64,000 nt of DNA, taken from contig JAFDZP010000002.1 in NCBI GenBank assembly GCA_018266835.1, positions 200,419 to 264,418 of the forward strand, given 5' to 3'. This DNA comes from Bacteroidota bacterium (lineage in GTDB: Bacteria; Bacteroidota; Ignavibacteria; Tepidaquicellales; Tepidaquicellaceae). The notes under the pieces are model-generated. The model was not told the DNA's origin, ran no database searches, and was given only the letters and a program-made list of their open reading frames with translations. Positions within the stretch are counted from its first letter, which is position 1. Each line of letters opens with the position of its first letter. The position numbers were made by a program, and so were the translations under genes. This document shows, piece after piece, positions 1 through 64,000 of the stretch.

Positions 1-2
1 CA

Positions 3-974
3 AGCTTTAGTGATATAACTCCAACCGGTTCAGCAGGCGGCTTATTTTATAATCCTTATGAAATGGCTTCAGGCAACAGTCAGTTCATTGTATTCGGAAG
101 AGCAGACGTATGGGTAACTTCAAATGCAAGAACAGCAAGCTCTGGCAGCGGATGGACTCAGATTGCAACAACAACAACTGTCAGCGGAAGCGTATCAGGA
201 ATTGGAATCGGGAACGGAACGAATCCAACTAAAATTTACATCGGAACATCGAACGGAAGAATTTTATCAACATCAAACGGAGGAACAAACTGGACTACTT
301 ATACAGGACTTCCATATATAAGTGACTTCGCAGTTGATAAAACTAACGATGATATTTGTTATGTATCATGCGCCGGCACTTCACAAAGCCAGAAAGTATT
401 TAAAACAACAAACGGCGGAGTGACATGGGTTAACATTTCAGGCAATTTGCCGAACGCAGCAGTAAACACAATTATACTCCGCAATGCTGCGCCAAGAGCA
501 ATATTTGTGGGGACAGACTTAGGTGTGTACATGTCTTACAACGATGGAGCAACATGGTCACTCCATAATACAGGAATGCCGACTGTAGAAATTTTTGATT
601 TAAAATACAGAGAAGGAAATAAAATTTTGTTAGCTGCAACTCATGGAAGAGGATGCTTCAAGCTTGACCTTACAACCTTCACAGGAATATCCAATAACAA
701 TATTACTGCTGAAAGTTTTGGATTATCACAAAACTATCCTAATCCGTTTAATCCTACTACAAAGATAAGATACTCTATACCATCATCTGCCTTTGTAACA
801 TTGAAAGTATACGATATACTTGGTCATGAAGTTGAAACAATCGTAAGCCAGAACCAGGGCAGAGGAGTTTATGATGTTCAGTGGGATGCAAGCAAATACT
901 CAAGCGGTGTTTACATATATAAAATTAATGCAGGCAGCTTTAATGAAAGCAAATCAATGCTGCTTGTGAAGTAA
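3..974 (+). CDS. T9SS-sorted Asp-box (BNR) repeat protein, 5'-truncated by window edge
   Basis: C-terminal part of a secreted protein. The frame is open to the left edge, so the true start lies outside the window; the first internal ATG (63) is not a likely start because the same frame continues upstream of it. Asp-box motifs of the S-x-N/D-x-G-x-x-W type recur (STSNGGTNW, KTTNGGVTW, MSYNDGATW), as in sialidase, Vps10 and Ycf48-like beta-propellers. The last ~75 residues are a type IX secretion sorting domain (QNYPNPFNPTTKIRYSIP, then VYDILGHEV, ending SMLLVK), so export across the outer membrane by T9SS is expected. Asp boxes are structural, so no enzymatic activity can be read from them. 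A strong terminator follows directly. Confidence 0.85.
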   Translation, partial: SFSDITPTGSAGGLFYNPYEMASGNSQFIVFGRADVWVTSNARTASSGSGWTQIATTTTVSGSVSGIGIGNGTNPTKIYIGTSNGRILSTSNGGTNWTTYTGLPYISDFAVDKTNDDICYVSCAGTSQSQKVFKTTNGGVTWVNISGNLPNAAVNTIILRNAAPRAIFVGTDLGVYMSYNDGATWSLHNTGMPTVEIFDLKYREGNKILLAATHGRGCFKLDLTTFTGISNNNITAESFGLSQNYPNPFNPTTKIRYSIPSSAFVTLKVYDILGHEVETIVSQNQGRGVYDVQWDASKYSSGVYIYKINAGSFNESKSMLLVK

Positions 975-1000
975 ATATTTTATAAAAAATTATTTAATTA

Positions 1001-1036
1001 AAAGGGACGTGATTTTTTTATTGCGTCCCTTTTTTA
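1001..1036 (+). terminator. Rho-independent terminator after the Asp-box gene
   Basis: Arms AAAGGGACG (1001-1009) and CGTCCCTTT (1024-1032) form a 9-bp stem, followed by a T-rich tract. It lies 27 bases after the stop codon at 974. Confidence 0.85.
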
Positions 1037-1118
1037 TTTATCACAAATCTTCGTTTTCATAGGTATATATACTGATTAATTTTATTGGAAAATTAATTAA
1101 TATTTAATATTTTGAATA

Positions 1119-1163
1119 ATATCCCGCTATTAAATCTCATCTGAAAAATCTGCATCAGCAGAA
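1119..1163 (+). promoter_or_regulatory. Upstream element shared by the two barrel paralogs, copy 1
   Basis: ATCCCGC (1121-1127) is followed by CATCTGAAAA (1138-1147). The same two blocks, 2 bases further apart, occur at 2724-2752, the same distance ahead of the paralogous gene. This could be a promoter or operator, or simply duplicated flank; no function is shown. Confidence 0.4.
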
Positions 1164-1196
1164 TGTTCGGTATTTTTTAACCCTAATCATCCAGGC

Positions 1197-2609
1197 ATGA
1201 AAAACATTTATTTTTCTTGTATTCTATTGCTTGTGTTTTTTGTAAGCAATAAATCTTATTCACAAAAATTGTACGACGATATTAATCCCCTAGCTGAAAC
1301 AAAAGGAAGAAGGTTAACTGTCGGAAGCTCTACAAATCCCATGTTCCCGGGAGATTTACTTTCCCTTGAATATCAGGACACTGCAAATTTTAATTATAAA
1401 TTAAATTTATATGCTGATTACAGGCAGTGGAAATTTACAAAAAATCTTCTGCTTGGCGGATATGTACGCGCAACGGTAGAATATCAGAAAGCAAAATTCA
1501 ATGCGGGAATTATCCCTGTATCAAATACATCTGAATCCAAAAATTTTAATACACAGCTTTACGGAGCAGCCAGTTATTATTTAATGCCGAATAAAGTTTA
1601 TGTAACGGGAGCTTTAGGTTTAAGCCTTCAGCATACTAAACAGGTTTATACATCAGACCCGGGTCCAACACCCCCAACAGTTGATTCAACAATTGCACCC
1701 GCTTTTTTCTGGGGAGCATTGGGTTACGGAAGAATTAATAACAGGCAGGTTGTTGAAGTCGCTTACGACTTTGACGAGAGCCTTATGAAGAAAGGAATTA
1801 CAGACAGAAAGCTTGATGACAATACTTTACGCAAAATTTCTGAAATGCTTTATCGCCAGGCAGACGGAGAGTATCAGGATAAATATGAAGACGATCAATA
1901 CTCAAAACTCTTTAAAGATATTGAAGCAGAGCTTTTAACTGCAGGTTATATCGACGGAAAATTAGGAGCAGAGCAGGCAATTACCATGTATGAAATTTTA
2001 AGAAATACCAGCAAGAAATATATTTTCTATCCTAAGTACAGCGGTTATCAGGTGCAGGGGCAGGTTCAATATCAGCTTGCAAATGAAAGCAAAGATAAAA
2101 CGCATGAACATTATTTTTCTCTTTCGGGAGCATATTGCCTGAACCTGACAAACAAAACAAATATGGTCTTCTCAGGTTTTTTTGCAGTTCCCCTTGATAC
2201 AGCTGCATTCAAAGAAGCGCCGATTGCAACAACTACTTCTGACTTCGAAAATTATCTTGCATTTCTTCCTGATAGAAACAATCTGGATTTCTTTAAGACT
2301 TTCATAGGGGCAGGTGAATACGGAAAGAGATATGTAACCGGCTTGCATACAATGTACGGTGTCCGCGCAGATGTATATCACAGCCTAAGTTCAGTTGCCG
2401 GCGTTTCAGGAACACTGGCAGTAGGTGTAAATAAATTCAAATATCTTGATGCAAACGTGCAGTTTTTACTCGGAGCAAGAATAGATTATAATATATTCAA
2501 CAGCCTCACATCTTACGGTAAGATAGAAGTGCTGAAAGAAACCGACCCATTTGAAGTTACTCCGACTAAATATTCATTATCGGCAGGATTTTCATACAGA
2601 ATATTCTGA
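1197..2609 (+). CDS. Outer-membrane beta-barrel-like protein, paralog A
   Basis: 470-aa exported protein of unknown function. It starts with a signal peptide (hydrophobic core LLLVFFV, likely cut after SYSQ) and ends in Phe (FSYRIF), the usual C-terminal signature of outer-membrane barrels. Alternating aromatic strand-like segments (RQWKFTKNLLLGGYVRATVEY, split here only for description, and GYQVQGQVQYQL) flank a charged, probably helical middle part (residues ~190-270) with DFDESLMKKGI and KYEDDQYSKLFKDIE. The next gene is a clear paralog; the helical middle is better conserved than the strands. It has its own terminator, so the two copies are separate transcription units. I do not recognise a named family; a barrel or a periplasmic-facing surface protein are both possible. 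Confidence 0.7.
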   Translation: MKNIYFSCILLLVFFVSNKSYSQKLYDDINPLAETKGRRLTVGSSTNPMFPGDLLSLEYQDTANFNYKLNLYADYRQWKFTKNLLLGGYVRATVEYQKAKFNAGIIPVSNTSESKNFNTQLYGAASYYLMPNKVYVTGALGLSLQHTKQVYTSDPGPTPPTVDSTIAPAFFWGALGYGRINNRQVVEVAYDFDESLMKKGITDRKLDDNTLRKISEMLYRQADGEYQDKYEDDQYSKLFKDIEAELLTAGYIDGKLGAEQAITMYEILRNTSKKYIFYPKYSGYQVQGQVQYQLANESKDKTHEHYFSLSGAYCLNLTNKTNMVFSGFFAVPLDTAAFKEAPIATTTSDFENYLAFLPDRNNLDFFKTFIGAGEYGKRYVTGLHTMYGVRADVYHSLSSVAGVSGTLAVGVNKFKYLDANVQFLLGARIDYNIFNSLTSYGKIEVLKETDPFEVTPTKYSLSAGFSYRIF

Positions 2610-2634
2610 AATACTTTTTTAATATGATTTATAT

Positions 2635-2668
2635 AAAAGCCCTTTGATTTTTCAAAGGGCTTTTTTTT
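2635..2668 (+). terminator. Rho-independent terminator after paralog A
   Basis: Thirteen-bp stem AAAAGCCCTTTGA (2635-2647) with TCAAAGGGCTTTT (2652-2664), a TTTT loop, and a run of Ts. Confidence 0.9.
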
Positions 2669-2721
2669 AAAATGATTTTGAATTGATTAGTAATAATTGA
2701 TCTAAATCTATATGTTGTAAC

Positions 2722-2766
2722 ATATCCCGCACTTATTTCATCCATCTGAAAATTCGCCTCAACGAA
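2722..2766 (+). promoter_or_regulatory. Upstream element shared by the two barrel paralogs, copy 2
   Basis: ATCCCGC (2724-2730) and CATCTGAAAA (2743-2752), matching the blocks at 1121-1147. Both copies sit about 75 bases before the start codon. Neither gene has an obvious Shine-Dalgarno site. Confidence 0.4.
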
Positions 2767-2800
2767 TTCTTCAGCCTTTTCTAAATTAATCTTACTTAAT

Positions 2801-4189
2801 ATGAAAAAAATTTACCCGTTCCTAGTACTATTATTATTTTCTTTTGTGAGCAATTCTTTTGCTCAAAAGCTTTACGACGATATGAATGTGCTTTCTAATA
2901 CTCATGGGAAAAGACTTTATCTTACAAGCAACCTGGGTGATGAGACTGCTGATTTCCTCAGCTACAAGAAAAATGATTCCGTAGGTATAACGGAATTCAA
3001 AATGAATCTAACTGCTGATTACAGACAGTGGAAGTTTACAGACAACTTGCTGCTTGCAGGTTATGGAAAAGCAAGTTTTATAAGAACTTGGTCAAAGACT
3101 CCACAAGGACCTGATACAGGTAACTTTGGATTCTCGCGTTTTCAGGCAGCATTATATGCCGCAGCAAGTTATTATTTTAAGCCTAATAAATTTTATATTA
3201 CGGGAGCTATTGGCGGCGGTAATGATATGTTTAAGCTCGATAGAGATTTTCAGGAAGTTGAACACATTGATACAAATGTTTCTTCATCAGCATTATGGGG
3301 AGCATTAGGTTACGGAAGAATTAATAACAGAGCAGTAGTACAGGACGCTTATGACTTTGATGAAGCACTTGTAAAGAAAAAAATTATCGACAGAAATTTA
3401 GATGATAAAACTTTAAGAGAAATTTCAGTATTACTTTATCAGCAGCGCGATGGAATGTACCTTGATAAATATGAAGATGATGAATTTATCGAGCTTTTTG
3501 GAGATGTGGAAAAAGCCCTTTTACAGGCAGGATATATTTCAGGTCCTCTGGGCGCAAGACCATCTATTGAGCTCTATGAAATTTTAAGAAACACAAGCAA
3601 GAAATATGTTTTTTATCCAAAGTATGCAGGATATCAGGTACAAGCACAGATTCAATATCAGCTTTCTAACATTGAAAAAAATAAACCGCACGAACATTAT
3701 GCATCTGTTTCAGGAGTTTATGCTATAAACATGAATAAGAAAACTAACTTACTGCTTTCAGGGTTTTATTCAATGCCGTTAGATACAATGGCAGTTGGCA
3801 GCGATTTAAAGTCGGGCAGTAATCCTGAAAGTATATTTCAGAATTATTTAGCATTTCTTCCCGATAGGAATAATCTTGACTTCTTCAAAGAGTTCAACGG
3901 CACAGGTGTTTTCGGAAGCAGATACGTTCCGGGCTTACAAAGTCTTATAGGCGCAAGAGTAGATATGTTTTACAACTTAAGTTCAGTTACAGGTGTGCAG
4001 GCAAATCTTTTAGTAAGCAACAGATTCTTTAAATACGCCGACTCAAGACCACACGTAGGTCTTGTTGCGAGATTTGATTATAATATATACAGTCAGTTAT
4101 TCTCGTACGTTAAAGGTTCATGGATTGCCGAGAAAGGCGTTCCCCCATCTTATGTATTCGGAATTGGCTTTGGATACAGAGTATTCTAA
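2801..4189 (+). CDS. Outer-membrane beta-barrel-like protein, paralog B
   Basis: 462-aa paralog of the preceding gene. Signal peptide (LLLFSFVSNSFAQ), then KLYDDMN, the same start of the mature protein as in paralog A (KLYDDIN). Shared blocks include TADYRQWKFT, WGALGYGRINNR, a helical middle with DFDEALVKKKIIDRNLDD, LYEILRNTSKKY-FYPKY, and FLPDRNNLDFFK. It ends in Phe (GFGYRVF), consistent with barrel insertion through the Bam machinery. The loop regions (for example residues 80-130) differ most, as expected for surface loops after duplication. Function is not recognisable. The gene is preceded by the conserved ATCCCGC element and ends in a terminator shared with dinB on the other strand. 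Confidence 0.7.
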   Translation: MKKIYPFLVLLLFSFVSNSFAQKLYDDMNVLSNTHGKRLYLTSNLGDETADFLSYKKNDSVGITEFKMNLTADYRQWKFTDNLLLAGYGKASFIRTWSKTPQGPDTGNFGFSRFQAALYAAASYYFKPNKFYITGAIGGGNDMFKLDRDFQEVEHIDTNVSSSALWGALGYGRINNRAVVQDAYDFDEALVKKKIIDRNLDDKTLREISVLLYQQRDGMYLDKYEDDEFIELFGDVEKALLQAGYISGPLGARPSIELYEILRNTSKKYVFYPKYAGYQVQAQIQYQLSNIEKNKPHEHYASVSGVYAINMNKKTNLLLSGFYSMPLDTMAVGSDLKSGSNPESIFQNYLAFLPDRNNLDFFKEFNGTGVFGSRYVPGLQSLIGARVDMFYNLSSVTGVQANLLVSNRFFKYADSRPHVGLVARFDYNIYSQLFSYVKGSWIAEKGVPPSYVFGIGFGYRVF

Positions 4190-4220
4190 AAAAAATAGAA
4201 GTTAAAATTTCTTTCAATAA

Positions 4221-4258
4221 AAAGCTCTTCTGCCATGGCGGAAGGGCTTTATTTTTTT
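4221..4258 (+). terminator. Terminator between convergent genes (paralog B / dinB)
   Basis: AAAGCTCTTCTGCC (4221-4234) pairs with GGCGGAAGGGCTTT (4237-4250), including G-U pairs, then ATTTTTTT. The 3' side overlaps the last codons of dinB on the minus strand. Confidence 0.8.
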
Positions 4259-5415
4259 ATATTCTTCCCATAAGATAAAACTCCAAAGTTATATTTACTT
4301 CGAAGTAAATCTATCTTCTCTACAAGATTTTTTTCTTTATCTACATCGGTAAACAACTCTTCCTGATATGTGTTATCAGATTCTTCCAGCTCGGAAAACT
4401 TTACGCCAATCAGTCTTATTTTTTTTCTTGAAGACATCATCATCTCTAGCAGTCTGACTGCGGCTTCGTAATAATCTTTTTCCATGTTGGAATATTTAGT
4501 CCGTGTGAATGATTTCTGATTCACTTTGAAATCAGTAAATTTAATTTTCACTGTAATAGTTTTCGCAACAGTGTTCTCTCTTCTCAGACTGAAACAAGCT
4601 CTTTCCATCAAAGAGTATAGCTCCGCTTTTAAAAACGTCATGTCATTAGTATCTTCCCAGAAAGTATTTTCTTTAGATAGAGATTTTCTGTCATCTTCAC
4701 CTTCAAAATTAACTTTGTCGGAAGTTGTTGCATTGGCAACGTTCATTAAAAAATCAGTGTGCATTCCAAGCGACTCGTAAAACTCCTTATCATATTTTAG
4801 AATATCTCCTATAACATTAATGCCGTACTTTTTTAATTTCGGCTGTGATGACTTACCCACTCCCGGAATATTTTCAATCGGAATGTTTTTTATAAAATCT
4901 TTTTCTTTACCAAGCGGCATTATTGTTAGTCCGTCAGGCTTCTGCATTTTCGAAGCCATCTTTGCGCATAGCTTTGTTGATGCAACACCTATTGTAGCAG
5001 TAATATCAAGTGTATTTTTTATTTCAGCTTTTAATTCTTTTGCCAGCTTAATGTAATCATTATTATATGCATGCAATACATCTGTTACATCCATGTAAGC
5101 TTCATCTACGCTTACAGGCTGAACCATAGGAGTGTATTTATAAAAAATTGCGCGGACTTTTTTAGAGTAATCAGAATACAATCCCCTTGTGCTGCGGATA
5201 TAATTTGCTTCGGGACAGAGCTGAATTGCTTTTCCAATAGGCATGGCAGTACGGACTCCTTTTGCGCGGGCAAGATAGTTGGGGCACATTACAATTCCCC
5301 TCCTGTCTTCTTTGTTGCCGCCGACAATAAGCGCTTTGCCTCTTAGCTTAGGATTGATGGCCTCCTCGCAAGATGCAAAGAATGCATCCATATCGATATG
5401 AAAAATAATTCTCAA
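4249..5415 (-). CDS. dinB: DNA polymerase IV (Y-family)
   Basis: 388-aa error-prone translesion polymerase. Catalytic acidic residues are present: D8 in HIDMDAFF, and D104 E105 in SVDEAYMDV. Helix-hairpin-helix (NIPGVGKSSQPKLKKYGI) and little-finger regions follow. QEELF at residues 351-355 fits the beta-clamp binding motif QxxLF, 33 residues from the end. The start is TTG at 5413-5415: no other start lies before the essential D8. It overlaps the TGA stop of the upstream acyltransferase gene (TTGA), so the two are translationally coupled. No LexA-type site was recognised. The length is slightly above E. coli DinB (351 aa). Family assignment is certain; regulation is unknown. Confidence 0.95.
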   Translation of the reverse strand: MRIIFHIDMDAFFASCEEAINPKLRGKALIVGGNKEDRRGIVMCPNYLARAKGVRTAMPIGKAIQLCPEANYIRSTRGLYSDYSKKVRAIFYKYTPMVQPVSVDEAYMDVTDVLHAYNNDYIKLAKELKAEIKNTLDITATIGVASTKLCAKMASKMQKPDGLTIMPLGKEKDFIKNIPIENIPGVGKSSQPKLKKYGINVIGDILKYDKEFYESLGMHTDFLMNVANATTSDKVNFEGEDDRKSLSKENTFWEDTNDMTFLKAELYSLMERACFSLRRENTVAKTITVKIKFTDFKVNQKSFTRTKYSNMEKDYYEAAVRLLEMMMSSRKKIRLIGVKFSELEESDNTYQEELFTDVDKEKNLVEKIDLLRSKYNFGVLSYGKNIKK

Positions 5416-6101
5416 TGTTTGCCTGTCAATATTTTCTTAAAATCTTTTGTATCTCTGTTTGCAATTTTCTGCTGAAATTCTTTTATCTTGTATTCAAATT
5501 TCTGTTCAAGGTTCATCGTGAATGACTCTTTATTCAGATAACTTATCCCCGTAAAATTTTTGCTTTCAAAAAAATCTATGAATATCTCCGGCTTCTTGCT
5601 ATCGATGTAATGATAATCAATCATGCAGCTTAATAAAATAACTTCTTTAAGACTTTCAACAAGGTCTGAAACTATAGGAGTAAATCTTATCTCTTTATTT
5701 ATATCGGTAATATCGTTCTGCGGGAAAATCCATAAGAATTTTGAACTTTCTTTAAGATAATTTGAGATTGATTCAATTTTATCTTTTAAATTTTCAGAAT
5801 CAATATGAACAGCACCGAGCTTGTTAAGATTTTTATTAAATCTTTCTTTACCGGTTGTGATGAAATAAGAATCTATTTTAAAATACTCGAGACATAATAG
5901 TATTACAAGGTTTACATCCCACCAGTTAGAATGGTTTGAACAAAAAATAACAGGAGTATTATTTTGCCGTGATTGCGATATTACGTTAATTACATTCTCA
6001 AAATTTTTTACATTAATGCCTGCAAAGTTTTTCTTAAAGTTATGATAGAAAATCTGCTTATATAAAAAATTATCAAACTTGCTTTTAGGGGCAAATATCA
6101 C
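5412..6101 (-). CDS. Lysophospholipid acyltransferase-family protein
   Basis: 229-aa putative glycerolipid acyltransferase (PlsC-like). The catalytic H-x4-D motif is visible as NHSNWWD in CSNHSNWWDVNLVIL, near residue 58. A later FPQNDITDINKEIRFTP block matches the position of the glycerol-phosphate-binding motif, although the usual FPEG is changed to FPQN. There is no clear transmembrane helix, so it may be peripheral. The start is GTG (6099-6101); the upstream gene ggt is on the same strand 43 bases away. The end overlaps dinB by 3 bases. Acceptor and acyl donor cannot be told from sequence; a role in membrane lipid or ornithine/amino-lipid synthesis is possible. Confidence 0.7.
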   Translation of the reverse strand: MIFAPKSKFDNFLYKQIFYHNFKKNFAGINVKNFENVINVISQSRQNNTPVIFCSNHSNWWDVNLVILLCLEYFKIDSYFITTGKERFNKNLNKLGAVHIDSENLKDKIESISNYLKESSKFLWIFPQNDITDINKEIRFTPIVSDLVESLKEVILLSCMIDYHYIDSKKPEIFIDFFESKNFTGISYLNKESFTMNLEQKFEYKIKEFQQKIANRDTKDFKKILTGKH

Positions 6102-6144
6102 GGGGGAATTAAAATTAATATTTAAACTTTCTTATATATCTAAC

Positions 6145-7842
6145 TTAGTATCCTATGGCCTTGCCGTAACCTCTTCTGTCTGAGTGTCCTATAAAACTCC
6201 CGTCTTCTTTAAATAAAATTGCTTCAACTCTTCCGAATTGAGGGATTTCTTTTAATCCATATCCCATATTCTTCAATGCTTTCTCTGTACTATTATCGAA
6301 CACACCTTTTTCAATCTGAATTTCATCCGGCAGCCACTGATGATGGAAGCGCGGTGAATCAACTGCATCGCTTAAGCTCATGTTAAACTCAATAACGTTC
6401 ACAATCGTTTGCAGAACGGAAGTGATAATTCTTCCTCCGCCGGGAGAACCGACAACCATGAACGGCTTATTATCTTTGAGAATTATTGTCGGAGTCATAC
6501 TGCTAAGCATTCTTTTTTGGGGAGCGATTGAATTTGCTTCGCTGCCTACAAGTCCGTACATATTCGGCGCTCCTGGTTTGGATGAGAAGTCATCCATTTC
6601 ATCATTCCAGAAAAATCCCGCGCCTTTTATAATAAGCTTGCTTCCGAAGTTATCGTTGAGAGTTGTTGTTGTTGAAACTAAGTTCCCGTCCTTATCAACA
6701 ACGCAATAGTGAGTTGTCTCAGTTTTTTCTTTCTTTGTAATTTCTCCCGGCTGAACATCCTTGCTGTTGCCTGCCTTGCCCGGTTCATAATTTTTCATTC
6801 TCTCCTTCGCATAATTTTTGGATACAAGAACATCAACAGGAACTTCTACAAAATCAGGGTCGCCCATGTATTTACTTCTATCTGCATAAACTCTTCTCAT
6901 TGCTTCAGTCATAAGATTGACCGTTTCAGGTGAATGAAATCCCAATGATTTCAAATCATAATTTTCAAGTATGTTCAGTAGATACAATAAACAAATTCCG
7001 CCGCTTGAAGGAGGAGGCATTGAAATAACTTCATACCCTCTGTAATTCCCAACTAACGGAGTTCTTTCCTTTACATCATATGCTTCTAAGTCTGTTTTTG
7101 TAACGATGCCGTAACCCGTTCGCATTTCTTCAGAGATATATTCGGCAGTTTCTCCATTGTAGAATCCGTCTCTTCCCTGCTCAGATATTCTTCTTAATGT
7201 TTTTGCCAAGTCCTTCTGAACTAATAAATCACCTTCTTTAAATTTGCCTCCGAAAATTTCCATTGTTGAAGGAAACTTTTGAAATTCTTTTTGCTGTGAG
7301 TTTATATTTTCCGCTAAGCGTTTGTGGATTTTAAATCCGTTCTCTGCGTAATCAATTGCATACTGCATTACTTCCTGTCGGGACATTGTGCCGTACTTCT
7401 CAAGTGCATAAAGCATTCCTGCAACAGAGCCCGGAACGCCTCCTGCAAGCGGTCCTGTGGTGCTTAAACCATTAACTACATTGCCGTTGGAATCAAGATA
7501 CATATCTTTGAACGCACCAATCGGAGCTTTCTCTCTGTAATCGATTGAAATATTTTTTCCGTCCTTAAGATGTATAAGCATAAATCCTCCGCCGCCTATA
7601 TTTCCTGCTCCGGGATAAACGACTGCAAGCGTGAATCCCACTGCAACTGCAGCATCAACTGCGTTGCCGCCTTTTTTAAGAATTTCAATTCCTACCTGTG
7701 ATGCAAGCTCATCTGCGGAGCTGACTATTCCGTTTCTGAATCCCTCTGAATTAACTGAGCCGGAAGAAACTTTAGAATCAGTTTGCGCAAAGCAGCCGTT
7801 GAAAAGGAAAAGAAGAAGAAATGTGAGTTTGAAAATTTTCAT
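6145..7842 (-). CDS. ggt: Gamma-glutamyltransferase
   Basis: 565-aa exported GGT that hydrolyses or transpeptidates gamma-glutamyl compounds such as glutathione. The N-terminal signal peptide (FKLTFLLLFLFNGCFAQ) could be cut by signal peptidase I after FAQ; the Cys at 17 is a poor lipobox. The proenzyme is cleaved before the catalytic Thr of the TTHYCVVD motif (T376), giving large and small subunits of about 375 and 190 residues, the usual split. Other family blocks: GGNAVDAAVAVGFTLAVV, GGGGFMLI, PPPSSGGI, GSPGGGRII (oxyanion/glycine loop), and SPRFHHQWLP. A repeat-rich gap separates it from nadE. Role: periplasmic glutathione or peptide turnover. Confidence 0.95.
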   Translation of the reverse strand: MKIFKLTFLLLFLFNGCFAQTDSKVSSGSVNSEGFRNGIVSSADELASQVGIEILKKGGNAVDAAVAVGFTLAVVYPGAGNIGGGGFMLIHLKDGKNISIDYREKAPIGAFKDMYLDSNGNVVNGLSTTGPLAGGVPGSVAGMLYALEKYGTMSRQEVMQYAIDYAENGFKIHKRLAENINSQQKEFQKFPSTMEIFGGKFKEGDLLVQKDLAKTLRRISEQGRDGFYNGETAEYISEEMRTGYGIVTKTDLEAYDVKERTPLVGNYRGYEVISMPPPSSGGICLLYLLNILENYDLKSLGFHSPETVNLMTEAMRRVYADRSKYMGDPDFVEVPVDVLVSKNYAKERMKNYEPGKAGNSKDVQPGEITKKEKTETTHYCVVDKDGNLVSTTTTLNDNFGSKLIIKGAGFFWNDEMDDFSSKPGAPNMYGLVGSEANSIAPQKRMLSSMTPTIILKDNKPFMVVGSPGGGRIITSVLQTIVNVIEFNMSLSDAVDSPRFHHQWLPDEIQIEKGVFDNSTEKALKNMGYGLKEIPQFGRVEAILFKEDGSFIGHSDRRGYGKAIGY

Positions 7843-7849
7843 TTTTGAT

Positions 7850-7987
7850 ACCGCCCCCTAACCCCCTCCTTATAATGGAGGTGGAACAAGTGCTATAAAA
7901 TTTTATATGAATAGTTTTATTTGGGCTTTAATCAATTGTGTTTTTGATAGCCACCCCCAACCCCCTCCTTGAAAAGGAAGGGGCAAA
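7850..7987. repeat. Two GGAGG palindrome units between ggt and nadE
   Basis: Two copies of the dispersed C-rich/G-rich palindrome (7850-7886 and 7950-7987), both in the same orientation and each preceded by TTTTTGATA (7842 and 7941), a period of 99 bases. The palindromes are partly decayed (CCCCCTCCTTAT with ATGGAGGTGG; CCCCCTCCTT with AAGGAAGGGG). Confidence 0.75.
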
Positions 7988-8031
7988 GGTTTAAGTGAGT
8001 TTTAATCTGTTAATTGTTAATTACTAATTGA

Positions 8032-8850
8032 TTATGTCATCCAGTCCCTATTGTATCTGAAGTCAACGTTTACTGTTCTGTTCATAACTTTTGCAATCAA
8101 AGGAGGAAGACGCTTGAACTGATTCCTGTGAATCATTTTATTAACCCGTTCGATAAATTCTTTTTCAAACCCCATTGCTTCAATCTCTTCATTTGTTCTT
8201 CGTTCATCAATTTTCTGAAATAAGAACTCATCAACTTTTTTATAGGTAAAACCGAGTTCGTTTTCGTCTGACTGCCCTTCCCACAAATCTGCGGATGGCT
8301 GCTTTTCAATTAACTCTTTAGGAATGTTAAGATGTTTTGCTAAATCCCAAAGCTGGGTTTTATATAAATCACCTATGGGATTTATTGCCGAAGCAGAATC
8401 TCCGAACAAAGTCGAGTAGCCAAGAAGTATTTCCGATTTATTACTCGTCCCTATTACAAGTGCATTTTCCTTTGCTGACTGGTCATATAAAATTATCATT
8501 CTTGCGCGAGCCATCATATTTCCTTTGCGCATATTTGTGATGTCCTTATCATTCGTGTTTTTGATAAAGGCATCTACCATATCGGTAATTTCAATTTTTT
8601 CGTGCGGGACTTTCAAATCGTTCACGACTCGCATTGCATCAATGACAGATTCCTTGCTGCTGGTTTTGTAAGGCATAAGAATGCACTTAACATTCTCCGC
8701 TCCGAAGGCACGGACAGCAAGATAAGTTGAGACGGCAGAATCTATTCCGCCGGAAAGACCGATGACGGCTTTTTTAAGACCTATCTTATATGTTTCATTT
8801 CGCAAAAACTCTGTCAGGAGTTTTTCAACAATTACATTATTTAGCTTCAT
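8032..8850 (-). CDS. nadE: NAD+ synthetase (ammonia-dependent type)
   Basis: 272-aa enzyme that amidates nicotinic acid adenine dinucleotide to NAD+ in the cytoplasm. The ATP-pyrophosphatase P-loop SGGIDSAVS is at residues ~32-40. Further conserved blocks are ARARMIILYD, GTSNKSEILLGYSTLFGDSASAINPIGDLYKTQ, and PSADLWEGQSDENELGF. No N-terminal nitrilase/glutaminase domain is present, so ammonia (or a separate amidase) is the nitrogen donor. ATG start at 8850. The gene ends before the repeats at 7850-7987; no simple terminator was seen. Confidence 0.93.
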   Translation of the reverse strand: MKLNNVIVEKLLTEFLRNETYKIGLKKAVIGLSGGIDSAVSTYLAVRAFGAENVKCILMPYKTSSKESVIDAMRVVNDLKVPHEKIEITDMVDAFIKNTNDKDITNMRKGNMMARARMIILYDQSAKENALVIGTSNKSEILLGYSTLFGDSASAINPIGDLYKTQLWDLAKHLNIPKELIEKQPSADLWEGQSDENELGFTYKKVDEFLFQKIDERRTNEEIEAMGFEKEFIERVNKMIHRNQFKRLPPLIAKVMNRTVNVDFRYNRDWMT

Positions 8851-8937
8851 TATTTGTTAAAATCATTTAATTAATTCAAATTTTCAATTCATTCTCATTT
8901 TACATCTTAATCTCAATATACAATTGATATAAATAAA

Positions 8938-8968
8938 AAAGCCGTCCTGACAATGCCCGGACGGCTTT
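8938..8968 (-). terminator. Rho-independent terminator of the small gene at 8996
   Basis: Stem AAAGCCGTCC (8938-8947) with GGACGGCTTT (8959-8968). Read on the minus strand it ends in GGCTTTTTT, so it serves the 82-aa gene upstream on that strand. Confidence 0.85.
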
Positions 8969-8995
8969 ACTTTTTTCAAATATAATCAAATAAAA

Positions 8996-9244
8996 TTATT
9001 TGGAAACCTGATAAACGATTTTTCTGATTGTATCGAATTGGAGATAAGGAAATAATTCCTGAATCTTGTCAATAGCTTCACCTGCACTCATTTCTCTCCT
9101 CATATCCTTGTACATCTGACGGATTTTGTAATCCCTGATAGCCTTCTCGTCGAGTAATTTGTATTTTTTCAGTGTATTGTACACATCATCATCAATCAGC
9201 TCGCTCAAGGGATTATCACTCTTGGATTTTGTTGTTGGTTTCAA
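8996..9244 (-). CDS. Small conserved-looking protein, unknown function
   Basis: 82-aa charged protein. The middle and C-terminal parts (DYKIRQMYKDMRREMSAGEA and IDKIQELFPYLQFDTIRKIVYQ) look like an all-helical bundle, and the C-terminal pair of helices could be a small DNA-binding fold. No family is recognised. The start is TTG (9242-9244): on the minus strand a good Shine-Dalgarno AAAGGAG lies about 10 bases ahead, and no ATG is available, so the start is well supported. It has its own terminator and 637 bases of non-coding DNA upstream, so it is an independent unit that may be regulated from that gap. Confidence 0.7.
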   Translation of the reverse strand: MKPTTKSKSDNPLSELIDDDVYNTLKKYKLLDEKAIRDYKIRQMYKDMRREMSAGEAIDKIQELFPYLQFDTIRKIVYQVSK

Positions 9245-9556
9245 TTTATTATTTCTCCTTTAGTTTTTAAAAATTTTACAGCCAATGGTATTGTTTTATC
9301 TCTATAGCGCTTTTTAAATTGACTTTCAAATAAACTTTGTATATACAAAAATAACTTAATTTAATTGAAGTTTCAAGGATGGGAGCCCAATGATATTACA
9401 CTAAAATTGTTAAAACAATAACTTAGCTCTCTATTTTACTATTTTTTATTTACAAAATAGAACCGAATTTATACCTAAAAAGTTTAAAATCATAGTAATC
9501 ATATTGTCCCTTTGAATTTCAAGGATTAAAAATACTTACTTTCCGGAATCACTTTC

Positions 9557-9580
9557 ATTGTCACATTATTGTTACATTTT
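9557..9580. promoter_or_regulatory. Operator-like dyad TGTCAC-N6-GTTACA, copy 1
   Basis: First of two identical 24-bp sequences whose core is TGTCAC-ATTATT-GTTACA, a near-perfect dyad (TGTnAC-N6-GTnACA) of the size bound by dimeric regulators. Spaced 73 bases from copy 2, i.e. about seven helical turns. Confidence 0.5.
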
Positions 9581-9629
9581 CAAAAAGTGTATACTGTTTT
9601 TTCAGTACTTTTATTTTCAGGGATTGCTG

Positions 9630-9653
9630 ATTGTCACATTATTGTTACATTTT
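9630..9653. promoter_or_regulatory. Operator-like dyad TGTCAC-N6-GTTACA, copy 2
   Basis: Exact repeat of 9557-9580, 229 bases before the dsbD start codon. Could control dsbD or the divergent 82-aa gene. Confidence 0.5.
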
Positions 9654-9776
9654 ATTTCCGGTAGAAGTTCCTGCTTATAACTATCACAAATCTTATTTCA
9701 TAACAACTTTTTATTCAATTAAGTTGTTGAACTTTACATCAATATAATAAATTTGAGGCATAGCACAAAACAGTTA

Positions 9777-9794
9777 CCCCCTATTAGTAGTAAT
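9777..9794 (-). promoter_or_regulatory. TACTACTAATAGG-type motif upstream of dsbD
   Basis: CCCCCTATTAGTAGTAATA on the plus strand, which is TATTACTACTAATAGGGGG on the minus strand. Related sequences precede secA (25951), the helix-turn-helix gene (43053) and the DUF5686 gene (57490), each roughly 75-130 bases from a start codon. Confidence 0.4.
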
Positions 9795-9830
9795 ACGCAT
9801 TAAAAATTTTTTTTAACGTTTTATTTTATA

Positions 9831-9857
9831 TTGAATTTAAAATATTATGGGTATAAT
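9831..9857 (+). promoter_or_regulatory. Candidate promoter of dsbD
   Basis: TTGAAT (9831-9836), 15-base spacer, TATAAT (9852-9857), 25 bases ahead of the ATG. The -10 is perfect; the spacer is short for a sigma-70-type promoter, so this is tentative. Confidence 0.35.
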
Positions 9858-9881
9858 TTATTCATTCACTAAATCCCAGCC

Positions 9882-11717
9882 ATGCCAATAAAAAGTATAT
9901 TCAAAAATATTTTTGTTCTGCTTCTTTTACTGATTTCCTCAGAAAGTTTTTCACAGACTCAGTATATCGACGCAAAGTTTTTCACAGGACAAAGTTCTTA
10001 TAAAAATTCCGATTCCATTTTAATCGCAGCAAAAGTTTATGTGAAAGAAAAATATCACATGAATTCTTACGAAGTTTCTGACCCGACTTTAATTCCTACT
10101 TCCATCTCATCTTCATCAGATAATTTTGCAATCTCAAAAATTTATTATCCGAAGGATGAACTGTTAAAATTTGAATTCAGCTCAACTCAGCTTCGAGTCT
10201 ATCAGCACGAAATTATCATTGGTATTTTACTAAAACCTAAAGAAGGTTTAGCTGAAGGGAATTATTCAGTACCTCTGCAAATCGGCTACCAAGCATGCGA
10301 TGATAAAGTTTGCTATCCTCCTAAAACATGGAAGGACAGCGTGCAGATTTCAGTCTCTGCCAAAGGAGACAGCAAAGCGGGACTTAACTCACTTTACTTT
10401 TCAAAAATACAATATACTTTTCCTCAGGTACCGACAGCTAAAACCGAAGGGACAAAAAATACAACTAAGCTGACTGAAAATCCCAAGACTTCAAATCCTG
10501 ACGAAGAACAGGTTACGAACATCGTTGAAGAAAAAGGATTAGCATTAGCTTTGATATTTATTTTCCTTGGCGGACTTGCATTGAACTTAACTCCCTGCGT
10601 TTACCCGCTTATTCCAATTACAGTCAGCTACTTCGGCGCGCAGGTAAGCGGAAGCAAATCACAGAGTGTTATGATGGGAGTGTTCTATGCTCTCGGTATG
10701 TCAGTAACATACTCATCACTCGGTGTTTTTGCCGCATTAACAGGAGGACTTCTAGGTACTGCATTACAAAATCCTTTTGTGATTGCAGGCGTTGCATTAA
10801 TATTAATTGCACTTGGTACAAGCATGTTCGGACTCTTTGAAATCCGCGTTCCGCAGAAACTTGCATTGATGGGAAATAAAAACCGTTCAGGTTACGTCGG
10901 TTCATTAGTTATGGGATTAACCGTCGGTTTCATCGCCGCGCCATGTATCGGTCCCTTTGTATTAAGCTTGCTTGTTTATGTCGGTAAAACAGGAAGCGCA
11001 TTCATGGGATTTTTATTGTTCTTCGTTCTCTCATTAGGACTCGGAGTTCCGTATATATTTCTTGCAGCATCATCAAGTTCACTCAGCAAGCTGCCGCGTT
11101 CAGGCGCATGGATGGAAGGCGTGAAAACAATTTTCGGACTGATACTTTTCGGAATGGCGCTGAACACACTTGCTCCTATTTTCGGCAAACATTTGTTCGC
11201 ACTCATATACCCTATATATTTAATAGCAGCGGGAATTTACTTAGCTATCCTGGATAAAAAAGGAAGCAACTCAACCGGCTTCTCAAAATTCAAAACTTTG
11301 ATTGCACTGCTTGCAGTATTTTACGGAGCATGGATATTAAAACCAAACGAAGGAAAAGAAGAAGTTAAGTGGAAGAATTTAACATCGGTGGAACAAATCA
11401 GCAGTTCAGTCAGTTCAGATAAGAAACCTGTTATGATTGATTTCTACGCTGACTGGTGCGCGCAATGCAAGGAACTGGACGAATATACCTATACAGATAA
11501 AGAAATTATTGACTTGTCTTCTAAGTTAAACACCATTAAAATTGATTTAACAAAGGAGAACGAAGCCATCTCCAATAAATACAACATCAAAGGGCTTCCC
11601 GTAGTATTATTTATGAACTCAAAAGGAGAAGAGATTACCGGATTGAGAGTTACTGGTTTTTTAAAGCCGTCTGAATTTAAACAAAAAATTACAAAATTAT
11701 TAGAGTCGGAGAAATAA
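9882..11717 (+). CDS. dsbD: Thiol:disulfide interchange protein DsbD
   Basis: 611-aa membrane protein that passes electrons from cytoplasmic thioredoxin to periplasmic thiols. All three domains and all three cysteine pairs are present: N-terminal immunoglobulin-like domain after a signal peptide, with C139 and C144 (QACDDKVCYPP); an eight-helix membrane domain (~218-485) with C239 (LTPCVYPLIPI) and C355 (APCIGPFVL); and a C-terminal thioredoxin domain with C526-x-x-C529 (DWCAQCK). Length is close to E. coli DsbD (565 aa). First gene of a four-gene plus-strand set; the stop TAA is followed immediately by the ATG of the next gene. Likely supports disulfide isomerisation or cytochrome maturation in the envelope. 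Confidence 0.95.
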   Translation: MPIKSIFKNIFVLLLLLISSESFSQTQYIDAKFFTGQSSYKNSDSILIAAKVYVKEKYHMNSYEVSDPTLIPTSISSSSDNFAISKIYYPKDELLKFEFSSTQLRVYQHEIIIGILLKPKEGLAEGNYSVPLQIGYQACDDKVCYPPKTWKDSVQISVSAKGDSKAGLNSLYFSKIQYTFPQVPTAKTEGTKNTTKLTENPKTSNPDEEQVTNIVEEKGLALALIFIFLGGLALNLTPCVYPLIPITVSYFGAQVSGSKSQSVMMGVFYALGMSVTYSSLGVFAALTGGLLGTALQNPFVIAGVALILIALGTSMFGLFEIRVPQKLALMGNKNRSGYVGSLVMGLTVGFIAAPCIGPFVLSLLVYVGKTGSAFMGFLLFFVLSLGLGVPYIFLAASSSSLSKLPRSGAWMEGVKTIFGLILFGMALNTLAPIFGKHLFALIYPIYLIAAGIYLAILDKKGSNSTGFSKFKTLIALLAVFYGAWILKPNEGKEEVKWKNLTSVEQISSSVSSDKKPVMIDFYADWCAQCKELDEYTYTDKEIIDLSSKLNTIKIDLTKENEAISNKYNIKGLPVVLFMNSKGEEITGLRVTGFLKPSEFKQKITKLLESEK

Positions 11718-12455
11718 ATGTTCAAAAAGTTTTTAATGGTAATACTCTGCGTTTCATTTGCTAACGCAGCATTCTCTCAATCAACTGAGTTCTCACAAGA
11801 GAAATTTAACAAAAAGGATTTAACGAACAACTTTTTAAATCTGAAATCGGATTCCGCAAAAGTTGAAATCAAAACTGCCGGCAGCAAAAAATCTGCAGGA
11901 CTTGCAATGATACTCTCATTAATTCTACCCGGTGCAGGACATCTTTACATAGATAGAATGGACGTGGGTAAATTCTTCGTAATGGGTGAAGCCGCCTCAT
12001 GGCTCGGTTATGCAGGATTAAATATCTATGGAAATGCTTTGAGAGAGGATTCAAGAACATTTGCAGCTGAAAACGCAGGTCTTAATAAAACCGGTAAAGA
12101 TGATAATTATTATGCTAATGTTGGAAACTACAACAGTATTTATGATTACAATAACGATGCATTAGCCAGAGGACAGTACACTCAGTTATATGATGTAAAC
12201 ACCTATTACTGGAACTGGAACAGCGTTAATAACAAAAGCACATTTGAAGAGCAAAGAAAGAAAAGTGAAAGAGTTTATAATACAAGGGTTGTGTTCGGCA
12301 CAACACTTATAGTTAACAGAATTGTAAGCGGGATAAGCGCTCTTATTTTAGCGAACAGAAGGAATAATTCGACTACGTTAAATATTCAGCCTGAACTTAT
12401 TCAGAAAGATTACGGAATCGACGGACTTAAGCTGAACTTCTCTAAGAATTTTTGA
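11718..12455 (+). CDS. DUF5683-like envelope protein, copy 1
   Basis: 245-aa protein with a signal peptide (FLMVILCVSFANAAFSQ) and a short hydrophobic domain containing SAGLAMILSLILPGAGHLYI, the LPGAGxxY hallmark of DUF5683-type proteins, followed by a second hydrophobic stretch and a Tyr/Asn-rich region (residues ~110-180). A third hydrophobic segment (TTLIVNRIVSGISALILA) lies near the end. The start abuts the dsbD stop with no gap. Another copy of this family follows truA. Function is unknown; the conserved LPG-G-Y helix pair suggests a membrane-associated role. Confidence 0.7.
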   Translation: MFKKFLMVILCVSFANAAFSQSTEFSQEKFNKKDLTNNFLNLKSDSAKVEIKTAGSKKSAGLAMILSLILPGAGHLYIDRMDVGKFFVMGEAASWLGYAGLNIYGNALREDSRTFAAENAGLNKTGKDDNYYANVGNYNSIYDYNNDALARGQYTQLYDVNTYYWNWNSVNNKSTFEEQRKKSERVYNTRVVFGTTLIVNRIVSGISALILANRRNNSTTLNIQPELIQKDYGIDGLKLNFSKNF

Positions 12456-12467
12456 TAAAAAAAATTT

Positions 12468-13229
12468 TTGGATAAAGAATTAAAAGGAAATAAGTTCTAC
12501 AACTACAAGCTGACAATTGAATATGATGGAACAGATTTTTTAGGATGGCAAAGACAATCTTACAGTAAAGAAACAATACAAGGACATTTAGAAGAAAAGC
12601 TTGAAGTTTTATTAAAAGAGAAAATAACTTTATATGCAGCCGGCAGAACAGATGCCGGCGTGCATGCAATAAACCAGATAGCAAATTTCAAAACTAATCA
12701 TAAAATCCATTCTGATAAATTCCTCTACCGGTTAAATTCACAGTTACCAAAATCTATTACAGTTAAAAAAATCAGTATTGTACCTGAGAAATTTCATGCG
12801 CGTTTCTCAGCTAAACAAAGAGAATATATTTATAAAATATCTTTGCGAAGAAAATCCATCGAAGGAAATTACTATTGCAGAATTTTCGGAGAGCCTGATT
12901 TTAAAGTAATCGATAATTTAATCAAATTCTTCATCGGAAGAAAAAGTTTTTTCCCTTTAACTAAAAAGAAAGACGATAAGCATAATTTTATCTGCGACCT
13001 TAACCTGCTTACTTACAAATTTTACAAAAGTAAAGGTGAGATAATTTTTAAATTACGCGCCGACAGGTTTTTACACAGTATGGTAAGAAGTATTCTCGGC
13101 TGCTTAATAGATGCGGGAAGAGGAAACATAACTGTTGAAGAAGTAAAAAAAGAATTTAACGCAGGAGAAAAAATAAAGACTCAATATTTACCGGCTCACG
13201 CCCTATTTTTAAACAAAATTTATTATTAG
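12468..13229 (+). CDS. truA: tRNA pseudouridine(38-40) synthase
   Basis: 253-aa enzyme that makes pseudouridine at tRNA positions 38-40. The catalytic Asp is D62 in AAGRTDAGVHA; the N-terminal IEYDGTDFLGWQRQ block and the later LRADRFLHSMVRSILG block are diagnostic. The start is TTG (12468-12470), since no ATG or GTG precedes IEYDG; it lies 12 bases after the previous stop. The middle (residues ~135-165) is shorter and more basic than in E. coli TruA. The stop TAG is immediately followed by the ATG of the next gene. A housekeeping enzyme set between two envelope paralogs. Confidence 0.93.
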   Translation: MDKELKGNKFYNYKLTIEYDGTDFLGWQRQSYSKETIQGHLEEKLEVLLKEKITLYAAGRTDAGVHAINQIANFKTNHKIHSDKFLYRLNSQLPKSITVKKISIVPEKFHARFSAKQREYIYKISLRRKSIEGNYYCRIFGEPDFKVIDNLIKFFIGRKSFFPLTKKKDDKHNFICDLNLLTYKFYKSKGEIIFKLRADRFLHSMVRSILGCLIDAGRGNITVEEVKKEFNAGEKIKTQYLPAHALFLNKIYY

Positions 13230-14120
13230 ATGAAAAACGCATTGGTAATAATCATTTCTTTCGTTCTTATTTCCTCGTCATTTGCACAGGAATTATCCAA
13301 GAAAGAAGACCTTACAAATTATATTTTATCCGCAAAAAAAGTTTCTCAGGCAAATGAAGTAGAAAAAGATGTAAAAGATAATTTTCATAAATCTATTTCT
13401 GCTTCAACTGAAAAATCTCCCGTACTTGGAGCAGTGCTTTCAGGCATATTACCCGGCGCAGGTGAATTTTATGCAAAGAGTTATATCAAGGCAGGGATAT
13501 TTTTAGCAATTGAAGCAGGCTTGTGGTACGGATATGTTAATTACCAGAACAAAGGCGATGCGCAGACAGATTATTATCATACGTATGCTGACCAAAACTG
13601 GAACATTCATAAATACGCTCAGTGGATTCATGATAAGGTAACAGGCGGAGCAACCGTTAACCCTAATGAACAGGATTTAAATGTGCTCCGTTCACAGCTT
13701 AATGCAGTCGAGTCGCAAAATTTTTCGCACACACTTCCTGTATTCGGAACTCAGCAGTATTATGAACTCATAGGTAAATATCAGAACTTTGTAGCAGGAT
13801 GGCCCGATGCAGATATATCGGTAATAAATCAGAACGGTGGAGCAAATGATCCCAACTGGTACGAAAATTATAAGACACCTATTTTTATAAGTTACTCGTA
13901 TGACAGACAGAGAGCTAATGATTATTATGATACCTCAACAAGATTTGTGATGGGAGTAATCGTCAATCACGTGCTAAGTGCTGCAGATGCAGTATGGAGC
14001 GTAAACATGTTCAATAAAAAAATGGAAGTGAAAACAGGAATGAGAGTTGAAGAAAGATACGGGGGGATATTTATGGAGAAGTATTCACTGCCAACTGCAA
14101 AACTGACAGTTCAGTTTTAA
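13230..14120 (+). CDS. DUF5683-like envelope protein, copy 2
   Basis: 296-aa paralog of the 245-aa protein on the other side of truA. Signal peptide (LVIIISFVLISSSFAQ), then KKEDLTNYIL (compare KKDLTNNFLN in copy 1) and the hydrophobic hallmark SPVLGAVLSGILPGAGEFYA. A long Tyr/Trp/Asn-rich, probably periplasmic region with an insertion (residues ~150-215) follows, then VMGVIVNHVLSAADAVWS near the end. Zero-base spacing to truA and a terminator right after show it is the last gene of the dsbD-truA unit. No known activity. Confidence 0.7.
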   Translation: MKNALVIIISFVLISSSFAQELSKKEDLTNYILSAKKVSQANEVEKDVKDNFHKSISASTEKSPVLGAVLSGILPGAGEFYAKSYIKAGIFLAIEAGLWYGYVNYQNKGDAQTDYYHTYADQNWNIHKYAQWIHDKVTGGATVNPNEQDLNVLRSQLNAVESQNFSHTLPVFGTQQYYELIGKYQNFVAGWPDADISVINQNGGANDPNWYENYKTPIFISYSYDRQRANDYYDTSTRFVMGVIVNHVLSAADAVWSVNMFNKKMEVKTGMRVEERYGGIFMEKYSLPTAKLTVQF

Positions 14121-14129
14121 AAAAATTTC

Positions 14130-14160
14130 AAATCCCCTTCTTAGAAAGGGGATTTTTTTT
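14130..14160 (+). terminator. Terminator after the dsbD-truA unit
   Basis: AAATCCCC (14130-14137) pairs with GGGGATTT (14148-14155), followed by TTTTTTTT. Also lies at the 3' end of ispE on the opposite strand. Confidence 0.85.
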
Positions 14161-15022
14161 ATGATATAAACACAAAATAATTTCTTTCCTTAAAATACCT
14201 GTAAGCTCTGTTCAAAAATTTCTTATCATCTTTTTTAAAGAAAGCATACATCGTCGCTCCGCTTCCGCTCATTGATGAAAACACTGCTCCCTGATTTATC
14301 AGTTCATCTTTAATCTGCTTAAGAGTATTATATTTCTGGAATACAACTCTCTCAAAGTCATTTACAAACATTTCTTTTTTATCTAAATCAAAAGAAGTTA
14401 CTTTCTTCAAATCTGATTCATATATTTTTCCGGGTTCAAGTCCTAGATTTTCATAAGCCCATTTTGTAGAAACATGAAGATTGGGATTTATAATTAATAT
14501 ATCATAAGGGATATTAAACTCGGGCAAAATTTTCATCTTCTCTCCCCTGCCTTCACCGAAGCAAGGTTTCATTATAAGAAAGAAAGGAACATCACTGCCG
14601 ATTGATAAAGCAGTCTGCATTATTTTTTCACGGTGCTCTTTTATATTTATCTTGAAAAATCTTATGAGCTGCTTAAGCACTGCTGCAGCATCAGAGCTTC
14701 CGCCGCCAAGTCCCCCACCGACAGGAATTTTTTTGCTGATATTAATGGCAATCTTGTAACAATCTTTTATATGAAAATTTTTAAAGAATGCTTCAACAGC
14801 TTTAAAGCAGATATTATCTTTATTGGACGGAACGTAATATTTATTGCAGGTGATATAAACTGTGTTGTAATTCTCGCAGGGCTCTATTGAGATTTGTATT
14901 TCATCGTGCAGCTTTACCGGATAAAAAATCGTCTCTATATTATGAAAACCGTCTTCACGTTTGCTGACGATTTTCAAACCTATATTTATTTTTGCATACG
15001 AGTCTAATCGTACTTCTTCCAT
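14159..15022 (-). CDS. ispE: 4-diphosphocytidyl-2-C-methyl-D-erythritol kinase
   Basis: GHMP-family kinase of the MEP isoprenoid pathway, phosphorylating CDP-ME in the cytoplasm. Motifs: LDSYAKINIGL at the N-terminus, the ATP-binding loop PVGGGLGGGSSDAA, and the third motif SSMSGSGATMYAFF. I place the start at the ATG at 15022 (MEEVRLDSYAKIN, 287 aa). A longer frame runs to an ATG at 15073, but its first codons are the hairpin of the terminator at 15049-15078, so that extension is not credible. Other MEP genes are not in the window. Family assignment is firm. Confidence 0.93.
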   Translation of the reverse strand: MEEVRLDSYAKINIGLKIVSKREDGFHNIETIFYPVKLHDEIQISIEPCENYNTVYITCNKYYVPSNKDNICFKAVEAFFKNFHIKDCYKIAINISKKIPVGGGLGGGSSDAAAVLKQLIRFFKINIKEHREKIMQTALSIGSDVPFFLIMKPCFGEGRGEKMKILPEFNIPYDILIINPNLHVSTKWAYENLGLEPGKIYESDLKKVTSFDLDKKEMFVNDFERVVFQKYNTLKQIKDELINQGAVFSSMSGSGATMYAFFKKDDKKFLNRAYRYFKERNYFVFIS

Positions 15023-15048
15023 AAACTTATTTGTAACAAATATAAATG

Positions 15049-15078
15049 AAAATGCCCTCTTTTGAGAGGGCATTTTTT
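15049..15078 (-). terminator. Terminator between fabH and ispE
   Basis: Twelve-bp perfect stem AAAATGCCCTCT (15049-15060) with AGAGGGCATTTT (15065-15076), TTTG loop. On the minus strand it lies after the fabH stop and before the ispE start. Confidence 0.85.
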
Positions 15079-15113
15079 ATATAAAAATTTAAGTACAACT
15101 ACTTATGATTATT

Positions 15114-16118
15114 TTAATAAGCCCAGCGGACTAACACTGAACCCCATGTATATCCTGCTCCGAAACTTGCAAGCACGATGTAATCGCCTTTCTTTATCTT
15201 CCCTTCATGCCAGTATTCCGAAATGCAAAGCGGAATAGTAGCGCACGTTGTATTGCCGTACTTATGAATGTTCACCATTACTTTCTCAGGAGGCAGTCCC
15301 ATTCTTTCACCGGCAGCAGTTATGATTCTCATATTTGCCTGGTGAGGAACAAGATAAGAAATATCCTCGCCCTTGAGATTATTTTTCAAAACAATTTCTT
15401 CCGATACATCTGCCATGCCTACGACTGCGACTTTGAACACTGCTTTTCCGTCCTGATGAACGTAGTGCATATCCTTATCAACAGTTTCATGTGATGCAGG
15501 ATGAAGGCTTCCGCCTCCGGGCTGATATAAAAATTCTCCACCCGAACCATCGATGTGGAGAATTGAATCTATGATACCGTACTCTTTATCTTCAGTGGGT
15601 TCAAGCAATACTGCAGCTGCGCCGTCACCGAATAATATACAGGTGTTTCTGTCTTTGTAATTCGATATTGATGTCATCTTATCAGCGCCTACCACTAAAA
15701 CTTTTTTGTAGGAACCTGACTCGATTAACTTTGCTCCCGTGTTAATAGCAAATAAAAATCCTGAACATGCCGCAGATAAATCGAATCCCCAACAATTCTT
15801 TGCACCAATGGCTTCCTGAATAATACAGGCAGTCGAAGGGTAAGGCATATCGGGTGTAACAGTCGAAACAATTATTACATCAAGCTCATCCGCTGAGATA
15901 CCTCTGTTTTTCAGGAGCATCTGTACTGCCGGAATTGCCATCGTTGATGTCGGCTTATCTTTATCGAGATATCTTCTTTCTTTTATTCCCGTCCTAGTCT
16001 GTATCCATAAATCATTCGTATCTAAAAAACTTTCAAAATATTTATTATCGACAACTCTCTCAGGCACATAGTGTCCTACGGCAGTTATCATTGCATTAAC
16101 AGGGCTTGTTTTAGACAT
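15114..16118 (-). CDS. fabH: 3-oxoacyl-[ACP] synthase III
   Basis: 334-aa KAS III that condenses acetyl-CoA (or a branched primer) with malonyl-ACP to start fatty-acid synthesis. The catalytic triad is in place: C118 (DLSAACSGF), H259 (VPHQANMRI) and N289 (HKYGNTTCAT). The N-terminal block (TAVGHYVPERVVDN) and LFGDGAAAVLL are typical. ATG start at 16118; it overlaps the end of clpC by 8 bases, so translation of the two may be coupled. No plsX, fabD or acpP neighbours, unlike the common fab cluster. Confidence 0.95.
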   Translation of the reverse strand: MSKTSPVNAMITAVGHYVPERVVDNKYFESFLDTNDLWIQTRTGIKERRYLDKDKPTSTMAIPAVQMLLKNRGISADELDVIIVSTVTPDMPYPSTACIIQEAIGAKNCWGFDLSAACSGFLFAINTGAKLIESGSYKKVLVVGADKMTSISNYKDRNTCILFGDGAAAVLLEPTEDKEYGIIDSILHIDGSGGEFLYQPGGGSLHPASHETVDKDMHYVHQDGKAVFKVAVVGMADVSEEIVLKNNLKGEDISYLVPHQANMRIITAAGERMGLPPEKVMVNIHKYGNTTCATIPLCISEYWHEGKIKKGDYIVLASFGAGYTWGSVLVRWAY

Positions 16119-18654
16119 TTTTCTCCCCGGAGTTATTATTATCCGAATTTGATTCTTCTAAAATTTCAGTGATTTCTTTTTCAATATCGCTTTCTTTTTT
16201 CAGGTCAACAAATTCAAAATCCTCCGCATTCTTTCTGTGCTTAACTTTTATTACTGAGCCTTCTTTGAAGTTACCTTTGAGTATCTCTTCACTGAGAGGA
16301 TCTTCAAGATATTTCTGAATTGCTCTTCTTAAAGGTCTTGCGCCGTAGTTCTGGTCGTATCCTTTATCTGCAAGGAATTCCTTCGCAGCTTTTGTTACAT
16401 CGATTGTAATTCCCTGAAGCTTGATTCTCTTGAGTAATTTTTCAATACCAACGTCAACAATTTTAACGATGCTTTCTTTAGCAAGCTGTTTGAATACAAT
16501 CATCTCGTCAATTCTGTTCATGAACTCAGGAGAAAATACTTTCTTCGCTGTTTCATCAATAGCTGATTTCATCTTATCATATTTGGTACCTTCTTTACCT
16601 TCGCCGAATCCGAATACTTTATCAAGCTTAATATCGCGTGTTCCGATATTTGAAGTCATGATAATAATTGTATTCTTGAAGTCAACTTTTCTTCCGAGAC
16701 CATCTGTAAGAATACCGTCATCCAATACCTGTAAAAGAATATTGAATGTATCAGGGTGAGCTTTTTCGATTTCATCTAAAAGCACAACTGAGTATGGTTT
16801 TCTTCTGACTTTCTCAGTAAGCTGACCGCCTTCTTCGTATCCCACGTATCCGGGAGGCGCTCCGACAAGTCTGGAGACGTTAAACTTCTCCATGTATTCA
16901 CTCATATCAATTCTAATCATGTTATCTTCGGAATCGAATAAGAACTTTGCAAGCTGTTTGGCAAGCTCTGTTTTACCGACACCTGTAGGACCTAAAAATA
17001 CGAATGAACCGATAGGTCTGTTCGGATCTTTTAATCCTGCTCTTGCTCTTCTTATAGCGCGTGAGATTTTTTCAACTGCTTCATCCTGACCGATAACCAC
17101 TTTCTTAAGATGCTCTTCCATCTTAACAAGTTTTTGTGATTCGCCATCGGCAATTCTGTTTACAGGAATTCCTGTCATCATTGCAACAACGTCTGAAACG
17201 TTATCTTCAGTTACATCGAACACCATGCTCTGTGATTTTATATCCCATTCAATCTTAAGCTGTTCAAGCTCGTTCAGTAATTTCTTTTCGTTATCACGAA
17301 GCATTGCTGCTTCTTCATAGTTCTGATTTTTTACAACCTGATTTTTTGACTGACGGACTTTTTCAACTTCAAGCTCAAGGTCAACAATTTCCTTAGGAAC
17401 AGTTATGTTCGCAAGGTGGACTCTTGAACCGGCTTCATCCATTACGTCAATCGCTTTATCAGGTAAAAATCTGTCTGTAATATATCTGTCTGAAAGCTTT
17501 GCAGCTTGTGAAAGCGCTTCAGGTGAGTATCTTACATTGTGATGCTCTTCGTATTTGCTCTTAATATTATTCAGAATCTGAATGGTTTCATCCACTGTTG
17601 CAGGCTCTACCATTATTTTCTGGAATCTTCTGTCAAGCGCTCCGTCTTTTTCAATATATTGTCTGTACTCATTTAAAGTTGTTGCACCTATGCATTGGAG
17701 ATCTCCGCGTGCAAGAGCCGGCTTGAAAATATTTGAAGCGTCCAATGATCCGCTTGCTCCGCCTGCGCCTACAATTGTATGAAGCTCGTCAATGAAAAGA
17801 ATAACATCTTTTGCTTTTTCAAGCTCATTCATTACAGCCTTCATTCTTTCTTCGAACTGTCCTCTGTATTTTGTGCCTGCAACAAGTGCAGCTAAATCCA
17901 GTGTAACAACTCTTTTATTATGTAATACTCTCGATACCTGTTTGTTGATAATTCTTAATGCAAGACCTTCGGCAATAGCAGTTTTACCTACGCCTGGCTC
18001 ACCGATGAGCACCGGATTATTTTTCTTTCTTCTGGAAAGAACCTGCGCTACTCTTTCAATTTCTTTTTCACGACCTACGATTGGATCAAGCTTGCCTTCA
18101 ATAGCGCTCTTAGTTAAGTCGCGTCCGAAGTTATCAAGCACCGGAGTCTTAGTCTTCTCGGCTTTCTTTTCTGCCTGAGGCTTAGGAGCAGATTGAGGCG
18201 CTCCGCCTGCAGTAGGTTTTCCGCTGAGAATGTTTAAAAGTTCGTTCTTGGTATTTTCATAGTTGATGTTGAACTGATGTAAAATCTGCGCTGCAAGATT
18301 ATCGTCTTCTCTTAATATAGATAATAAAAGATGCTCCGTACCGATGACATCCGATTTGAAAAGCTTTGCTTCTAAATATGTGATCTTTAAAACTTTTTCT
18401 GCCTGCTTTGTGAGAGGGATATTGCCGACAGTAAGTGAACCGCCTGATTGACGCACTGTATCCTCTACAGCTTTTTTGATCTTGCTTGCTTCAACTCCGA
18501 GGTTCTTAAAAATCTTGATAGCTATACCTTCACCTTCGCGGATAATTCCGAGGAGGAGATGTTCAGTCCCGATGTAATCGTGCCCTAACCTTATTGCTTC
18601 TTCTCTGCTTAGCCTGATCACATCCTGAACTCTGTTTGAAAAGTTACTGTCCAT
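16111..18654 (-). CDS. clpC: ATP-dependent Clp protease ATPase subunit ClpC
   Basis: 847-aa HSP100 unfoldase that feeds substrates to ClpP. Domains: two Clp-N repeats (residues ~1-145), a Pro/Ala/Lys linker, AAA1 with Walker A GEPGVGKT (218-225) and Walker B ILFIDE, a middle region with a UVR motif (NYEEAAMLRDNEKKLL, ~446-460), AAA2 with Walker A GPTGVGKT (555-562), and a C-terminal ClpB-D2 domain. VFGFG in AAA2 is at the place of the ClpP-docking loop. Length and order match ClpC rather than ClpB (no long coiled coil) or ClpA (UVR present). ATG start; upstream is an 800-base repeat-rich divergent gap. No ctsR/mcsA/mcsB genes adjoin it. Confidence 0.95.
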   Translation of the reverse strand: MDSNFSNRVQDVIRLSREEAIRLGHDYIGTEHLLLGIIREGEGIAIKIFKNLGVEASKIKKAVEDTVRQSGGSLTVGNIPLTKQAEKVLKITYLEAKLFKSDVIGTEHLLLSILREDDNLAAQILHQFNINYENTKNELLNILSGKPTAGGAPQSAPKPQAEKKAEKTKTPVLDNFGRDLTKSAIEGKLDPIVGREKEIERVAQVLSRRKKNNPVLIGEPGVGKTAIAEGLALRIINKQVSRVLHNKRVVTLDLAALVAGTKYRGQFEERMKAVMNELEKAKDVILFIDELHTIVGAGGASGSLDASNIFKPALARGDLQCIGATTLNEYRQYIEKDGALDRRFQKIMVEPATVDETIQILNNIKSKYEEHHNVRYSPEALSQAAKLSDRYITDRFLPDKAIDVMDEAGSRVHLANITVPKEIVDLELEVEKVRQSKNQVVKNQNYEEAAMLRDNEKKLLNELEQLKIEWDIKSQSMVFDVTEDNVSDVVAMMTGIPVNRIADGESQKLVKMEEHLKKVVIGQDEAVEKISRAIRRARAGLKDPNRPIGSFVFLGPTGVGKTELAKQLAKFLFDSEDNMIRIDMSEYMEKFNVSRLVGAPPGYVGYEEGGQLTEKVRRKPYSVVLLDEIEKAHPDTFNILLQVLDDGILTDGLGRKVDFKNTIIIMTSNIGTRDIKLDKVFGFGEGKEGTKYDKMKSAIDETAKKVFSPEFMNRIDEMIVFKQLAKESIVKIVDVGIEKLLKRIKLQGITIDVTKAAKEFLADKGYDQNYGARPLRRAIQKYLEDPLSEEILKGNFKEGSVIKVKHRKNAEDFEFVDLKKESDIEKEITEILEESNSDNNNSGEKNV

Positions 18655-18979
18655 AGTGGTTTTAGTTTGTTGTAATTTCTAAAAAATTTTATTCAATTAA
18701 AATTCAAAATTTTTATATCTTATTTATTTAAAAATAACTTTGTTCTTAAGTCTTTAACCAAATTCTAAAAGAATAGTTCATTTAATTATTAGCAATTAGT
18801 AAGCCAAAGTTAATTTTGGAAAATTAGTTCATAAATTTGAAACGTTCTTCGGAGGGAGTGAATCAGGGTTCAATTTTATGAAGTATCGAACTTAAATAGT
18901 AGTTTGCCTGCTGCGCTGTACATTTGAATAGTATAACAAATGGCGTGTGAAAAAAATCTCATGAAAGGAGTAATAAGTT

Positions 18980-19087
18980 CCCCCTCCTTTCTAAGGAGGG
19001 GGAAAGGGGGAGGTAAAGAGGATTAACAAATTAAATTTACATGCATCCCATAACTCCTCCCTAACCCTCCCCTTAGTAAGGGGAGGG
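18980..19087. repeat. Two GGAGG palindromes
   Basis: 18980-19014 is intact (arms CCCCCTCCTT and AAGGAGGGGG plus a right flank AAAGGGGGAGGT). 19054-19087 is a variant with arms CCCTCCCCTTA and TAAGGGGAGGG and a left flank CTCCTCCCTAA. The two face each other (flanks inward). Confidence 0.75.
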
Positions 19088-19119
19088 AATTTAAATACCT
19101 ATGTGCTCACTTTCTCCTA

Positions 19120-19218
19120 CTTCCCAAACCCTGTTTGGGAAGTTATAATTCAATGAAACTTGCTTCACTGCGGAACGGAGTTTCGCTCCTTAGTTCCGTC
19201 ACAAACAGGGGTTTGGGA
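19120..19218. repeat. ~97-bp MITE/REP-like palindromic element
   Basis: Ends are inverted repeats: TCCCAAACCCTGTTTG (19122-19137) against CAAACAGGGGTTTGGGA (19202-19218), one extra base in the second. Nested inside are the hairpins CTTCCCAAA/TTTGGGAAG (19120-19142) and CGGAAC..GTTCCG (19171-19198). No ORF. Looks like a short non-autonomous repeat. Confidence 0.55.
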
Positions 19219-19454
19219 CGGAGAACGCAGTGCCTAGACAACTTCTAAATTTCTCCGGAAAATTCCTGATTTTTACACAGATGAGAATACTACTTCCCCG
19301 ACACTTCTGACATTTATTTCGTCTTATGACACACATTTCTTATTTGACAGCAGATTAATTTATTAATAAAACAATTTTTAAGTGGCTGCCATTCGGTATA
19401 TATATTGCTTTAATGTCTTGTAGAAACTTTTAGCATTAAATTAATATATAAGCC

Positions 19455-20285
19455 ATGAAAAAACCAAGTTCGTTTTTAGCCTTTCTCATAACAGGAATTA
19501 TTTCTTTATCCATTTTCATTAATTCCAATGCGTTTTCGCAAGGCGGAGCAACGGTAACAACCACACCTCCGACTGATAATGCGAAATATTTATCGCAATC
19601 GACACCCGGAGTTATGGAATCAGGAAAATCTTACGATGCAACGATATCTATGAAAAATTCAGGCTCAACAACCTGGCAGAAAGGAAATTACAAACTGAGA
19701 TTGATGAATCAGACAGAAGCGCTTTCTAAAATCTGGGGAATAAGTGATTTGGATTTGGGCTCAAACATTGCTCCCGGCGAATCTGTAACTTTCAGCCTTA
19801 CATTAAAATCACCTGAAACTCCCGGCGATTATAATCTTCAGTGGCAGATGGCAAACGGAAATGCATTTTTTGGCGAACCGACTGCAAATATCCCTGTAAA
19901 AGTTGTTGGACCAGAAACAACTCCGCAGCCTAAAAACGATGTAAACTATAATTCTACTTATAAATATAATAATTTCCCTGCAGAAGTTTCTGAGGGTGGA
20001 GTTTATGATATTGTGATTACAATGCGAAATACAGGAGCAACTGGATGGAATCCATCAGAAGACCATCTTAAATTAACAACATCAGGTATAAACGATACAA
20101 AAAACACATGGACTATTGCCGATGTGAATTTACCTGAAACAGTAGTTGCCGGCGGAGAGTATTCTTTTGCTTTCAAATTAACTGCACCTCAGGAATCAGG
20201 TGAATACAGCGTTCAGGCACAAATGGTGCATAAAGATGTGCCTTTTGGCGAGCCGTCACCGGTTGTACAAATAAAAGTAAAATAA
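19455..20285 (+). CDS. Secreted protein with two NBR1-type Ig-like domains
   Basis: 276-aa exported protein. A signal peptide (ITGIISLSIFINSNAFSQ) is followed by two tandem copies (about residues 38-150 and 160-276) of an Ig-like module with a repeated pattern: MKNSGSTTW / MRNTGATGW, then W-I-DL-L / W-I-DVNLP, a PGE / AGGE turn with F-L-SPE-GDY / F-L-APQESGEY, and FGEP at the end. This matches the Next-to-BRCA1 (NBR1, FW) Ig domain, marked by conserved Trp residues. Nothing else is attached: no catalytic domain, no sorting domain. In eukaryotes the FW domain binds partners in autophagy; the bacterial role is unknown, perhaps cell-wall or protein binding. Monocistronic between a repeat-rich gap and a strong hairpin. 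Confidence 0.75.
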   Translation: MKKPSSFLAFLITGIISLSIFINSNAFSQGGATVTTTPPTDNAKYLSQSTPGVMESGKSYDATISMKNSGSTTWQKGNYKLRLMNQTEALSKIWGISDLDLGSNIAPGESVTFSLTLKSPETPGDYNLQWQMANGNAFFGEPTANIPVKVVGPETTPQPKNDVNYNSTYKYNNFPAEVSEGGVYDIVITMRNTGATGWNPSEDHLKLTTSGINDTKNTWTIADVNLPETVVAGGEYSFAFKLTAPQESGEYSVQAQMVHKDVPFGEPSPVVQIKVK

Positions 20286-20299
20286 TTTTTCAGTACTTC

Positions 20300-20340
20300 T
20301 TAATTAGCGAAGCCGGGCCAATACCGGCTTCGCTAGTTAA
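20300..20340 (+). terminator. Long hairpin after the Ig-domain gene (no U-tract)
   Basis: Near-perfect 17-bp stem: TTAATTAGCGAAGCCGG (20300-20316) with CCGGCTTCGCTAGTTAA (20324-20340). It sits 15 bases past the stop, but no run of Ts follows, so it may stabilise the 3' end rather than terminate alone. Confidence 0.5.
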
Positions 20341-20545
20341 GCCCTCTTCATTTCCGAAAATGCATCTTTTGAACTTACTGTCCTCTTTTCGTGTTATTCA
20401 TCAACAAATCTCTTAAAAGTATCTAATTTCCTTTTACATTGAATATATTTATTTATTTCAATACCTTTAAAGATTTACCAAATTTTTCATTAATTACTGT
20501 TAAAATCAGAATTTAGAGCAGATTAAAATACGATAACCCTTCTAT

Positions 20546-23500
20546 ATGTATAAAGATTTACCTGAAAATATATCATTACCCGAACTCGAAAAAGAGATAA
20601 TAAATTTCTGGCAGGAGGATAATACCTTCGAAAAAAGCATAGAATGCAAGTCGCCGGAAAAATCATTTACTTTCTACGAAGGACCTCCGACAGCTAACGG
20701 CTTACCGGGCATCCACCACGTAATTGCACGTACAGTTAAAGACTTATTCTGCCGCTATAAAGCAATGCAGGGCTATAAAGTGAACCGCAAAGCGGGATGG
20801 GATACTCACGGACTTCCGGTAGAAATTGAAGTTGAAAAGCAGCTTGGACTGAAATCCAAAGCAGATATAGAAGAATACGGAGTTGTTGAATTTAATAAGG
20901 CATGTAAAGATTCCATATTCAAATATGTAAGCCGATGGGAAGAACTGACTCAAAGAATGGGTTACTGGGTCAACCTTGATGACGCTTATGTTACCTACCA
21001 CAATTCTTATATAGAATCAGTCTGGTGGGCATTAAAAAATTACTTCGATAAAGATCTAATATATAAAGGATATAAAATCCTTCCATTCTGTCCTAAGTGC
21101 GAATCTTCACTTTCATCACACGAAGTTGCGCAAGGATATGAAGATTTAAAAGACCCTTCAGTTTATGTGAAGTTCAAAATCACAACAGGTGAATTTGCCG
21201 GAAGTGATTTTCTTGTATGGACAACTACACCATGGACACTACCATCTAACGTTGCATTGGCAGTAAATCCAAAATTTACCTATGTAAAAATCAAAACGGC
21301 TAAAGGTGAGGATTTAATTTTATTAAGAGAAAGACTTTCAACCATAAGCGACGAGTATACAATTGAAAAAGAATTTACAGGAAGCAGCTTAGAGAAAACT
21401 GAATACGAACCTTTATTCTCATTCTATGAATTAGAAAAGAAAGCTTATTATGTAACTCTTGGTGATTTTGTATCTGCCGAAGACGGTACAGGCATAGTTC
21501 ATATTGCCCCGGCATTCGGTGAAGATGATTATGCCATAGGAAGAAAATACGATCTGCCGATAATACAGGCAGTCGGTAAAGACGGACTTTTCAAAAAAGA
21601 AGTTACTCCATACGCAGGTAAAAATTTCAAAGAATCAGATAAACAGATTTCTGATGATTTAAAAGCAGCGGGACGTTTATATAAACGCGAGATGTTCACT
21701 CACTCATATCCTCATTGCTGGAGACATCACGTACCGCTTATGTATTATGCCACTGACTCATGGTTTATAAAGACTACATCATACAATAAAAAGATGATGG
21801 AGCTTAACTCAAAAGTTTACTGGTCACCTGAAGATATCGGTACAGGGCGCTTTGGGCAATGGCTTGAAGATAATATTGACTGGTCACTTTCACGCGACAG
21901 GTTCTGGGGCACTCCCCTTCCGATATGGTCTTACACAGATGAAAACGGCAAAGAGCAATTTGAATGTATAGGCTCAATAGAAGAATTAAGAGAGCGCTCA
22001 TATAATTTTAATGAAGTATTCCCGACTGACATAGATATTGATTTACACAAACCGTTCATAGATGAAGTAAAGATAAAAAGCAAAGACGGACATGAAATGA
22101 AGCGCGTGAGAGAAGTAATAGACTGCTGGTTTGACTCCGGCTCTATGCCTTTTGCTCAGTGGCATTATCCTTTTGAGAATAAGGAAAAGTTTGATAAAAA
22201 TTTTCCTGCTGATTTTATTGCAGAAGGAGTTGACCAGACAAGAGGATGGTTCTATTCATTGCTTGCGATAAATTCTTTCTTATTTGATAAAGCTCCTTAT
22301 AAGAGTGTAATGGTTAACGGACATATACTTGATAAGTTTGGGAAAAAAATGAGTAAGTCATTGGGTAACGTTGTAAATCCTTTTGACATGATGGAAAAAT
22401 ACGGAGCGGATTTATTAAGATGGTACCTTGTTGGAAATTCTCCTGTAGGAAAATCGAAGCTGTTCAATGAAGACGAGCTTGTTGAACTAAAAAATAAGTT
22501 ATTCGATACATTACTTAATACATATAAGTTTTTTACAATATATACAGGACTTACAAATTTTGATTATAAAAAATCAGAATATGTTCCTGTAGAAAACCGT
22601 TCTACAATTGATAAATGGATTATCTCAAAGCTTAATACTCTTAAGAAAGAATATTTTGAGCTGATGGATAAATATGAAGTTACGAAGGCATGCAGACTGA
22701 TATTTGATTTCACGATCGATGAGCTTTCAAACTGGTATATAAGAAGAAACAGGAAACGGTTCAGAACACCTGAAAGCGAGCAGGATAAAAACTCAGCTTA
22801 TCAGACTGTTTATGAAATATTAACAGACATATTAAAAATGATGGCGCCGGTTTCTCCGTTTATTACAGAGAAACTATATCAGAATTTAAACGAAGTCGGT
22901 TCATCCATACATTTATCTGAATTCCAAAATTACGATGAGAAATCTATAGATGCAGACCTTGAAGAGCAGATGGCAATTGCTCAGAGAATTGTTTACTTAA
23001 CAAGAGCAATCAGAGTAAAAAATAATTTAAAAGTGCGTCAGCCGTTAAGACAGATTTTAATTCCTGTTTTAAACGCTCACGAAAAAGAAACTATTTCCAA
23101 ATTTCAGGATATAATACTCGAGGAAGTTAATGTAAAGGAACTGAACTTTGTAGAAGGCGATTCTGAAATCATAAAGAAGAAAGCGAAACCAAACTTCAAA
23201 GCAATAGGTCCTAAATTCGGAAAAGATGTTAAAGCAGTTCAGGCAATTATAAACGGTTTTACCAAGGAAGATATTAAAACTGTTGAGACAGAGAATTGTA
23301 TTTCAAAAGACGGATTCACCATTTCACGCGAAGATATAGAAATCCTTACTGAGAATATAACAGGATGGATTGTTGACACGGATAAAAATTTAACAATTGC
23401 AGTTGATACAACTCTTGATGAAAGCTTAATAAGCGAAGGCATTACAAGAGAGTTCATAAACAGAGTACAAAATTTCAGAAAGAACTTTGGATTTGATATA

Positions 23501-23686
23501 AACGATAAGGTTGAAATTTTTGTGAAAGCCGAAGGTTATTTATTAAATGCCATCCTTGATAATAAAGGGTACATAAATTCGGAGACTTTAAGTGAAAGCA
23601 TAACTGAAGCAAACGGCGAAGATATGGATTTTTCTGAAACAGAAATTAACGGAGAGCTGCTCAAGTTCTTCGTAAAAAAAATATAA
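20546..23686 (+). CDS. ileS: Isoleucyl-tRNA synthetase
   Basis: 1046-aa class I synthetase charging tRNA-Ile. HIGH-type motif GIHH at 55-58 (GPPTANGLPGIHHV), CP1 editing domain with WTTTPWTLPSN, a zinc-like CPKCESSLSSHE motif in the connective domain, and KMSKS at 601-605. An anticodon-binding alpha-helical domain and a long C-terminal part follow, giving a length typical of the Bacteroidetes/Chlorobi and eukaryote-like enzymes rather than the ~940-aa E. coli type. ATG start without a clear Shine-Dalgarno site. Likely co-transcribed with the DksA-like gene (32 bases on) and lspA. Confidence 0.96.
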   Translation: MYKDLPENISLPELEKEIINFWQEDNTFEKSIECKSPEKSFTFYEGPPTANGLPGIHHVIARTVKDLFCRYKAMQGYKVNRKAGWDTHGLPVEIEVEKQLGLKSKADIEEYGVVEFNKACKDSIFKYVSRWEELTQRMGYWVNLDDAYVTYHNSYIESVWWALKNYFDKDLIYKGYKILPFCPKCESSLSSHEVAQGYEDLKDPSVYVKFKITTGEFAGSDFLVWTTTPWTLPSNVALAVNPKFTYVKIKTAKGEDLILLRERLSTISDEYTIEKEFTGSSLEKTEYEPLFSFYELEKKAYYVTLGDFVSAEDGTGIVHIAPAFGEDDYAIGRKYDLPIIQAVGKDGLFKKEVTPYAGKNFKESDKQISDDLKAAGRLYKREMFTHSYPHCWRHHVPLMYYATDSWFIKTTSYNKKMMELNSKVYWSPEDIGTGRFGQWLEDNIDWSLSRDRFWGTPLPIWSYTDENGKEQFECIGSIEELRERSYNFNEVFPTDIDIDLHKPFIDEVKIKSKDGHEMKRVREVIDCWFDSGSMPFAQWHYPFENKEKFDKNFPADFIAEGVDQTRGWFYSLLAINSFLFDKAPYKSVMVNGHILDKFGKKMSKSLGNVVNPFDMMEKYGADLLRWYLVGNSPVGKSKLFNEDELVELKNKLFDTLLNTYKFFTIYTGLTNFDYKKSEYVPVENRSTIDKWIISKLNTLKKEYFELMDKYEVTKACRLIFDFTIDELSNWYIRRNRKRFRTPESEQDKNSAYQTVYEILTDILKMMAPVSPFITEKLYQNLNEVGSSIHLSEFQNYDEKSIDADLEEQMAIAQRIVYLTRAIRVKNNLKVRQPLRQILIPVLNAHEKETISKFQDIILEEVNVKELNFVEGDSEIIKKKAKPNFKAIGPKFGKDVKAVQAIINGFTKEDIKTVETENCISKDGFTISREDIEILTENITGWIVDTDKNLTIAVDTTLDESLISEGITREFINRVQNFRKNFGFDINDKVEIFVKAEGYLLNAILDNKGYINSETLSESITEANGEDMDFSETEINGELLKFFVKKI

Positions 23687-23718
23687 AATTCTTTTTTTAC
23701 TTTTTATCATAATAAAAA

Positions 23719-24450
23719 ATGAGCAAGACAACAACAAAAAAAGCTGCACCGAAGGCATCAAAGCCGAAAACTAAAGCAAAACCAAAAGCGGCAGCGAAAC
23801 CAAAAGGGGCAGTTAAGTCAACGATAAAAGTGAAAGCAAAAGGAAAGATAACAACAAAAATGAAAGCCAAACCAAAAGCAAAGACAGCCGCAAAGGCACC
23901 GGTAAAAAAAGTTAAGAAGATTTCCCCTACCAAGGCGAAAAAAATTCTTAAGGCGAAAAGACTTCCGGTGGTAAAAACTAAACCGGTCGTACACAAAGAA
24001 GATATAGAAGTACCGGCGCACGTTAAAAAATATAAGCCGAACAAAAAAACAAAATATACTGCAGCTGAGCTTAAAGAGTTTAAGGAAATAATTCTTGCCG
24101 AAAGAAGAGACATTCTTGAATCTGCAAGAGCAAATATGCAGTCACTTGTTGATAATGAATCGGGTGATTATGTAGGAGATAACTCTACATACTCAACTCA
24201 CATGGCTGAGCAGGGTACCGATGAAATGGAAAGAGAAAAGAACTATATGTTTGTACAGAGAGATGAAAAATATCTCGGCTATTTACAAGATGCTCTTATC
24301 AGAATTGATAACGGAACATACGGCATTTGCCAGGATTGTATAGAAGTACCGAAGAATATGTGCAAATCATGTCCCCTTATCCCCAAGGAAAGACTTGAGC
24401 TTGTTCCTATTACCCAGCATTGCATAGAGTGCAAAAATCTCAGAGGGTAA
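23719..24450 (+). CDS. DksA/TraR-type zinc-finger protein with histone-H1-like tail
   Basis: 243-aa two-part protein. Residues 1-~112 are almost only Lys, Ala, Pro and Thr (repeats such as AKPKAAAKPKG), like the C-terminal tail of histone H1 or AlgP, and should bind DNA or RNA non-specifically. Residues ~113-243 are a DksA/TraR-like domain: a helical part (ELKEFKEIILAERRDILES), then DNGTYGICQDC and PKERLELVPITQHCIEC. There are three CxxC pairs (C204/C207, C215/C218, C235/C238) where DksA has two; the extra pair comes with an insertion of about ten residues. The DxxDxA tip motif of DksA is not seen. Sits between ileS and lspA, an order known in this group. Probably a transcription- or nucleoid-associated factor. 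Confidence 0.85.
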   Translation: MSKTTTKKAAPKASKPKTKAKPKAAAKPKGAVKSTIKVKAKGKITTKMKAKPKAKTAAKAPVKKVKKISPTKAKKILKAKRLPVVKTKPVVHKEDIEVPAHVKKYKPNKKTKYTAAELKEFKEIILAERRDILESARANMQSLVDNESGDYVGDNSTYSTHMAEQGTDEMEREKNYMFVQRDEKYLGYLQDALIRIDNGTYGICQDCIEVPKNMCKSCPLIPKERLELVPITQHCIECKNLRG

Positions 24451-24486
24451 TTTGCAGGAACTTTAAATAATTTTATACACTTATTG

Positions 24487-24518
24487 AAAGTCGGAGGGAT
24501 TCTCTCCGGCTTTTATTT
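24487..24518 (+). terminator. Terminator between the DksA-like gene and lspA
   Basis: AAAGTCGGAG (24487-24496) pairs with CTCCGGCTTT (24504-24513, one G-T pair), followed by a T-rich tract. May be partial, allowing readthrough to lspA 34 bases on. Confidence 0.75.
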
Positions 24519-24551
24519 TATAATTGGTTCATCAAAAAGATTACGCTATAA

Positions 24552-25295
24552 ATGAAAATACTATATTGGTCAATTGCTATTGTTATAATCGATCAGATTA
24601 CAAAGCTAAAAGTTAAAGGGCTCAACTTCCCGGATCTCGGAATTTTTGTTCAGGGAATGCCTTACCAGTCATCTATAAAAGTACTTGGTGACTTTTTTCA
24701 GATAACATTTATCGAAAATCCGGGAATGGCATTCGGTCTGCAACTTGGCAGCAAATTATTCCTGACTCTTTTCACAATCTTCGCAACAATATTAATTTTC
24801 ATTATAATTTATAAAAACAGGAAAGAAACATTTCTTCTCCGCCTTTCGCTTGCTTTTATATTAGGCGGCGCGCTAGGTAATTTAATTGACAGGACTTTTT
24901 ATGGTGTGCTTTATGATTATGCTCCTTTATTCTATGGCAGAGTTGTGGATTTCTTTCATTTTAATATTCCGGATTTCAAAATATTCGGAAAGACAGTTTA
25001 CACATTTCCTATTTTCAATGTAGCGGATATTGCTGTAACGGTTGGATTTGTTTTAATTCTTGTAGGATACAAAAAAGTATTTAAGAAGAAAGATGAAGAA
25101 GCTGCTCAGGTAATAGATTACCAGCTGGCAAATACAAATGAAACTATCACGGAAACTTTCCGTGATAATTCCAGTTTTAATACTTCAAGTGAAAATTTGA
25201 ATGAAATTTCTGAAGAGAAAATGATTTCAGATGATGAGATAATTGAAAAGGAACATAAAATAATTCCTCCTAATCACGACGAAACAAAATCGTAA
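24552..25295 (+). CDS. lspA: Lipoprotein signal peptidase (signal peptidase II)
   Basis: Membrane aspartyl protease that cleaves prolipoproteins before the lipidated Cys. Four hydrophobic segments; catalytic Asp residues D113 (GALGNLIDR) and D159 (PIFNVADIAV); N-terminal IENPGMAFG block is present. At 247 aa it is longer than the usual ~165: a loop (residues ~22-45, ~115-150) and an acidic cytoplasmic C-terminal tail from ~180 with no recognised motif account for the excess. ATG start. Substrates in this window include the copper-binding lipoprotein at 35476. Confidence 0.93.
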   Translation: MKILYWSIAIVIIDQITKLKVKGLNFPDLGIFVQGMPYQSSIKVLGDFFQITFIENPGMAFGLQLGSKLFLTLFTIFATILIFIIIYKNRKETFLLRLSLAFILGGALGNLIDRTFYGVLYDYAPLFYGRVVDFFHFNIPDFKIFGKTVYTFPIFNVADIAVTVGFVLILVGYKKVFKKKDEEAAQVIDYQLANTNETITETFRDNSSFNTSSENLNEISEEKMISDDEIIEKEHKIIPPNHDETKS

Positions 25296-25304
25296 TTTAT
25301 AAAA

Positions 25305-25637
25305 CTATCTTCCTAAATCGTCAAGCTTTTCTTTTCTTGCAAGTAGAGTATCTTTATCTTCCACATGATTTGGATCAGGTACGCAGCAATCCACAGGACA
25401 AACTGCAGCACACTGAGGCTCATCGTGAAAACCTACACACTCCGTGCATTTATCAGGTACGATAAAGAAAAAATCAGATTGGACAAAACCTGTATTTCCG
25501 TTTGGTGAAACATCGTCAGCCCCGTACGAATTTCCTCCAAGAGTCCAGTTATTTCCGCCTTCGTAAATCGCTGTATTAGGACATTCCGGTTCGCATGCTC
25601 CGCAATTAATACACTCACTTGTAATCATTATAGCCAT
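25305..25637 (-). CDS. 2[4Fe-4S] ferredoxin (YfhL/Chlorobium type)
   Basis: 110-aa ferredoxin with two cluster motifs: CINCGACEPECP near the N-terminus and CTECVGFHDEPQCAAVCPVDCC in the second half, where the inserted residues between the second and third Cys are typical of Chlorobium/YfhL-type ferredoxins. Between them is a 30-residue Gly/Asn/Asp-rich insertion (WTLGGNSYGADD). Good Shine-Dalgarno AAAAGGAG ahead of the ATG, one of the few clear ones here. Low-potential electron carrier; partner enzymes are not nearby. Ends 9 bases from the lspA stop (convergent). Confidence 0.92.
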   Translation of the reverse strand: MAIMITSECINCGACEPECPNTAIYEGGNNWTLGGNSYGADDVSPNGNTGFVQSDFFFIVPDKCTECVGFHDEPQCAAVCPVDCCVPDPNHVEDKDTLLARKEKLDDLGR

Positions 25638-25810
25638 TGAATAAGTCTCCTTTTGTTTGTATAAATTAGGTAATATAAAAAATTATTTCAATGAAGTATA
25701 ATTTAATGCATTAAAAAATAGTTTAGTAAATTCTTAAGGTTTTAATGAATATGATACATCATTATTAAGCGAGTTTCTCTTTGCATATTATAATTACATT
25801 TGTGCATTTA

Positions 25811-25848
25811 GACCACCCCCTCAGTCCCCTCCTTTTAAAGGAGGGGGA
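25811..25848. repeat. GGAGG palindrome
   Basis: Left flank GACCACCCCCTCAGT, arms CCCCTCCTTT and AAAGGAGGGG. Same CTCAGT flank variant as the copies near 53.9 and 54.0 kb. Confidence 0.8.
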
Positions 25849-25950
25849 TGTAGACTCCTAATTAATTCAGGATTGTTATACTGATTAACTATTTTGATGC
25901 AAGATTTGTTAACATTTGAAGCGGAATGAACAAATCAATCAATTATGACG

Positions 25951-25966
25951 TAACACTACTATAGGG
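25951..25966 (+). promoter_or_regulatory. TACTACTAATAGG-type motif upstream of secA
   Basis: TAACACTACTATAGGG, one base shorter than TAATACTACTAATAGGG at 57490. About 100 bases before the secA ATG. Confidence 0.35.
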
Positions 25967-26066
25967 CAGCTGGAAAAACTACCCTAATTTATAAATTTAT
26001 TTTGTTCAAATAAACCGTTAAATTTAAAATTATCAAAAAATTAAGTGAGGAAAGAAATACTAATTT

Positions 26067-29000
26067 ATGCTTAAGCTACTTAAAAAAATATTCCCGTCTA
26101 AGAATGAAAAAGATGTAAAAGAACTTCTTCCGTTAGTGGATGAAATAAATTCTTTTTACGAAACATATCAATCTTTATCCGACGATGAATTAAAAGCAAA
26201 AACAACTGAATTCAAACAGAGGATCAAAGATGCGACTTCAGAGATAGAGACCAGAATAAACGAACTGAAAGAAAAGTTAAAAACAGACATAGAGCACGAT
26301 GAAAGAATGGAAGCATACGATGAGCTGGGAGATTTAAACAAGCAGCTTTATGAAACCATTGCTGAAACTCTTGACGATTTACTTCCCGAAGCATTCGCTG
26401 TTGTAAAAGACACATGCAGAAGACTTGTCGGTAAAACATGGGAAGCAGCAGGACAAAAAATCACATGGAACATGGTTCCTTATGATGTGCAGCTAATCGG
26501 CGGTATGGTATTACATCAGGGAAAAATTGCCGAGATGGCAACAGGTGAAGGTAAAACTTTAGTTGCAACTTTACCATTGTATCTTAATGCTCTTGCTGAA
26601 AAAGGCGTACACCTTGTAACAGTTAACGATTACCTTGCCAAAAGAGACTCTGACTGGATGGGTGAAATTTTCCGTTTCCATGGAATGAATGTCGGGGTTA
26701 TCCTAAATGATATGGATAACGACAGAAGAAGAAATAATTACTTAGCAGATATTACCTACGGTACCAATAACGAATTCGGTTTTGATTATCTGAGAGACAA
26801 CATGGTAACAGATAAAAACCAGATGGTGCAGAGAGAGCATTACTATGCTATAGTGGACGAAGTTGACTCCGTGTTAATTGACGAAGCACGAACTCCGTTA
26901 ATTATCTCGGGACCTGTTGACGCTCCGACACATAAGTTCGATGAAATGAATCAGCGTGTTAAGAAACTTATCGAAGCGCAGAAGAGATTAGTCAACCAGC
27001 TTGTATCAGAAGCAGAAGCAATATTAGCTAAAGACAGAAAATCAATTTCGAAAGATGAACTTGAAGAAGCAGGACTTGCTTTAACAAGAGCAAATCACGG
27101 TCTGCCGAAACACTCAAGACTTCAGAAAGTTTTCAGCGAACCTGAAAATAAAACATTAATGCTTTCTGTTGAAGCAAATTATCTGAGAGATAATGCAAAA
27201 CAGATGCATATTGTTGACGATGAGTTATATTTTACAATCGATGAAAAATCACACATAACGGATTTAACTGAGAAGGGACGTGAGTTTCTTGCTCCCTCAG
27301 CGCAGGAAAAAGATTTCTTTACTCTTCCCGATGTAGGAACTGAAGTCGCTATACTTGATAACGATACTTCACTTTCACCTGATGAAAGAGAATTAAAGAA
27401 AGACGAGCTAGCAAAAGTTTATGCAGAGAGAAGTGACAGACTTCATACAGTTCAGCAATTGTTAAAAGCTCACGGACTTTATGAAAAGGATGTTGACTAC
27501 GTGATTCAGGACGGCAAGATTATGATTGTTGATGAATTCACCGGTCGCGTACTTTCAGGAAGAAGATATTCAGAAGGACTTCACCAGGCGATCGAGGCAA
27601 AAGAAGGTGTACACGTTGAAAAAGATTCGCAGACAATGGCAACAATTACACTGCAGAATTATTTCAGACTGTATAAAAAACTTGCAGGTATGACAGGTAC
27701 TGCAGAAACAGAAGCTGCAGAGTTTTTTGATATCTACAAACTTGATGTGACTGTTATTCCTCCGAATAAAATCTGCACAAGAAATGATATGAACGATTTG
27801 ATCTTCAAAACGAAGAGAGAAAAGTATAATGCAGTTATAGATGAAATAGAAAAAATGAGAAAAGAAGGAAGACCTGTACTTGTTGGTACAACTTCCGTTG
27901 AAGTCTCTGAAACTATTTCAAGATTATTGAAGAGAAAAGGCTTGCCACATGAAGTATTGAATGCTAAGCAGCACCAGCGTGAAGCACAGATTGTGCAGAA
28001 TGCTGGTCTTGGCGGCGCAGTAACAATTGCAACTAACATGGCAGGTAGAGGTACTGATATTAAATTAGGACCGGGTATACAGGATAACGGCGGTCTTGCA
28101 ATCATAGGTACAGAAAGACATGAATCAAGACGTATCGACAGACAGTTACGCGGTAGAGCGGGACGTCAGGGCGATCCGGGTTCATCAAGATTTTTCTTAT
28201 CACTGGAAGATGACCTAATGAGATTATTCGGAAGTGAAAGAATTGCTTCAGTAATGTCACGTCTAGGATTAAAAGAAGGCGAAGCGATTGAGCACAGCAT
28301 GATTACAAACTCAGTAGAGCGCGCTCAGAAGAAAGTTGAAGAGAATAACTATGCTATCAGAAAAAGATTGCTTGAGTATGATAACGTAATGAACCAGCAG
28401 AGAGAAGTTATCTATGAAAAGAGACGTCAGGCATTAATGGGTGAAAGACTCAAAGATGAAATTTTAGAGATGGCTAAAAAATCCGGCGATGCGATTGTTG
28501 AAAAACATTATGAAGCCGGCGATGTGCAGGGACTGATTGATGAAGTTGGAAGAACATTCTTAGTAAGATTGAATTTAACACCTGCTGAATTCCAGAAACA
28601 AGGTGAAGCAGGATTGAAAGATTTAATCGAGAAAGAAGTAAAAGCTTTCTATCAGAGAAAAGAAGAAAGATACGGAGCAGAGCTAATGGCACAGGTTGAA
28701 AGATTTGCAATGCTTTCAGTTATCGATGAAAAATGGAAAGAGCATCTTCGTGAAATGGATGACCTGAAGGAAGGTATTAACTTCAGAGCATATGGTCAAA
28801 AAGATCCTTTAGTGGAATATAAAACAGACGGATTTAAAATATTTGCAGAAATGCTTGATAGCATTGGTACTGATGTTGTGGGATTCTTATTCAAGTTCAC
28901 AACACAGACACCTGAAGAGACACATATTCAGACTCCGAGGGCAGCAAATACTTCACGCATGAGAGCTGTACATCAGTCATCAAGCGGTATGGGATATGTA

Positions 29001-29147
29001 GGAGCAGGAGTAGAAGAGAACGGAAATGTTGATCCTTCAATGAAGAAATCACCTATAAAGGTTGAGCATAAAATCGGAAGAAACGACCCTTGCCCGAACC
29101 ATCCGAATAAGAAATATAAAAACTGCTGCGGCAAAGGATTAGTGTAA
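26067..29147 (+). CDS. secA: Preprotein translocase ATPase
   Basis: 1026-aa motor of the Sec pathway. Walker A MATGEGKT (157-164), DEVDSVLIDEARTPLIISG (Walker B and following), helicase motifs such as GTTSVEVSE and MAGRGTDIKLG, and QLRGRAGRQGDPG. Longer than E. coli SecA (901 aa): a coiled-coil-like insertion (~54-101) and another in the preprotein cross-linking region (~300-420), as in related phyla. The C-terminal zinc motif is altered: C1009-P-N-H1012 then C1020 C1021, where CPCGSGKKYKxCH is usual, so the second Cys is missing and His1012 may substitute. ATG start; head of a long plus-strand gene run. Together with Sec-exported T9SS cargos it supplies the first export step. Confidence 0.96.
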   Translation: MLKLLKKIFPSKNEKDVKELLPLVDEINSFYETYQSLSDDELKAKTTEFKQRIKDATSEIETRINELKEKLKTDIEHDERMEAYDELGDLNKQLYETIAETLDDLLPEAFAVVKDTCRRLVGKTWEAAGQKITWNMVPYDVQLIGGMVLHQGKIAEMATGEGKTLVATLPLYLNALAEKGVHLVTVNDYLAKRDSDWMGEIFRFHGMNVGVILNDMDNDRRRNNYLADITYGTNNEFGFDYLRDNMVTDKNQMVQREHYYAIVDEVDSVLIDEARTPLIISGPVDAPTHKFDEMNQRVKKLIEAQKRLVNQLVSEAEAILAKDRKSISKDELEEAGLALTRANHGLPKHSRLQKVFSEPENKTLMLSVEANYLRDNAKQMHIVDDELYFTIDEKSHITDLTEKGREFLAPSAQEKDFFTLPDVGTEVAILDNDTSLSPDERELKKDELAKVYAERSDRLHTVQQLLKAHGLYEKDVDYVIQDGKIMIVDEFTGRVLSGRRYSEGLHQAIEAKEGVHVEKDSQTMATITLQNYFRLYKKLAGMTGTAETEAAEFFDIYKLDVTVIPPNKICTRNDMNDLIFKTKREKYNAVIDEIEKMRKEGRPVLVGTTSVEVSETISRLLKRKGLPHEVLNAKQHQREAQIVQNAGLGGAVTIATNMAGRGTDIKLGPGIQDNGGLAIIGTERHESRRIDRQLRGRAGRQGDPGSSRFFLSLEDDLMRLFGSERIASVMSRLGLKEGEAIEHSMITNSVERAQKKVEENNYAIRKRLLEYDNVMNQQREVIYEKRRQALMGERLKDEILEMAKKSGDAIVEKHYEAGDVQGLIDEVGRTFLVRLNLTPAEFQKQGEAGLKDLIEKEVKAFYQRKEERYGAELMAQVERFAMLSVIDEKWKEHLREMDDLKEGINFRAYGQKDPLVEYKTDGFKIFAEMLDSIGTDVVGFLFKFTTQTPEETHIQTPRAANTSRMRAVHQSSSGMGYVGAGVEENGNVDPSMKKSPIKVEHKIGRNDPCPNHPNKKYKNCCGKGLV

Positions 29148-29150
29148 TTT

Positions 29151-29588
29151 ATGATTATCTCCGATAAAACGAGAGAGTTGTTATTTGAAATCAGAGAGTA
29201 TTCAGAGAATACTCTCTCTGATTTTAATGATGTTTCAGTCTTGATTGAAAATGTTTTTTACACTGAAGATAAACAGAAGTTTCTTGATATAATTTTTAAG
29301 GCAAAGTTTCTTAACGGAATGTTAACGATTTTTGCCGATGATTCAAAAGAACAAAGCACGAAAGAAAAGATATCAGATGAATTTCAAGTACAGTTAACAG
29401 GATTTATAAATGAGTTTAAATCACTTACAAAAAAATTCAGTCAGCAGGATAAAGATTTTTTTGAAAGAAAATATTTTCAGTTAACACCTGACTCATTGGG
29501 CAACAATATAAAGCTTGTGAAAGATTTAACCATTTGTAAAAATTTTTTCCTCGATAAACCTGAGTTTTTAAAGACTGGATTAAACTAA
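29151..29588 (+). CDS. Hypothetical protein, helical
   Basis: 145-aa soluble, probably all-helical protein (charged amphipathic stretches such as LLFEIREYSENTLSDFNDVSV and EFKSLTKKFSQQDKDFFERKYF, given here as separate pieces). No signal peptide, membrane helix or known motif. It starts 3 bases after the secA stop and ends 1 base before the cupin gene, so it is within the same transcript. Function unknown. Confidence 0.65.
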   Translation: MIISDKTRELLFEIREYSENTLSDFNDVSVLIENVFYTEDKQKFLDIIFKAKFLNGMLTIFADDSKEQSTKEKISDEFQVQLTGFINEFKSLTKKFSQQDKDFFERKYFQLTPDSLGNNIKLVKDLTICKNFFLDKPEFLKTGLN

Positions 29589-29589
29589 G

Positions 29590-29967
29590 ATGAGCGGATA
29601 CGTTATACAAAAAGAACCATTTGTAGTCCCAACAACAGATGGAAAGTTAATAGAAGAATTTTTTGGCAATGCGAGTATTTCACTGGGTGATTACAGTATA
29701 GCACATATGGTTGCACCTCCCGGCTGGAGCGAGCCGTTTCAGACACCTGAATTTGATGAAGTAACATTTATAATTTCCGGAAAAAAGAAATTTGAAATAG
29801 ACCACGTTGAAATGATTGAGGAAGTTGTCTTAGGTAAGAATGAATCGATTTGTATAAAGAAAGGAAGCAAAGTAAGGTACTCAAATCCTTTTGATGAAGC
29901 TGTTGAATATATGTCATTCTGCATTCCTGCATTTACTCCTGAACGCGTAAACAGGGAAGAAAGTTAA
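29590..29967 (+). CDS. Cupin-domain protein
   Basis: 125-aa small single-domain cupin. The beta-barrel pattern is visible: GWSEPFQTPEFDEVTFIISG (first cupin motif, with Glu/Asp in place of the usual HxH) and a second motif GSKVRYSNPFDEAVEYMSF. The usual metal-binding His residues are mostly missing (only H in DHVEMIE), so metal binding is doubtful. ATG start; tightly coupled to neighbours on both sides. Substrate unknown. Confidence 0.75.
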   Translation: MSGYVIQKEPFVVPTTDGKLIEEFFGNASISLGDYSIAHMVAPPGWSEPFQTPEFDEVTFIISGKKKFEIDHVEMIEEVVLGKNESICIKKGSKVRYSNPFDEAVEYMSFCIPAFTPERVNREES

Positions 29968-29976
29968 AAGAGAAAA

Positions 29977-30372
29977 ATGTATAATAATATAATTTTATTT
30001 GACGGAGTTTGTAATTTTTGTGATTCGTCGGTAAACTTTATTATTGACAGAGACAAGAAGAATATTTTCAAGTTTGCAGCGCTGCAATCCGAAAAGGGAC
30101 AGGAGATTCTCGAATACTTCAGCCTTCCCAAAGATGATTTTGATTCATTTGTTTTTATAGAGAATGATAAAGTTTTTAAGAAATCTTCTGCAGCATTAAA
30201 GATTGCAAATAAGTTAGGCGGTATCTGGAAGATTTTTTATCCGCTGATAGTTGTACCAAAGTTTTTACGGGATTTTTTTTACAGTCTGATAGCAAATAAT
30301 CGTTACAAGCTTTTTGGAAAAAAAGATGCGTGCAGAATTCCCACTCCCGAATTAAAACAAAAATTTTTATAG
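29977..30372 (+). CDS. DCC-family thiol-disulfide oxidoreductase-like protein (DUF393/YuxK)
   Basis: 131-aa protein with the family hallmark DGVCNFCDSSV near the N-terminus (DxxCxxC) and FAALQSEKGQEIL after it; KSSAALKIANKLGGIWKI and NRYKLFGKKDACRIP complete the usual pattern. These proteins have a thioredoxin-like fold and a CxxC that may be redox active; the substrate is unknown. Sits 9 bases after the cupin gene and 25 before metG. Confidence 0.85.
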   Translation: MYNNIILFDGVCNFCDSSVNFIIDRDKKNIFKFAALQSEKGQEILEYFSLPKDDFDSFVFIENDKVFKKSSAALKIANKLGGIWKIFYPLIVVPKFLRDFFYSLIANNRYKLFGKKDACRIPTPELKQKFL

Positions 30373-30397
30373 ACAATTTTAGTACACTATATTTTAA

Positions 30398-32392
30398 ATG
30401 AGTAAAACCAAACAAAAATATTTAGTCACCGCTGCTTTACCATATGCAAATGGATATTTACATTTAGGACACGTTGCTGGAGCATATCTGCCATCTGATA
30501 TTTACGTCCGGTACAAAAGATTACAAGGTGAAGATGTTATATTCATCTGCGGCTCCGATGAACACGGCACACCGATAGAAATTTCAGCAATAAGAGAGAA
30601 AGTCACTCCAAAAGAAATAATTGATAAATTTCATTCTTCCAATAAGGAGTCATTTGAAAAACTGGGAATTAAATTCGATATATATTCAAGGACTTCTAAT
30701 GAAAAGCATATAAAAACTTCTCAGGAATTTTTTCTTAATTTATACAACAAAGGAATATTAAAAGAAAAAAAATCTAAGCAGCTTTATTCGGAAAAAGATA
30801 AAATGTTTCTTGCTGACAGATTTGTTGTCGGGACATGTCCTATCTGCGGATATGAAGATGCGAATGGTGACCAGTGCGAAAACTGCGGCTCGGATTTATC
30901 TCCTCTTGAATTAAAAAATCCCCGTTCGAAAGTATCAGGTGATATTCCTGTTATAAAAGAAACAACAAATTTTGTTTTTCCTTTTGCTGATTTTCAACCT
31001 AAGCTTGAAGAATGGATTAACTCCAAAAAGGACTGGAAGCCGAATGTAATAAATTATTGCAAAGGCTGGTTCAAAACAGGATTGCAGGATAGAGATTATA
31101 CACGTGATTTAAAGTGGGGTGTTCCTGTTCCGCTTCCTGACCATGAAGGAAAAGTTATTTACGTTTGGTTCGAGGCTCCCATAGGATACATATCATTTAC
31201 AAAAGAATTATTTGAGCAGCGAGGTGAGCCTGATAAATGGAAGGAATACTGGCAGGATGAAAATACAAAGCTTATACATTTTATAGGAAAAGATAATATT
31301 ATTTTTCACGCATTGATATTCCCTGCAATGATAATGGCGCATGGTGATTATATTTTACCCGACAACGTTCCTGCCAATGAGTTTTTAAATATGAACGGCG
31401 GAAAGTTTTCTAAAAGCAAAGGAGTGGGTTCTTTAGTTAAAGATATACTGGCTGAGTACAATTCTGATTTAATCAGATATTGCCTTGCATCTACTTTTCC
31501 TGAGAATAAGGATTCGGAATTCAGCTTTGATGATGTCATAACAAAAAACAATAATGAACTTGCAGCTATACTGGGTAATTATATTAACAGGACGGTGGTT
31601 TTTGCAAAATCTAAGTTTGATAATAAAATCCCCGTAAGACAGAGTGCAAGTGCTGACGGTATAGAAATTTTTGATCACATAAAAGCTCTTGCAAAAACAG
31701 CAGCGGAGTTATTCGATGCTTATAAGTTAAAAGATGGATTAACAGAAGTAATGAATATTGTAAGAGCTGCAAATAAATATTTTAATGATTCAGAGCCATG
31801 GAAAATTTTAAAAACAGATAAAGATAAATGTGCTGAGATAATAAATAATTGTCTGCAAATTTGTCATTCAATCGCAATCGCTATATCACCGGTACTTCCA
31901 AATACATCTGAAGAGATTTTGAAAGTATTGAATAAAGATAAATCTGATTTCTCATGGGATAAAATCGGAGAGATAGTATTACAAAATGATACTGAACTCG
32001 GTGAAAATAAAATACTCTTCCCTATTCTTGAGAAAAAAGAACCTGCTCCCGAAATAAAAGAAGAAGATAATTTAATTTCTATTGATGATTTTAAAAAAGT
32101 AACTTTGAAAGTGGGTGAAGTTATTGAAGCAGAGAAAGTACCAAACAGTAAAAAATTACTTAAACTCAAACTAAAGGTCGGAGATAAAGAGAAACAAATC
32201 GTTTCGGGAATTTCAGAATATTACACTGCAGAATCTTTAATCGGGAAATTAATTATAGTAGTTGATAATTTAAAGCCGTCAAAGTTAATGGGAATCGAAT
32301 CGGAAGGAATGTTACTTGCTGCAAAGACTGGAAAAGAATTAAAAATTGTAACTGTTGACGGAAACATTAACAACGGAGCAGAAGTAAGTTAA
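30398..32392 (+). CDS. metG: Methionyl-tRNA synthetase
   Basis: 664-aa class I synthetase. HIGH-type motif YLHLGHV in ALPYANGYLHLGHVAGAY, zinc knuckle CPICGYEDANGDQCENCG, and KMSKS-type loop KFSKS (GGKFSKSKGVGS). A C-terminal OB-fold tRNA-binding (EMAP/Trbp) domain begins near residue 565 (FKKVTLKVGEVIEAEKVP, SGISEYY, SEGMLLAA), so it is the dimerising, MetG1-like form. ATG start. The stop TAA shares its last A with the ATG of folP. Confidence 0.96.
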   Translation: MSKTKQKYLVTAALPYANGYLHLGHVAGAYLPSDIYVRYKRLQGEDVIFICGSDEHGTPIEISAIREKVTPKEIIDKFHSSNKESFEKLGIKFDIYSRTSNEKHIKTSQEFFLNLYNKGILKEKKSKQLYSEKDKMFLADRFVVGTCPICGYEDANGDQCENCGSDLSPLELKNPRSKVSGDIPVIKETTNFVFPFADFQPKLEEWINSKKDWKPNVINYCKGWFKTGLQDRDYTRDLKWGVPVPLPDHEGKVIYVWFEAPIGYISFTKELFEQRGEPDKWKEYWQDENTKLIHFIGKDNIIFHALIFPAMIMAHGDYILPDNVPANEFLNMNGGKFSKSKGVGSLVKDILAEYNSDLIRYCLASTFPENKDSEFSFDDVITKNNNELAAILGNYINRTVVFAKSKFDNKIPVRQSASADGIEIFDHIKALAKTAAELFDAYKLKDGLTEVMNIVRAANKYFNDSEPWKILKTDKDKCAEIINNCLQICHSIAIAISPVLPNTSEEILKVLNKDKSDFSWDKIGEIVLQNDTELGENKILFPILEKKEPAPEIKEEDNLISIDDFKKVTLKVGEVIEAEKVPNSKKLLKLKLKVGDKEKQIVSGISEYYTAESLIGKLIIVVDNLKPSKLMGIESEGMLLAAKTGKELKIVTVDGNINNGAEVS

Positions 32393-33225
32393 TGATTTAT
32401 AAGTTTGGTAATGTAGTATATGATCTGAATTCAAGAACTCACATTATGGGAGTTCTGAATATTACCCCCGATTCTTTTTCAGACGGGGGAAAATATTTTG
32501 AAAACAAAGTTAAGATTGATAAAGTTATAGAAGATGCTGTTCAGATGGAAATGGATGGAGCTGATTTTATAGATGTAGGGGGTGAGTCAACGCGGCCGGG
32601 TTCAGAAGCTATTACAATTGATGAGGAGCTTAATAGAGTAATTCCGGTAATAAGCCGTTTAAAAAAGAAAGTAAATGTTCCTATCTCGATAGATACTTAT
32701 AAGCATCTAGTTGCAGAAGAAGCTTTAAAAGCAGGGGCGGAAATTGTTAACGATATAAGCGGATTTAATTTTGATGAGAAGCTTCCTGAAGTTACTGCAA
32801 AGTATAATGCTTCATGTATTTTGATGCACATAAAAGGAACGCCGAGAGATATGCAAAAAAATCCTACATATACGAATGTAGTCGAAGAAGTTTTAGAGTA
32901 TCTGAAAAATGCAGTTAACAAAGCAGAGGAAGCAGGGATAAAACAGATTATGACGGATGTCGGTATCGGATTCGGTAAAAACTTGCAGCACAATCTAACT
33001 TTAATAAGAAATATTTCAAGGTTTAAAACTCTTGGATACCCAATACTGCTTGGAGTATCAAGAAAAAGTTTTATGGATAAAATATATCCTACACCTATGG
33101 AAGAAAGACTTGAAGGAACTATAGCGGCAAATTCCATTGGTATTGCAAACGGCGCGAACATTATAAGAGTGCATGATGTTTTAGAAAATAAGAGAGCAAG
33201 CAGAATTGCTGACAAATTAAAATGA
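32392..33225 (+). CDS. folP: Dihydropteroate synthase
   Basis: 277-aa folate-pathway enzyme joining p-aminobenzoate and hydroxymethyl-dihydropterin diphosphate; the sulfonamide target. Motifs: MGVLNITPDSFSDGG, GADFIDVGGESTRPGS, ISIDTYK, NDISGF, and LGVSRKSFM (the loop that binds PABA/phosphate). ATG start overlaps the metG stop by one base; the end overlaps copA by four bases (ATGA). Usual folate neighbours (folK, folB) are absent. Confidence 0.95.
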   Translation: MIYKFGNVVYDLNSRTHIMGVLNITPDSFSDGGKYFENKVKIDKVIEDAVQMEMDGADFIDVGGESTRPGSEAITIDEELNRVIPVISRLKKKVNVPISIDTYKHLVAEEALKAGAEIVNDISGFNFDEKLPEVTAKYNASCILMHIKGTPRDMQKNPTYTNVVEEVLEYLKNAVNKAEEAGIKQIMTDVGIGFGKNLQHNLTLIRNISRFKTLGYPILLGVSRKSFMDKIYPTPMEERLEGTIAANSIGIANGANIIRVHDVLENKRASRIADKLK

Positions 33226-35465
33226 GCAACATAAAACAAATAGAACTTGATATAGTAGGAATGAATTGCTCGGGCTGCGCAAACAGCATTAACTCCTATT
33301 TATCAAAAATGGACGGCGTTAAAAAAATTGATGTCAGCTTTTCTTCTGAGACCGCTAAGATCGATTATGAAGAAAGTCTCATATCCATTCCAAAAATAAT
33401 TTCTACAATAAAAAGTCTTGGCTTTGATGTTATTGAAGATGAAGAAAGTCTTGAACAGGATAAAAAAGAAAAACTTAAGAAATTACAAAGAACGAAAATA
33501 TTTACTGCTATAGGATTATCATTAATTGTAATGGTTCTTGCAATGAAAGAGCATCTTGGTATATTTAGCAGTATAACCATACCTTATAATTTTAATTTAT
33601 TACTTCAATTAGTTTTAACTTCAATTGTAGTTTTCTGGTGCGGAATAAAATTTTTAAAAGGCGCCATCTCTTCGACAAAGTCCGGAGTTCCTGATATGAA
33701 TGCTCTTGTCAGCCTTGGCACAATGTCTTCGTTTACTTTCAGTTTAGTTATCACCGTAAACCACATCTTTAATTTACAATGGGAAGCACTGGCAACTTCG
33801 CATGACGTCTATTACGAAACAGCTGCGATGATAACCACATTTATTCTCATTGGTAATTATCTTGAGCTTGTTATGAAATCAAAAGCTCAGACATCCATTA
33901 AGAGTTTAAAAAGTTTACAGAGCAAAACAGTTACTTTAGAGCGAGGCGGTGAAGAAATTACAATTCCATTTAAAAAAGTTAAGAGCGGTGATATTGTTTT
34001 AATAAAAACTGGGGATAAAATTCCTGTTGACGGTACTATTACAACCGGCTATTGCGTAATTGATGAAAGCGCGATGACAGGTGAATCATTGCCTCTTGAA
34101 AAGAGAGCAGGTGATGAAGTTATAAGTGGTACAATTCTTAAAAATGGGTTTATAAAAGTTAATGCTTCAAAAACCGGAAACGATACCAGGCTCGCAAAGA
34201 TTATTAACTTAGTTAAAGATGCTTCCGGTTCAAAGCCTGAAATACAAAAACTTGCTGATAAAATTTCAGCAATATTTGTTCCGACAGTAATTTTAATTGC
34301 CATAGTAACATTTGTTATCTGGGACTTCATTGTTGGAGTACCATTTTCTGCAGCAATGTTAAATGCAGTTTCTGTTTTAATTATTGCCTGTCCCTGCGCA
34401 TTAGGTTTGGCTTCACCCATGGCAGTAGTTGTAGGTATCGGACGCTCTGCAGATAACGGAATATTATTTAATAATATTAATGCAATCGAAAAACTTAATA
34501 AAATCGATACGATTTGCTTTGATAAGACAGGAACGATAACGACAGGTGAATTAAAGTTTGAAAGCATAATTTCACTTGGAAATTATTCAACGAAGGAACT
34601 ACTCAAATATGTTTTTTCATTGGAGAAACACTTCAATCATCCAATAGCGAAATCAATTGTGCATCATTGCTTAGATAATGGTATTGGATATTTCTCCGAT
34701 GTTGAGGAACTGAATAATGAGCAGGGACTAGGAGTGACCGGCTTAGTTAATAAAAAAGATGTTTCCATTGGAAGTCTTCGTTATATTAAAGAAAAAGTGC
34801 TTACGAACACTTATACTGAAACAAGTTTCAGAGAGTTTGAAAATCTCAACTCAAAAGGAAATTTATTTATCAGTATCAATAATGAAATAAGCGGAAGAAT
34901 TTCATTTGATGAAGATATTAAAGAAGAGTCACGGGAAGTAATTGAAACACTAAAAAGAAACGGATTTGAAGTCTGCATGATTTCAGGTGACAATGAACTT
35001 GTAACTAAGAGTATTGCAAAGGAAGTAAGCATCGAGACATATTTTTCAAATGTATTTCCCGAAGATAAATTAAAAATTGTTAAAGAGCTGCAGTCAAACA
35101 ATCAAAAAGTTGCAATGATTGGTGACGGGATAAATGATGCTCCTGCTCTTGCAAAAGCTGATGTAGGAATTGCGATTGGAACGGGTACTGATGTTGCAAT
35201 TGACAGCGCTGATGTAATTTTAGTTAAAGGCGATTTAAGAAGTATTTCTAAGTCAATCAACATTTCAAAGAAGACTGTTAAGATTATTAAACAAAATATT
35301 TTCTGGGCTTTCTTTTACAATATAATTGCAATTCCGTTAGCAGCAGGTTTGCTTTCCCCTATTGGAATTATAATTAGTCCGGTACTTGCTGCAATGCTTA
35401 TGGCTTTCAGTGATGTAGTAACAGTTATTGGAAATTCACTAAGATTAAAAACAGTAAAAATCTAA
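33222..35465 (+). CDS. copA: Copper-exporting P-type ATPase
   Basis: 747-aa P1B ATPase. One N-terminal heavy-metal-associated domain with C16-x-x-C19 (GMNCSGCANSI), eight expected membrane helices, the transport site C390-P-C392 (IIACPCALGLASP), phosphorylated D434 in DKTGTIT, TGES actuator motif (SAMTGESLP), HP motif (FNHPIAKSI) and GDGINDAPALAKADVGIA. CPC with a downstream YN-x4 region (AFFYNIIAIPLAAGLL) fits Cu(I) export. Overlaps folP by four bases (ATGA) and is followed 10 bases on by a lipoprotein with a matching HMA domain. Confidence 0.94.
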   Translation: MSNIKQIELDIVGMNCSGCANSINSYLSKMDGVKKIDVSFSSETAKIDYEESLISIPKIISTIKSLGFDVIEDEESLEQDKKEKLKKLQRTKIFTAIGLSLIVMVLAMKEHLGIFSSITIPYNFNLLLQLVLTSIVVFWCGIKFLKGAISSTKSGVPDMNALVSLGTMSSFTFSLVITVNHIFNLQWEALATSHDVYYETAAMITTFILIGNYLELVMKSKAQTSIKSLKSLQSKTVTLERGGEEITIPFKKVKSGDIVLIKTGDKIPVDGTITTGYCVIDESAMTGESLPLEKRAGDEVISGTILKNGFIKVNASKTGNDTRLAKIINLVKDASGSKPEIQKLADKISAIFVPTVILIAIVTFVIWDFIVGVPFSAAMLNAVSVLIIACPCALGLASPMAVVVGIGRSADNGILFNNINAIEKLNKIDTICFDKTGTITTGELKFESIISLGNYSTKELLKYVFSLEKHFNHPIAKSIVHHCLDNGIGYFSDVEELNNEQGLGVTGLVNKKDVSIGSLRYIKEKVLTNTYTETSFREFENLNSKGNLFISINNEISGRISFDEDIKEESREVIETLKRNGFEVCMISGDNELVTKSIAKEVSIETYFSNVFPEDKLKIVKELQSNNQKVAMIGDGINDAPALAKADVGIAIGTGTDVAIDSADVILVKGDLRSISKSINISKKTVKIIKQNIFWAFFYNIIAIPLAAGLLSPIGIIISPVLAAMLMAFSDVVTVIGNSLRLKTVKI

Positions 35466-35475
35466 ACTATATAAA

Positions 35476-35964
35476 ATGATCAAATTAAATTTAATTGCCT
35501 TCTCAATTGCAGTTGTGTTTCTTTTTGCAGGCTGCGGAAAAAACGAGACAAAAACAGCTGAGAATAAACCTGTTGAAACAAAAACTGAACAAGTAAAAAC
35601 CGAAAGCACGAGCAACGCTCAAACTTCTGATAAAAATGTTCAGACAGTAGAATTCAAATGCAAAGGAATGACTTGCAGCAGCTGCGAGAATAAAATTTCC
35701 AGCGAAGTAAAAAAATTAAAAGGAATAAAAGAAGTCATAGCTGATTCAAAAACAAAAACAGCAAAGATAGTTTATGCTGCAGGCGAAGTTTCAGCAAAAG
35801 ATATTGAGAATGTAATTAATAAGGCAGGTTACGATACGGAAACATCAAAGTCAGATAATCCTCATGATTGTTCAAAGGAGAATTCTGAAGAGTGTAAAGA
35901 TAAAAAAGACGGAAACAGCGATTGCTGCAAAGACAAGAAAACAAAGAAGAAATCTAATCTGTAA
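35476..35964 (+). CDS. HMA-domain copper-binding lipoprotein
   Basis: 162-aa predicted lipoprotein. The lipobox LFAGC is at residues ~16-20, so the mature protein is anchored by a lipid-modified Cys. A Lys/Thr/Glu linker leads to an HMA domain with CKGMTCSSCENKISSEV (MxCxxC), and a Cys-rich tail (CSKENSEECKDKK, SDCCKDKK) follows. Adjacent copA makes copper (or a similar soft metal) the likely ligand: periplasmic or outer-membrane sequestration or hand-off. End of the secA-copA run; a terminator follows. Confidence 0.85.
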   Translation: MIKLNLIAFSIAVVFLFAGCGKNETKTAENKPVETKTEQVKTESTSNAQTSDKNVQTVEFKCKGMTCSSCENKISSEVKKLKGIKEVIADSKTKTAKIVYAAGEVSAKDIENVINKAGYDTETSKSDNPHDCSKENSEECKDKKDGNSDCCKDKKTKKKSNL

Positions 35965-35974
35965 ATAATTTTAT

Positions 35975-36005
35975 AGCTGGCGGAGGTAACTTCGTCAGCT
36001 TTTTA
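35975..36005 (+). terminator. Terminator between copper lipoprotein and SDR gene
   Basis: AGCTGGCG (35975-35982) pairs with CGTCAGCT (35993-36000, one G-T), then TTTTTAA. Overlaps the stop codon of the convergent sugar gene. Confidence 0.75.
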
Positions 36006-36894
36006 ATTTCTTCACCCACTCATCATATTTATAATCATACTTCTTTTCTATAATCGAATCAAGTTTTGTCGAATCAAAAATTGTATCACCTGATTCCAGT
36101 TTTAAATCAACTTCAGGCCAATCAGTAAACTCTACAACTACACCAAATTTATCAGCAATTATTTCAGCAGCATTTTTCAAGTTAAAAGTTTCTCCTCCAA
36201 TGTTGTAAACATCGTTTAAAGTCTTTATTGAATTAGTGGCAGACCACATAGTTGTACATATATCTTTAATATGTGAAAATGTTCTTTTCTGAGAGCCATC
36301 ACCATATAAGCTGATATTTTCACCTTTTGAAGCTTTATTTAAAAAGAAACCAACCGTACCGAATGAATATTCATTGCCTACATTATTTCCATATGGTACA
36401 CAGATTCTGAATATAGTGTAATTTAGTCCAAACATGTTGTTATACATTTTCAAGAATTGTTCACATGAATATTTATTTATAGCATAGGGAGTTTTGAATT
36501 CTTTTTCTGAATCTTCTTTTAATGGAGTGTCTTTTATTCCTTTATATACTAATCGAGTTGAGGGAAAAATAATCCGCCCCTTGTAATTTTGTTCTTTTAG
36601 TGTGTCTATAATATTTAATAAACCAAGCTCATTCACTCTGATGTAATCCTCATATTTTGTGAATCCTGCCCCTGTTCCTGTTAATCCGGAAAAAATAAAA
36701 ATAAAATCTGAATCGAAGTTGATTTTAGAAACTTGTGATTTATCTGAAATATCTAAAAAAGAATATTGAAGATTAGAATGGATAGAATCTGTTTGAACAT
36801 CAAAGAGTTCTAAATCAATATTTCCAAGGGAGTTTAAAAAATGAGTGAAGTTTTTACCTATATAACCATTGGAGCCGAGGATTTGAACTTTCAT
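35995..36894 (-). CDS. NAD-dependent epimerase/dehydratase (extended SDR)
   Basis: 299-aa sugar-nucleotide enzyme. Rossmann motif GSNGYIGKNF at the N-terminus, catalytic YxxxK as YAINK (residue ~137), and S-T-R in FPSTRLVYKG. ATG start. Last gene of the six-gene sugar operon (9 bases from the GT2 gene). Inference from context: it would be the 4-ketoreductase that turns an NDP-4-keto-2,6-dideoxyhexose into the final NDP-sugar, but 4,6-dehydratase-like or epimerase activity cannot be excluded. Confidence 0.85.
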   Translation of the reverse strand: MKVQILGSNGYIGKNFTHFLNSLGNIDLELFDVQTDSIHSNLQYSFLDISDKSQVSKINFDSDFIFIFSGLTGTGAGFTKYEDYIRVNELGLLNIIDTLKEQNYKGRIIFPSTRLVYKGIKDTPLKEDSEKEFKTPYAINKYSCEQFLKMYNNMFGLNYTIFRICVPYGNNVGNEYSFGTVGFFLNKASKGENISLYGDGSQKRTFSHIKDICTTMWSATNSIKTLNDVYNIGGETFNLKNAAEIIADKFGVVVEFTDWPEVDLKLESGDTIFDSTKLDSIIEKKYDYKYDEWVKKLKS

Positions 36895-36903
36895 AAGAGA
36901 GTA

Positions 36904-37851
36904 TCAATCGTTTAGTTTTTCTTCGATGATATAGATTGGACGATGTTTAACTGTTTCAAATGTTTTTCCTAAATATAAGCCTACCATTCCAAGTACGGAA
37001 ATTATTAATCCTGAAAAAAACCAGATGGAAATAAATAAACTGGTCCAGCCTGTAACATTTACTTTTCCTTCAAAAAATAAAATCACAGCGTATATAGAAT
37101 ACAAAGCCGAGATAAACGAAATTATCAGACCAAGTTTTACTGCGAGACGCAAGGGTTTATCAGAAAAAGATAGAATAGTATTAACTGCAAGGTCGAGTCG
37201 TTTTTTGTAAGAATAAGATGATTTCTTTCCGTCTTCCCTATCGGCATGTTCAATTTTTAAGGTTGTAAGTTTAAATCCCACCCACTTGACCATCGTGGGA
37301 AAATATCTGTGATAATCTCCCATGGATTTTATTGCATCAACAACTTTTCTGCTCAGTACTGCAAAGTTAGCTACGGTATCATCCTGCTTTGTTCCGGTTA
37401 GATATCCAAGCAAAGCATAAAAATATTTTGAGAGCATTTTTTTTATTATGTCATCTCTTCGCTGAACTCGGCTTGCAAGTACTATATCGTATCCTTCCAA
37501 AGCTTTATTATATAAGTTTGGAATTTCCTCCGGTCTGTCCTGTAAATCGCAGTCCATTATAACAATCCAGTCACCTTTTGCATTTTCCATACCTGCAGCA
37601 AGTGCATGCTGTTGACCGAAATTTTTGCTGAGTTTAATTCCTTTTACAAGAGAGTGCTTTAAACAATTCTCTTTTATTTTTTTCCATGAGCTATCGGGAC
37701 TGAAATCATCAACAAGTATAATTTCAAAATCAGATGTTATTTTAGAAACTGATGCAATTACCCTTTCGACTAATGCATCAACTAATTTTTCCGCATTATA
37801 TACAGGGCTTACAACTGATATTTGAATTTCATTATTCAATGATAATTTCAA
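36904..37851 (-). CDS. GtrB/DPM1-like polyprenyl-phosphate glycosyltransferase (GT2)
   Basis: 315-aa family-2 glycosyltransferase. VVSPVYNAEKLV, DDFSPDSSW, NFGQQHALAAG, and the metal-binding DCDLQDRPEEIP match polyprenyl-phosphate hexose synthases (GtrB, ArnC, Dpm1). SSYSYKKRLDLA and two C-terminal membrane helices (~235-260, ~268-295) complete that architecture. It should move a sugar from a nucleotide to undecaprenyl phosphate at the inner membrane. The start is TTG (37849-37851), directly after the stop of the upstream methyltransferase; no ATG is available before VVSPVYN. Confidence 0.88.
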   Translation of the reverse strand: MKLSLNNEIQISVVSPVYNAEKLVDALVERVIASVSKITSDFEIILVDDFSPDSSWKKIKENCLKHSLVKGIKLSKNFGQQHALAAGMENAKGDWIVIMDCDLQDRPEEIPNLYNKALEGYDIVLASRVQRRDDIIKKMLSKYFYALLGYLTGTKQDDTVANFAVLSRKVVDAIKSMGDYHRYFPTMVKWVGFKLTTLKIEHADREDGKKSSYSYKKRLDLAVNTILSFSDKPLRLAVKLGLIISFISALYSIYAVILFFEGKVNVTGWTSLFISIWFFSGLIISVLGMVGLYLGKTFETVKHRPIYIIEEKLND

Positions 37852-38679
37852 TTATTTTTTCTTTCGACAGAATAAGGTCTGGTGATGTCCTGCATTGAAT
37901 GGTTTTGAAAGTCCGAACAATACTAATGTTGCAAATTTATAAACTCCTGCCACTATTGGATTATTTGACGGAACATCAACCGCTTTCAGTTTATAATTAT
38001 GATTTCGGATTTTAAAAACTTCCATACCTTCCATTTCAATAACTTTTTTCAGTGACTTATTGGAATAATGCTGCAAGTGGTGATGGTCATACAATCTGTC
38101 ATGAGCAACGGAAAATCCAATTCCGTTCAATGCTCTAGCGAGTTTATATATTATACTGTTGTTATGAATTGTGTTTACTATAAGAATTCCGTCATCCGTC
38201 AAAGCGTCATGCATTTTTTTAACAAATAAACGAGGATCAGGCACGTGTTCTATCACCATAAAATTCGTTATAGCATTATATTTTTCCGGCACATCCCATG
38301 TAAGAAAATCTGCCGCTATAAATTTTATTCCGGGTGATTCATTTGTAACAAAATCCATCCCGGTTAAATCCATAGAAGGGTCAATCTTATGAATGTGTTT
38401 CAGGAAGCTCCCTGTTCCGCATCCTACATCAAGCATTTTTATTTTTTTGCCTTTCAGAAAATCCTTAATGACATTCAGACAATATTCAAATAAAGGAGTA
38501 TCGGGATTTGCAAACCAGTTCTTATGTGTTTCTATAAAATAATTTTCATTGTATGGCTCTTCTTCTTCTTTTGGAATGATAGTAAATGTGTGGTCGCATG
38601 CATCGCATTTATACAAACTCATTCTGGCATTTTTCAGATACGTATTTTTATTGTAACAAATAGGACAAGGGTAAGACAT
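37852..38679 (-). CDS. Class I SAM-dependent methyltransferase with N-terminal zinc ribbon
   Basis: 275 aa. The N-terminus has CPICYNKN and CDACDHTF (two CxxC pairs, a zinc ribbon). The SAM-binding fold follows with LDVGCGTGSFLKHI and an acidic loop, then NFMVIEHVPDPR and GILIVNTIHNN. The architecture is common in glycan clusters and loosely like sugar C- or O-methyltransferases, but it lacks the long C-terminal domain of the TylCIII-type C-3 methyltransferases. Target (sugar or acceptor) is unknown. ATG start; tightly packed on both sides. Confidence 0.8.
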   Translation of the reverse strand: MSYPCPICYNKNTYLKNARMSLYKCDACDHTFTIIPKEEEEPYNENYFIETHKNWFANPDTPLFEYCLNVIKDFLKGKKIKMLDVGCGTGSFLKHIHKIDPSMDLTGMDFVTNESPGIKFIAADFLTWDVPEKYNAITNFMVIEHVPDPRLFVKKMHDALTDDGILIVNTIHNNSIIYKLARALNGIGFSVAHDRLYDHHHLQHYSNKSLKKVIEMEGMEVFKIRNHNYKLKAVDVPSNNPIVAGVYKFATLVLFGLSKPFNAGHHQTLFCRKKK

Positions 38680-38687
38680 AGTTCAAT

Positions 38688-39656
38688 TTAATTTATAAAG
38701 TTTTTTGTGCTTAGCAATCTGATTTCTTCCTGCAGCTTAGCCTGATTTAATAATTTTTTATAGTGAGTATCAAAATCTTTTTCTTTTATTGCGCGAATAA
38801 ATTCATTTAGAATATTCACAAAATGATTATCTGCTGGAACAGGAAATTCCTGTCTGTGATTATCTTTTTCGATTACAATCATCGGTGAGTAATTTGGCTG
38901 TGGAGTAAAAGCTCGCAGAGCAGTTATTTTCCCTTTTGAGCCCCATAACTCATAGTTACATTGGTAAAAATTGTCAAATCCAAAAGCAATTTCTGCTGCA
39001 ACAGAAGTATTACTTGCTATATATGCAGAGCCGAAAATATCAACATCAAAAGATTTATCAATAAAAAGATTTGAAGCTTTTACCATAACATCGTAGCCTA
39101 AAAACATTTGTGCAGCTTTTATTGGATAACCTGCTGCATCAAGTAAAGAACCGCCGCCGAGTGCTTTATTGTAACGGAAATTATCTTTAGGGAGCGGCGG
39201 AAAACCGAACGAACTTCTGAATAATCTTAACTCCCCAATCTCGTTATTTTTAATTAAGTCCAAAACAAATTTATGCTGCGAGTGATATTCGAACATATAA
39301 TTTTCCAAAAGCAAAAGATTTTTTTCCTTTGCTAAGTTTACCATAGTTTCAACTTCCGTATAATTCATACCAAGTGATTTTTCAGCAATGATATGTTTTC
39401 CGCTCTCTAATGCTTTTACAACATACTCCAAATGCATTCCTGTTGGAAGCGGAACGTATAGTGCATCTATGTCTTTTCTTGAAATTAAATCATCGTATCC
39501 TACAACCGCTTCGCATTGAAATTTTTCAGCATACTCATTTGCTTTTTCAATTGTTCTGCTTGCAACTGCAACTAAATTAAAATCAGGAATTGATTTTATT
39601 GCAGGGATTACAGAACGCATTGCTATATTTGCACAGCCAAGAACGCCAATATTCAT
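38688..39656 (-). CDS. Gfo/Idh/MocA-family sugar oxidoreductase
   Basis: 322-aa NAD(P)-dependent oxidoreductase. Rossmann motif GVLGCANIA at the N-terminus, VPLPTGMHLEYVVKALESG, AEKSLGMNYTE (Lys at the EKP position), and GGGSLLDAAGYPIKA in the C-terminal domain. Its gene lies 1 base from the 2,3-dehydratase gene. In known dideoxysugar pathways a Gfo/Idh/MocA enzyme (KijD10 type) reduces the 3-keto product of the 2,3-dehydratase; that role is the best contextual guess. Other sugar dehydrogenase roles remain possible. Confidence 0.82.
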   Translation of the reverse strand: MNIGVLGCANIAMRSVIPAIKSIPDFNLVAVASRTIEKANEYAEKFQCEAVVGYDDLISRKDIDALYVPLPTGMHLEYVVKALESGKHIIAEKSLGMNYTEVETMVNLAKEKNLLLLENYMFEYHSQHKFVLDLIKNNEIGELRLFRSSFGFPPLPKDNFRYNKALGGGSLLDAAGYPIKAAQMFLGYDVMVKASNLFIDKSFDVDIFGSAYIASNTSVAAEIAFGFDNFYQCNYELWGSKGKITALRAFTPQPNYSPMIVIEKDNHRQEFPVPADNHFVNILNEFIRAIKEKDFDTHYKKLLNQAKLQEEIRLLSTKNFIN

Positions 39657-39657
39657 A

Positions 39658-41058
39658 TTATATAAACCTTGCAGAGGAAATTAAGCTCCGCGCTTCAATG
39701 TTTAAATAATTGTTAAATTTCAAAAAGACCTGTATCTGATTCAATGTCATCCAAATAAAATTTTCCGGAACTTCTATCGGAAAATTTTCATCTACTTCAA
39801 TTATTAAATTTTTATTCTGCTCTCTGTAAAATCTGCCGCCCTCTTCTGACTGATAAGCAGAATACAGTATTTGTTTTTTATCTACATTAAGAACGTAATT
39901 CAAAAATTCAGGTTCGTATTCACTTAATCCTTTTCGGTAATTACCAGTCAGACATTGCAATGTAGGAGCAAGTTCTATTATATCAAAATTCCCCGCTTCA
40001 AGTTTTGCCTGAACAAGAAAATGATAGACTCCGTTTATTTTTTTAATCAGAAATGCAATGATACCTTCCTGAGCAGATTTTATTAACGGCTGTGACCAGG
40101 ATTTAACTTCCCGGTTATCAATCTGAACGTTTACTGCTATTACTGAAAAGTACTTTTTATCCACGTGATAGATAGAATAATCATCTTTATACCAGTTTTT
40201 TACATCCTTTAATGGTATCTGCCTTACATCTAAATCATATTTAGATTTTATTTTTGTAATCCACGAAATTATTTCATCTGTTTCATTAAGATGATTTTCA
40301 GTATTAATAAAAGAATTCAATAAGTCTTTACCAAAGCCGTCATTAATTTTTATATCAAAATTTTCCACATCAAAAGGAATACAGGAGATAACAGTGCGTG
40401 TATCCATATTAACGACATTGTCGTTCATCATCATTTTTTTTATCTGTCCTAAAGTAAGCCATCTGAAATTTTCATGAATTTCGATATCATCTTCAACTTC
40501 AATGATGATATTCCTGTTTCTCTTCTTTAAAAATCGTGCGCCCTGCTCAGACTGGAGCTGATCAAGTAATACTCTTGATTTTTTTTCCCCATTAAAATAT
40601 TCCAAATACAAAGGTTTTTTACCTTTATGAACCTGTGAATAATTACTTCTTGTTGCCTGAATTGTAGGTGATAACTGAACATAATTAATATTGCCGGGTT
40701 CAATCTTAGCCTGCATTAAAAAATACAGCACTCCGTTAAACTTTTTTGTTATTATACCAAGGTATCCGACTTCAGGCTGATTTATAATCGGTTGAGTCCA
40801 TTCAGGAACTTTACCCCAGTTTGTTTTTACATCAATACCTTCTATTGAAAAGAACTTGCCTGATACATGCCTTAAATTTCCCGTTGATTCATCAAAATAC
40901 CAGTCAGGCATTTCACTGAATTTTATTTCATCTATCTTTACATGAATTCTATCATTCTCTTTCTTAAGCCAGTCTAATGCATCTTCCGTGCTGATAAACG
41001 GATTTTCAAAAGTTAACGCTGAACTTAAAAATAATATTTTCTTTTCGTCTTTTACCAA
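39658..41058 (-). CDS. NDP-hexose 2,3-dehydratase (EvaA/TylCVI family)
   Basis: 466-aa protein made of two similar halves (about 1-235 and 236-466). Each half has W-QP-I (EWTQPIINQPEVGYLG / SWSQPLIKSAQEGIIAF), GV-YFL-QAK-E-GN, a L-PT-Q block (LSPTIQATRSNYSQVHKG / LAPTLQCLTGNYRKG), and SEQGARF / SEEGGRF with W-TL-Q. This is the pattern of EvaA-type dehydratases, which remove the C2 hydroxyl of NDP-4-keto-6-deoxyglucose in 2,6-dideoxysugar pathways, best known from actinomycete antibiotics. The start is TTG (41056-41058), as no ATG lies upstream of residue 49. The C-terminal half is as complete as the first. Confidence 0.85.
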   Translation of the reverse strand: MVKDEKKILFLSSALTFENPFISTEDALDWLKKENDRIHVKIDEIKFSEMPDWYFDESTGNLRHVSGKFFSIEGIDVKTNWGKVPEWTQPIINQPEVGYLGIITKKFNGVLYFLMQAKIEPGNINYVQLSPTIQATRSNYSQVHKGKKPLYLEYFNGEKKSRVLLDQLQSEQGARFLKKRNRNIIIEVEDDIEIHENFRWLTLGQIKKMMMNDNVVNMDTRTVISCIPFDVENFDIKINDGFGKDLLNSFINTENHLNETDEIISWITKIKSKYDLDVRQIPLKDVKNWYKDDYSIYHVDKKYFSVIAVNVQIDNREVKSWSQPLIKSAQEGIIAFLIKKINGVYHFLVQAKLEAGNFDIIELAPTLQCLTGNYRKGLSEYEPEFLNYVLNVDKKQILYSAYQSEEGGRFYREQNKNLIIEVDENFPIEVPENFIWMTLNQIQVFLKFNNYLNIEARSLISSARFI

Positions 41059-41071
41059 ACTATTATCAATA

Positions 41072-42661
41072 CTAATTCAATTTTTCAAAAGCGTATGCAG
41101 CGAATTTTCTATCGGTGGACATGAACTGATTTAACAACTTATAATTCGTCGAATCTTTTAACACATCAAGCTTAACATCTTTTTTGTATTCAGGTCTGTA
41201 TCCGTAATGAGTATCCCAGATTATGATTGAACCTTTTGGTGACTTTGATAAGTTCTCCATGTTCAGTGTCTGAAACTTCTTGCCTCTCTCGCCAAATACA
41301 TCACCAAAGAATAAAATATTGCTGTTAGTATAATAAACGTTTTTATCTTTTATTTCCGGAGTGTTTACGTATTCACCGATTTTTATTATTGCTTCATTTT
41401 CAGGATTTAATTTCCTCGGCTCATAATTCATAAATAAATATCCTGCAGCAAGTATTAAACTTACAATCGCAATTGTATTAAGATATTTCTGAATGTTCCC
41501 ACGGCTGATTACAAGAGTCGCGACAAAAAATAAAGTTATACACAAAATTTTTGTAAATTCAGAAGGGTCCTGAACATCTAAACCGTTTGAAGTGTGAGAA
41601 AGAAATCCAAGCGTAAGTAATGCCAATACACCTATTATCCCCATGAAAACACTTTTAAATTTTGCATCTGCAAGATTGTTCAAACCTACTGTTGCAAAAA
41701 AAGCTGCTAATGGTGAAACGGGAATTAAATATCGCCACGTACCCGGATTAACACCCTTCAGCATTAATGCAACGGGAACAAGAAACATCAGAGTAAAAAC
41801 TATATAAATTAAATCGAAACGTTTAAAATATTCTTTTGTATTTTTACCTATAAAGCCAAGGTAACCGGATAAAAATAATGCAAGGCATATAGGTCCAATA
41901 ATAAAAATATAAACTTTGAAATAGTGTAATGCTCCGCGGTTTGCTCCGCCGAAATCCATTTCTCCGACATTCTTCATTTCATTAATTATAAACATAATAT
42001 CACCGGATTGCAGATATCCTGCAAACATATACAGCAAAGGAAAAATACCCAAAGAAATTATAGCAAGATAATTTTTTCTCATAACAAACATAACTGCAAG
42101 TATGAGTCCGAGTAAGGCAACTTCCTGACGGACTGTAAATAAATATCCAAGTATTAATCCGCTTAAAAAAAGTTTATCTTTTTTGTAGAAATAGATGACA
42201 AATATAAGAAGTAAACCTGAGAAAATTTCTGCATAAGAACGGAAAGATAAATCAAAATAAAGCGGCTGCAGTGCAAGGAGTAAAGCTCCGAAAAAAGCAT
42301 ACTTAATTTTGTATTCCTTAAGCAGAACATAAGTCATGAAAACAGTTACGGAAGCAATCAGAGAATTGAAAAATAAAACGCCCTGATATCCCATTAAACT
42401 GGGTATTACCATAACCAGCTTGTAGCCTGTCTTTGGCCAATTGCCAAGAATTGCGCCGGGATGAGTCCAGAAATCCCTCATATTGAGGTAGTGACCCATC
42501 TCGTCATCCTGATAAAAACCTGTAGATGATTTGCTGACGATAAAATAAATTACCGCTAAAATTGGTATAATAAGCCAGAAATACTTTTCGAAAATTTTAT
42601 CTAAATCTGGTGCCTTAGTTTCTGTTTTCGAGGAGACTTTTTGAGTTGAAGTTTTTGCCAT
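41072..42661 (-). CDS. GT-C-type membrane glycosyltransferase
   Basis: 529-aa multi-pass membrane protein with about 11-12 hydrophobic segments. The first extracytoplasmic loop holds YQDDEMGHYLNMRDF, the acidic D-D/E pair expected of GT-C enzymes that use polyprenyl-phosphate sugars. FTVRQEVALLGLIL fits the conserved region of the PMT/ArnT-like group. Soluble C-terminal part (~420-529) is periplasmic. First gene of the operon, next to a GtrB-like GT2 (four genes on); together they resemble Gtr-type modules. The acceptor (LPS, S-layer or protein) is unknown. ATG start, Ser/Thr/Lys-rich N-terminal tail. Confidence 0.8.
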   Translation of the reverse strand: MAKTSTQKVSSKTETKAPDLDKIFEKYFWLIIPILAVIYFIVSKSSTGFYQDDEMGHYLNMRDFWTHPGAILGNWPKTGYKLVMVIPSLMGYQGVLFFNSLIASVTVFMTYVLLKEYKIKYAFFGALLLALQPLYFDLSFRSYAEIFSGLLLIFVIYFYKKDKLFLSGLILGYLFTVRQEVALLGLILAVMFVMRKNYLAIISLGIFPLLYMFAGYLQSGDIMFIINEMKNVGEMDFGGANRGALHYFKVYIFIIGPICLALFLSGYLGFIGKNTKEYFKRFDLIYIVFTLMFLVPVALMLKGVNPGTWRYLIPVSPLAAFFATVGLNNLADAKFKSVFMGIIGVLALLTLGFLSHTSNGLDVQDPSEFTKILCITLFFVATLVISRGNIQKYLNTIAIVSLILAAGYLFMNYEPRKLNPENEAIIKIGEYVNTPEIKDKNVYYTNSNILFFGDVFGERGKKFQTLNMENLSKSPKGSIIIWDTHYGYRPEYKKDVKLDVLKDSTNYKLLNQFMSTDRKFAAYAFEKLN

Positions 42662-42749
42662 AAAGAGAAAGATAGTTATACAGTTTGAGAAATAAAATTT
42701 ATAAAAAAAACTCTATTTTTACCTATGAAAAATATTTTAGGTTTTAGGG

Positions 42750-42780
42750 TTGAATTTGTATTAGAAAAAATTTAATTTTG
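42750..42780 (+). promoter_or_regulatory. Bacteroidetes-type promoter TTG-N20-TAATTTTG
   Basis: TTG (42750-42752), 20-base spacer, TAATTTTG (42773-42780), an exact match to the Bacteroidetes TAnnTTTG box with the usual spacing. No ORF follows before the terminator at 42824. Confidence 0.55.
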
Positions 42781-42785
42781 GTTTG

Positions 42786-42857
42786 GGATCGAGGTGAGAT
42801 ACTACGATTCCTTTCTTAGAGGGATGCCCGTCAGCTATGTTGGCGGGCATTTTTTTT
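42786..42857 (+). ncRNA. Candidate ~70-nt small RNA
   Basis: Lies between a good promoter (42750-42780) and an intrinsic terminator with 8 Ts (42824-42857) on the plus strand, with no ORF. 5' part reads GATCGAGGTGAGATACTACG, followed by a pyrimidine-rich segment. No known RNA family recognised. A leader or attenuator for the gene at 43140 is possible but that gene starts 283 bases further on. Confidence 0.45.
42824..42857 (+). terminator. Orphan intrinsic terminator
   Basis: Ten-bp stem ATGCCCGTCA (42824-42833) with TGGCGGGCAT (42841-42850), 7-base loop, T8. Works only in the plus direction, where no coding gene precedes it. Confidence 0.85.
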
Positions 42858-43052
42858 GTCCAATTCTGAGCTAAAATCACAAAAGTTTCGCGAAAATTTT
42901 TTTCATAAAAATAAATACATATTTATCCATAATTTTATTTCCGGATTATGTAAAGTTGATTTTATCTTCCTGTTTTTTCTTCCACATATTTGAACGAAAT
43001 CCGCTCCTTTTTTCTGAATTTTTCCTGTCAAGTATTTTTTTATAAAAATCAC

Positions 43053-43065
43053 CTATTACTACTAA
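43053..43065 (+). promoter_or_regulatory. TATTACTACTAAT motif upstream of the HTH gene
   Basis: Same core as the motif at 9777-9794 (reverse), 25951 and 57490; 75 bases from the ATG at 43140. Confidence 0.35.
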
Positions 43066-43139
43066 TGAGATTTGTATTTTGAAAATTATATTAAGTCTGA
43101 ATATTTTATTCTCAGTAAAAAAAAATTAAAAATATTTTT

Positions 43140-43595
43140 ATGGCAGGAAAAGTTACACGCGCAAAAATAACTAAAGCTATTCCCTTCAGCTTTGGAATTT
43201 TACAAAACATTGCAGACGATTTACGTGTCACCCGTTCAGCAGTTTCACGTTTTATAAACCTCCCCGATAACAGTGACCTGAAAGAACTTATCACAGAAGA
43301 GGGAGAAAGAATTTCCGACTACGCAAAAATGAATGTTGCAAGAAATCTTATCACCGGTGATATCGAAGCTGCTAAATGGTTTCTTTCAACTTTTCCGAAA
43401 GGATTAAAAAATCCGCGAAGAAAATACAAATCAAAAAAAGATGACTGGAAGAACCAGCCGCAGATTACTTTTGAGCGCAGCGCTCAAAAACTACGTCAGG
43501 GATTTTATAACAGGCTTATGATTATTGACAGGACGAGAGAAGATATTAACCCAAGGCAGCTGCCGGGGAGGAAAGAAATTATAATCCATGATTAA
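43140..43595 (+). CDS. Small HTH protein, resembling terminase small subunit/phage-type DNA binders
   Basis: 151-aa basic protein. Residues ~18-45 (FGILQNIADDLRVTRSAVSRFI) are a helix-turn-helix of the kind IADxLxVSRxxVxRxI. After it, AKMNVARNLITGDIEAAKWFLSTF recalls the AExNVxKAIxxGDxxAxxxYLK segment of small terminase-like DNA-binding proteins. A Lys/Arg-rich C-terminal tail follows. It stands alone: no phage genes nearby. Either a phage remnant taken over as a regulator or an independent transcription factor. ATG start without Shine-Dalgarno. Confidence 0.6.
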   Translation: MAGKVTRAKITKAIPFSFGILQNIADDLRVTRSAVSRFINLPDNSDLKELITEEGERISDYAKMNVARNLITGDIEAAKWFLSTFPKGLKNPRRKYKSKKDDWKNQPQITFERSAQKLRQGFYNRLMIIDRTREDINPRQLPGRKEIIIHD

Positions 43596-43596
43596 A

Positions 43597-43624
43597 GAAA
43601 TTCCCCCATGTAAGGGGGAATTTC
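43597..43624. terminator. Hairpin between convergent genes
   Basis: Perfect 11-bp stem GAAATTCCCCC (43597-43607) with GGGGGAATTTC (43614-43624), ATGTAA loop, no strong T tract. Probably a shared 3' end for the convergent genes. Confidence 0.55.
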
Positions 43625-43644
43625 GGAAACAGGAATTTATTTTT

Positions 43645-44175
43645 TTAAAGAGGAACAGATAATCCAATAGTTGTATTTACCCAGTTAGCCTTAACGCCGC
43701 CTGTAGTGAATGGATTATGATATTTTACTTTGAGATTAACAATAAGCTTATCGCTGAAGAAACCTTTGCTTACTCCACCGCCAAGATTAATTCCTGCGTA
43801 AGTCTTGCTTTCTAAAACAATTCCGAAAACTTCAGCTTTTAAAGTGTAAGCTCCCAAGCCTGCCTCGCCAAAAAATTTGTATTCTGACTCAGGTTGAAAA
43901 TAATATCTTCCGTTAACAGTAACTTCCCAGAACGTGGCGTTAACATCCCACGTAGCAGCGGCTGTTGCTACAAGAGCATAATTATAATTCAGCCGGTATG
44001 AAGATTCTAAACCAAGATGAACATCGGTAGGACTATCGCCTCCTCCGGAAGTAAATGATGAGATGCCTAAATTCAGTCCTGTATAAAGTTTGTTAATTGT
44101 CTGTGCATTTGAAGAATTTGAAAAGCATACAATAGCGCACAGCACTACTACAAAAAATAGTGAGATTTTTTTCAC
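43645..44175 (-). CDS. Outer-membrane beta-barrel protein (OMP_b-brl-like)
   Basis: 176-aa exported protein: signal peptide (LFFVVVLCAIVCFSNSSNAQ), then alternating strands with Tyr/Phe (YTGLNLGISSFTSGGG, SYRLNYNYALVATAAATW, GRYYFQP, AGINLGGGVSKGF, NLKVKYHNPF, TTIGLSVPL). Size fits an eight-stranded barrel like OmpX/OmpW-type small porins. GTG start (44173-44175). No binding function can be read. Alone between a convergent hairpin and the repeat cluster. Confidence 0.75.
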   Translation of the reverse strand: MKKISLFFVVVLCAIVCFSNSSNAQTINKLYTGLNLGISSFTSGGGDSPTDVHLGLESSYRLNYNYALVATAAATWDVNATFWEVTVNGRYYFQPESEYKFFGEAGLGAYTLKAEVFGIVLESKTYAGINLGGGVSKGFFSDKLIVNLKVKYHNPFTTGGVKANWVNTTIGLSVPL

Positions 44176-44359
44176 GAGAGTTTGTGGTTTGATTTTTTAA
44201 ATGGATGTGGGATATGCGATAGTAATATTGCGATTTGTATGATGAATTACAAATGCAAACAGAGTATAGACTTTAGCGAGTCTAGTGCACTTCATAAGAA
44301 AGCTTGAAGGGATATTAGGTATAGCGTAAAAGCAAGAACTTTCAAAACACGATGTATGT

Positions 44360-44396
44360 CCCCCTCCTTACTAAGGAGGGGGCAGGGGGTGGTTTA
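44360..44396. repeat. GGAGG palindrome upstream of DUF559 gene
   Basis: Arms CCCCCTCCTTA and TAAGGAGGGGG around one base, right flank CAGGGGGTGGTTTAA. Same orientation as the copy at 44911; flank faces the DUF559 gene 39 bases on. Confidence 0.85.
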
Positions 44397-44435
44397 ATGT
44401 GTGCTATGAATTTAGAAAAATTACTAAATTTCTGA

Positions 44436-44804
44436 ATGAAATTATTCAATCAGACAAAATATAAGGAATTCAGAAAAGAATTAAGAAATAATTCTACAGT
44501 TGGGGAACAAGTGTTATGGCAAAAATTAAAGGGAAGCCAGTTTTTAGATTTGAAATTCAGACGACAATACAGTGTAGAAAAATATGTTATAGATTTTTAT
44601 TGTCCTGAACTTAAATTGGGAATTGAAGTTGACGGTGCATCTCATAACAGAGAAACCTCAAAAGAAGATGATGAAGCGAGAACAAGATACTTAAACGCTC
44701 ACGCAGTTAATATTGTTAGATTTAAGGATTACGAGATTATAGAAAATGTTGAAAAGGTATTGCAAATACTGGAAACAAAAGTTATGAAATTGAAGCAAAC
44801 GTAA
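44436..44804 (+). CDS. DUF559 endonuclease-like protein (Vsr fold)
   Basis: 122-aa protein with the complete DUF559 pattern: AEQxLWxxL-type helix (VGEQVLWQKLKG), FRRQYSVEKYVIDFYCPELKLGIEVDG, and VRFKDYEIIENVEKVL. The fold is that of very-short-patch repair / PD-(D/E)xK nucleases; D in VIDFYC and E/D in GIEVDG are the likely metal ligands. Biological role of DUF559 is not established. The gene lies between a full and a truncated GGAGG palindrome, in the densest cluster of that repeat. AT-rich like the next gene. Confidence 0.85.
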   Translation: MKLFNQTKYKEFRKELRNNSTVGEQVLWQKLKGSQFLDLKFRRQYSVEKYVIDFYCPELKLGIEVDGASHNRETSKEDDEARTRYLNAHAVNIVRFKDYEIIENVEKVLQILETKVMKLKQT

Positions 44805-44848
44805 TCGACTCTCCCTCTCACGCTAAAGCGGGACTCGATAATTGAAAG

Positions 44849-44875
44849 CTTACTAAGGAGGGGGCAGGGTTTAAA
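44849..44875. repeat. Truncated GGAGG palindrome after DUF559 gene
   Basis: Right half only: CTTACTAAGGAGGGGG (44849-44864) then CAGGGTTTAAA; same orientation as the copies at 44360 and 44911. Confidence 0.7.
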
Positions 44876-44910
44876 ATAAAATATTATTTGTAAAAAACAC
44901 GTTTGGTGCT

Positions 44911-44957
44911 CCCCCTCCTTACTAAGGAGGGGGCAGGGGGTGGTTTAAGGAATAATT
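44911..44957. repeat. Left 47-bp inverted repeat of the PLD gene
   Basis: GGAGG palindrome (44911-44933), then CAGGGGGTGGTTTAAG and GAATAATT. Matches the reverse complement of 46385-46431 at 45 of 47 positions. TTTGTAAAAAA lies outside (44888-44898) and has a partner outside the right repeat. Confidence 0.85.
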
Positions 44958-45030
44958 TTTTATTCTTACTAATAGGTTATTTTAAAATCTCTAAAAAATA
45001 ATTATATTTTGCAAATTTAATATTACCCCT

Positions 45031-46386
45031 ATGCCATTAATTTATAATTTAAAAGAAGAGTTAGATGTAATTCTACCGAAAGCAACTGATGTAAAGATTG
45101 CAGTTGCTTTAGCTAAATATACAGCTTTCAATAATCTTCGCAATCTTATTAAGCCTTCAATTCCTCAATCTTATATTTTGGGGATAGATTTACCCACAGA
45201 TTATGAAGTATTTGAAACACTTTTTAAGGAAAAAGTAAATTCAAGAGTTTATATTTACACAGATAAGGTATTTCACCCAAAAGTTTATATATTAGAACTT
45301 GGAAAGACCCTAACTGCCTATATATCTTCAGCAAATTTGACTGATGCAGGATTTGTTCGAAATGAAGAAGTTACCTATAAAACAGAAAATGATGAGGAAA
45401 TAAAAAATTTAATAGAGTGGTATAACCAATTATATAATGAATCAAATATTATTGATGAAAATTTCTTAAAGAAATACAAAGAAAGAAACAAAGATAAAAA
45501 AATAGAAGATGCTGAAAACAAAAGAACTTTTTTTATAAATGGTTTAAAAAATGAATTTGGTAAAAGTCATTATAAAGATATGGATGAATATTTAAGAGAA
45601 CAAGAAATAGATATAACTAAGTTTAATTATTCTGACCAATTTTTTAAATTAGAACATTATTTAGCATTTGAAGACCACAAAATTAAAAATGTCAAGTTTA
45701 ACGATGAAAGACATGCAGTAGTTCAAAAGTTTTTAGAACTTCATGAAGCAATTTATAACCAATTCAAATCGTATAGTTTGAATTCTTTAAACGCACATTA
45801 CAAACCTAGATATATTACCTCTTTATTCGATTTTGCTCAAACAGATCCTAGAGCATTAACAAGCATTTGGCTTCATTATGGGAAAAGCAAAAAAGAACTA
45901 GATATGTTTGAAGATCCAAATGAGAAAAGAGAGCTAAGGCGATACAATGACAATAATGAAGATGACCAAGGTTCATTTATCAATCATATTCGCATACAAT
46001 GCTATCTTAGGAAAAACTGTTTTGGTATTTCATTATTTATAGGAAAACCCAATGGAAGTTTATGGGATAGAGATAACTTAAGAAAAATTCTAAAAAATAC
46101 AGAAGATAGAAAAAAGCTATTAGATATTTTGAGAGAATTAAACGGAGATTATTGGATAAATTATTATTGGCCAAATACTGAAGAAAAATACTTATTTATT
46201 CACAAATCGACTGAAGAACAAATAATAAAATTTTTACAGATAGATGATGACGGCTCTTACTTTTCAATTGGAAAAGAATTTAGTCCTGACAATTTTTTGA
46301 TTTCTACGAAAAATATCAGCCAAACAATATTAAAAGAATTTCAATTGCTTTATCCATTATATGAGTTGATAAAGAAAAATATATAA
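45031..46386 (+). CDS. PLD-family nuclease-like protein
   Basis: 451 aa. The N-terminal ~130 residues carry a phospholipase-D-superfamily active site: H82-P-K84 (VFHPKVYIL) followed by SSANLTDAGFVRNEEV (S100, N102, G, N111, E112-113), as in PLD-type restriction endonucleases (BfiI/NgoFVII-like) with one HxK per chain. The remaining ~320 residues are charged and helical with no known domain; they may recognise DNA or a partner. No signal peptide. Visibly AT-richer than neighbouring genes. No DNA methyltransferase or helicase adjoins it, so a restriction role is unproven. Its stop codon (46384-46386) touches the right inverted repeat. ATG start. Confidence 0.7.
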   Translation: MPLIYNLKEELDVILPKATDVKIAVALAKYTAFNNLRNLIKPSIPQSYILGIDLPTDYEVFETLFKEKVNSRVYIYTDKVFHPKVYILELGKTLTAYISSANLTDAGFVRNEEVTYKTENDEEIKNLIEWYNQLYNESNIIDENFLKKYKERNKDKKIEDAENKRTFFINGLKNEFGKSHYKDMDEYLREQEIDITKFNYSDQFFKLEHYLAFEDHKIKNVKFNDERHAVVQKFLELHEAIYNQFKSYSLNSLNAHYKPRYITSLFDFAQTDPRALTSIWLHYGKSKKELDMFEDPNEKRELRRYNDNNEDDQGSFINHIRIQCYLRKNCFGISLFIGKPNGSLWDRDNLRKILKNTEDRKKLLDILRELNGDYWINYYWPNTEEKYLFIHKSTEEQIIKFLQIDDDGSYFSIGKEFSPDNFLISTKNISQTILKEFQLLYPLYELIKKNI

Positions 46387-46431
46387 TTATTCTTTAAACC
46401 ACCCCCTGCCCCCTCCTTATTAAGGAGGGGG
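46385..46431. repeat. Right 47-bp inverted repeat of the PLD gene
   Basis: AATTATTC, then TTTAAACCACCCCCTG and the palindrome arms (CCCCCTCCTTA / TAAGGAGGGGG, ending 46431). Inverted copy of 44911-44957; also unit 1 of the tandem array that follows. Confidence 0.85.
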
Positions 46432-46672
46432 AATACTATTTTTTTTTACAAACAAAGGTTACTAAATAAACCATCCTATCTTTTAATACGGAGGGGAAAT
46501 ACGATATATTCTTTTTACAAACATAATTACTCGTTAAACCACCCCCTACCCCCTCCTTAGTAAGGAGGGGGGACACTATTTTTTATAAACAAAAGATACT
46601 AATTAAAACCACCCTACCTTCTAGTACGGAAAAGGAATTCATATTTTTATTTAATTTATAAATGGTAGAGTA
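46395..46672. repeat. Tandem array of four ~70-bp units (A-B-A-B)
   Basis: Units begin with TAAACC at 46395, 46467, 46535 and TAAAACC at 46604 (periods 72, 68, 69). Units 1 and 3 contain intact GGAGG palindromes; units 2 and 4 share a decayed version (CCTA-CTT-A-TACGGA). The rest of each unit is a T-rich ACAAAC/ATAAAC spacer. The pattern implies duplication of a ~140-bp two-unit block. Confidence 0.75.
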
Positions 46673-46687
46673 TTTATACCCAACAAA

Positions 46688-46724
46688 AAAACCCTTGCAC
46701 TACTCTCTCTGATGCAAGGGTTTT
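46688..46724 (-). terminator. Terminator of the arylsulfotransferase-like gene
   Basis: Twelve-bp stem AAAACCCTTGCA (46688-46699) with TGCAAGGGTTTT (46713-46724); T-run on the minus strand. Confidence 0.88.
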
Positions 46725-46778
46725 ATTAAATTATTAAACGGAAGGTAGAAATTACTTTATAAAAAATGTTCTTTTAAA

Positions 46779-48626
46779 TTATTTAATAAGCATCATTTGT
46801 TTTGTTTGCGTAAATGTATTTGTTTTCAGTTCATAAAAATATATACCTGATGAAAATTCAGAGGCATTCCATTTATATTCATAGCTGCCGGGAGATTTTA
46901 CTTCGTAATCAACCTCTTTTACTTTCTGCCCTATTAAATTATAAATGCTAAGCTTTACATCGGTTAGTGCAGGTATATCAAATTTAATTGTAGTCGAAGG
47001 ATTGAACGGATTCGGATAATTCTGATAAAGACTGAACTTAGACGGCGTTACGCTTTGAAGCGGTTCCTGCACACTCACAGATGCATCGCCAAATCTGTAA
47101 GCGCGGTAACTGCATATTCCATCTGGCAATGTAAGCTCAAAAACTTTTTCCCTGTTAGCATTCACCTCAGTGACAGTAGGATTCGCCGCTCCCCATCCGA
47201 TTATTGTATTACCGTTTGCAAGCCTTTGCGTATATCCCATAGCATAACCGTATGTGGACCTGTTATTAATGTACTGCCAGACTAATTTAGCAGTATGGCG
47301 TGTTTCATCAAGCTGATATTCAGCAGCTCTGGAAAAAAAAGTAGGGTCACTATCAGCATTGGGTTCTCCTGTGGGGTCTCTGGTAAACCGGTAGTTTCCA
47401 TTATCAAAAATCGAAATATTTCCGTTTGCAAGTCTTCTTACTGCATGCTGATAAGAAAATTTTATTGAATCATTTAAAAAAGTAAACTGATTATGCCTCC
47501 CGCCGAATCTCCACATTATTTCCCCGTTGCTTCTGTTTATTTTTGTCAGTTCTTCCTGATGCCTGCTGGATATTATTATATTTCCGTCGTTATCAAGCTC
47601 GATAGCATTCCCGTGCACATAGTCAATCTGATGCGCATAAAGATTTTCATATACAGCATCGGTTATCTCAAAGTTATCCCAGCTTCTCCATTGAAAAATA
47701 ACATTTCTTGCTCTATCCAGTTCCTGTATTACCAGACCTGTAACTATTGCAGCGGAGTCTCCGCCCGCAATAAAATTTCTCATATCTACTAACTGAGGAT
47801 CATAGCTCATTAATAATATGTGATTGCTGTTATCAACCAAACGGAGCTCATGCAGGTCCGTACTGTACCCGTTACCGCAGTAGAAGCTATCTATAATTTC
47901 ATAGTTCGAATTCATTTCAATAAATTTTGCTGCCCGGCTATCATAATACGTCATGTTTCCGTCCGGCTGTTTTTTAAAATCTAAGCAGTTAGAAGGCATC
48001 TCCCTGTAAAATACCGGTTTCCCTGAATTTTCTAAAATCATTAAATAAGGTGTGTTAGCAGTTCCGAATATGGAAAAATTACTAAGGTAAATATATCCCG
48101 GACTTGGCGCATCCGAATTAGAAACTGTTATCTGTGGAAAATCAAGCGGCAATGATGCCGTTCGCCTTGAAGAATTATTGACAGTATTATTACTGATACT
48201 ATACATTATCGACTGTATTCCCATTTCTTTATTAAGCACATCTAATGGTTCAGAGGGTAATGTCTGTTTTTCAGTTTGAAATTTAAAGCTTAGCTCTTCC
48301 GTGAATTTGTTTTTTGTTCCGGATGAAACCTTAACAAATACCGTTTCATCATTAAAGAATTTACTGTCAGGATAAAAAATTGCTGTATATCCGTCATCGC
48401 TTATTCGGGATGAAAATGTATGCTCGCCTGATTTGCTTCCAATAATAGAAACCGATTTTTCATTTAAATAACCGGAAGCAATTTTTTGGCTGAACCTGAT
48501 GGAAACAGATGTAGATGTTTTATTATACTTTGAATCAGGTTTGGGAATGAGTAAAACAGGATTGGAATTCGGTAATGCCGATTGTACAAAGAGAAATAAA
48601 AAAAAGACAAGAGGGACTGCTTTCAT
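46779..48626 (-). CDS. Arylsulfotransferase-family (ASST) protein with T9SS sorting domain
   Basis: 615-aa secreted protein. Signal peptide (LVFFLFLFVQSALP), an Ig-like N-terminal domain (~20-120), then a beta-propeller of the arylsulfate sulfotransferase family: PGYIYLSNFSIFG, STDLHELRLVDNSNHILL, YAHQIDYVHGNAIELDNDGNIIIS, GEIMWRFGG, FSYQHAVRRLANGNISIFDNG. HEL, HGN and QHA His residues are candidate catalytic or substrate-binding positions. The last ~80 residues are a T9SS sorting domain (NYPNPFNPSTTIKFDIP, KQMMLIK). Real sulfotransfer is not proven: many secreted family members are uncharacterised. Own terminator; upstream is a run of phased short repeats. Confidence 0.85.
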   Translation of the reverse strand: MKAVPLVFFLFLFVQSALPNSNPVLLIPKPDSKYNKTSTSVSIRFSQKIASGYLNEKSVSIIGSKSGEHTFSSRISDDGYTAIFYPDSKFFNDETVFVKVSSGTKNKFTEELSFKFQTEKQTLPSEPLDVLNKEMGIQSIMYSISNNTVNNSSRRTASLPLDFPQITVSNSDAPSPGYIYLSNFSIFGTANTPYLMILENSGKPVFYREMPSNCLDFKKQPDGNMTYYDSRAAKFIEMNSNYEIIDSFYCGNGYSTDLHELRLVDNSNHILLMSYDPQLVDMRNFIAGGDSAAIVTGLVIQELDRARNVIFQWRSWDNFEITDAVYENLYAHQIDYVHGNAIELDNDGNIIISSRHQEELTKINRSNGEIMWRFGGRHNQFTFLNDSIKFSYQHAVRRLANGNISIFDNGNYRFTRDPTGEPNADSDPTFFSRAAEYQLDETRHTAKLVWQYINNRSTYGYAMGYTQRLANGNTIIGWGAANPTVTEVNANREKVFELTLPDGICSYRAYRFGDASVSVQEPLQSVTPSKFSLYQNYPNPFNPSTTIKFDIPALTDVKLSIYNLIGQKVKEVDYEVKSPGSYEYKWNASEFSSGIYFYELKTNTFTQTKQMMLIK

Positions 48627-48647
48627 CTCTTTTGATTTTAGTTTTTT

Positions 48648-48708
48648 GGTGAATAACGGTGAATTATTCAGGAATAATGGTGAATTAAACCTTGAATTTG
48701 GTGAATTA
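48648..48708. repeat. Helically phased GGTGAATWA direct repeats
   Basis: GGTGAATAA/GGTGAATTA at 48648, 48658, 48679 and 48700: spacings 10, 21, 21, all multiples of one helical turn. Weaker AATTCA-like copies fill the gaps at the intermediate positions. Lies 22-82 bases upstream of the ASST start codon. Confidence 0.6.
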
Positions 48709-48814
48709 TAGCTTACTTATATTGTTTGAAGTACGACAATCTATTTATTAAATGGTTTAATGGTTTATTAATATATTAGACGGAAAATTTTCGGAGAACT
48801 TACAAGGATAACCC

Positions 48815-48850
48815 AAAAACCCTCACACGATTATCTCATGAGAGGGCTTT
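48815..48850 (-). terminator. Terminator of hppA
   Basis: AAAACCCTCACA and TGAGAGGGCTTT form an imperfect stem; the minus strand reads GAGGGTTTTT at the end. Lies 85 bases after the hppA stop. Confidence 0.65.
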
Positions 48851-48934
48851 GGTTTTACTAATAGTGACTCTTTAAATTTCAGAGTTCTGATATCAGACTT
48901 CAGATATTAATTCTGAATTCTGCACTCTGAATTC

Positions 48935-51376
48935 TTAATTCGATTTAATTCTCATTTTGTAGAATGAACGCCATACGAAAATAAGAGCGATTGCGAAGAA
49001 AATTAATCCGATTTTCGGAGCAATTTTTCTGAAGCCTTCAGAGATTGCAATTTCCATAGCAAGAAGTCCGAACAATGTTGTGAACTTAATTATAGGGTTC
49101 AATGCTACTGAAGATGTATCTTTGAAAGGATCACCAACTGTATCACCGATAACTGTTGCATCATGTAACGGAGTTCCTTTTTGTCTTAAGTCAGTTTCAA
49201 CAACTTTCTTTGCATTATCCCATGCGCCGCCGGCATTAGCCATGAAGAGAGCCTGGAATAAACCTATAACTGCAATAGCAATAAGGTAAGCAATAAAGAA
49301 ACATGTCGGTGCTGATGCTGCAAGAGCAGATTTAATATCCATTCCGGGAACTAAATCGGAAGGGGCTGAGAACATTGCAAAAGCAAGAGCGAAACAGAAA
49401 ATTGCGATGAAGATATTGAACATACCCTTCTGAGCATATTCAGTACAGATCTTCACAACTTCTTTTGATTTTTCCGTTGATGCAGACATATCTGCATTTT
49501 CATCAAGGTTAATATTTCTCTTAATATATTCAACCGCTCTGTAAGCGCCAACTGTAACTGCCTGTGTAGATGCGCCTGTAAACCAGTATATTACTGCGCC
49601 TCCGCAGATAAAGCCGAGAAGCGACCAAGGATTTAATAAGTTAAGAACAAGCTCAGGCTCAAATCCTAAAGTGCTTTTTAATACAAGGATTAGAGAGAAA
49701 ATCATTGTTGTAGCACCCACAACTGCTGTTCCGATAAGCACCGGCTTTGCAGTAGCTTTGAATGTATTTCCTGCGCCGTCGTTTTCTTCAAGGTAAAGCT
49801 TAGCTTTCTCCCAGTCAGGTTTGAAACCGAAATCTCTTTCGATATCTGCTGAATTTTTTTCTTTGTTTTCTTCGATAAGTGAAAGTTCGTAAACTGACTG
49901 AGCGTTATCTGTAACAGGACCATATGAGTCAACGGCGATTGTTACAGGACCCATACCAAGGAATCCGAATGCAACAAGACCGAATGCAAAGATAGCAGGG
50001 TAAATCATAATTTCAGGTGAGCCTGCAGGATTTATATTGTGCGATGCGTAGTAAGCTGCAAACATAAGTCCGAAGAATACCATACCTTTCCAGAATGCAG
50101 AGAAGTTACCTGCAACAAGACCGGAAAGAATTGTAAGTGATGCGCCGCCTTCTTTTGATGATTCAACAACTTCCTGAACGTGAGCTGATTTCGGCGATGT
50201 AAAAATTTTTGTGAACTCGGGGATAAGCGCTGCGCCGAGTGTACCGCAGGATATAATAATGGAAAGCGTCATCCATAAATTATTTGCAAGATGACCGATT
50301 AAAACATATGATACTGCGAACGTAACAAGAATAGAAAGGATAGATGTAATCCAGACTAAAGATGTTAACGGTTTTTCGAAATCTAAATCTTCAGCTTTTG
50401 AATATTTTGCGCTGGAGTAAACTTTATTAATATAGAATGCTGCAATAGATGTAAGAATCATAAGCACGCGCATAACGAAAATCCAGACGAGAAGCTCTGC
50501 CTGAAATCCAGCGCCTGTTACTGCAAGAACGATAAATGAAATAAGCGCAACACCTGTTACACCGTATGTTTCAAAACCGTCAGCTGTCGGTCCTACAGAG
50601 TCACCTGCGTTATCACCGGTACAGTCGGCAATAACACCCGGGTTACGGGGATCATCTTCTTTGATTTTGAAAACAACTTTCATTAAGTCAGAACCGATAT
50701 CAGCAATTTTTGTGAAGATACCGCCGGCGATTCTGAGAGCAGATGCTCCAAGAGATTCACCGATTGCAAAACCTATAAATGAAGCTCCTGCAAGTTCACG
50801 CGGAACGAACAAGAGAATGATAAGCATTAAGAATAATTCAATACAAATGAGCATAACACCGATTGACATACCGGCATCAAGCGGGATGTTCAAAAGGTTT
50901 AACGGTCTTCTTTTTAAAGAAGCGAAAGCCATACGTGAGTTAGCGAGCGTGTTCATTCTTATACCGAACCAAGCTACACCATAAGAACCAAGAATACCAA
51001 TTACCGTCCACATAAGAATCAGTACAACTCCGCCTGCTGACTGATGCTGCAGGAATCCGAAATAAAATCCGATGATGGCGCCGATAATAACAAAAAGAAT
51101 AAACAGAAATTTTCCCTGCTGAATAAGATATGTTTTACAGGTTTCAAAAATGATCTGTGAAACATCCAGCATGGATTTATGGGCAGGAAGTTTTTTAACT
51201 TTAATGAACTGCATTAAAGCGAAAAGCAAGCCCAGAACACACACAGCGAAACCCATATAAAGATATTGGTTTTGTGCCGCTGAGAACTCGGGAATTTTAA
51301 GGTCGGCTTCGCTTGCAAACGCAAACACAGGTAACACCAGCACCATTAAAATAGAGAGTAATAAGTTTTTTTTCAT
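48935..51376 (-). CDS. hppA: Membrane-bound (ion-pumping) pyrophosphatase
   Basis: 813-aa integral membrane PPase coupling PPi hydrolysis to H+ (or Na+) transport. An N-terminal signal-like helix (LLLSILMVLVLPVFAFA) precedes about 16 membrane segments. Substrate-binding block EDDPRNPGVIADCTGDNAGDS-VGPTADGFETYG differs from the common GDNVGDCAGMAADLFETY, which marks a divergent subfamily (Chlorobium-like). GNTFKATAKP near residue 540 has Lys at the position that separates K+-independent (Lys) from K+-dependent (Ala) enzymes, although the following residues are not typical. HDATVIGDTVGDPFKDTSSVALNPIIK near the end is canonical. Single-gene unit with its own terminator. Confidence 0.93.
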   Translation of the reverse strand: MKKNLLLSILMVLVLPVFAFASEADLKIPEFSAAQNQYLYMGFAVCVLGLLFALMQFIKVKKLPAHKSMLDVSQIIFETCKTYLIQQGKFLFILFVIIGAIIGFYFGFLQHQSAGGVVLILMWTVIGILGSYGVAWFGIRMNTLANSRMAFASLKRRPLNLLNIPLDAGMSIGVMLICIELFLMLIILLFVPRELAGASFIGFAIGESLGASALRIAGGIFTKIADIGSDLMKVVFKIKEDDPRNPGVIADCTGDNAGDSVGPTADGFETYGVTGVALISFIVLAVTGAGFQAELLVWIFVMRVLMILTSIAAFYINKVYSSAKYSKAEDLDFEKPLTSLVWITSILSILVTFAVSYVLIGHLANNLWMTLSIIISCGTLGAALIPEFTKIFTSPKSAHVQEVVESSKEGGASLTILSGLVAGNFSAFWKGMVFFGLMFAAYYASHNINPAGSPEIMIYPAIFAFGLVAFGFLGMGPVTIAVDSYGPVTDNAQSVYELSLIEENKEKNSADIERDFGFKPDWEKAKLYLEENDGAGNTFKATAKPVLIGTAVVGATTMIFSLILVLKSTLGFEPELVLNLLNPWSLLGFICGGAVIYWFTGASTQAVTVGAYRAVEYIKRNINLDENADMSASTEKSKEVVKICTEYAQKGMFNIFIAIFCFALAFAMFSAPSDLVPGMDIKSALAASAPTCFFIAYLIAIAVIGLFQALFMANAGGAWDNAKKVVETDLRQKGTPLHDATVIGDTVGDPFKDTSSVALNPIIKFTTLFGLLAMEIAISEGFRKIAPKIGLIFFAIALIFVWRSFYKMRIKSN

Positions 51377-51421
51377 GTATATTTTTGGTTGAATAAATTA
51401 AAGCCTGCAAGTAATGCTGCT

Positions 51422-52006
51422 TTATTCTTTTGTTATAAAGCTTCTGTTGTATTCATTCATTACTTGAACAATATCTTTTGTCAGAAAACTAATGATACAG
51501 TTAAAATAATGCGGGAGAAGCTGCTTGATTACTTCAATTTCTTCATCTGTAAAATTCGAGAGAACATAGTCTACGTAATCTTCCCCTTTGATGATTTCTT
51601 CAGGACCGATACCAATTCTCATTCTCGGGAATTCAATTGTATTAAGATGATAGATAACATTTTTGATTCCGTTGTGGCCGCCGTCAGAGCCCATTCTTCT
51701 CACACGGATTGTTCCAAGCGGAAGCTGGAAGTCATCATAGATAAGAAGTATATCGGAATATTTTATATTGTGTGTGTCTGCGAATTCTTTAACAGCAGGT
51801 CCGCTGTTATTCATAAAGGTAGTGGGCTTTAACAGGATAAAGTCTTCATTATCGATTTTTCCCTCAGCGTAGAACCAGTCACCTTTGCCCGCTTTAAAGG
51901 TGAGACCGAGATTATCGGAAAGTAAATCGAGAACTATGAAGCCTATGTTGTGACGGTTTAATTCGTATTTAGAACCTGGGTTGCCAAGACCAGCGATTAA
52001 TTTCAT
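51422..52006 (-). CDS. pth: Peptidyl-tRNA hydrolase
   Basis: 194-aa enzyme that recycles peptidyl-tRNA. GLGNPGSKYELNRHNIGF gives the catalytic H19 and N9; LLIYDDFQLPLG and GSDGGHNGIKNVI complete the active site. ATG start. Lies on the same strand after rplY, a common pairing, here with a 198-base gap that contains a weak terminator-like hairpin, so co-transcription is not certain. Standard length. Confidence 0.95.
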   Translation of the reverse strand: MKLIAGLGNPGSKYELNRHNIGFIVLDLLSDNLGLTFKAGKGDWFYAEGKIDNEDFILLKPTTFMNNSGPAVKEFADTHNIKYSDILLIYDDFQLPLGTIRVRRMGSDGGHNGIKNVIYHLNTIEFPRMRIGIGPEEIIKGEDYVDYVLSNFTDEEIEVIKQLLPHYFNCIISFLTKDIVQVMNEYNRSFITKE

Positions 52007-52116
52007 TGTTCAATTTAGTTTATCCCTTTTTACAAGGAAATAATTATTTTCTAAAACTTATATCAATAACAGCGGGGAACTATCTTAATACTTGTGCCAG
52101 AGTGCCTTAGAAAATT

Positions 52117-52147
52117 TTCTCTTCTCCCTTTGTGAGGAAGAAGAGAA
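52117..52147 (-). terminator. Weak hairpin between rplY and pth
   Basis: TTCTCTTCT (52117-52125) with AGAAGAGAA (52139-52147), followed on the minus strand by AAAATTTT. Could terminate rplY partially. Confidence 0.35.
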
Positions 52148-52204
52148 TTATAATATAAATATTTTAAATGAAATTTTAGATGTGAATATTACTGTAGTAC
52201 TAAA

Positions 52205-52843
52205 TTATTTTGCTTCTTCTTTCTTACCCTTTGCAACTACTTCAGGTTCTTTAGTAGCATCTGCGCCTTCAGCTGTTGCTGCATCTGTTACACCCTTAGG
52301 AGCAACAACACCGACTATAGTAGCATGTGAATCATTAATGAACTTTACGCCTTCATATTTCAAATCAGAAATCTTAATTGAGTTTCCTATTTCAAGACCG
52401 GCGATATCTATATCTATAGAACCCGGAATATTTTTAGGAAGACAAATCACTTCAAGCTTATGATATACGTGCTGTAATAATCCGCCGTTTCTTACACCGA
52501 TAGGGTTACCTGTTAAATGCACAGGAACTTCAATGTGGATTTCTTTATCTTCGCTTAATGACTGGAAGTCAAAATGAATCGGTTTATCCGATAAAGGATG
52601 AAACTGAACATCTTTTATAATGGCATTAAACTTTTCGCTGCTGCCCTCAATATTAAGATTTACAACATGAGATTCCGATGTGTAAATCAAAGGTCTTAAT
52701 GCTAATTCATTAACGGCAATAGGAATATTGCCTGAAGCATGTCCGTAGAATATTCCCGGAACCATACCTTTTTTTCTAAAATTTACCGTGGCTGAGCCTC
52801 TAAAGTCTTCTCTTTTTACAGCCGTTATATTAATTTCTGACAT
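52205..52843 (-). CDS. rplY: 50S ribosomal protein L25 (Ctc form)
   Basis: 212-aa two-domain L25/TL5/Ctc protein binding 5S rRNA. The N-terminal L25 domain starts MSEINITAVKREDFRGSATV and includes RKKGMVPGIFYGH; the second (beta) domain has IHIEVPVHLTGNPIGVRNGG and LPKNIPGSIDIDIAGLEIGNSI. A short Ala/Glu/Lys tail ends it. ATG start. The gene normally paired upstream (prs) is absent; pth follows in the same direction. Confidence 0.94.
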   Translation of the reverse strand: MSEINITAVKREDFRGSATVNFRKKGMVPGIFYGHASGNIPIAVNELALRPLIYTSESHVVNLNIEGSSEKFNAIIKDVQFHPLSDKPIHFDFQSLSEDKEIHIEVPVHLTGNPIGVRNGGLLQHVYHKLEVICLPKNIPGSIDIDIAGLEIGNSIKISDLKYEGVKFINDSHATIVGVVAPKGVTDAATAEGADATKEPEVVAKGKKEEAK

Positions 52844-52948
52844 AGTTGATGAGTTAAAAAATGAATAAACTTTAAAATAAGGGTTTTTATGAATTTAATC
52901 AATGTAAAATAATAGCTAATTTCAGGAAACTCAGAAAAAGGTAAAATA

Positions 52949-53572
52949 TTGGAAACATTAAAGAAATTTCTTGAAAAAGAACTAAAAATTGAAGATTCGG
53001 GCATCTATCAGCAATTTTTGCAGTACAATGAATTATTAATGGAATGGAATTCAAAAATAAATCTTGTCTCACGCAAGCTCGAAAGCATAGAGAACAATAT
53101 AATAAACTCTATTTTCTTTCTCACTAAATACAAACTTGAGAATAAGTTCTCTTTAGTTGATATCGGAACAGGCGGCGGCTTCCCGGCCATTCCCTTAAAA
53201 ATATTATTCCCTGACGCAAGAATTCTGTGCGTTGATTCAATCGCTAAAAAGATAAAAGTTGTTAAAGATGTAATTGATAAAATGGGACTGAGAAAAATCA
53301 ATGCTATAGTAGGACGAGGTGAAGTAATCGGAAAAGATAAAGATTATAAACATCAGTTCGATTACGTTACGGCAAAAGCAGTAGCGCCAATAAAGGAAGT
53401 TAAAATTTTCGGAGAGGATTTTTTAAAATCCAACGGCAAATATATTTTAATAAAAGGCGGTGATATCTCTGAAGAAGTCAATGCAATGAGAGATAAGCCG
53501 AAGATTATTTTATATGAAGGAATGGAAGAGTACGGAGTAGAAGATAAGAAGCTGGTGGTGATAAAGGCGTAA
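52949..53572 (+). CDS. rsmG: 16S rRNA (guanine527-N7)-methyltransferase
   Basis: 207-aa SAM-dependent methyltransferase (GidB). Characteristic LQYNELLMEWNSKINLVSR at the N-terminus, SAM-binding LVDIGTGGGFPAIPLKI, CVDSIAKK and RGE-type loop (VGRGEVIG), and TAKAVAPIKEV. The start is TTG (52949-52951), after AAAAAGG as a weak ribosome site; no ATG precedes the conserved N-terminal block. Stands alone between divergent rplY and a repeat mosaic; mnmG is not adjacent. Confidence 0.93.
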   Translation: METLKKFLEKELKIEDSGIYQQFLQYNELLMEWNSKINLVSRKLESIENNIINSIFFLTKYKLENKFSLVDIGTGGGFPAIPLKILFPDARILCVDSIAKKIKVVKDVIDKMGLRKINAIVGRGEVIGKDKDYKHQFDYVTAKAVAPIKEVKIFGEDFLKSNGKYILIKGGDISEEVNAMRDKPKIILYEGMEEYGVEDKKLVVIKA

Positions 53573-53625
53573 CTTTCAGTTATGAGTTATGAATTACGAG
53601 TTATGAATTATGGAAGTCACTCATT

Positions 53626-53743
53626 CAGTAAAACAAAATTCCTCCCTTGAGGGAGGTGGCGAGCGAAGCGAGACGGTGGGTGTTAGTTCAAAACACCCCT
53701 CCCCGACTGCGTCGAGACTCCCCTCAAGGGGAGAGTTTTACTG
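53626..53743. repeat. 118-bp palindromic element, copy 1
   Basis: Ends are exact inverted repeats CAGTAAAAC (53626-53634) and GTTTTACTG (53735-53743). Inside are hairpins CCTCCCTTGAGGGAGG, GTGGGTGTT..AACACCC and CTCCCCTCAAGGGGAG. The ~100-bp interior matches the reverse complement of 57297-57395. Confidence 0.75.
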
Positions 53744-53782
53744 CCCTCTTAATCCTCCTCCTTGTATAAGGAGATACTTTTG

Positions 53783-54057
53783 CGTTCCAACGCCGGAGCA
53801 TTGGAACGAGAACGAAATTGACCTGACAGTTCGCCATGGCGAATTAATCCTGTCAGGTCTTTTACATTTAACTCTGACTTAAACCACCCCCTCAGTCCCC
53901 CTCCTTGTAAAGGAGGGGGAAGACATATTTTACGTTCCAACGCTGGAGCATTGGAACGAGAACGTAATTGACCTGACAGGATTGAAAACCTGTCAGGTCG
54001 TTTACATTATAGACCACCCCCTCAGTCCCCCTCCTTGTAAAGGAGGGGGAAGACATT
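53783..54057. repeat. Tandem duplication of a three-hairpin block
   Basis: Each block contains CGTTCCAA..TTGGAACG, ACCTGACAG..CTGTCAGGT, and a GGAGG palindrome with the CTCAGT flank. Block 1 starts at 53783, block 2 at 53933 (period 150). Block 1 has a longer loop (CGCCATGGCG) in the second hairpin. Confidence 0.75.
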
Positions 54058-54087
54058 CGCGATTAATCTATACTTCTTAAACTAAAC

Positions 54088-54125
54088 AAAAAAGGCGGGG
54101 GAATCTTACGATTCTCTCCGCCTTT
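54088..54125 (-). terminator. Terminator of the WxDxR-repeat T9SS gene
   Basis: AAAGGCGGGGGAATC (from ~54090) with GATTCTCTCCGCCTTT; strong hairpin, T-run on the minus strand. Confidence 0.85.
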
Positions 54126-54153
54126 GTTTTAGGGGTAATGAATTAATTTGAAC

Positions 54154-56004
54154 TTATTTTACAAGAAGCATTTTTCTTATTTCAGAGTAATCGCTTGATG
54201 TAATTTTGTAGAAGTATGCACCCGATGTATAACCGTTTGCATTCCATGTTACATTGTGAGCGCCTGCTGTTAGTTGATTATTGATAAGCGTAGCAACTTC
54301 TCTTCCAAGCATATCAAAAATCTTTACTGTTACAAAATCTGCTTTAGGCAGATTGAAAGATATAATTGTTGACGGATTAAAAGGATTAGGTGTATTCTGT
54401 TTAAGAACCAGCTTATCGCTTTGTGTTTGTCCGCCGCCGACTTGTAAGTCGCCTAAGTCTGATGTTGATTTAATGTGCTGTGCAAATACGTCTTCACCGC
54501 TTGAACCAAAATTTCTATCATCAACCCATGCTATTACTGCGCCGCTGTTATCATCGCCGCCCATAGTTACTGTTCTGTTGTTGCACATTGTAACTGAGTG
54601 TTTATCACCTGAAGAAGTACAAACGCGCGCACCGTTCGGATGTCCTGATACTCCGGGAGTAGTCGGATGCCATTGATGTGAGCCGCCGTAGTTCATTCTC
54701 TGGCAATATACACCAAAGTTATTTAAAGTGTGGCCTGTTGTATCTGAATAACCTAACCATGACAGCATAAATCCGCCTATATCGTCGTTAGCGCAAATCT
54801 GTGGGTTGTATCTTGGGTCCTGAGCTTTCACTACATCGCATAATATAGCTGCCTGAACACCGTTATGAGTCCATCTTTTGTTTCCGTTAAAATCTACGTT
54901 TTGGCAGTAAAGGTTTACGCCTAATCCTGAATCAGGACCTGCATCATAATTTCTGTAATCCTGCCATACCATGTGTATACCTTCCCATGTATCAGCGATA
55001 CAATTTGGGTTTGTCTGGTCTGCAGTATCTGTACAAACCGGATTACCGTCTGAGTTCCACATATGGTTTCCGTACCAGTCTAATCTTTCGCAATATATAT
55101 CGTGATTTGGTCTGCCTGTTACAACGTTAGTATCTCTTCTTCCGTCTTCCCATACAATTTCGCATCCTGCTGCTTCATCTGAACAGAGTCTTGGTTTCTT
55201 TTGATGTCCTTCAGATTGGTTACAAACTCTTTTTCCGTGTGATGGTGTTGACCAGTGATTTGAACCGTCAGAATTTAAGTGCTGAGCATAAACTTTATGA
55301 CCGTGTGAAACTCCGTCCCAGCCGCTCCAGCAAACATGAGCGCCGTTGCCGCCATCGGGACACATTTGAACACCTGTACATGTATTAGCATTGAAACCTG
55401 AAGCAACAACTCTTAAATATTGTCCGCTTGATAATCCCCATTCGTAATCACCGAATGCATTAAATTTTAATGCGCAAATTCCTGTAGAGAAATTCATTGC
55501 AACAATGCAACCTGAACCTGAATGTTGAATTTCAGGGTAAAGTAAACTGTATGAAATTCCGAGAGCTTCAGGAGATGCGTTTACTCCGTTATCAGCCCAC
55601 ATTATTACCCCGTCTCTTCTTACTCTCTGACAATAAACCTGACCTGAACCTGTTCTGTTATCTGCCCAAGCTATGAATGCACCGCCGTTACCGTCAGTAC
55701 AAACAACCGGATGTCCCTGGTCACCGCTGGCGCCGCAAACTTTTACACCGCCTGCCTGCCATTGATTGACACCGTGCTTATCTATTAATTGAGCGTAGAT
55801 ATCACTGTTGCCATTTCTGTCATCTTCCCAGCAAATAATACCGCCATCGTCCTGATTGCTGCATGATTTAATGTGAGTCTGATGTCCGGAATTGGTACAA
55901 ACAGGATTGTTTACAAGTGGGTCGGTTGACCACTGAGAAAAGACTTTACTATGCAGGGAGCATAATATAAGTAAAGACAAGACGAGAAGTATTCTTGTTT
56001 TCAT
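54154..56004 (-). CDS. Secreted WxDxR-repeat protein with T9SS sorting domain
   Basis: 616-aa exported protein. After the signal peptide (LSLLILCSLHSKVFSQ), seven to eight repeats of ~60 residues follow the pattern GG-I-W-D-R, then D-YAQ/YCQ, G---W (for example IICWEDDRNGNSDIYAQ and FIAWADNRTGSGQVYCQR). This spacing suggests a beta-propeller of seven or eight blades. The last ~80 residues are the T9SS domain (QNTPNPFNPSTIISFNLP, VKIFDMLGREVATL). Some Cys occur in the repeats (VCT, CTD), rare in the paralog at 62136. Binding target unknown. ATG start; own terminator. Confidence 0.82.
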   Translation of the reverse strand: MKTRILLVLSLLILCSLHSKVFSQWSTDPLVNNPVCTNSGHQTHIKSCSNQDDGGIICWEDDRNGNSDIYAQLIDKHGVNQWQAGGVKVCGASGDQGHPVVCTDGNGGAFIAWADNRTGSGQVYCQRVRRDGVIMWADNGVNASPEALGISYSLLYPEIQHSGSGCIVAMNFSTGICALKFNAFGDYEWGLSSGQYLRVVASGFNANTCTGVQMCPDGGNGAHVCWSGWDGVSHGHKVYAQHLNSDGSNHWSTPSHGKRVCNQSEGHQKKPRLCSDEAAGCEIVWEDGRRDTNVVTGRPNHDIYCERLDWYGNHMWNSDGNPVCTDTADQTNPNCIADTWEGIHMVWQDYRNYDAGPDSGLGVNLYCQNVDFNGNKRWTHNGVQAAILCDVVKAQDPRYNPQICANDDIGGFMLSWLGYSDTTGHTLNNFGVYCQRMNYGGSHQWHPTTPGVSGHPNGARVCTSSGDKHSVTMCNNRTVTMGGDDNSGAVIAWVDDRNFGSSGEDVFAQHIKSTSDLGDLQVGGGQTQSDKLVLKQNTPNPFNPSTIISFNLPKADFVTVKIFDMLGREVATLINNQLTAGAHNVTWNANGYTSGAYFYKITSSDYSEIRKMLLVK

Positions 56005-56180
56005 AAAATGTTTAGAATTTTAAAATTTGTGCCTATAAACTTATAGCCAATAAACTATATTTATTTTGGAAAATCAAGGCATATACAGATGTATTTTTAG
56101 CCTTTTTTGTGCAAAATAAAGTGTTCTTACTACGTTATTTTATATTAATTAGATTAAATATAGATAAAAATTTTTAAAAT

Positions 56181-57098
56181 TTATTTTATAACCGTCAGTT
56201 TTTTTGTCTGATGAAAATTGGAAGTTGTAAGACTATAAAAATACGTGCCCGAAGATAATGCTGATGCATCAAAGTTAACCTTATAAGAGCCGGCTTCTAA
56301 ATTTTCATTTACAAGCAATCCCACTTCTCTGCCAAGCATGTCAAAAACTCTTATTGTGGCAAAAGTATTCTGAGGAATATCGAAAGCAATATTAGTAACA
56401 GGGTTAAACGGATTCGGATAATTCTGAGATAGTTTATATGAGCGCGGTATATCTGCAGAAATATTTTGAATGCCTACTGAGCCGCCTACATAAATATCAT
56501 CAAGCTGTACAAATAAGCCGTTCGCATCCTGAAGATTCATAAAATACCTGAAACCGATTGCAATGTTCTGCCCGGTGAACTGAGAGAGGCTATATCTGTA
56601 TCTCTGAAATTGACCGTATGTTGAGCCAAGGAGCCATTTAATGGTTCCAAGCTTCACAGTAAAATTTTCAGGCAAAGTGTTGGTTGTATTTACCCAGACC
56701 TGCATGCTGTCCACGTATGCTTGAGAGCCACCGGTAGCATAAAAAGAAATTGAATCATTAGATGTTGCAAATCTTGGAGTTACCAGCCACGCATCAGAAA
56801 TATGCACAATATTATTACCCGTTGAATCTACTGAAGAGTACCATGTTACTCCGATAGAACGCTTCCCGCTTCTTGATTTTGTCTTAAACTGTGAATTTAC
56901 CTGAAAAACTGTAGAGCCGGAATCCCTTACCGTCCAGTTAGATGCACTATATATAGGGAATGCTGCTCTGTTGTATCTTGTCCAGCCGCTCGGAAGTGAG
57001 CCGGGATTAGTGGTTTCAAAATTCTGAGCAAGCTTATACTGGGAAAATGTTACAGAAGTTATTACAAATAGAAATAAAATTGTAATTATTTTTTTCAT
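56181..57098 (-). CDS. Choice-of-anchor-J-type secreted protein with T9SS sorting domain
   Basis: 305 aa when started at the ATG at 57098 (MKKIITILFLFVITSVTFSQ, a clean signal peptide). The frame is open upstream to 57200, but that part is built from tandem repeats and would bury the signal peptide, so I reject it. The body (NFETTNPGSLPSGWTRYN, WLVTPRF, DSISFYATGGS, LDDIYVGG) matches the choice-of-anchor J / cleaved-adhesin jelly-roll domain. C-terminus: QNYPNPFNPVTNIAFDIP and KKLTVIK, a T9SS signal. Role in adhesion or carbohydrate binding is possible, not shown. Upstream are 11-bp phased repeats. Confidence 0.8.
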   Translation of the reverse strand: MKKIITILFLFVITSVTFSQYKLAQNFETTNPGSLPSGWTRYNRAAFPIYSASNWTVRDSGSTVFQVNSQFKTKSRSGKRSIGVTWYSSVDSTGNNIVHISDAWLVTPRFATSNDSISFYATGGSQAYVDSMQVWVNTTNTLPENFTVKLGTIKWLLGSTYGQFQRYRYSLSQFTGQNIAIGFRYFMNLQDANGLFVQLDDIYVGGSVGIQNISADIPRSYKLSQNYPNPFNPVTNIAFDIPQNTFATIRVFDMLGREVGLLVNENLEAGSYKVNFDASALSSGTYFYSLTTSNFHQTKKLTVIK

Positions 57099-57205
57099 AT
57101 TAGAGAAGGTTAATCTGAAATTGGCAATAAATCTAATGATTTTATTAGAAAGTTGAAAGATAGTTCTGATCAGTTTCAAGTTACGAGTTTCAAGTTTCAA
57201 ATTAA

Positions 57206-57238
57206 GTCGGATTTTGGTCGGAAAATAGTCGGATTCTG
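57206..57238. repeat. Three 11-bp GTCGGA repeats
   Basis: GTCGGATTTTG (57206), GTCGGAAAATA (57217), GTCGGATTCTG (57228), exact 11-base period. 108-140 bases upstream of the choice-of-anchor gene. Confidence 0.6.
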
Positions 57239-57267
57239 CAAAATGGAATCATCACCCCCTTCTCAAC

Positions 57268-57428
57268 GGTAACTATATATGTGTTGGGACAAACTAATTC
57301 TCCCCTTAAGGGGAGTCCGACCGCAGGTCGGGAGGGGTGTTTTAACAAACACCCACCGTCGCGCTTCACGAGCCACCTCCCTCAAGGGAGGAATTTTTGG
57401 TTCTTGTCCCAACTAGTATATAGTTACC
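57268..57428. mobile_element. 161-bp MITE-like element with TIRs and target duplication
   Basis: Terminal inverted repeats of 25 bases: GGTAACTATATA..TTGGGACAA (57268-57292) and its inverted partner (57404-57428), 22 of 25 matching. Flanked by TTCTCAA on both sides (57260-57266 and 57429-57435), with one extra C on the left, consistent with a 7-bp target-site duplication. Interior (57297-57395) is the palindromic repeat also at 53626-53743. Too short to encode a transposase. Confidence 0.65.
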
Positions 57429-57489
57429 TTCTCAATTACTCTATATATAATATACATTAGTTAAATATTTATTTCAATTTGTTACTTCC

Positions 57490-57507
57490 TAATACTACTA
57501 ATAGGGA
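57490..57507 (+). promoter_or_regulatory. TAATACTACTAATAGGGA motif
   Basis: Longest form of the motif also found before dsbD, secA and the HTH gene; 115 bases before the DUF5686 gene start. Confidence 0.4.
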
Positions 57508-57525
57508 GATTATAACTTTTTATCC

Positions 57526-57572
57526 AAAACGGAGTATACAAGAGTACACATGAGTACAGCTTAATCCGTTTT
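57526..57572. promoter_or_regulatory. Operator-like array: three GAGTAYACA repeats inside an inverted repeat
   Basis: AAAACGGA (57526-57533) and TCCGTTTT (57565-57572) enclose GAGTATACAA (57532), GAGTACACAT (57542) and GAGTACAGCT (57552), exactly 10 bases apart. 50-95 bases upstream of the DUF5686 gene. Confidence 0.5.
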
Positions 57573-57621
57573 AAATTTCCTGCAGAAGCCTCATATTGTA
57601 AAACTCTTAACCCCAAATTAA

Positions 57622-60015
57622 ATGAATTTATACCAGATGAAATTACTTTCAATAGCATTTCTTTTTCTTTTTTCAGGAATGTCTTTTGCGCAGAGCTATA
57701 AGGTTTCCGGAAAAATCGTAGATACTAAAAATAATAAAGGTCTTGAGTACGTAACTATCAAAGTTGCCGATACAACTTACGGAACCATCTCCGATAAAGA
57801 CGGAAATTACTTTATTGCTTTAAACCCCGGCAAGTATAAAATTATTTATTCTTACATCGGATATAAAACTTCTACGGAAGATGTTGAAGTTTACAATGAA
57901 GATATAAAAAAAGATATTTATATGGACCCTTCGGGAGTTTTTACAGAACAGATTGAAGTTCTGGGAGAAGACCCCGCTTATGAAATTATAAGGAAAGTTA
58001 TCAAAACTAAGAAAAGCTTTCAGGAAAACTTAAAGCAATATGAATACGATGCTTATTCAAAATTCGTTATACGTTCAAACCAAAGTGTGGCAGATAAAAA
58101 AAGTGATAAAGTAAATGACACAACAACAGATAAAAAGAAGCTGGGTATATTCGGAATTCTGGAATCGGAAACAAAAGGATATTTCCGCAGACCTGACCAG
58201 TACAAAGAAATAGTAAAATCAAAAAGAGAAACGGCGAATATTACACGCGGCTTTGCAATTCCTTTAATTGTAAATTTTTATGATGAGAAACTTGATTTCG
58301 ATGAGTTCAAAGTCCCCGGACCTGTGGCTGATAATGCCTTCGACAACTACGAATATAAACTGCTCGGAACAACAACTCTGGATACAGCTACTGTTTTCAA
58401 AATTGAGATGACTAACAACTCAAACATATTCCCTCAGCTTAAAGGAATTTTATATGTACTTGACGGAGACTTTGCTCTGGTAAAAGTTGATCTGACAAAC
58501 AATGATGCAGCGAAGCTGAGAGCAATTGATAACATAAGGTTCTTTCAGAAGTTTTCCAACTATAAAGATAAGCAGAATAAATCATATTGGCTGCCGACAG
58601 ATAATCAGATTGAGTTTGAAGGCTCGTTTCTCGGATTTGTAAAATTTGCTGGGAACGCAAACTCAATCGTCTCAAATTATACTCTGAACGAAAAAATCCC
58701 TGACGGAATTTTTAATGAAACGGTCGTTCAAGTATTACCGAATGCAAAAAAGGATTCTGTATATTTCTCTCAGAAGCAGCTGATAAGCTCAACGCCTGAA
58801 GAGAATAAAGCGTTCAGAGATATTGAAAAAGATGAGAAGAAAAAAGATAAAGAAGTTTCTTTTCAATTGACTCAGTTAAAATTCGGCAAGCATGTTACTT
58901 CGCAGCCGCTGCAATATTATTACTTCAACAGAGTAGAAGGCAGCGCACTGAATTTTAATTTGAACTACCGAAGTGATTTTAACAGAACCGGACTTGACGG
59001 AAATTACAGCTACGGCTTCGCAGATAAAAAACAAAAATATGAAATAAGATTTTCACAAAGATTTTTGAAGGACAGGACATTAAGCTTTAATGGTTCAGTA
59101 TTTCAAAAATTAAAAACAACAAATGTTGAGTACGGCGGGCTCGGGCGATTTTACAATACACTCACAAGTTGGTTTGACAGGAACGACGCAGTGGATTATT
59201 ATTACTCAACAGGTTATGATTTAGGATTAAACTATCTTCCCATTCCGCAGATAAGAATTGGAGTAAATTTTCTTCAGAGCAAGGAAACAACTGCAAACAA
59301 AAATACTGACTGGAGCATAAGAAAGCCTGATGAGTTTTACAGAACGAATCCGCCGATAAACGATGCATTCCAGAGAGTAATAGGAGTTAACTTACGCTTA
59401 GACCCGAACAAATATAAATTTATAGATTACGGAGACGGAAATGTTTCGAGATTTACAGATACAAGATTTCCTTATCTTGATTTAGGTTTTCAGTATTCTC
59501 CGAAAGACATCGGAAGCACTTATGAATACAGAAAGTTCAAAGCAGTTATCAGCGGAAGTAATTATCTGAACTCGCTATTAAATTTAAAATACAGAGTCGG
59601 CGCAGAGTACGGCACAGGAGATATTCCGTATCAGAGCTTAATGTTTTTCAATACTGACCCGGGTTTAGCGGGCGGCGGACTTGGATTCAAAGCGTTAAGA
59701 TATCAGGAATTTCTCGGAGATAAATCTTATTTCGTAAACATAGAGAACAATTTCGGAAAATTTATTTTCGGCAATGTACCAATTCTGAAAAATTTTGATT
59801 TCATTGCATTCGTAAACGCAGACAAGATGGAAATAAGCAATAACAATTATCAGCTGGCTTCGTGGAAGAATTTTCTTCAGACTGATGGTACTTACTTAGA
59901 AATCGGAGGAGGCGTTGCAAGAATACTTGATATCTTCAGAGTGAACTTAGCAATGAGACTGAACAATATAAACGACAGCCGCTGGCATATAGATTTCGCG
60001 CTGGATAATTTCTAA
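57622..60015 (+). CDS. DUF5686 outer-membrane protein with carboxypeptidase-regulatory-like domain
   Basis: 797-aa predicted outer-membrane protein. Signal peptide, then a carboxypeptidase-D regulatory-like Ig domain (YKVSGKIVDTKNNKGLEYVTI...SDKDGNYFIALNPG, residues ~25-105), then DUF5686: AYEIIRKVIKTKKSFQENLKQYEYDAYSKF (split in description), central plug-like segment, and a C-terminal barrel region with repeated aromatic strands (NFNLNYRSDFNR, YEIRFSQRFL, DLGFQYSP, YRVGAEYG). Ends NINDSRWHIDFALDNF with terminal Phe. Start could be M1 or M6 (both ahead of the signal peptide). Function unknown; relatives resemble TonB-linked proteins without the plug. Confidence 0.82.
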   Translation: MNLYQMKLLSIAFLFLFSGMSFAQSYKVSGKIVDTKNNKGLEYVTIKVADTTYGTISDKDGNYFIALNPGKYKIIYSYIGYKTSTEDVEVYNEDIKKDIYMDPSGVFTEQIEVLGEDPAYEIIRKVIKTKKSFQENLKQYEYDAYSKFVIRSNQSVADKKSDKVNDTTTDKKKLGIFGILESETKGYFRRPDQYKEIVKSKRETANITRGFAIPLIVNFYDEKLDFDEFKVPGPVADNAFDNYEYKLLGTTTLDTATVFKIEMTNNSNIFPQLKGILYVLDGDFALVKVDLTNNDAAKLRAIDNIRFFQKFSNYKDKQNKSYWLPTDNQIEFEGSFLGFVKFAGNANSIVSNYTLNEKIPDGIFNETVVQVLPNAKKDSVYFSQKQLISSTPEENKAFRDIEKDEKKKDKEVSFQLTQLKFGKHVTSQPLQYYYFNRVEGSALNFNLNYRSDFNRTGLDGNYSYGFADKKQKYEIRFSQRFLKDRTLSFNGSVFQKLKTTNVEYGGLGRFYNTLTSWFDRNDAVDYYYSTGYDLGLNYLPIPQIRIGVNFLQSKETTANKNTDWSIRKPDEFYRTNPPINDAFQRVIGVNLRLDPNKYKFIDYGDGNVSRFTDTRFPYLDLGFQYSPKDIGSTYEYRKFKAVISGSNYLNSLLNLKYRVGAEYGTGDIPYQSLMFFNTDPGLAGGGLGFKALRYQEFLGDKSYFVNIENNFGKFIFGNVPILKNFDFIAFVNADKMEISNNNYQLASWKNFLQTDGTYLEIGGGVARILDIFRVNLAMRLNNINDSRWHIDFALDNF

Positions 60016-60029
60016 ACCTTTTTCATGTC

Positions 60030-60143
60030 ATTCCCGCGAAAGCGGGAATCCAATTTAAAAAAAAAGACTTGTCAGGATTAAAACCTGACAGGTCTTTCTT
60101 TTTATAACCACCCCCTCCCCCCTCCTTAGTAAGGAGGGGGAGG
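60030..60143. repeat. Three-hairpin repeat mosaic
   Basis: ATTCCCGC/GCGGGAAT hairpin (60030-60049); AAAGACTTGTCAGG/CCTGACAGGTCTTT hairpin (60063-60097) followed by T-rich sequence, usable as the terminator of the DUF5686 gene; and a GGAGG palindrome (60107-60143). The last two families are the same as at 53.8-54.0 kb. Confidence 0.75.
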
Positions 60144-60194
60144 ACAAAAATATTTTTGATTAACGACCAACAAATAACAAACAACGACTAACTA

Positions 60195-62009
60195 TTATCG
60201 GCTTCCGCACACAACCTTCAACGTAACCGTTTCACCGTTTCTCTTCACAACAATTTCAACTTCTTCGTTAGGTTTGTATTCTGCTAAAGCATAAGTGTAA
60301 TCATAAACATTTTTTATATCGTGTTTGCCGAATTTTATTATAACATCCTTCGCTTGCAAGCCTCCCTTTTCTGCAGGGCTGCCGGCCTTCACTCCCGTAA
60401 TTTCCATTCCTTCTGCCTGTGATGAATAATCCGGAATCGTTCCGATATAAACTTTTATTCCACCCATTGTCTTGCCTTCGTTGCTGTTCACAACTTTGAT
60501 AAAGTCAATCTTGCTCGGATAATTTGCCATAGTCAGAGCAATCGTATATGTCATCTTTGTAATCTGCTCTTCACCGTCTGAATTTATTTTATCCCATTTA
60601 TCGGATGGTTTGTGATAGTCAGGATGATTTCCAGTGAAGAAAAATAATACAGGAATGTTTTGAGAATAAAACGACGCATGGTCAGAAGGACCAAAGCCGT
60701 CCGGAGTTTTATTGAGATTAAAATTGTAAGTCTTGTTTACTGAGTCAATCAGGTTGCTCCATAAAGAAGATGTTCCTGTACCTCCTATGTTAAGCTTGTT
60801 ATCTGATAATCTTCCAACCATGTCAAGATTTATCATAGCAGTTACATTCATATCCGTGAAGAGTTTTGACTTCGTAAAATATGCCGAGCCTAATAAACCG
60901 GCTTCTTCTCCATTAAAAAACATAAACACCATTGTTCTTTTTGTAAGCTCTTTATTCGATGCAAACTTCTGAGCAAGCTCAAGCACTGCGCTTGTTCCTG
61001 AAGCATTATCATCTGCTCCGCTGTGAATGAGTCTGTCATTGCCTTCATATAACGAACCGTATTGCGCGCCGTAGCCAAGGTGATCTTTATGCGCGCCGAT
61101 TAACACAACTTCGTTTTTTAATACTGGGTCTGAGCCTTCTATTTTACCGATGATGTTATTGGTTGTAATTTTTTCCTGAATAACGTCGGTTAGAAATTCT
61201 GCGTTTGCTCCTTTGAGAACAAATGAGTTTGGCTTGCCTGATTCGTTAATCCCCTTCTCAACATCTTTTAAATTAATTCCGTTAGCCTGCATTATTCCTT
61301 CAATGATACTTCTCTTTGCATTGATGACAGGAATACCGGCTCCGCTGAGCGAGTTATCAAAACGTAACTTAGCAAGCTTGTCATCGGGGTCGCCGTCATA
61401 TCCGCTTATTAAGATCATACCTGCTGCCCCGCCTTCACGCGCAGGGAGAATTTTAAATCTTGTCTGTTCATATTTTGCAAATGGATTGTTATGCGGGTCG
61501 CTCGATGGCGGAGTATATCGCATCATTACAACAATTTTTCCTTTTACGTCAATTACATTTCCGTCTTTATCTTTATAGTCATCGTAACCGAGTTCAGTAG
61601 CGGTAATTCCGTATCCGACAAAAACCAATTCGCCGCTTGCGACTTTGCTCTCTGAGAATCCGTAAGGAACATACTCATGCCCTTCCTGATATCTTGTCGT
61701 TGCGCCGTTCATTGTAGTGTTGAAATAATTTTTTTCGCCGAGCTTCAGCTCAGTAACCATTTCAAACGGTTCAAGATATCCTTTCTCTCCTGCAGGTTTT
61801 ATTCCGTAGGATTCAAACTCTTTTAAAATATATTTCTCGGCAAGTTTGTCACCATTTGTGCCCGGGAATCTTCCTTCAAGCTCATCTGATGCAAGATATT
61901 TTATATGTTTTATTATATCGTCTTTGGATATTTCAGGATTGGTGCCGTCCCTTGGAACAAATCCGACAAAGATTATAAATGTTAAGAGTAAAAATAATTT
62001 TGATTTCAT
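60195..62009 (-). CDS. M28-family metallopeptidase with PA and PDZ domains
   Basis: 604-aa exported aminopeptidase-like enzyme. Signal peptide (FLLLTFIIFVGFVP), a helical propart (DDIIKHIKYLASDELEGRFPGT), a protease-associated insert (~95-235), then the M28 di-zinc site: GAHKDHLGYG (His), SGADDNASGTSA (bridging Asp), FNGEEAGLLGS (catalytic Glu and ligand Glu), INLDMVGRL (Asp), DYHKPSDKW (His). A C-terminal PDZ domain (~500-604; GIKVYIGTIPDYS, GVKAGSPAEKGGLQAKD) may bind substrate. Probably periplasmic. ATG start. A repeat unit lies upstream. Confidence 0.93.
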   Translation of the reverse strand: MKSKLFLLLTFIIFVGFVPRDGTNPEISKDDIIKHIKYLASDELEGRFPGTNGDKLAEKYILKEFESYGIKPAGEKGYLEPFEMVTELKLGEKNYFNTTMNGATTRYQEGHEYVPYGFSESKVASGELVFVGYGITATELGYDDYKDKDGNVIDVKGKIVVMMRYTPPSSDPHNNPFAKYEQTRFKILPAREGGAAGMILISGYDGDPDDKLAKLRFDNSLSGAGIPVINAKRSIIEGIMQANGINLKDVEKGINESGKPNSFVLKGANAEFLTDVIQEKITTNNIIGKIEGSDPVLKNEVVLIGAHKDHLGYGAQYGSLYEGNDRLIHSGADDNASGTSAVLELAQKFASNKELTKRTMVFMFFNGEEAGLLGSAYFTKSKLFTDMNVTAMINLDMVGRLSDNKLNIGGTGTSSLWSNLIDSVNKTYNFNLNKTPDGFGPSDHASFYSQNIPVLFFFTGNHPDYHKPSDKWDKINSDGEEQITKMTYTIALTMANYPSKIDFIKVVNSNEGKTMGGIKVYIGTIPDYSSQAEGMEITGVKAGSPAEKGGLQAKDVIIKFGKHDIKNVYDYTYALAEYKPNEEVEIVVKRNGETVTLKVVCGSR

Positions 62010-62077
62010 TTTATAATTTTGGATTTCATTTACTTTAATAATATCATTGAACGTATTACTGGGAAATAATTGTGTTC

Positions 62078-62126
62078 AAACCACCCCCTTCCCCCTCCTT
62101 GCTAAGGAGGGGGACTGAGGGGGCGG
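62078..62126. repeat. Full-length GGAGG palindrome with both flanks
   Basis: AAACCACCCCCTT, arms CCCCCTCCTTG/TAAGGAGGGGG, then ACTGAGGGGGCGGTC. Unlike most copies it carries both outer flanks, so it may be the complete form of the element. Confidence 0.8.
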
Positions 62127-62135
62127 TCAGTAAAT

Positions 62136-63857
62136 TTATTTAATTAATATCATTGAACGTACTTCTGAAAAATCATTTGAAATTAACTTATAGAAGTAAA
62201 CTCCGCTTGAAAGTGATGAGCCGTCGAATTTAATTTCATATGCTCCGCTGCTTTGTTTTTCATTAACTAACTGCGCAACTTCACTTCCAAGAACATCATA
62301 AATTTTTAGCTGAATGTATGCGGAATTTTTTAATTCGTATTTTATTGTTGTAACCGGATTGAACGGATTCGGGTAATTTTGCTTCAACGAAAAATTATTT
62401 ACGACTTCATATGAAGAAGAATTCACACCGACAAGTCCCCCGTTATTCAGAATTTTCATTGTGTATAAGTTGTAATCACTAAGTCCTGTACGCGTATCTT
62501 CAAAGCATATAATTGCTCCGTCATTTGTTTTAACAATTTTAGGACTGTATTGATTTCCGGCTGCGTTGCTTACGAGAATATCATCTGCGCTCCATAATAA
62601 ATTTCCGTTCGAATCAATTCTCTGCGCATAAATATCATATATTGATGTGCCGGCTCTTCTGTCATCCCATGTAATTATAGAACCAAAATTTCCATCCGAT
62701 ATTCCCCTGTTATTATTTTGAGATAACGGAGCATCACAGATTTGTTTCCCGTCCGCTGTCCATTTCATATTTCCGAGCGAATCAAATCTCTGAGCATAAA
62801 TATCAATGTTAAACGGAGACGAAGGTCCGTTTCTGAAATCATTCCAGTTAACAATTACTCCGCCTTTCATATCGGTTACAGGATCAGGTCTGTATTGTGA
62901 TTCAACAGCTGTACAGATTGCTTTACCGTTTGTTCCGAAAACAGGTGTACCTGTACTGTTCATCCTCTGACAAAATATATCTACGCGGGTTGTAATAGAA
63001 TCCGAATTTCTGTTATCGTTCCATACTATAAATGCTCCGCCCGAATTATCTGCAATGCATCTTTCGTATTGCTGAGTGTAATTTGATGTGCAGAGCGGTA
63101 TTCCGTTTACCTGCCATACAGCATTTCCCGATGGACCAATCTTTTGACAGTATAAATCGTTCCATGTAATTTTTGAATTCCGCGGGTCTCCCCATACTAC
63201 AAAAAATCCGTTATCTGATGTTGTGCATCCTTCTATTTCTGATGCATTTCCGTCCTGCTGCGAAACCCATACTCCGTTAGTCCACATTTTATTTCCGTTG
63301 CTGTCTAATCTGTTTGCTTTTACTTCGTAATCTGAAGAGCTAATTTCACTCGTCAGGTACGCTATGTAACATCCGCCTGCGTTATCGGCGCAAATTTTTG
63401 CCTGTGATTGTCTGTTGCCGTCGTTTACAATTACTTTGCCTGTATCGCTCCATAATTTTGCGCCAGCGCTGGATATTCTTTGCCCCTTGAGAATTGTTCT
63501 AGCTGAAACAATATTATCATCCCAAACTATTATTGCTCCGCCTTTGCCGTCAGTACAGATATCGTAATATCTTTCATCTTCATTTATTTTTACTCCTATA
63601 GGAATTCCTGTAGAATCTCCCCAGACTCTTACTCCAAATTTATTTACACGCTGAGCGTAAACATCTCTGTTACCTGAAGACTGTGTTCTGTTATCTTCCC
63701 AGACAATAATCATTCCGTCGTTTCCGTCGGAGATACATTTCGCTCCAAGCTGATTAAAAGGAGCAATGACTAACGGATTATTTACCGCTGTATTATTTGA
63801 CCATTGTGAGAAGGCATTTGTAAATAGAAATAAGAACAGGATGAGATATTTATGCAT
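62136..63857 (-). CDS. Secreted WxDxR-repeat protein with T9SS sorting domain (paralog)
   Basis: 573-aa paralog of the protein at 54154. Short signal peptide (LILFLFLFTNAFSQ), then WSNNTAVNNPLV (compare WSTDPLVNNPVC) and eight repeats such as MIIVWEDNRTQSSGNRDVYAQRV and FIVWNDNRNSDSI, each with W/F-x-D-x-R, YAQR/FCQR and G---W. Last ~80 residues are the T9SS domain (QNYPNPFNPVTTIKYEL, IYDVLGSEVAQL, RSMILIK). The second and third repeats have lost the W-D-R core. ATG start at 63857. Function unknown; likely a surface or secreted binding protein. Confidence 0.82.
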   Translation of the reverse strand: MHKYLILFLFLFTNAFSQWSNNTAVNNPLVIAPFNQLGAKCISDGNDGMIIVWEDNRTQSSGNRDVYAQRVNKFGVRVWGDSTGIPIGVKINEDERYYDICTDGKGGAIIVWDDNIVSARTILKGQRISSAGAKLWSDTGKVIVNDGNRQSQAKICADNAGGCYIAYLTSEISSSDYEVKANRLDSNGNKMWTNGVWVSQQDGNASEIEGCTTSDNGFFVVWGDPRNSKITWNDLYCQKIGPSGNAVWQVNGIPLCTSNYTQQYERCIADNSGGAFIVWNDNRNSDSITTRVDIFCQRMNSTGTPVFGTNGKAICTAVESQYRPDPVTDMKGGVIVNWNDFRNGPSSPFNIDIYAQRFDSLGNMKWTADGKQICDAPLSQNNNRGISDGNFGSIITWDDRRAGTSIYDIYAQRIDSNGNLLWSADDILVSNAAGNQYSPKIVKTNDGAIICFEDTRTGLSDYNLYTMKILNNGGLVGVNSSSYEVVNNFSLKQNYPNPFNPVTTIKYELKNSAYIQLKIYDVLGSEVAQLVNEKQSSGAYEIKFDGSSLSSGVYFYKLISNDFSEVRSMILIK

Positions 63858-63934
63858 CTGAAAAAAATTTGATTATTCTAAAAATATCCAAACATAATGG
63901 ATATATAAAGGGAGATTTTATTCAGTACGCTCGT

Positions 63935-64000
63935 TATCAATAACTTGTCCCGCACTTGATACGGTACCCGTTCATAACGGAATGAATTCCCAACGGGGAC
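63935..64000. repeat. Palindromic repeat at the right edge (incomplete)
   Basis: TTGTCCCGCACTTGATACGG followed by ACCCGTTCATAACGG and CCCAACGGGGAC: several overlapping inverted pairs (GTCCCG/CGGGGAC, CCGTT/AACGG). Continues beyond the window, so its extent is unknown. TCCCGCACTT also occurs at 2726. Confidence 0.45.

Follow-up and report, generated by a model that had tools for sequence, protein, structure and literature searches.

The locus described here raises the question of why a nuclease gene should be closely bracketed by a dispersed palindrome in two inverted copies, and which enzyme could have brought such palindromes into place. Within the window, by which we mean the whole stretch of 64,000 nucleotides that was analysed, the sequence-only reading had pointed to an AT-rich gene of the PLD nuclease family enclosed by inverted 47-bp copies, the right one touching the stop codon. 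This description is accurate. The two arms match at 45 of 47 bases in their cores (Table 1), form an ungapped inverted repeat of 58 nt at 91% and reach a score of 54.5 when aligned with gaps over their full extent; the right arm runs into the TAA stop codon (46384-46386), and the gene has a GC content of 26.6% against 35.8% for the window. Each arm consists of a 23-bp palindrome with a 10-bp stem, followed by an inward-pointing tail CAGGGGGTGGTTTAA.

Table 1. Features of the palindrome-framed PLD locus and its surroundings (window coordinates).
Feature	Coordinates	Strand	Remarks
Palindrome CCCCCTCCTTACTAAGGAGGGGG with inward tail CAGGGGGTGGTTTAA	44361..44400	+	Upstream side of DUF559 gene
DUF559 (PF04480) EDxHD/Vsr-like nuclease, single-domain, 122 aa	44436..44804	+	Pfam E=1.4e-28; proposed palindrome partner
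Diverged compound palindrome	44805..44869	-	Downstream of DUF559 gene; by eye like the same-genus DUF559 frame of L091 (..GAGTCCCGCTTTAGCGGGAGAGGGG..)
Left arm of PLD frame	44884..44967 (core 44911-44957)	+	Tail points inward
PLD-family nuclease gene	45031..46386	+	PLDc_2 / RE_NgoFVII N-terminal domain, single HxK; proposed passenger
Right arm of PLD frame	46375..46455 (core 46385-46431)	-	Overlaps stop codon; tail inward
Degenerate tandem copy of ~70-bp unit	46456..46523	-	Direct reading; repeat families D1, D9
Second intact tandem unit	46524..46593 (palindrome 46549-46571, inward tail)	-	Best relative of right arm, 60.5
Degenerate tandem copy of ~70-bp unit	46594..46663	-	Direct reading; repeat family D3

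The weaker TTTGTAAAAAA similarity noted earlier outside both arms is indeed present, but it is no separate terminal repeat, since it forms part of a local tandem unit of ~70 bp. Four of these units stand in tandem to the right of the PLD gene, two intact and two degenerate, while one and a part are found to its left. The kinship of the arms was assessed by pairwise comparison among 146 surveyed palindromes. The closest relative of the left arm is the right arm (54.5), ahead of the second right unit (44.5) and a copy beside the neighbouring DUF559 gene (43.5), whereas unrelated palindrome copies reach at most about 42; the right arm is closest to its tandem neighbour (60.5), followed by the left arm. 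As the similarity of the arms extends beyond the core, they are sister copies and not two independent arrivals, and a chance pair of independent REP insertions around the gene is ruled out on the same ground. With respect to the hallmarks of IS and MITE elements, no transposase ORF was found inside the unit, no direct repeat was seen outside the arms, and no target-site duplication was recovered.

To compare this arrangement with other genes, we used a framing score, obtained by reverse-complementing the downstream flank of a gene and taking its best local alignment with the upstream flank. The survey comprised 1,230 genes in 1.64 Mb (~41% of the 4.0-Mb genome), in stretches chosen partly because they hold palindromes. 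The scores have a mean of 12.6 and a 99th percentile of 22.0, and the PLD gene, with 54.5, ranks highest of all; the next two (38 and 33) both belong to DUF559 genes. Ordinary genes are not framed in this manner; equally frequent framing of random genes, which would have spoken against the earlier reading, was not seen. Loose palindrome pairs at gene-size spacing, by contrast, occur in all orientations (++ 5, -- 8, -+ 9, +- 9), and since convergent pairs without arm similarity are as frequent as the others, we attach no significance to them. Two further genes of the genome are enclosed by inverted repeats of other types. A PD-(D/E)XK gene (PF13366, GxxExxY-type; L159:1415-1807, G000:C2:1041415-1041807) is framed by inverted AACGCAAAGAGCGCTAAG-type repeats, and CTTTGCGNNCTTTGCG-like matches of this framing repeat number 48 in 1.64 Mb; this is possibly a second nuclease-repeat pairing, known from a single example. 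A four-helix-bundle gene (S23-like, by eye; G000:C2:540092-540436) is framed by inverted TTATAAAGTTTGTAAGGTTCATAAAG-type repeats, which are also dispersed.

The enclosed gene encodes a protein of 451 aa with PLDc_2 and RE_NgoFVII matches above the Pfam cut-offs and, as proposed earlier, one HxK active site (H82, K84), with N102 and E113 further along. With the NgoFVII/BfiI-type restriction endonucleases (PF09565) it shares the single-HxK N-terminal PLD domain (30.2 bits against a cut-off of 23.8), but it differs from them in its C-terminal region (~300 aa), for which no Pfam family matched; no cognate DNA methyltransferase was recognised by eye among the neighbouring ORFs. Weak matches to DrmC/ZacB of defence systems are also seen. 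The product is perhaps a restriction or defence nuclease; a single-sequence fold (pLDDT 36) was uninformative. More generally, the PLD fold occurs in phosphodiester-transfer nucleases and in a number of site-specific DNA enzymes. The gene is single-copy in the genome, and scans of viral contigs, genome contigs and phages returned no homologue. Distant matches are present in three genomes of the phylum, in one of them, a distant member of the class, over the C-terminal region only (29%), and two Burkholderia contaminans plasmids carry a homologue at 23.5%. The earlier reading had proposed to test whether homologues are bracketed by the same repeats: the four examined have framing scores of 11-18 and are unframed, and no second framed PLD gene was found.

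The palindrome itself is abundant far beyond the arms, in agreement with the earlier proposal that the unit ends in a dispersed repeat. In the window, the core (up to 3 mismatches) has 12 matches against 0.2 expected, and the core with its tail has 6 against 0.00 expected. The 4.0-Mb genome holds 161 copies (up to 2 mismatches) compared to 5 for a reversed control; 27 copies were counted in the single other genome of the same genus, and as many as 19 elsewhere in the order. The palindrome folds, as DNA, into a hairpin of -11.2 kcal/mol, and Rfam gave nothing at gathering score. Its stem is followed by C-AGGGGGTGG, with GTGG several bases off the stem, and no GTAG or GT(A/G)G head was found directly at the stem base. 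A RAYT was considered as the partner of the palindrome in this genome and rejected, as Y1_Tnp/RAYT (PF01797) has no match in it.

A different nuclease family is found next to the palindromes. Just upstream of the PLD gene lies a DUF559 gene that the sequence-only reading did not mention. The DUF559 domain occupies residues 9-112 of the 122-residue protein, which aligns with PDB 3hrl (E=1.5e-14), and the family profile matches PDB 3r3p, a 'Mobile intron protein' (E=4.6e-7), which we take to be the catalytic domain of I-Bth0305I. The conserved residues in A1 are E, D, ExDGxxH and D, and weak matches to phage homing-endonuclease families were also obtained. The genome holds seven DUF559 genes. 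Five have framing scores above 21 (38, 33, 27.5, 26.5 and 22), the gene in the window has 21 and the remaining one 13. At least six of the seven are delimited by inverted palindromes in the same manner as the PLD gene, largely of their own subfamily, and most of the genes differ from one another in the loop or tail of their flanking palindromes, for example CCTGCGAAGG with AGGGGGAGG at C5:449 kb, CCTTTTTCTAAGG at 403 kb, CCTTTTCAAGG at 457 kb, and CCTTACGAAGG with GAGGGGGCGG at 291 kb. Solo copies of several of these subfamilies occur elsewhere in the genome. Outside the DUF559 family, only the PLD gene was found in such a palindrome unit with sister arms.

The association of DUF559 with framing palindromes extends to the relatives, of which 42 among 59 genomes carry DUF559. 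At least four palindromes are present in 14 of these 42 genomes and in none of the 17 that lack DUF559 (Fisher p=0.006), none of which has more than one. Counting one gene per syntenic locus, which removes shared synteny but only partly shared ancestry, and using control sets of modest size, we found a framing score of at least 20 for 24 of 47 non-syntenic DUF559 genes compared to 2 of 92 control genes from the same loci (Fisher 6e-12). GC-rich stems stand on both sides of 22 of the 47 DUF559 genes and of 3 of the 92 controls (Fisher 8e-10), and of 0 of 150 genes in a separate control set; about half of the DUF559 genes of the relatives have no clear frame. The stems vary (CCCCTCC..GGAGGGG, CCCCCTTCTCTT..AAGAGAAGGGGG, CCCTCTCTA..TAGAGAGGG) while complementarity is kept, so the hairpin appears to be conserved. 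Moreover, the similarity of the framing repeats correlates with that of the DUF559 proteins (rho 0.45, reached in 0 of 2000 permutations, N=24): repeat and protein co-diverge. In several relatives (L069, L070, L075, L080, L082, L084) the DUF559 domain is part of a much longer open frame, about 850-1400 aa in length, and at L024:1000-1120 short tandem arrays (ACTCAATACTCAATACT, TACTAAGTACTAAG) adjoin a framed DUF559 gene.

Outside the phylum, we inspected 16 DUF559 loci from plasmid-collection records. Framing is clear and two-sided in Pseudanabaena (68), Deinococcus psychrotolerans (59.5) and the Alphaproteobacteria Sphingobium (29.5) and Sphingomonas (23), and several others of the 16 have GC-rich palindromes on one or both sides; the examples from E. 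coli, Synechocystis and Novosphingobium show no framing. In Pseudanabaena more copies of the palindrome lie within 40 kb, while in Deinococcus the 40 kb around the gene contain no further palindromes, and in Sphingobium the copies are not above control. As to their location, three DUF559 genes interrupt operons, namely paaD/paaZ in Deinococcus (L232) and, in Sphingomonas, the NAD(P) transhydrogenase subunits (L234) and GatB/YqeY-dnaG (L226).

On these comparative grounds we lean, by a little, towards reading DUF559 as the partner of the palindrome, in a REPtron-like organization in which a homing-type nuclease would take the place of the RAYT and the PLD gene would be a captured passenger. Caulobacter VsrA, a DUF559 protein, is required for the DNA-damage response in a methyltransferase mutant and was proposed to be a Vsr-like nickase (PMC12907096). 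Based on this proposal and on the alignments of DUF559 with 3hrl and 3r3p, we propose that DUF559 proteins may cut their own palindrome. The enzyme would introduce a nick or a break at the hairpin or the inward GGGGGTGGTTTAA tail, and repair templated by a locus that bears a copy would bring palindromes to new intergenic sites. DNA between two inverted palindromes could be copied along likewise, and the PLD gene would be such a passenger, caught between two sister arms; its status as cargo has this one PLD locus as its basis. The scheme would thus combine the architecture of RAYT REPtrons with the logic of free-standing homing endonucleases. More tentatively, and with somewhat less than even confidence, we suggest that EDxHD-type nucleases of the DUF559 family may be the partners, in several phyla, of a widespread class of REP palindromes that have no RAYT, and may spread these repeats together with the genes they enclose by homing-like cut-and-repair.

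The PLD gene could also have been trapped: a horizontally acquired gene may have come to lie in a REP array that expands by tandem and inverted duplication, with local rearrangement producing the frame and no movement of the whole as a unit. The unequal arrays of ~70-bp units on the two sides, the closer kinship of the right arm to its tandem neighbour than to the left arm, the single copy of the gene and the equal frequency of loose pairs in other orientations are all in line with such a history. Yet the two arms adjoin the gene on either side and face inward, just as those of the DUF559 units do, and the frame is the strongest among the 1,230 genes, so we regard trapping as somewhat unlikely, while giving it serious weight.

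Corresponding intervals were compared in related genomes. The earlier reading had proposed to look for empty sites with a single palindrome, and no exact empty site was recovered for a framed unit. In G395, a genome of the same genus, the counterpart of positions 43336-48814 of the window (5.5 kb) measures about 1 kb; it is devoid of the outer-membrane-like gene, DUF559, the PLD gene and the sulfotransferase-like gene, and contains a single core palindrome with a GGGGTGGTTTAA tail. This comparison documents that the interval as a whole was gained or lost, but does not single out the PLD unit. The sulfotransferase-like neighbour (46779-48626) is a secreted protein of an expanded family with up to seven matches per genome; a search for its close orthologue in the same-genus genome gave none, and a DNA search gave the synteny instead. 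In addition, a framed DUF559 unit present in G423 (L097) has no counterpart in the corresponding intergenic interval of G271, G427 or G306. G271 and G427 carry other palindromes in that interval, not at the exact point of the G423 unit; the lone palindrome of G271 is ~0.5 kb away from it and is therefore not an exact empty site. Across the framed DUF559 unit of G423 from the neighbouring gene lies a diverged second copy of that gene's 3' end (L218:1983-2040 and 2905-2960), which may be a trace of an insertion event.

Such lone palindromes in intervals without a unit would also be expected if DUF559 units and other genes inserted preferentially into pre-existing REPs that are spread by something else, and REPs are known to be targeted by some IS elements (PMC1525189). 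We consider this unlikely, because palindrome-rich genomes always bear DUF559, the palindrome type follows the resident DUF559, and the genome at hand has no Y1_Tnp. Less likely still, the palindromes could be under selection as bidirectional terminators, or as insulators, of foreign AT-rich genes with no role in recombination: GC-rich hairpins do lie just past stop codons, and a T-rich run follows closely behind the right palindrome, but this leaves unexplained the dispersed copies, the matching subfamilies on both sides and the co-divergence with DUF559, and ordinary genes have no such arrangement (stems on both sides in the 0/150 and 3/92 of the control sets). The earlier suggestion that the PLD nuclease itself mobilises the palindromes accords with the exact framing of its gene and with the activities found among PLD-fold enzymes, but is largely refuted and very improbable, as none of the 43 other genomes searched in the order has the gene, many of them carrying the palindromes, so that it cannot be the general mobiliser, its homologues elsewhere are unframed, and six DUF559 genes are similarly framed in the absence of any PLD gene.

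A common, compact and unassigned nuclease family whose genes are enclosed by such palindromes is a directly testable candidate for their partner. If palindrome pairs do carry passengers like the PLD gene, they would constitute a small, overlooked vehicle of gene gain, possibly for defence genes. A literature search, with most subscription journals outside its scope, returned no paper linking DUF559 to palindromic repeats, and the framing of the PLD and DUF559 genes hints at an undescribed way of spreading short repeats and enclosed genes.

Among known systems, Caulobacter VsrA (PMC12907096) shares the DUF559 domain; the role proposed for it is in mismatch repair, and no palindrome or repeat is mentioned, so our model offers DUF559 proteins a second role besides Vsr-type repair. 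The EDxHD (Vsr-like) homing endonuclease family, which includes I-Bth0305I (PMC3943268), has in common with DUF559 the Vsr-like nuclease core with conserved acidic residues and a histidine, whereas DUF559 is a single domain with no DNA-binding extension, no intron and a palindromic frame. CGTC-tagged REPs, said to 'lack a dedicated transposase' (PMC3733652), are likewise dispersed REPs without a RAYT, but here a CCA tail is found and no CGTC tag. A parallel in architecture is provided by the REPtrons, in which a pair of inverted REPs invariably encloses the RAYT gene (TnpA-REP, Y1/HUH) (PMC2817692, PMC3733652). Both arrangements place the gene of a small DNA-cutting enzyme between inverted palindromes, both have many solo, paired and clustered copies, and in both the repeat subfamilies differ by enzyme copy. 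The enzyme here, however, is EDxHD/Vsr-like in a genome devoid of PF01797, its palindromes have no direct GTAG or GT(A/G)G head, and one unit holds a PLD nuclease gene instead.
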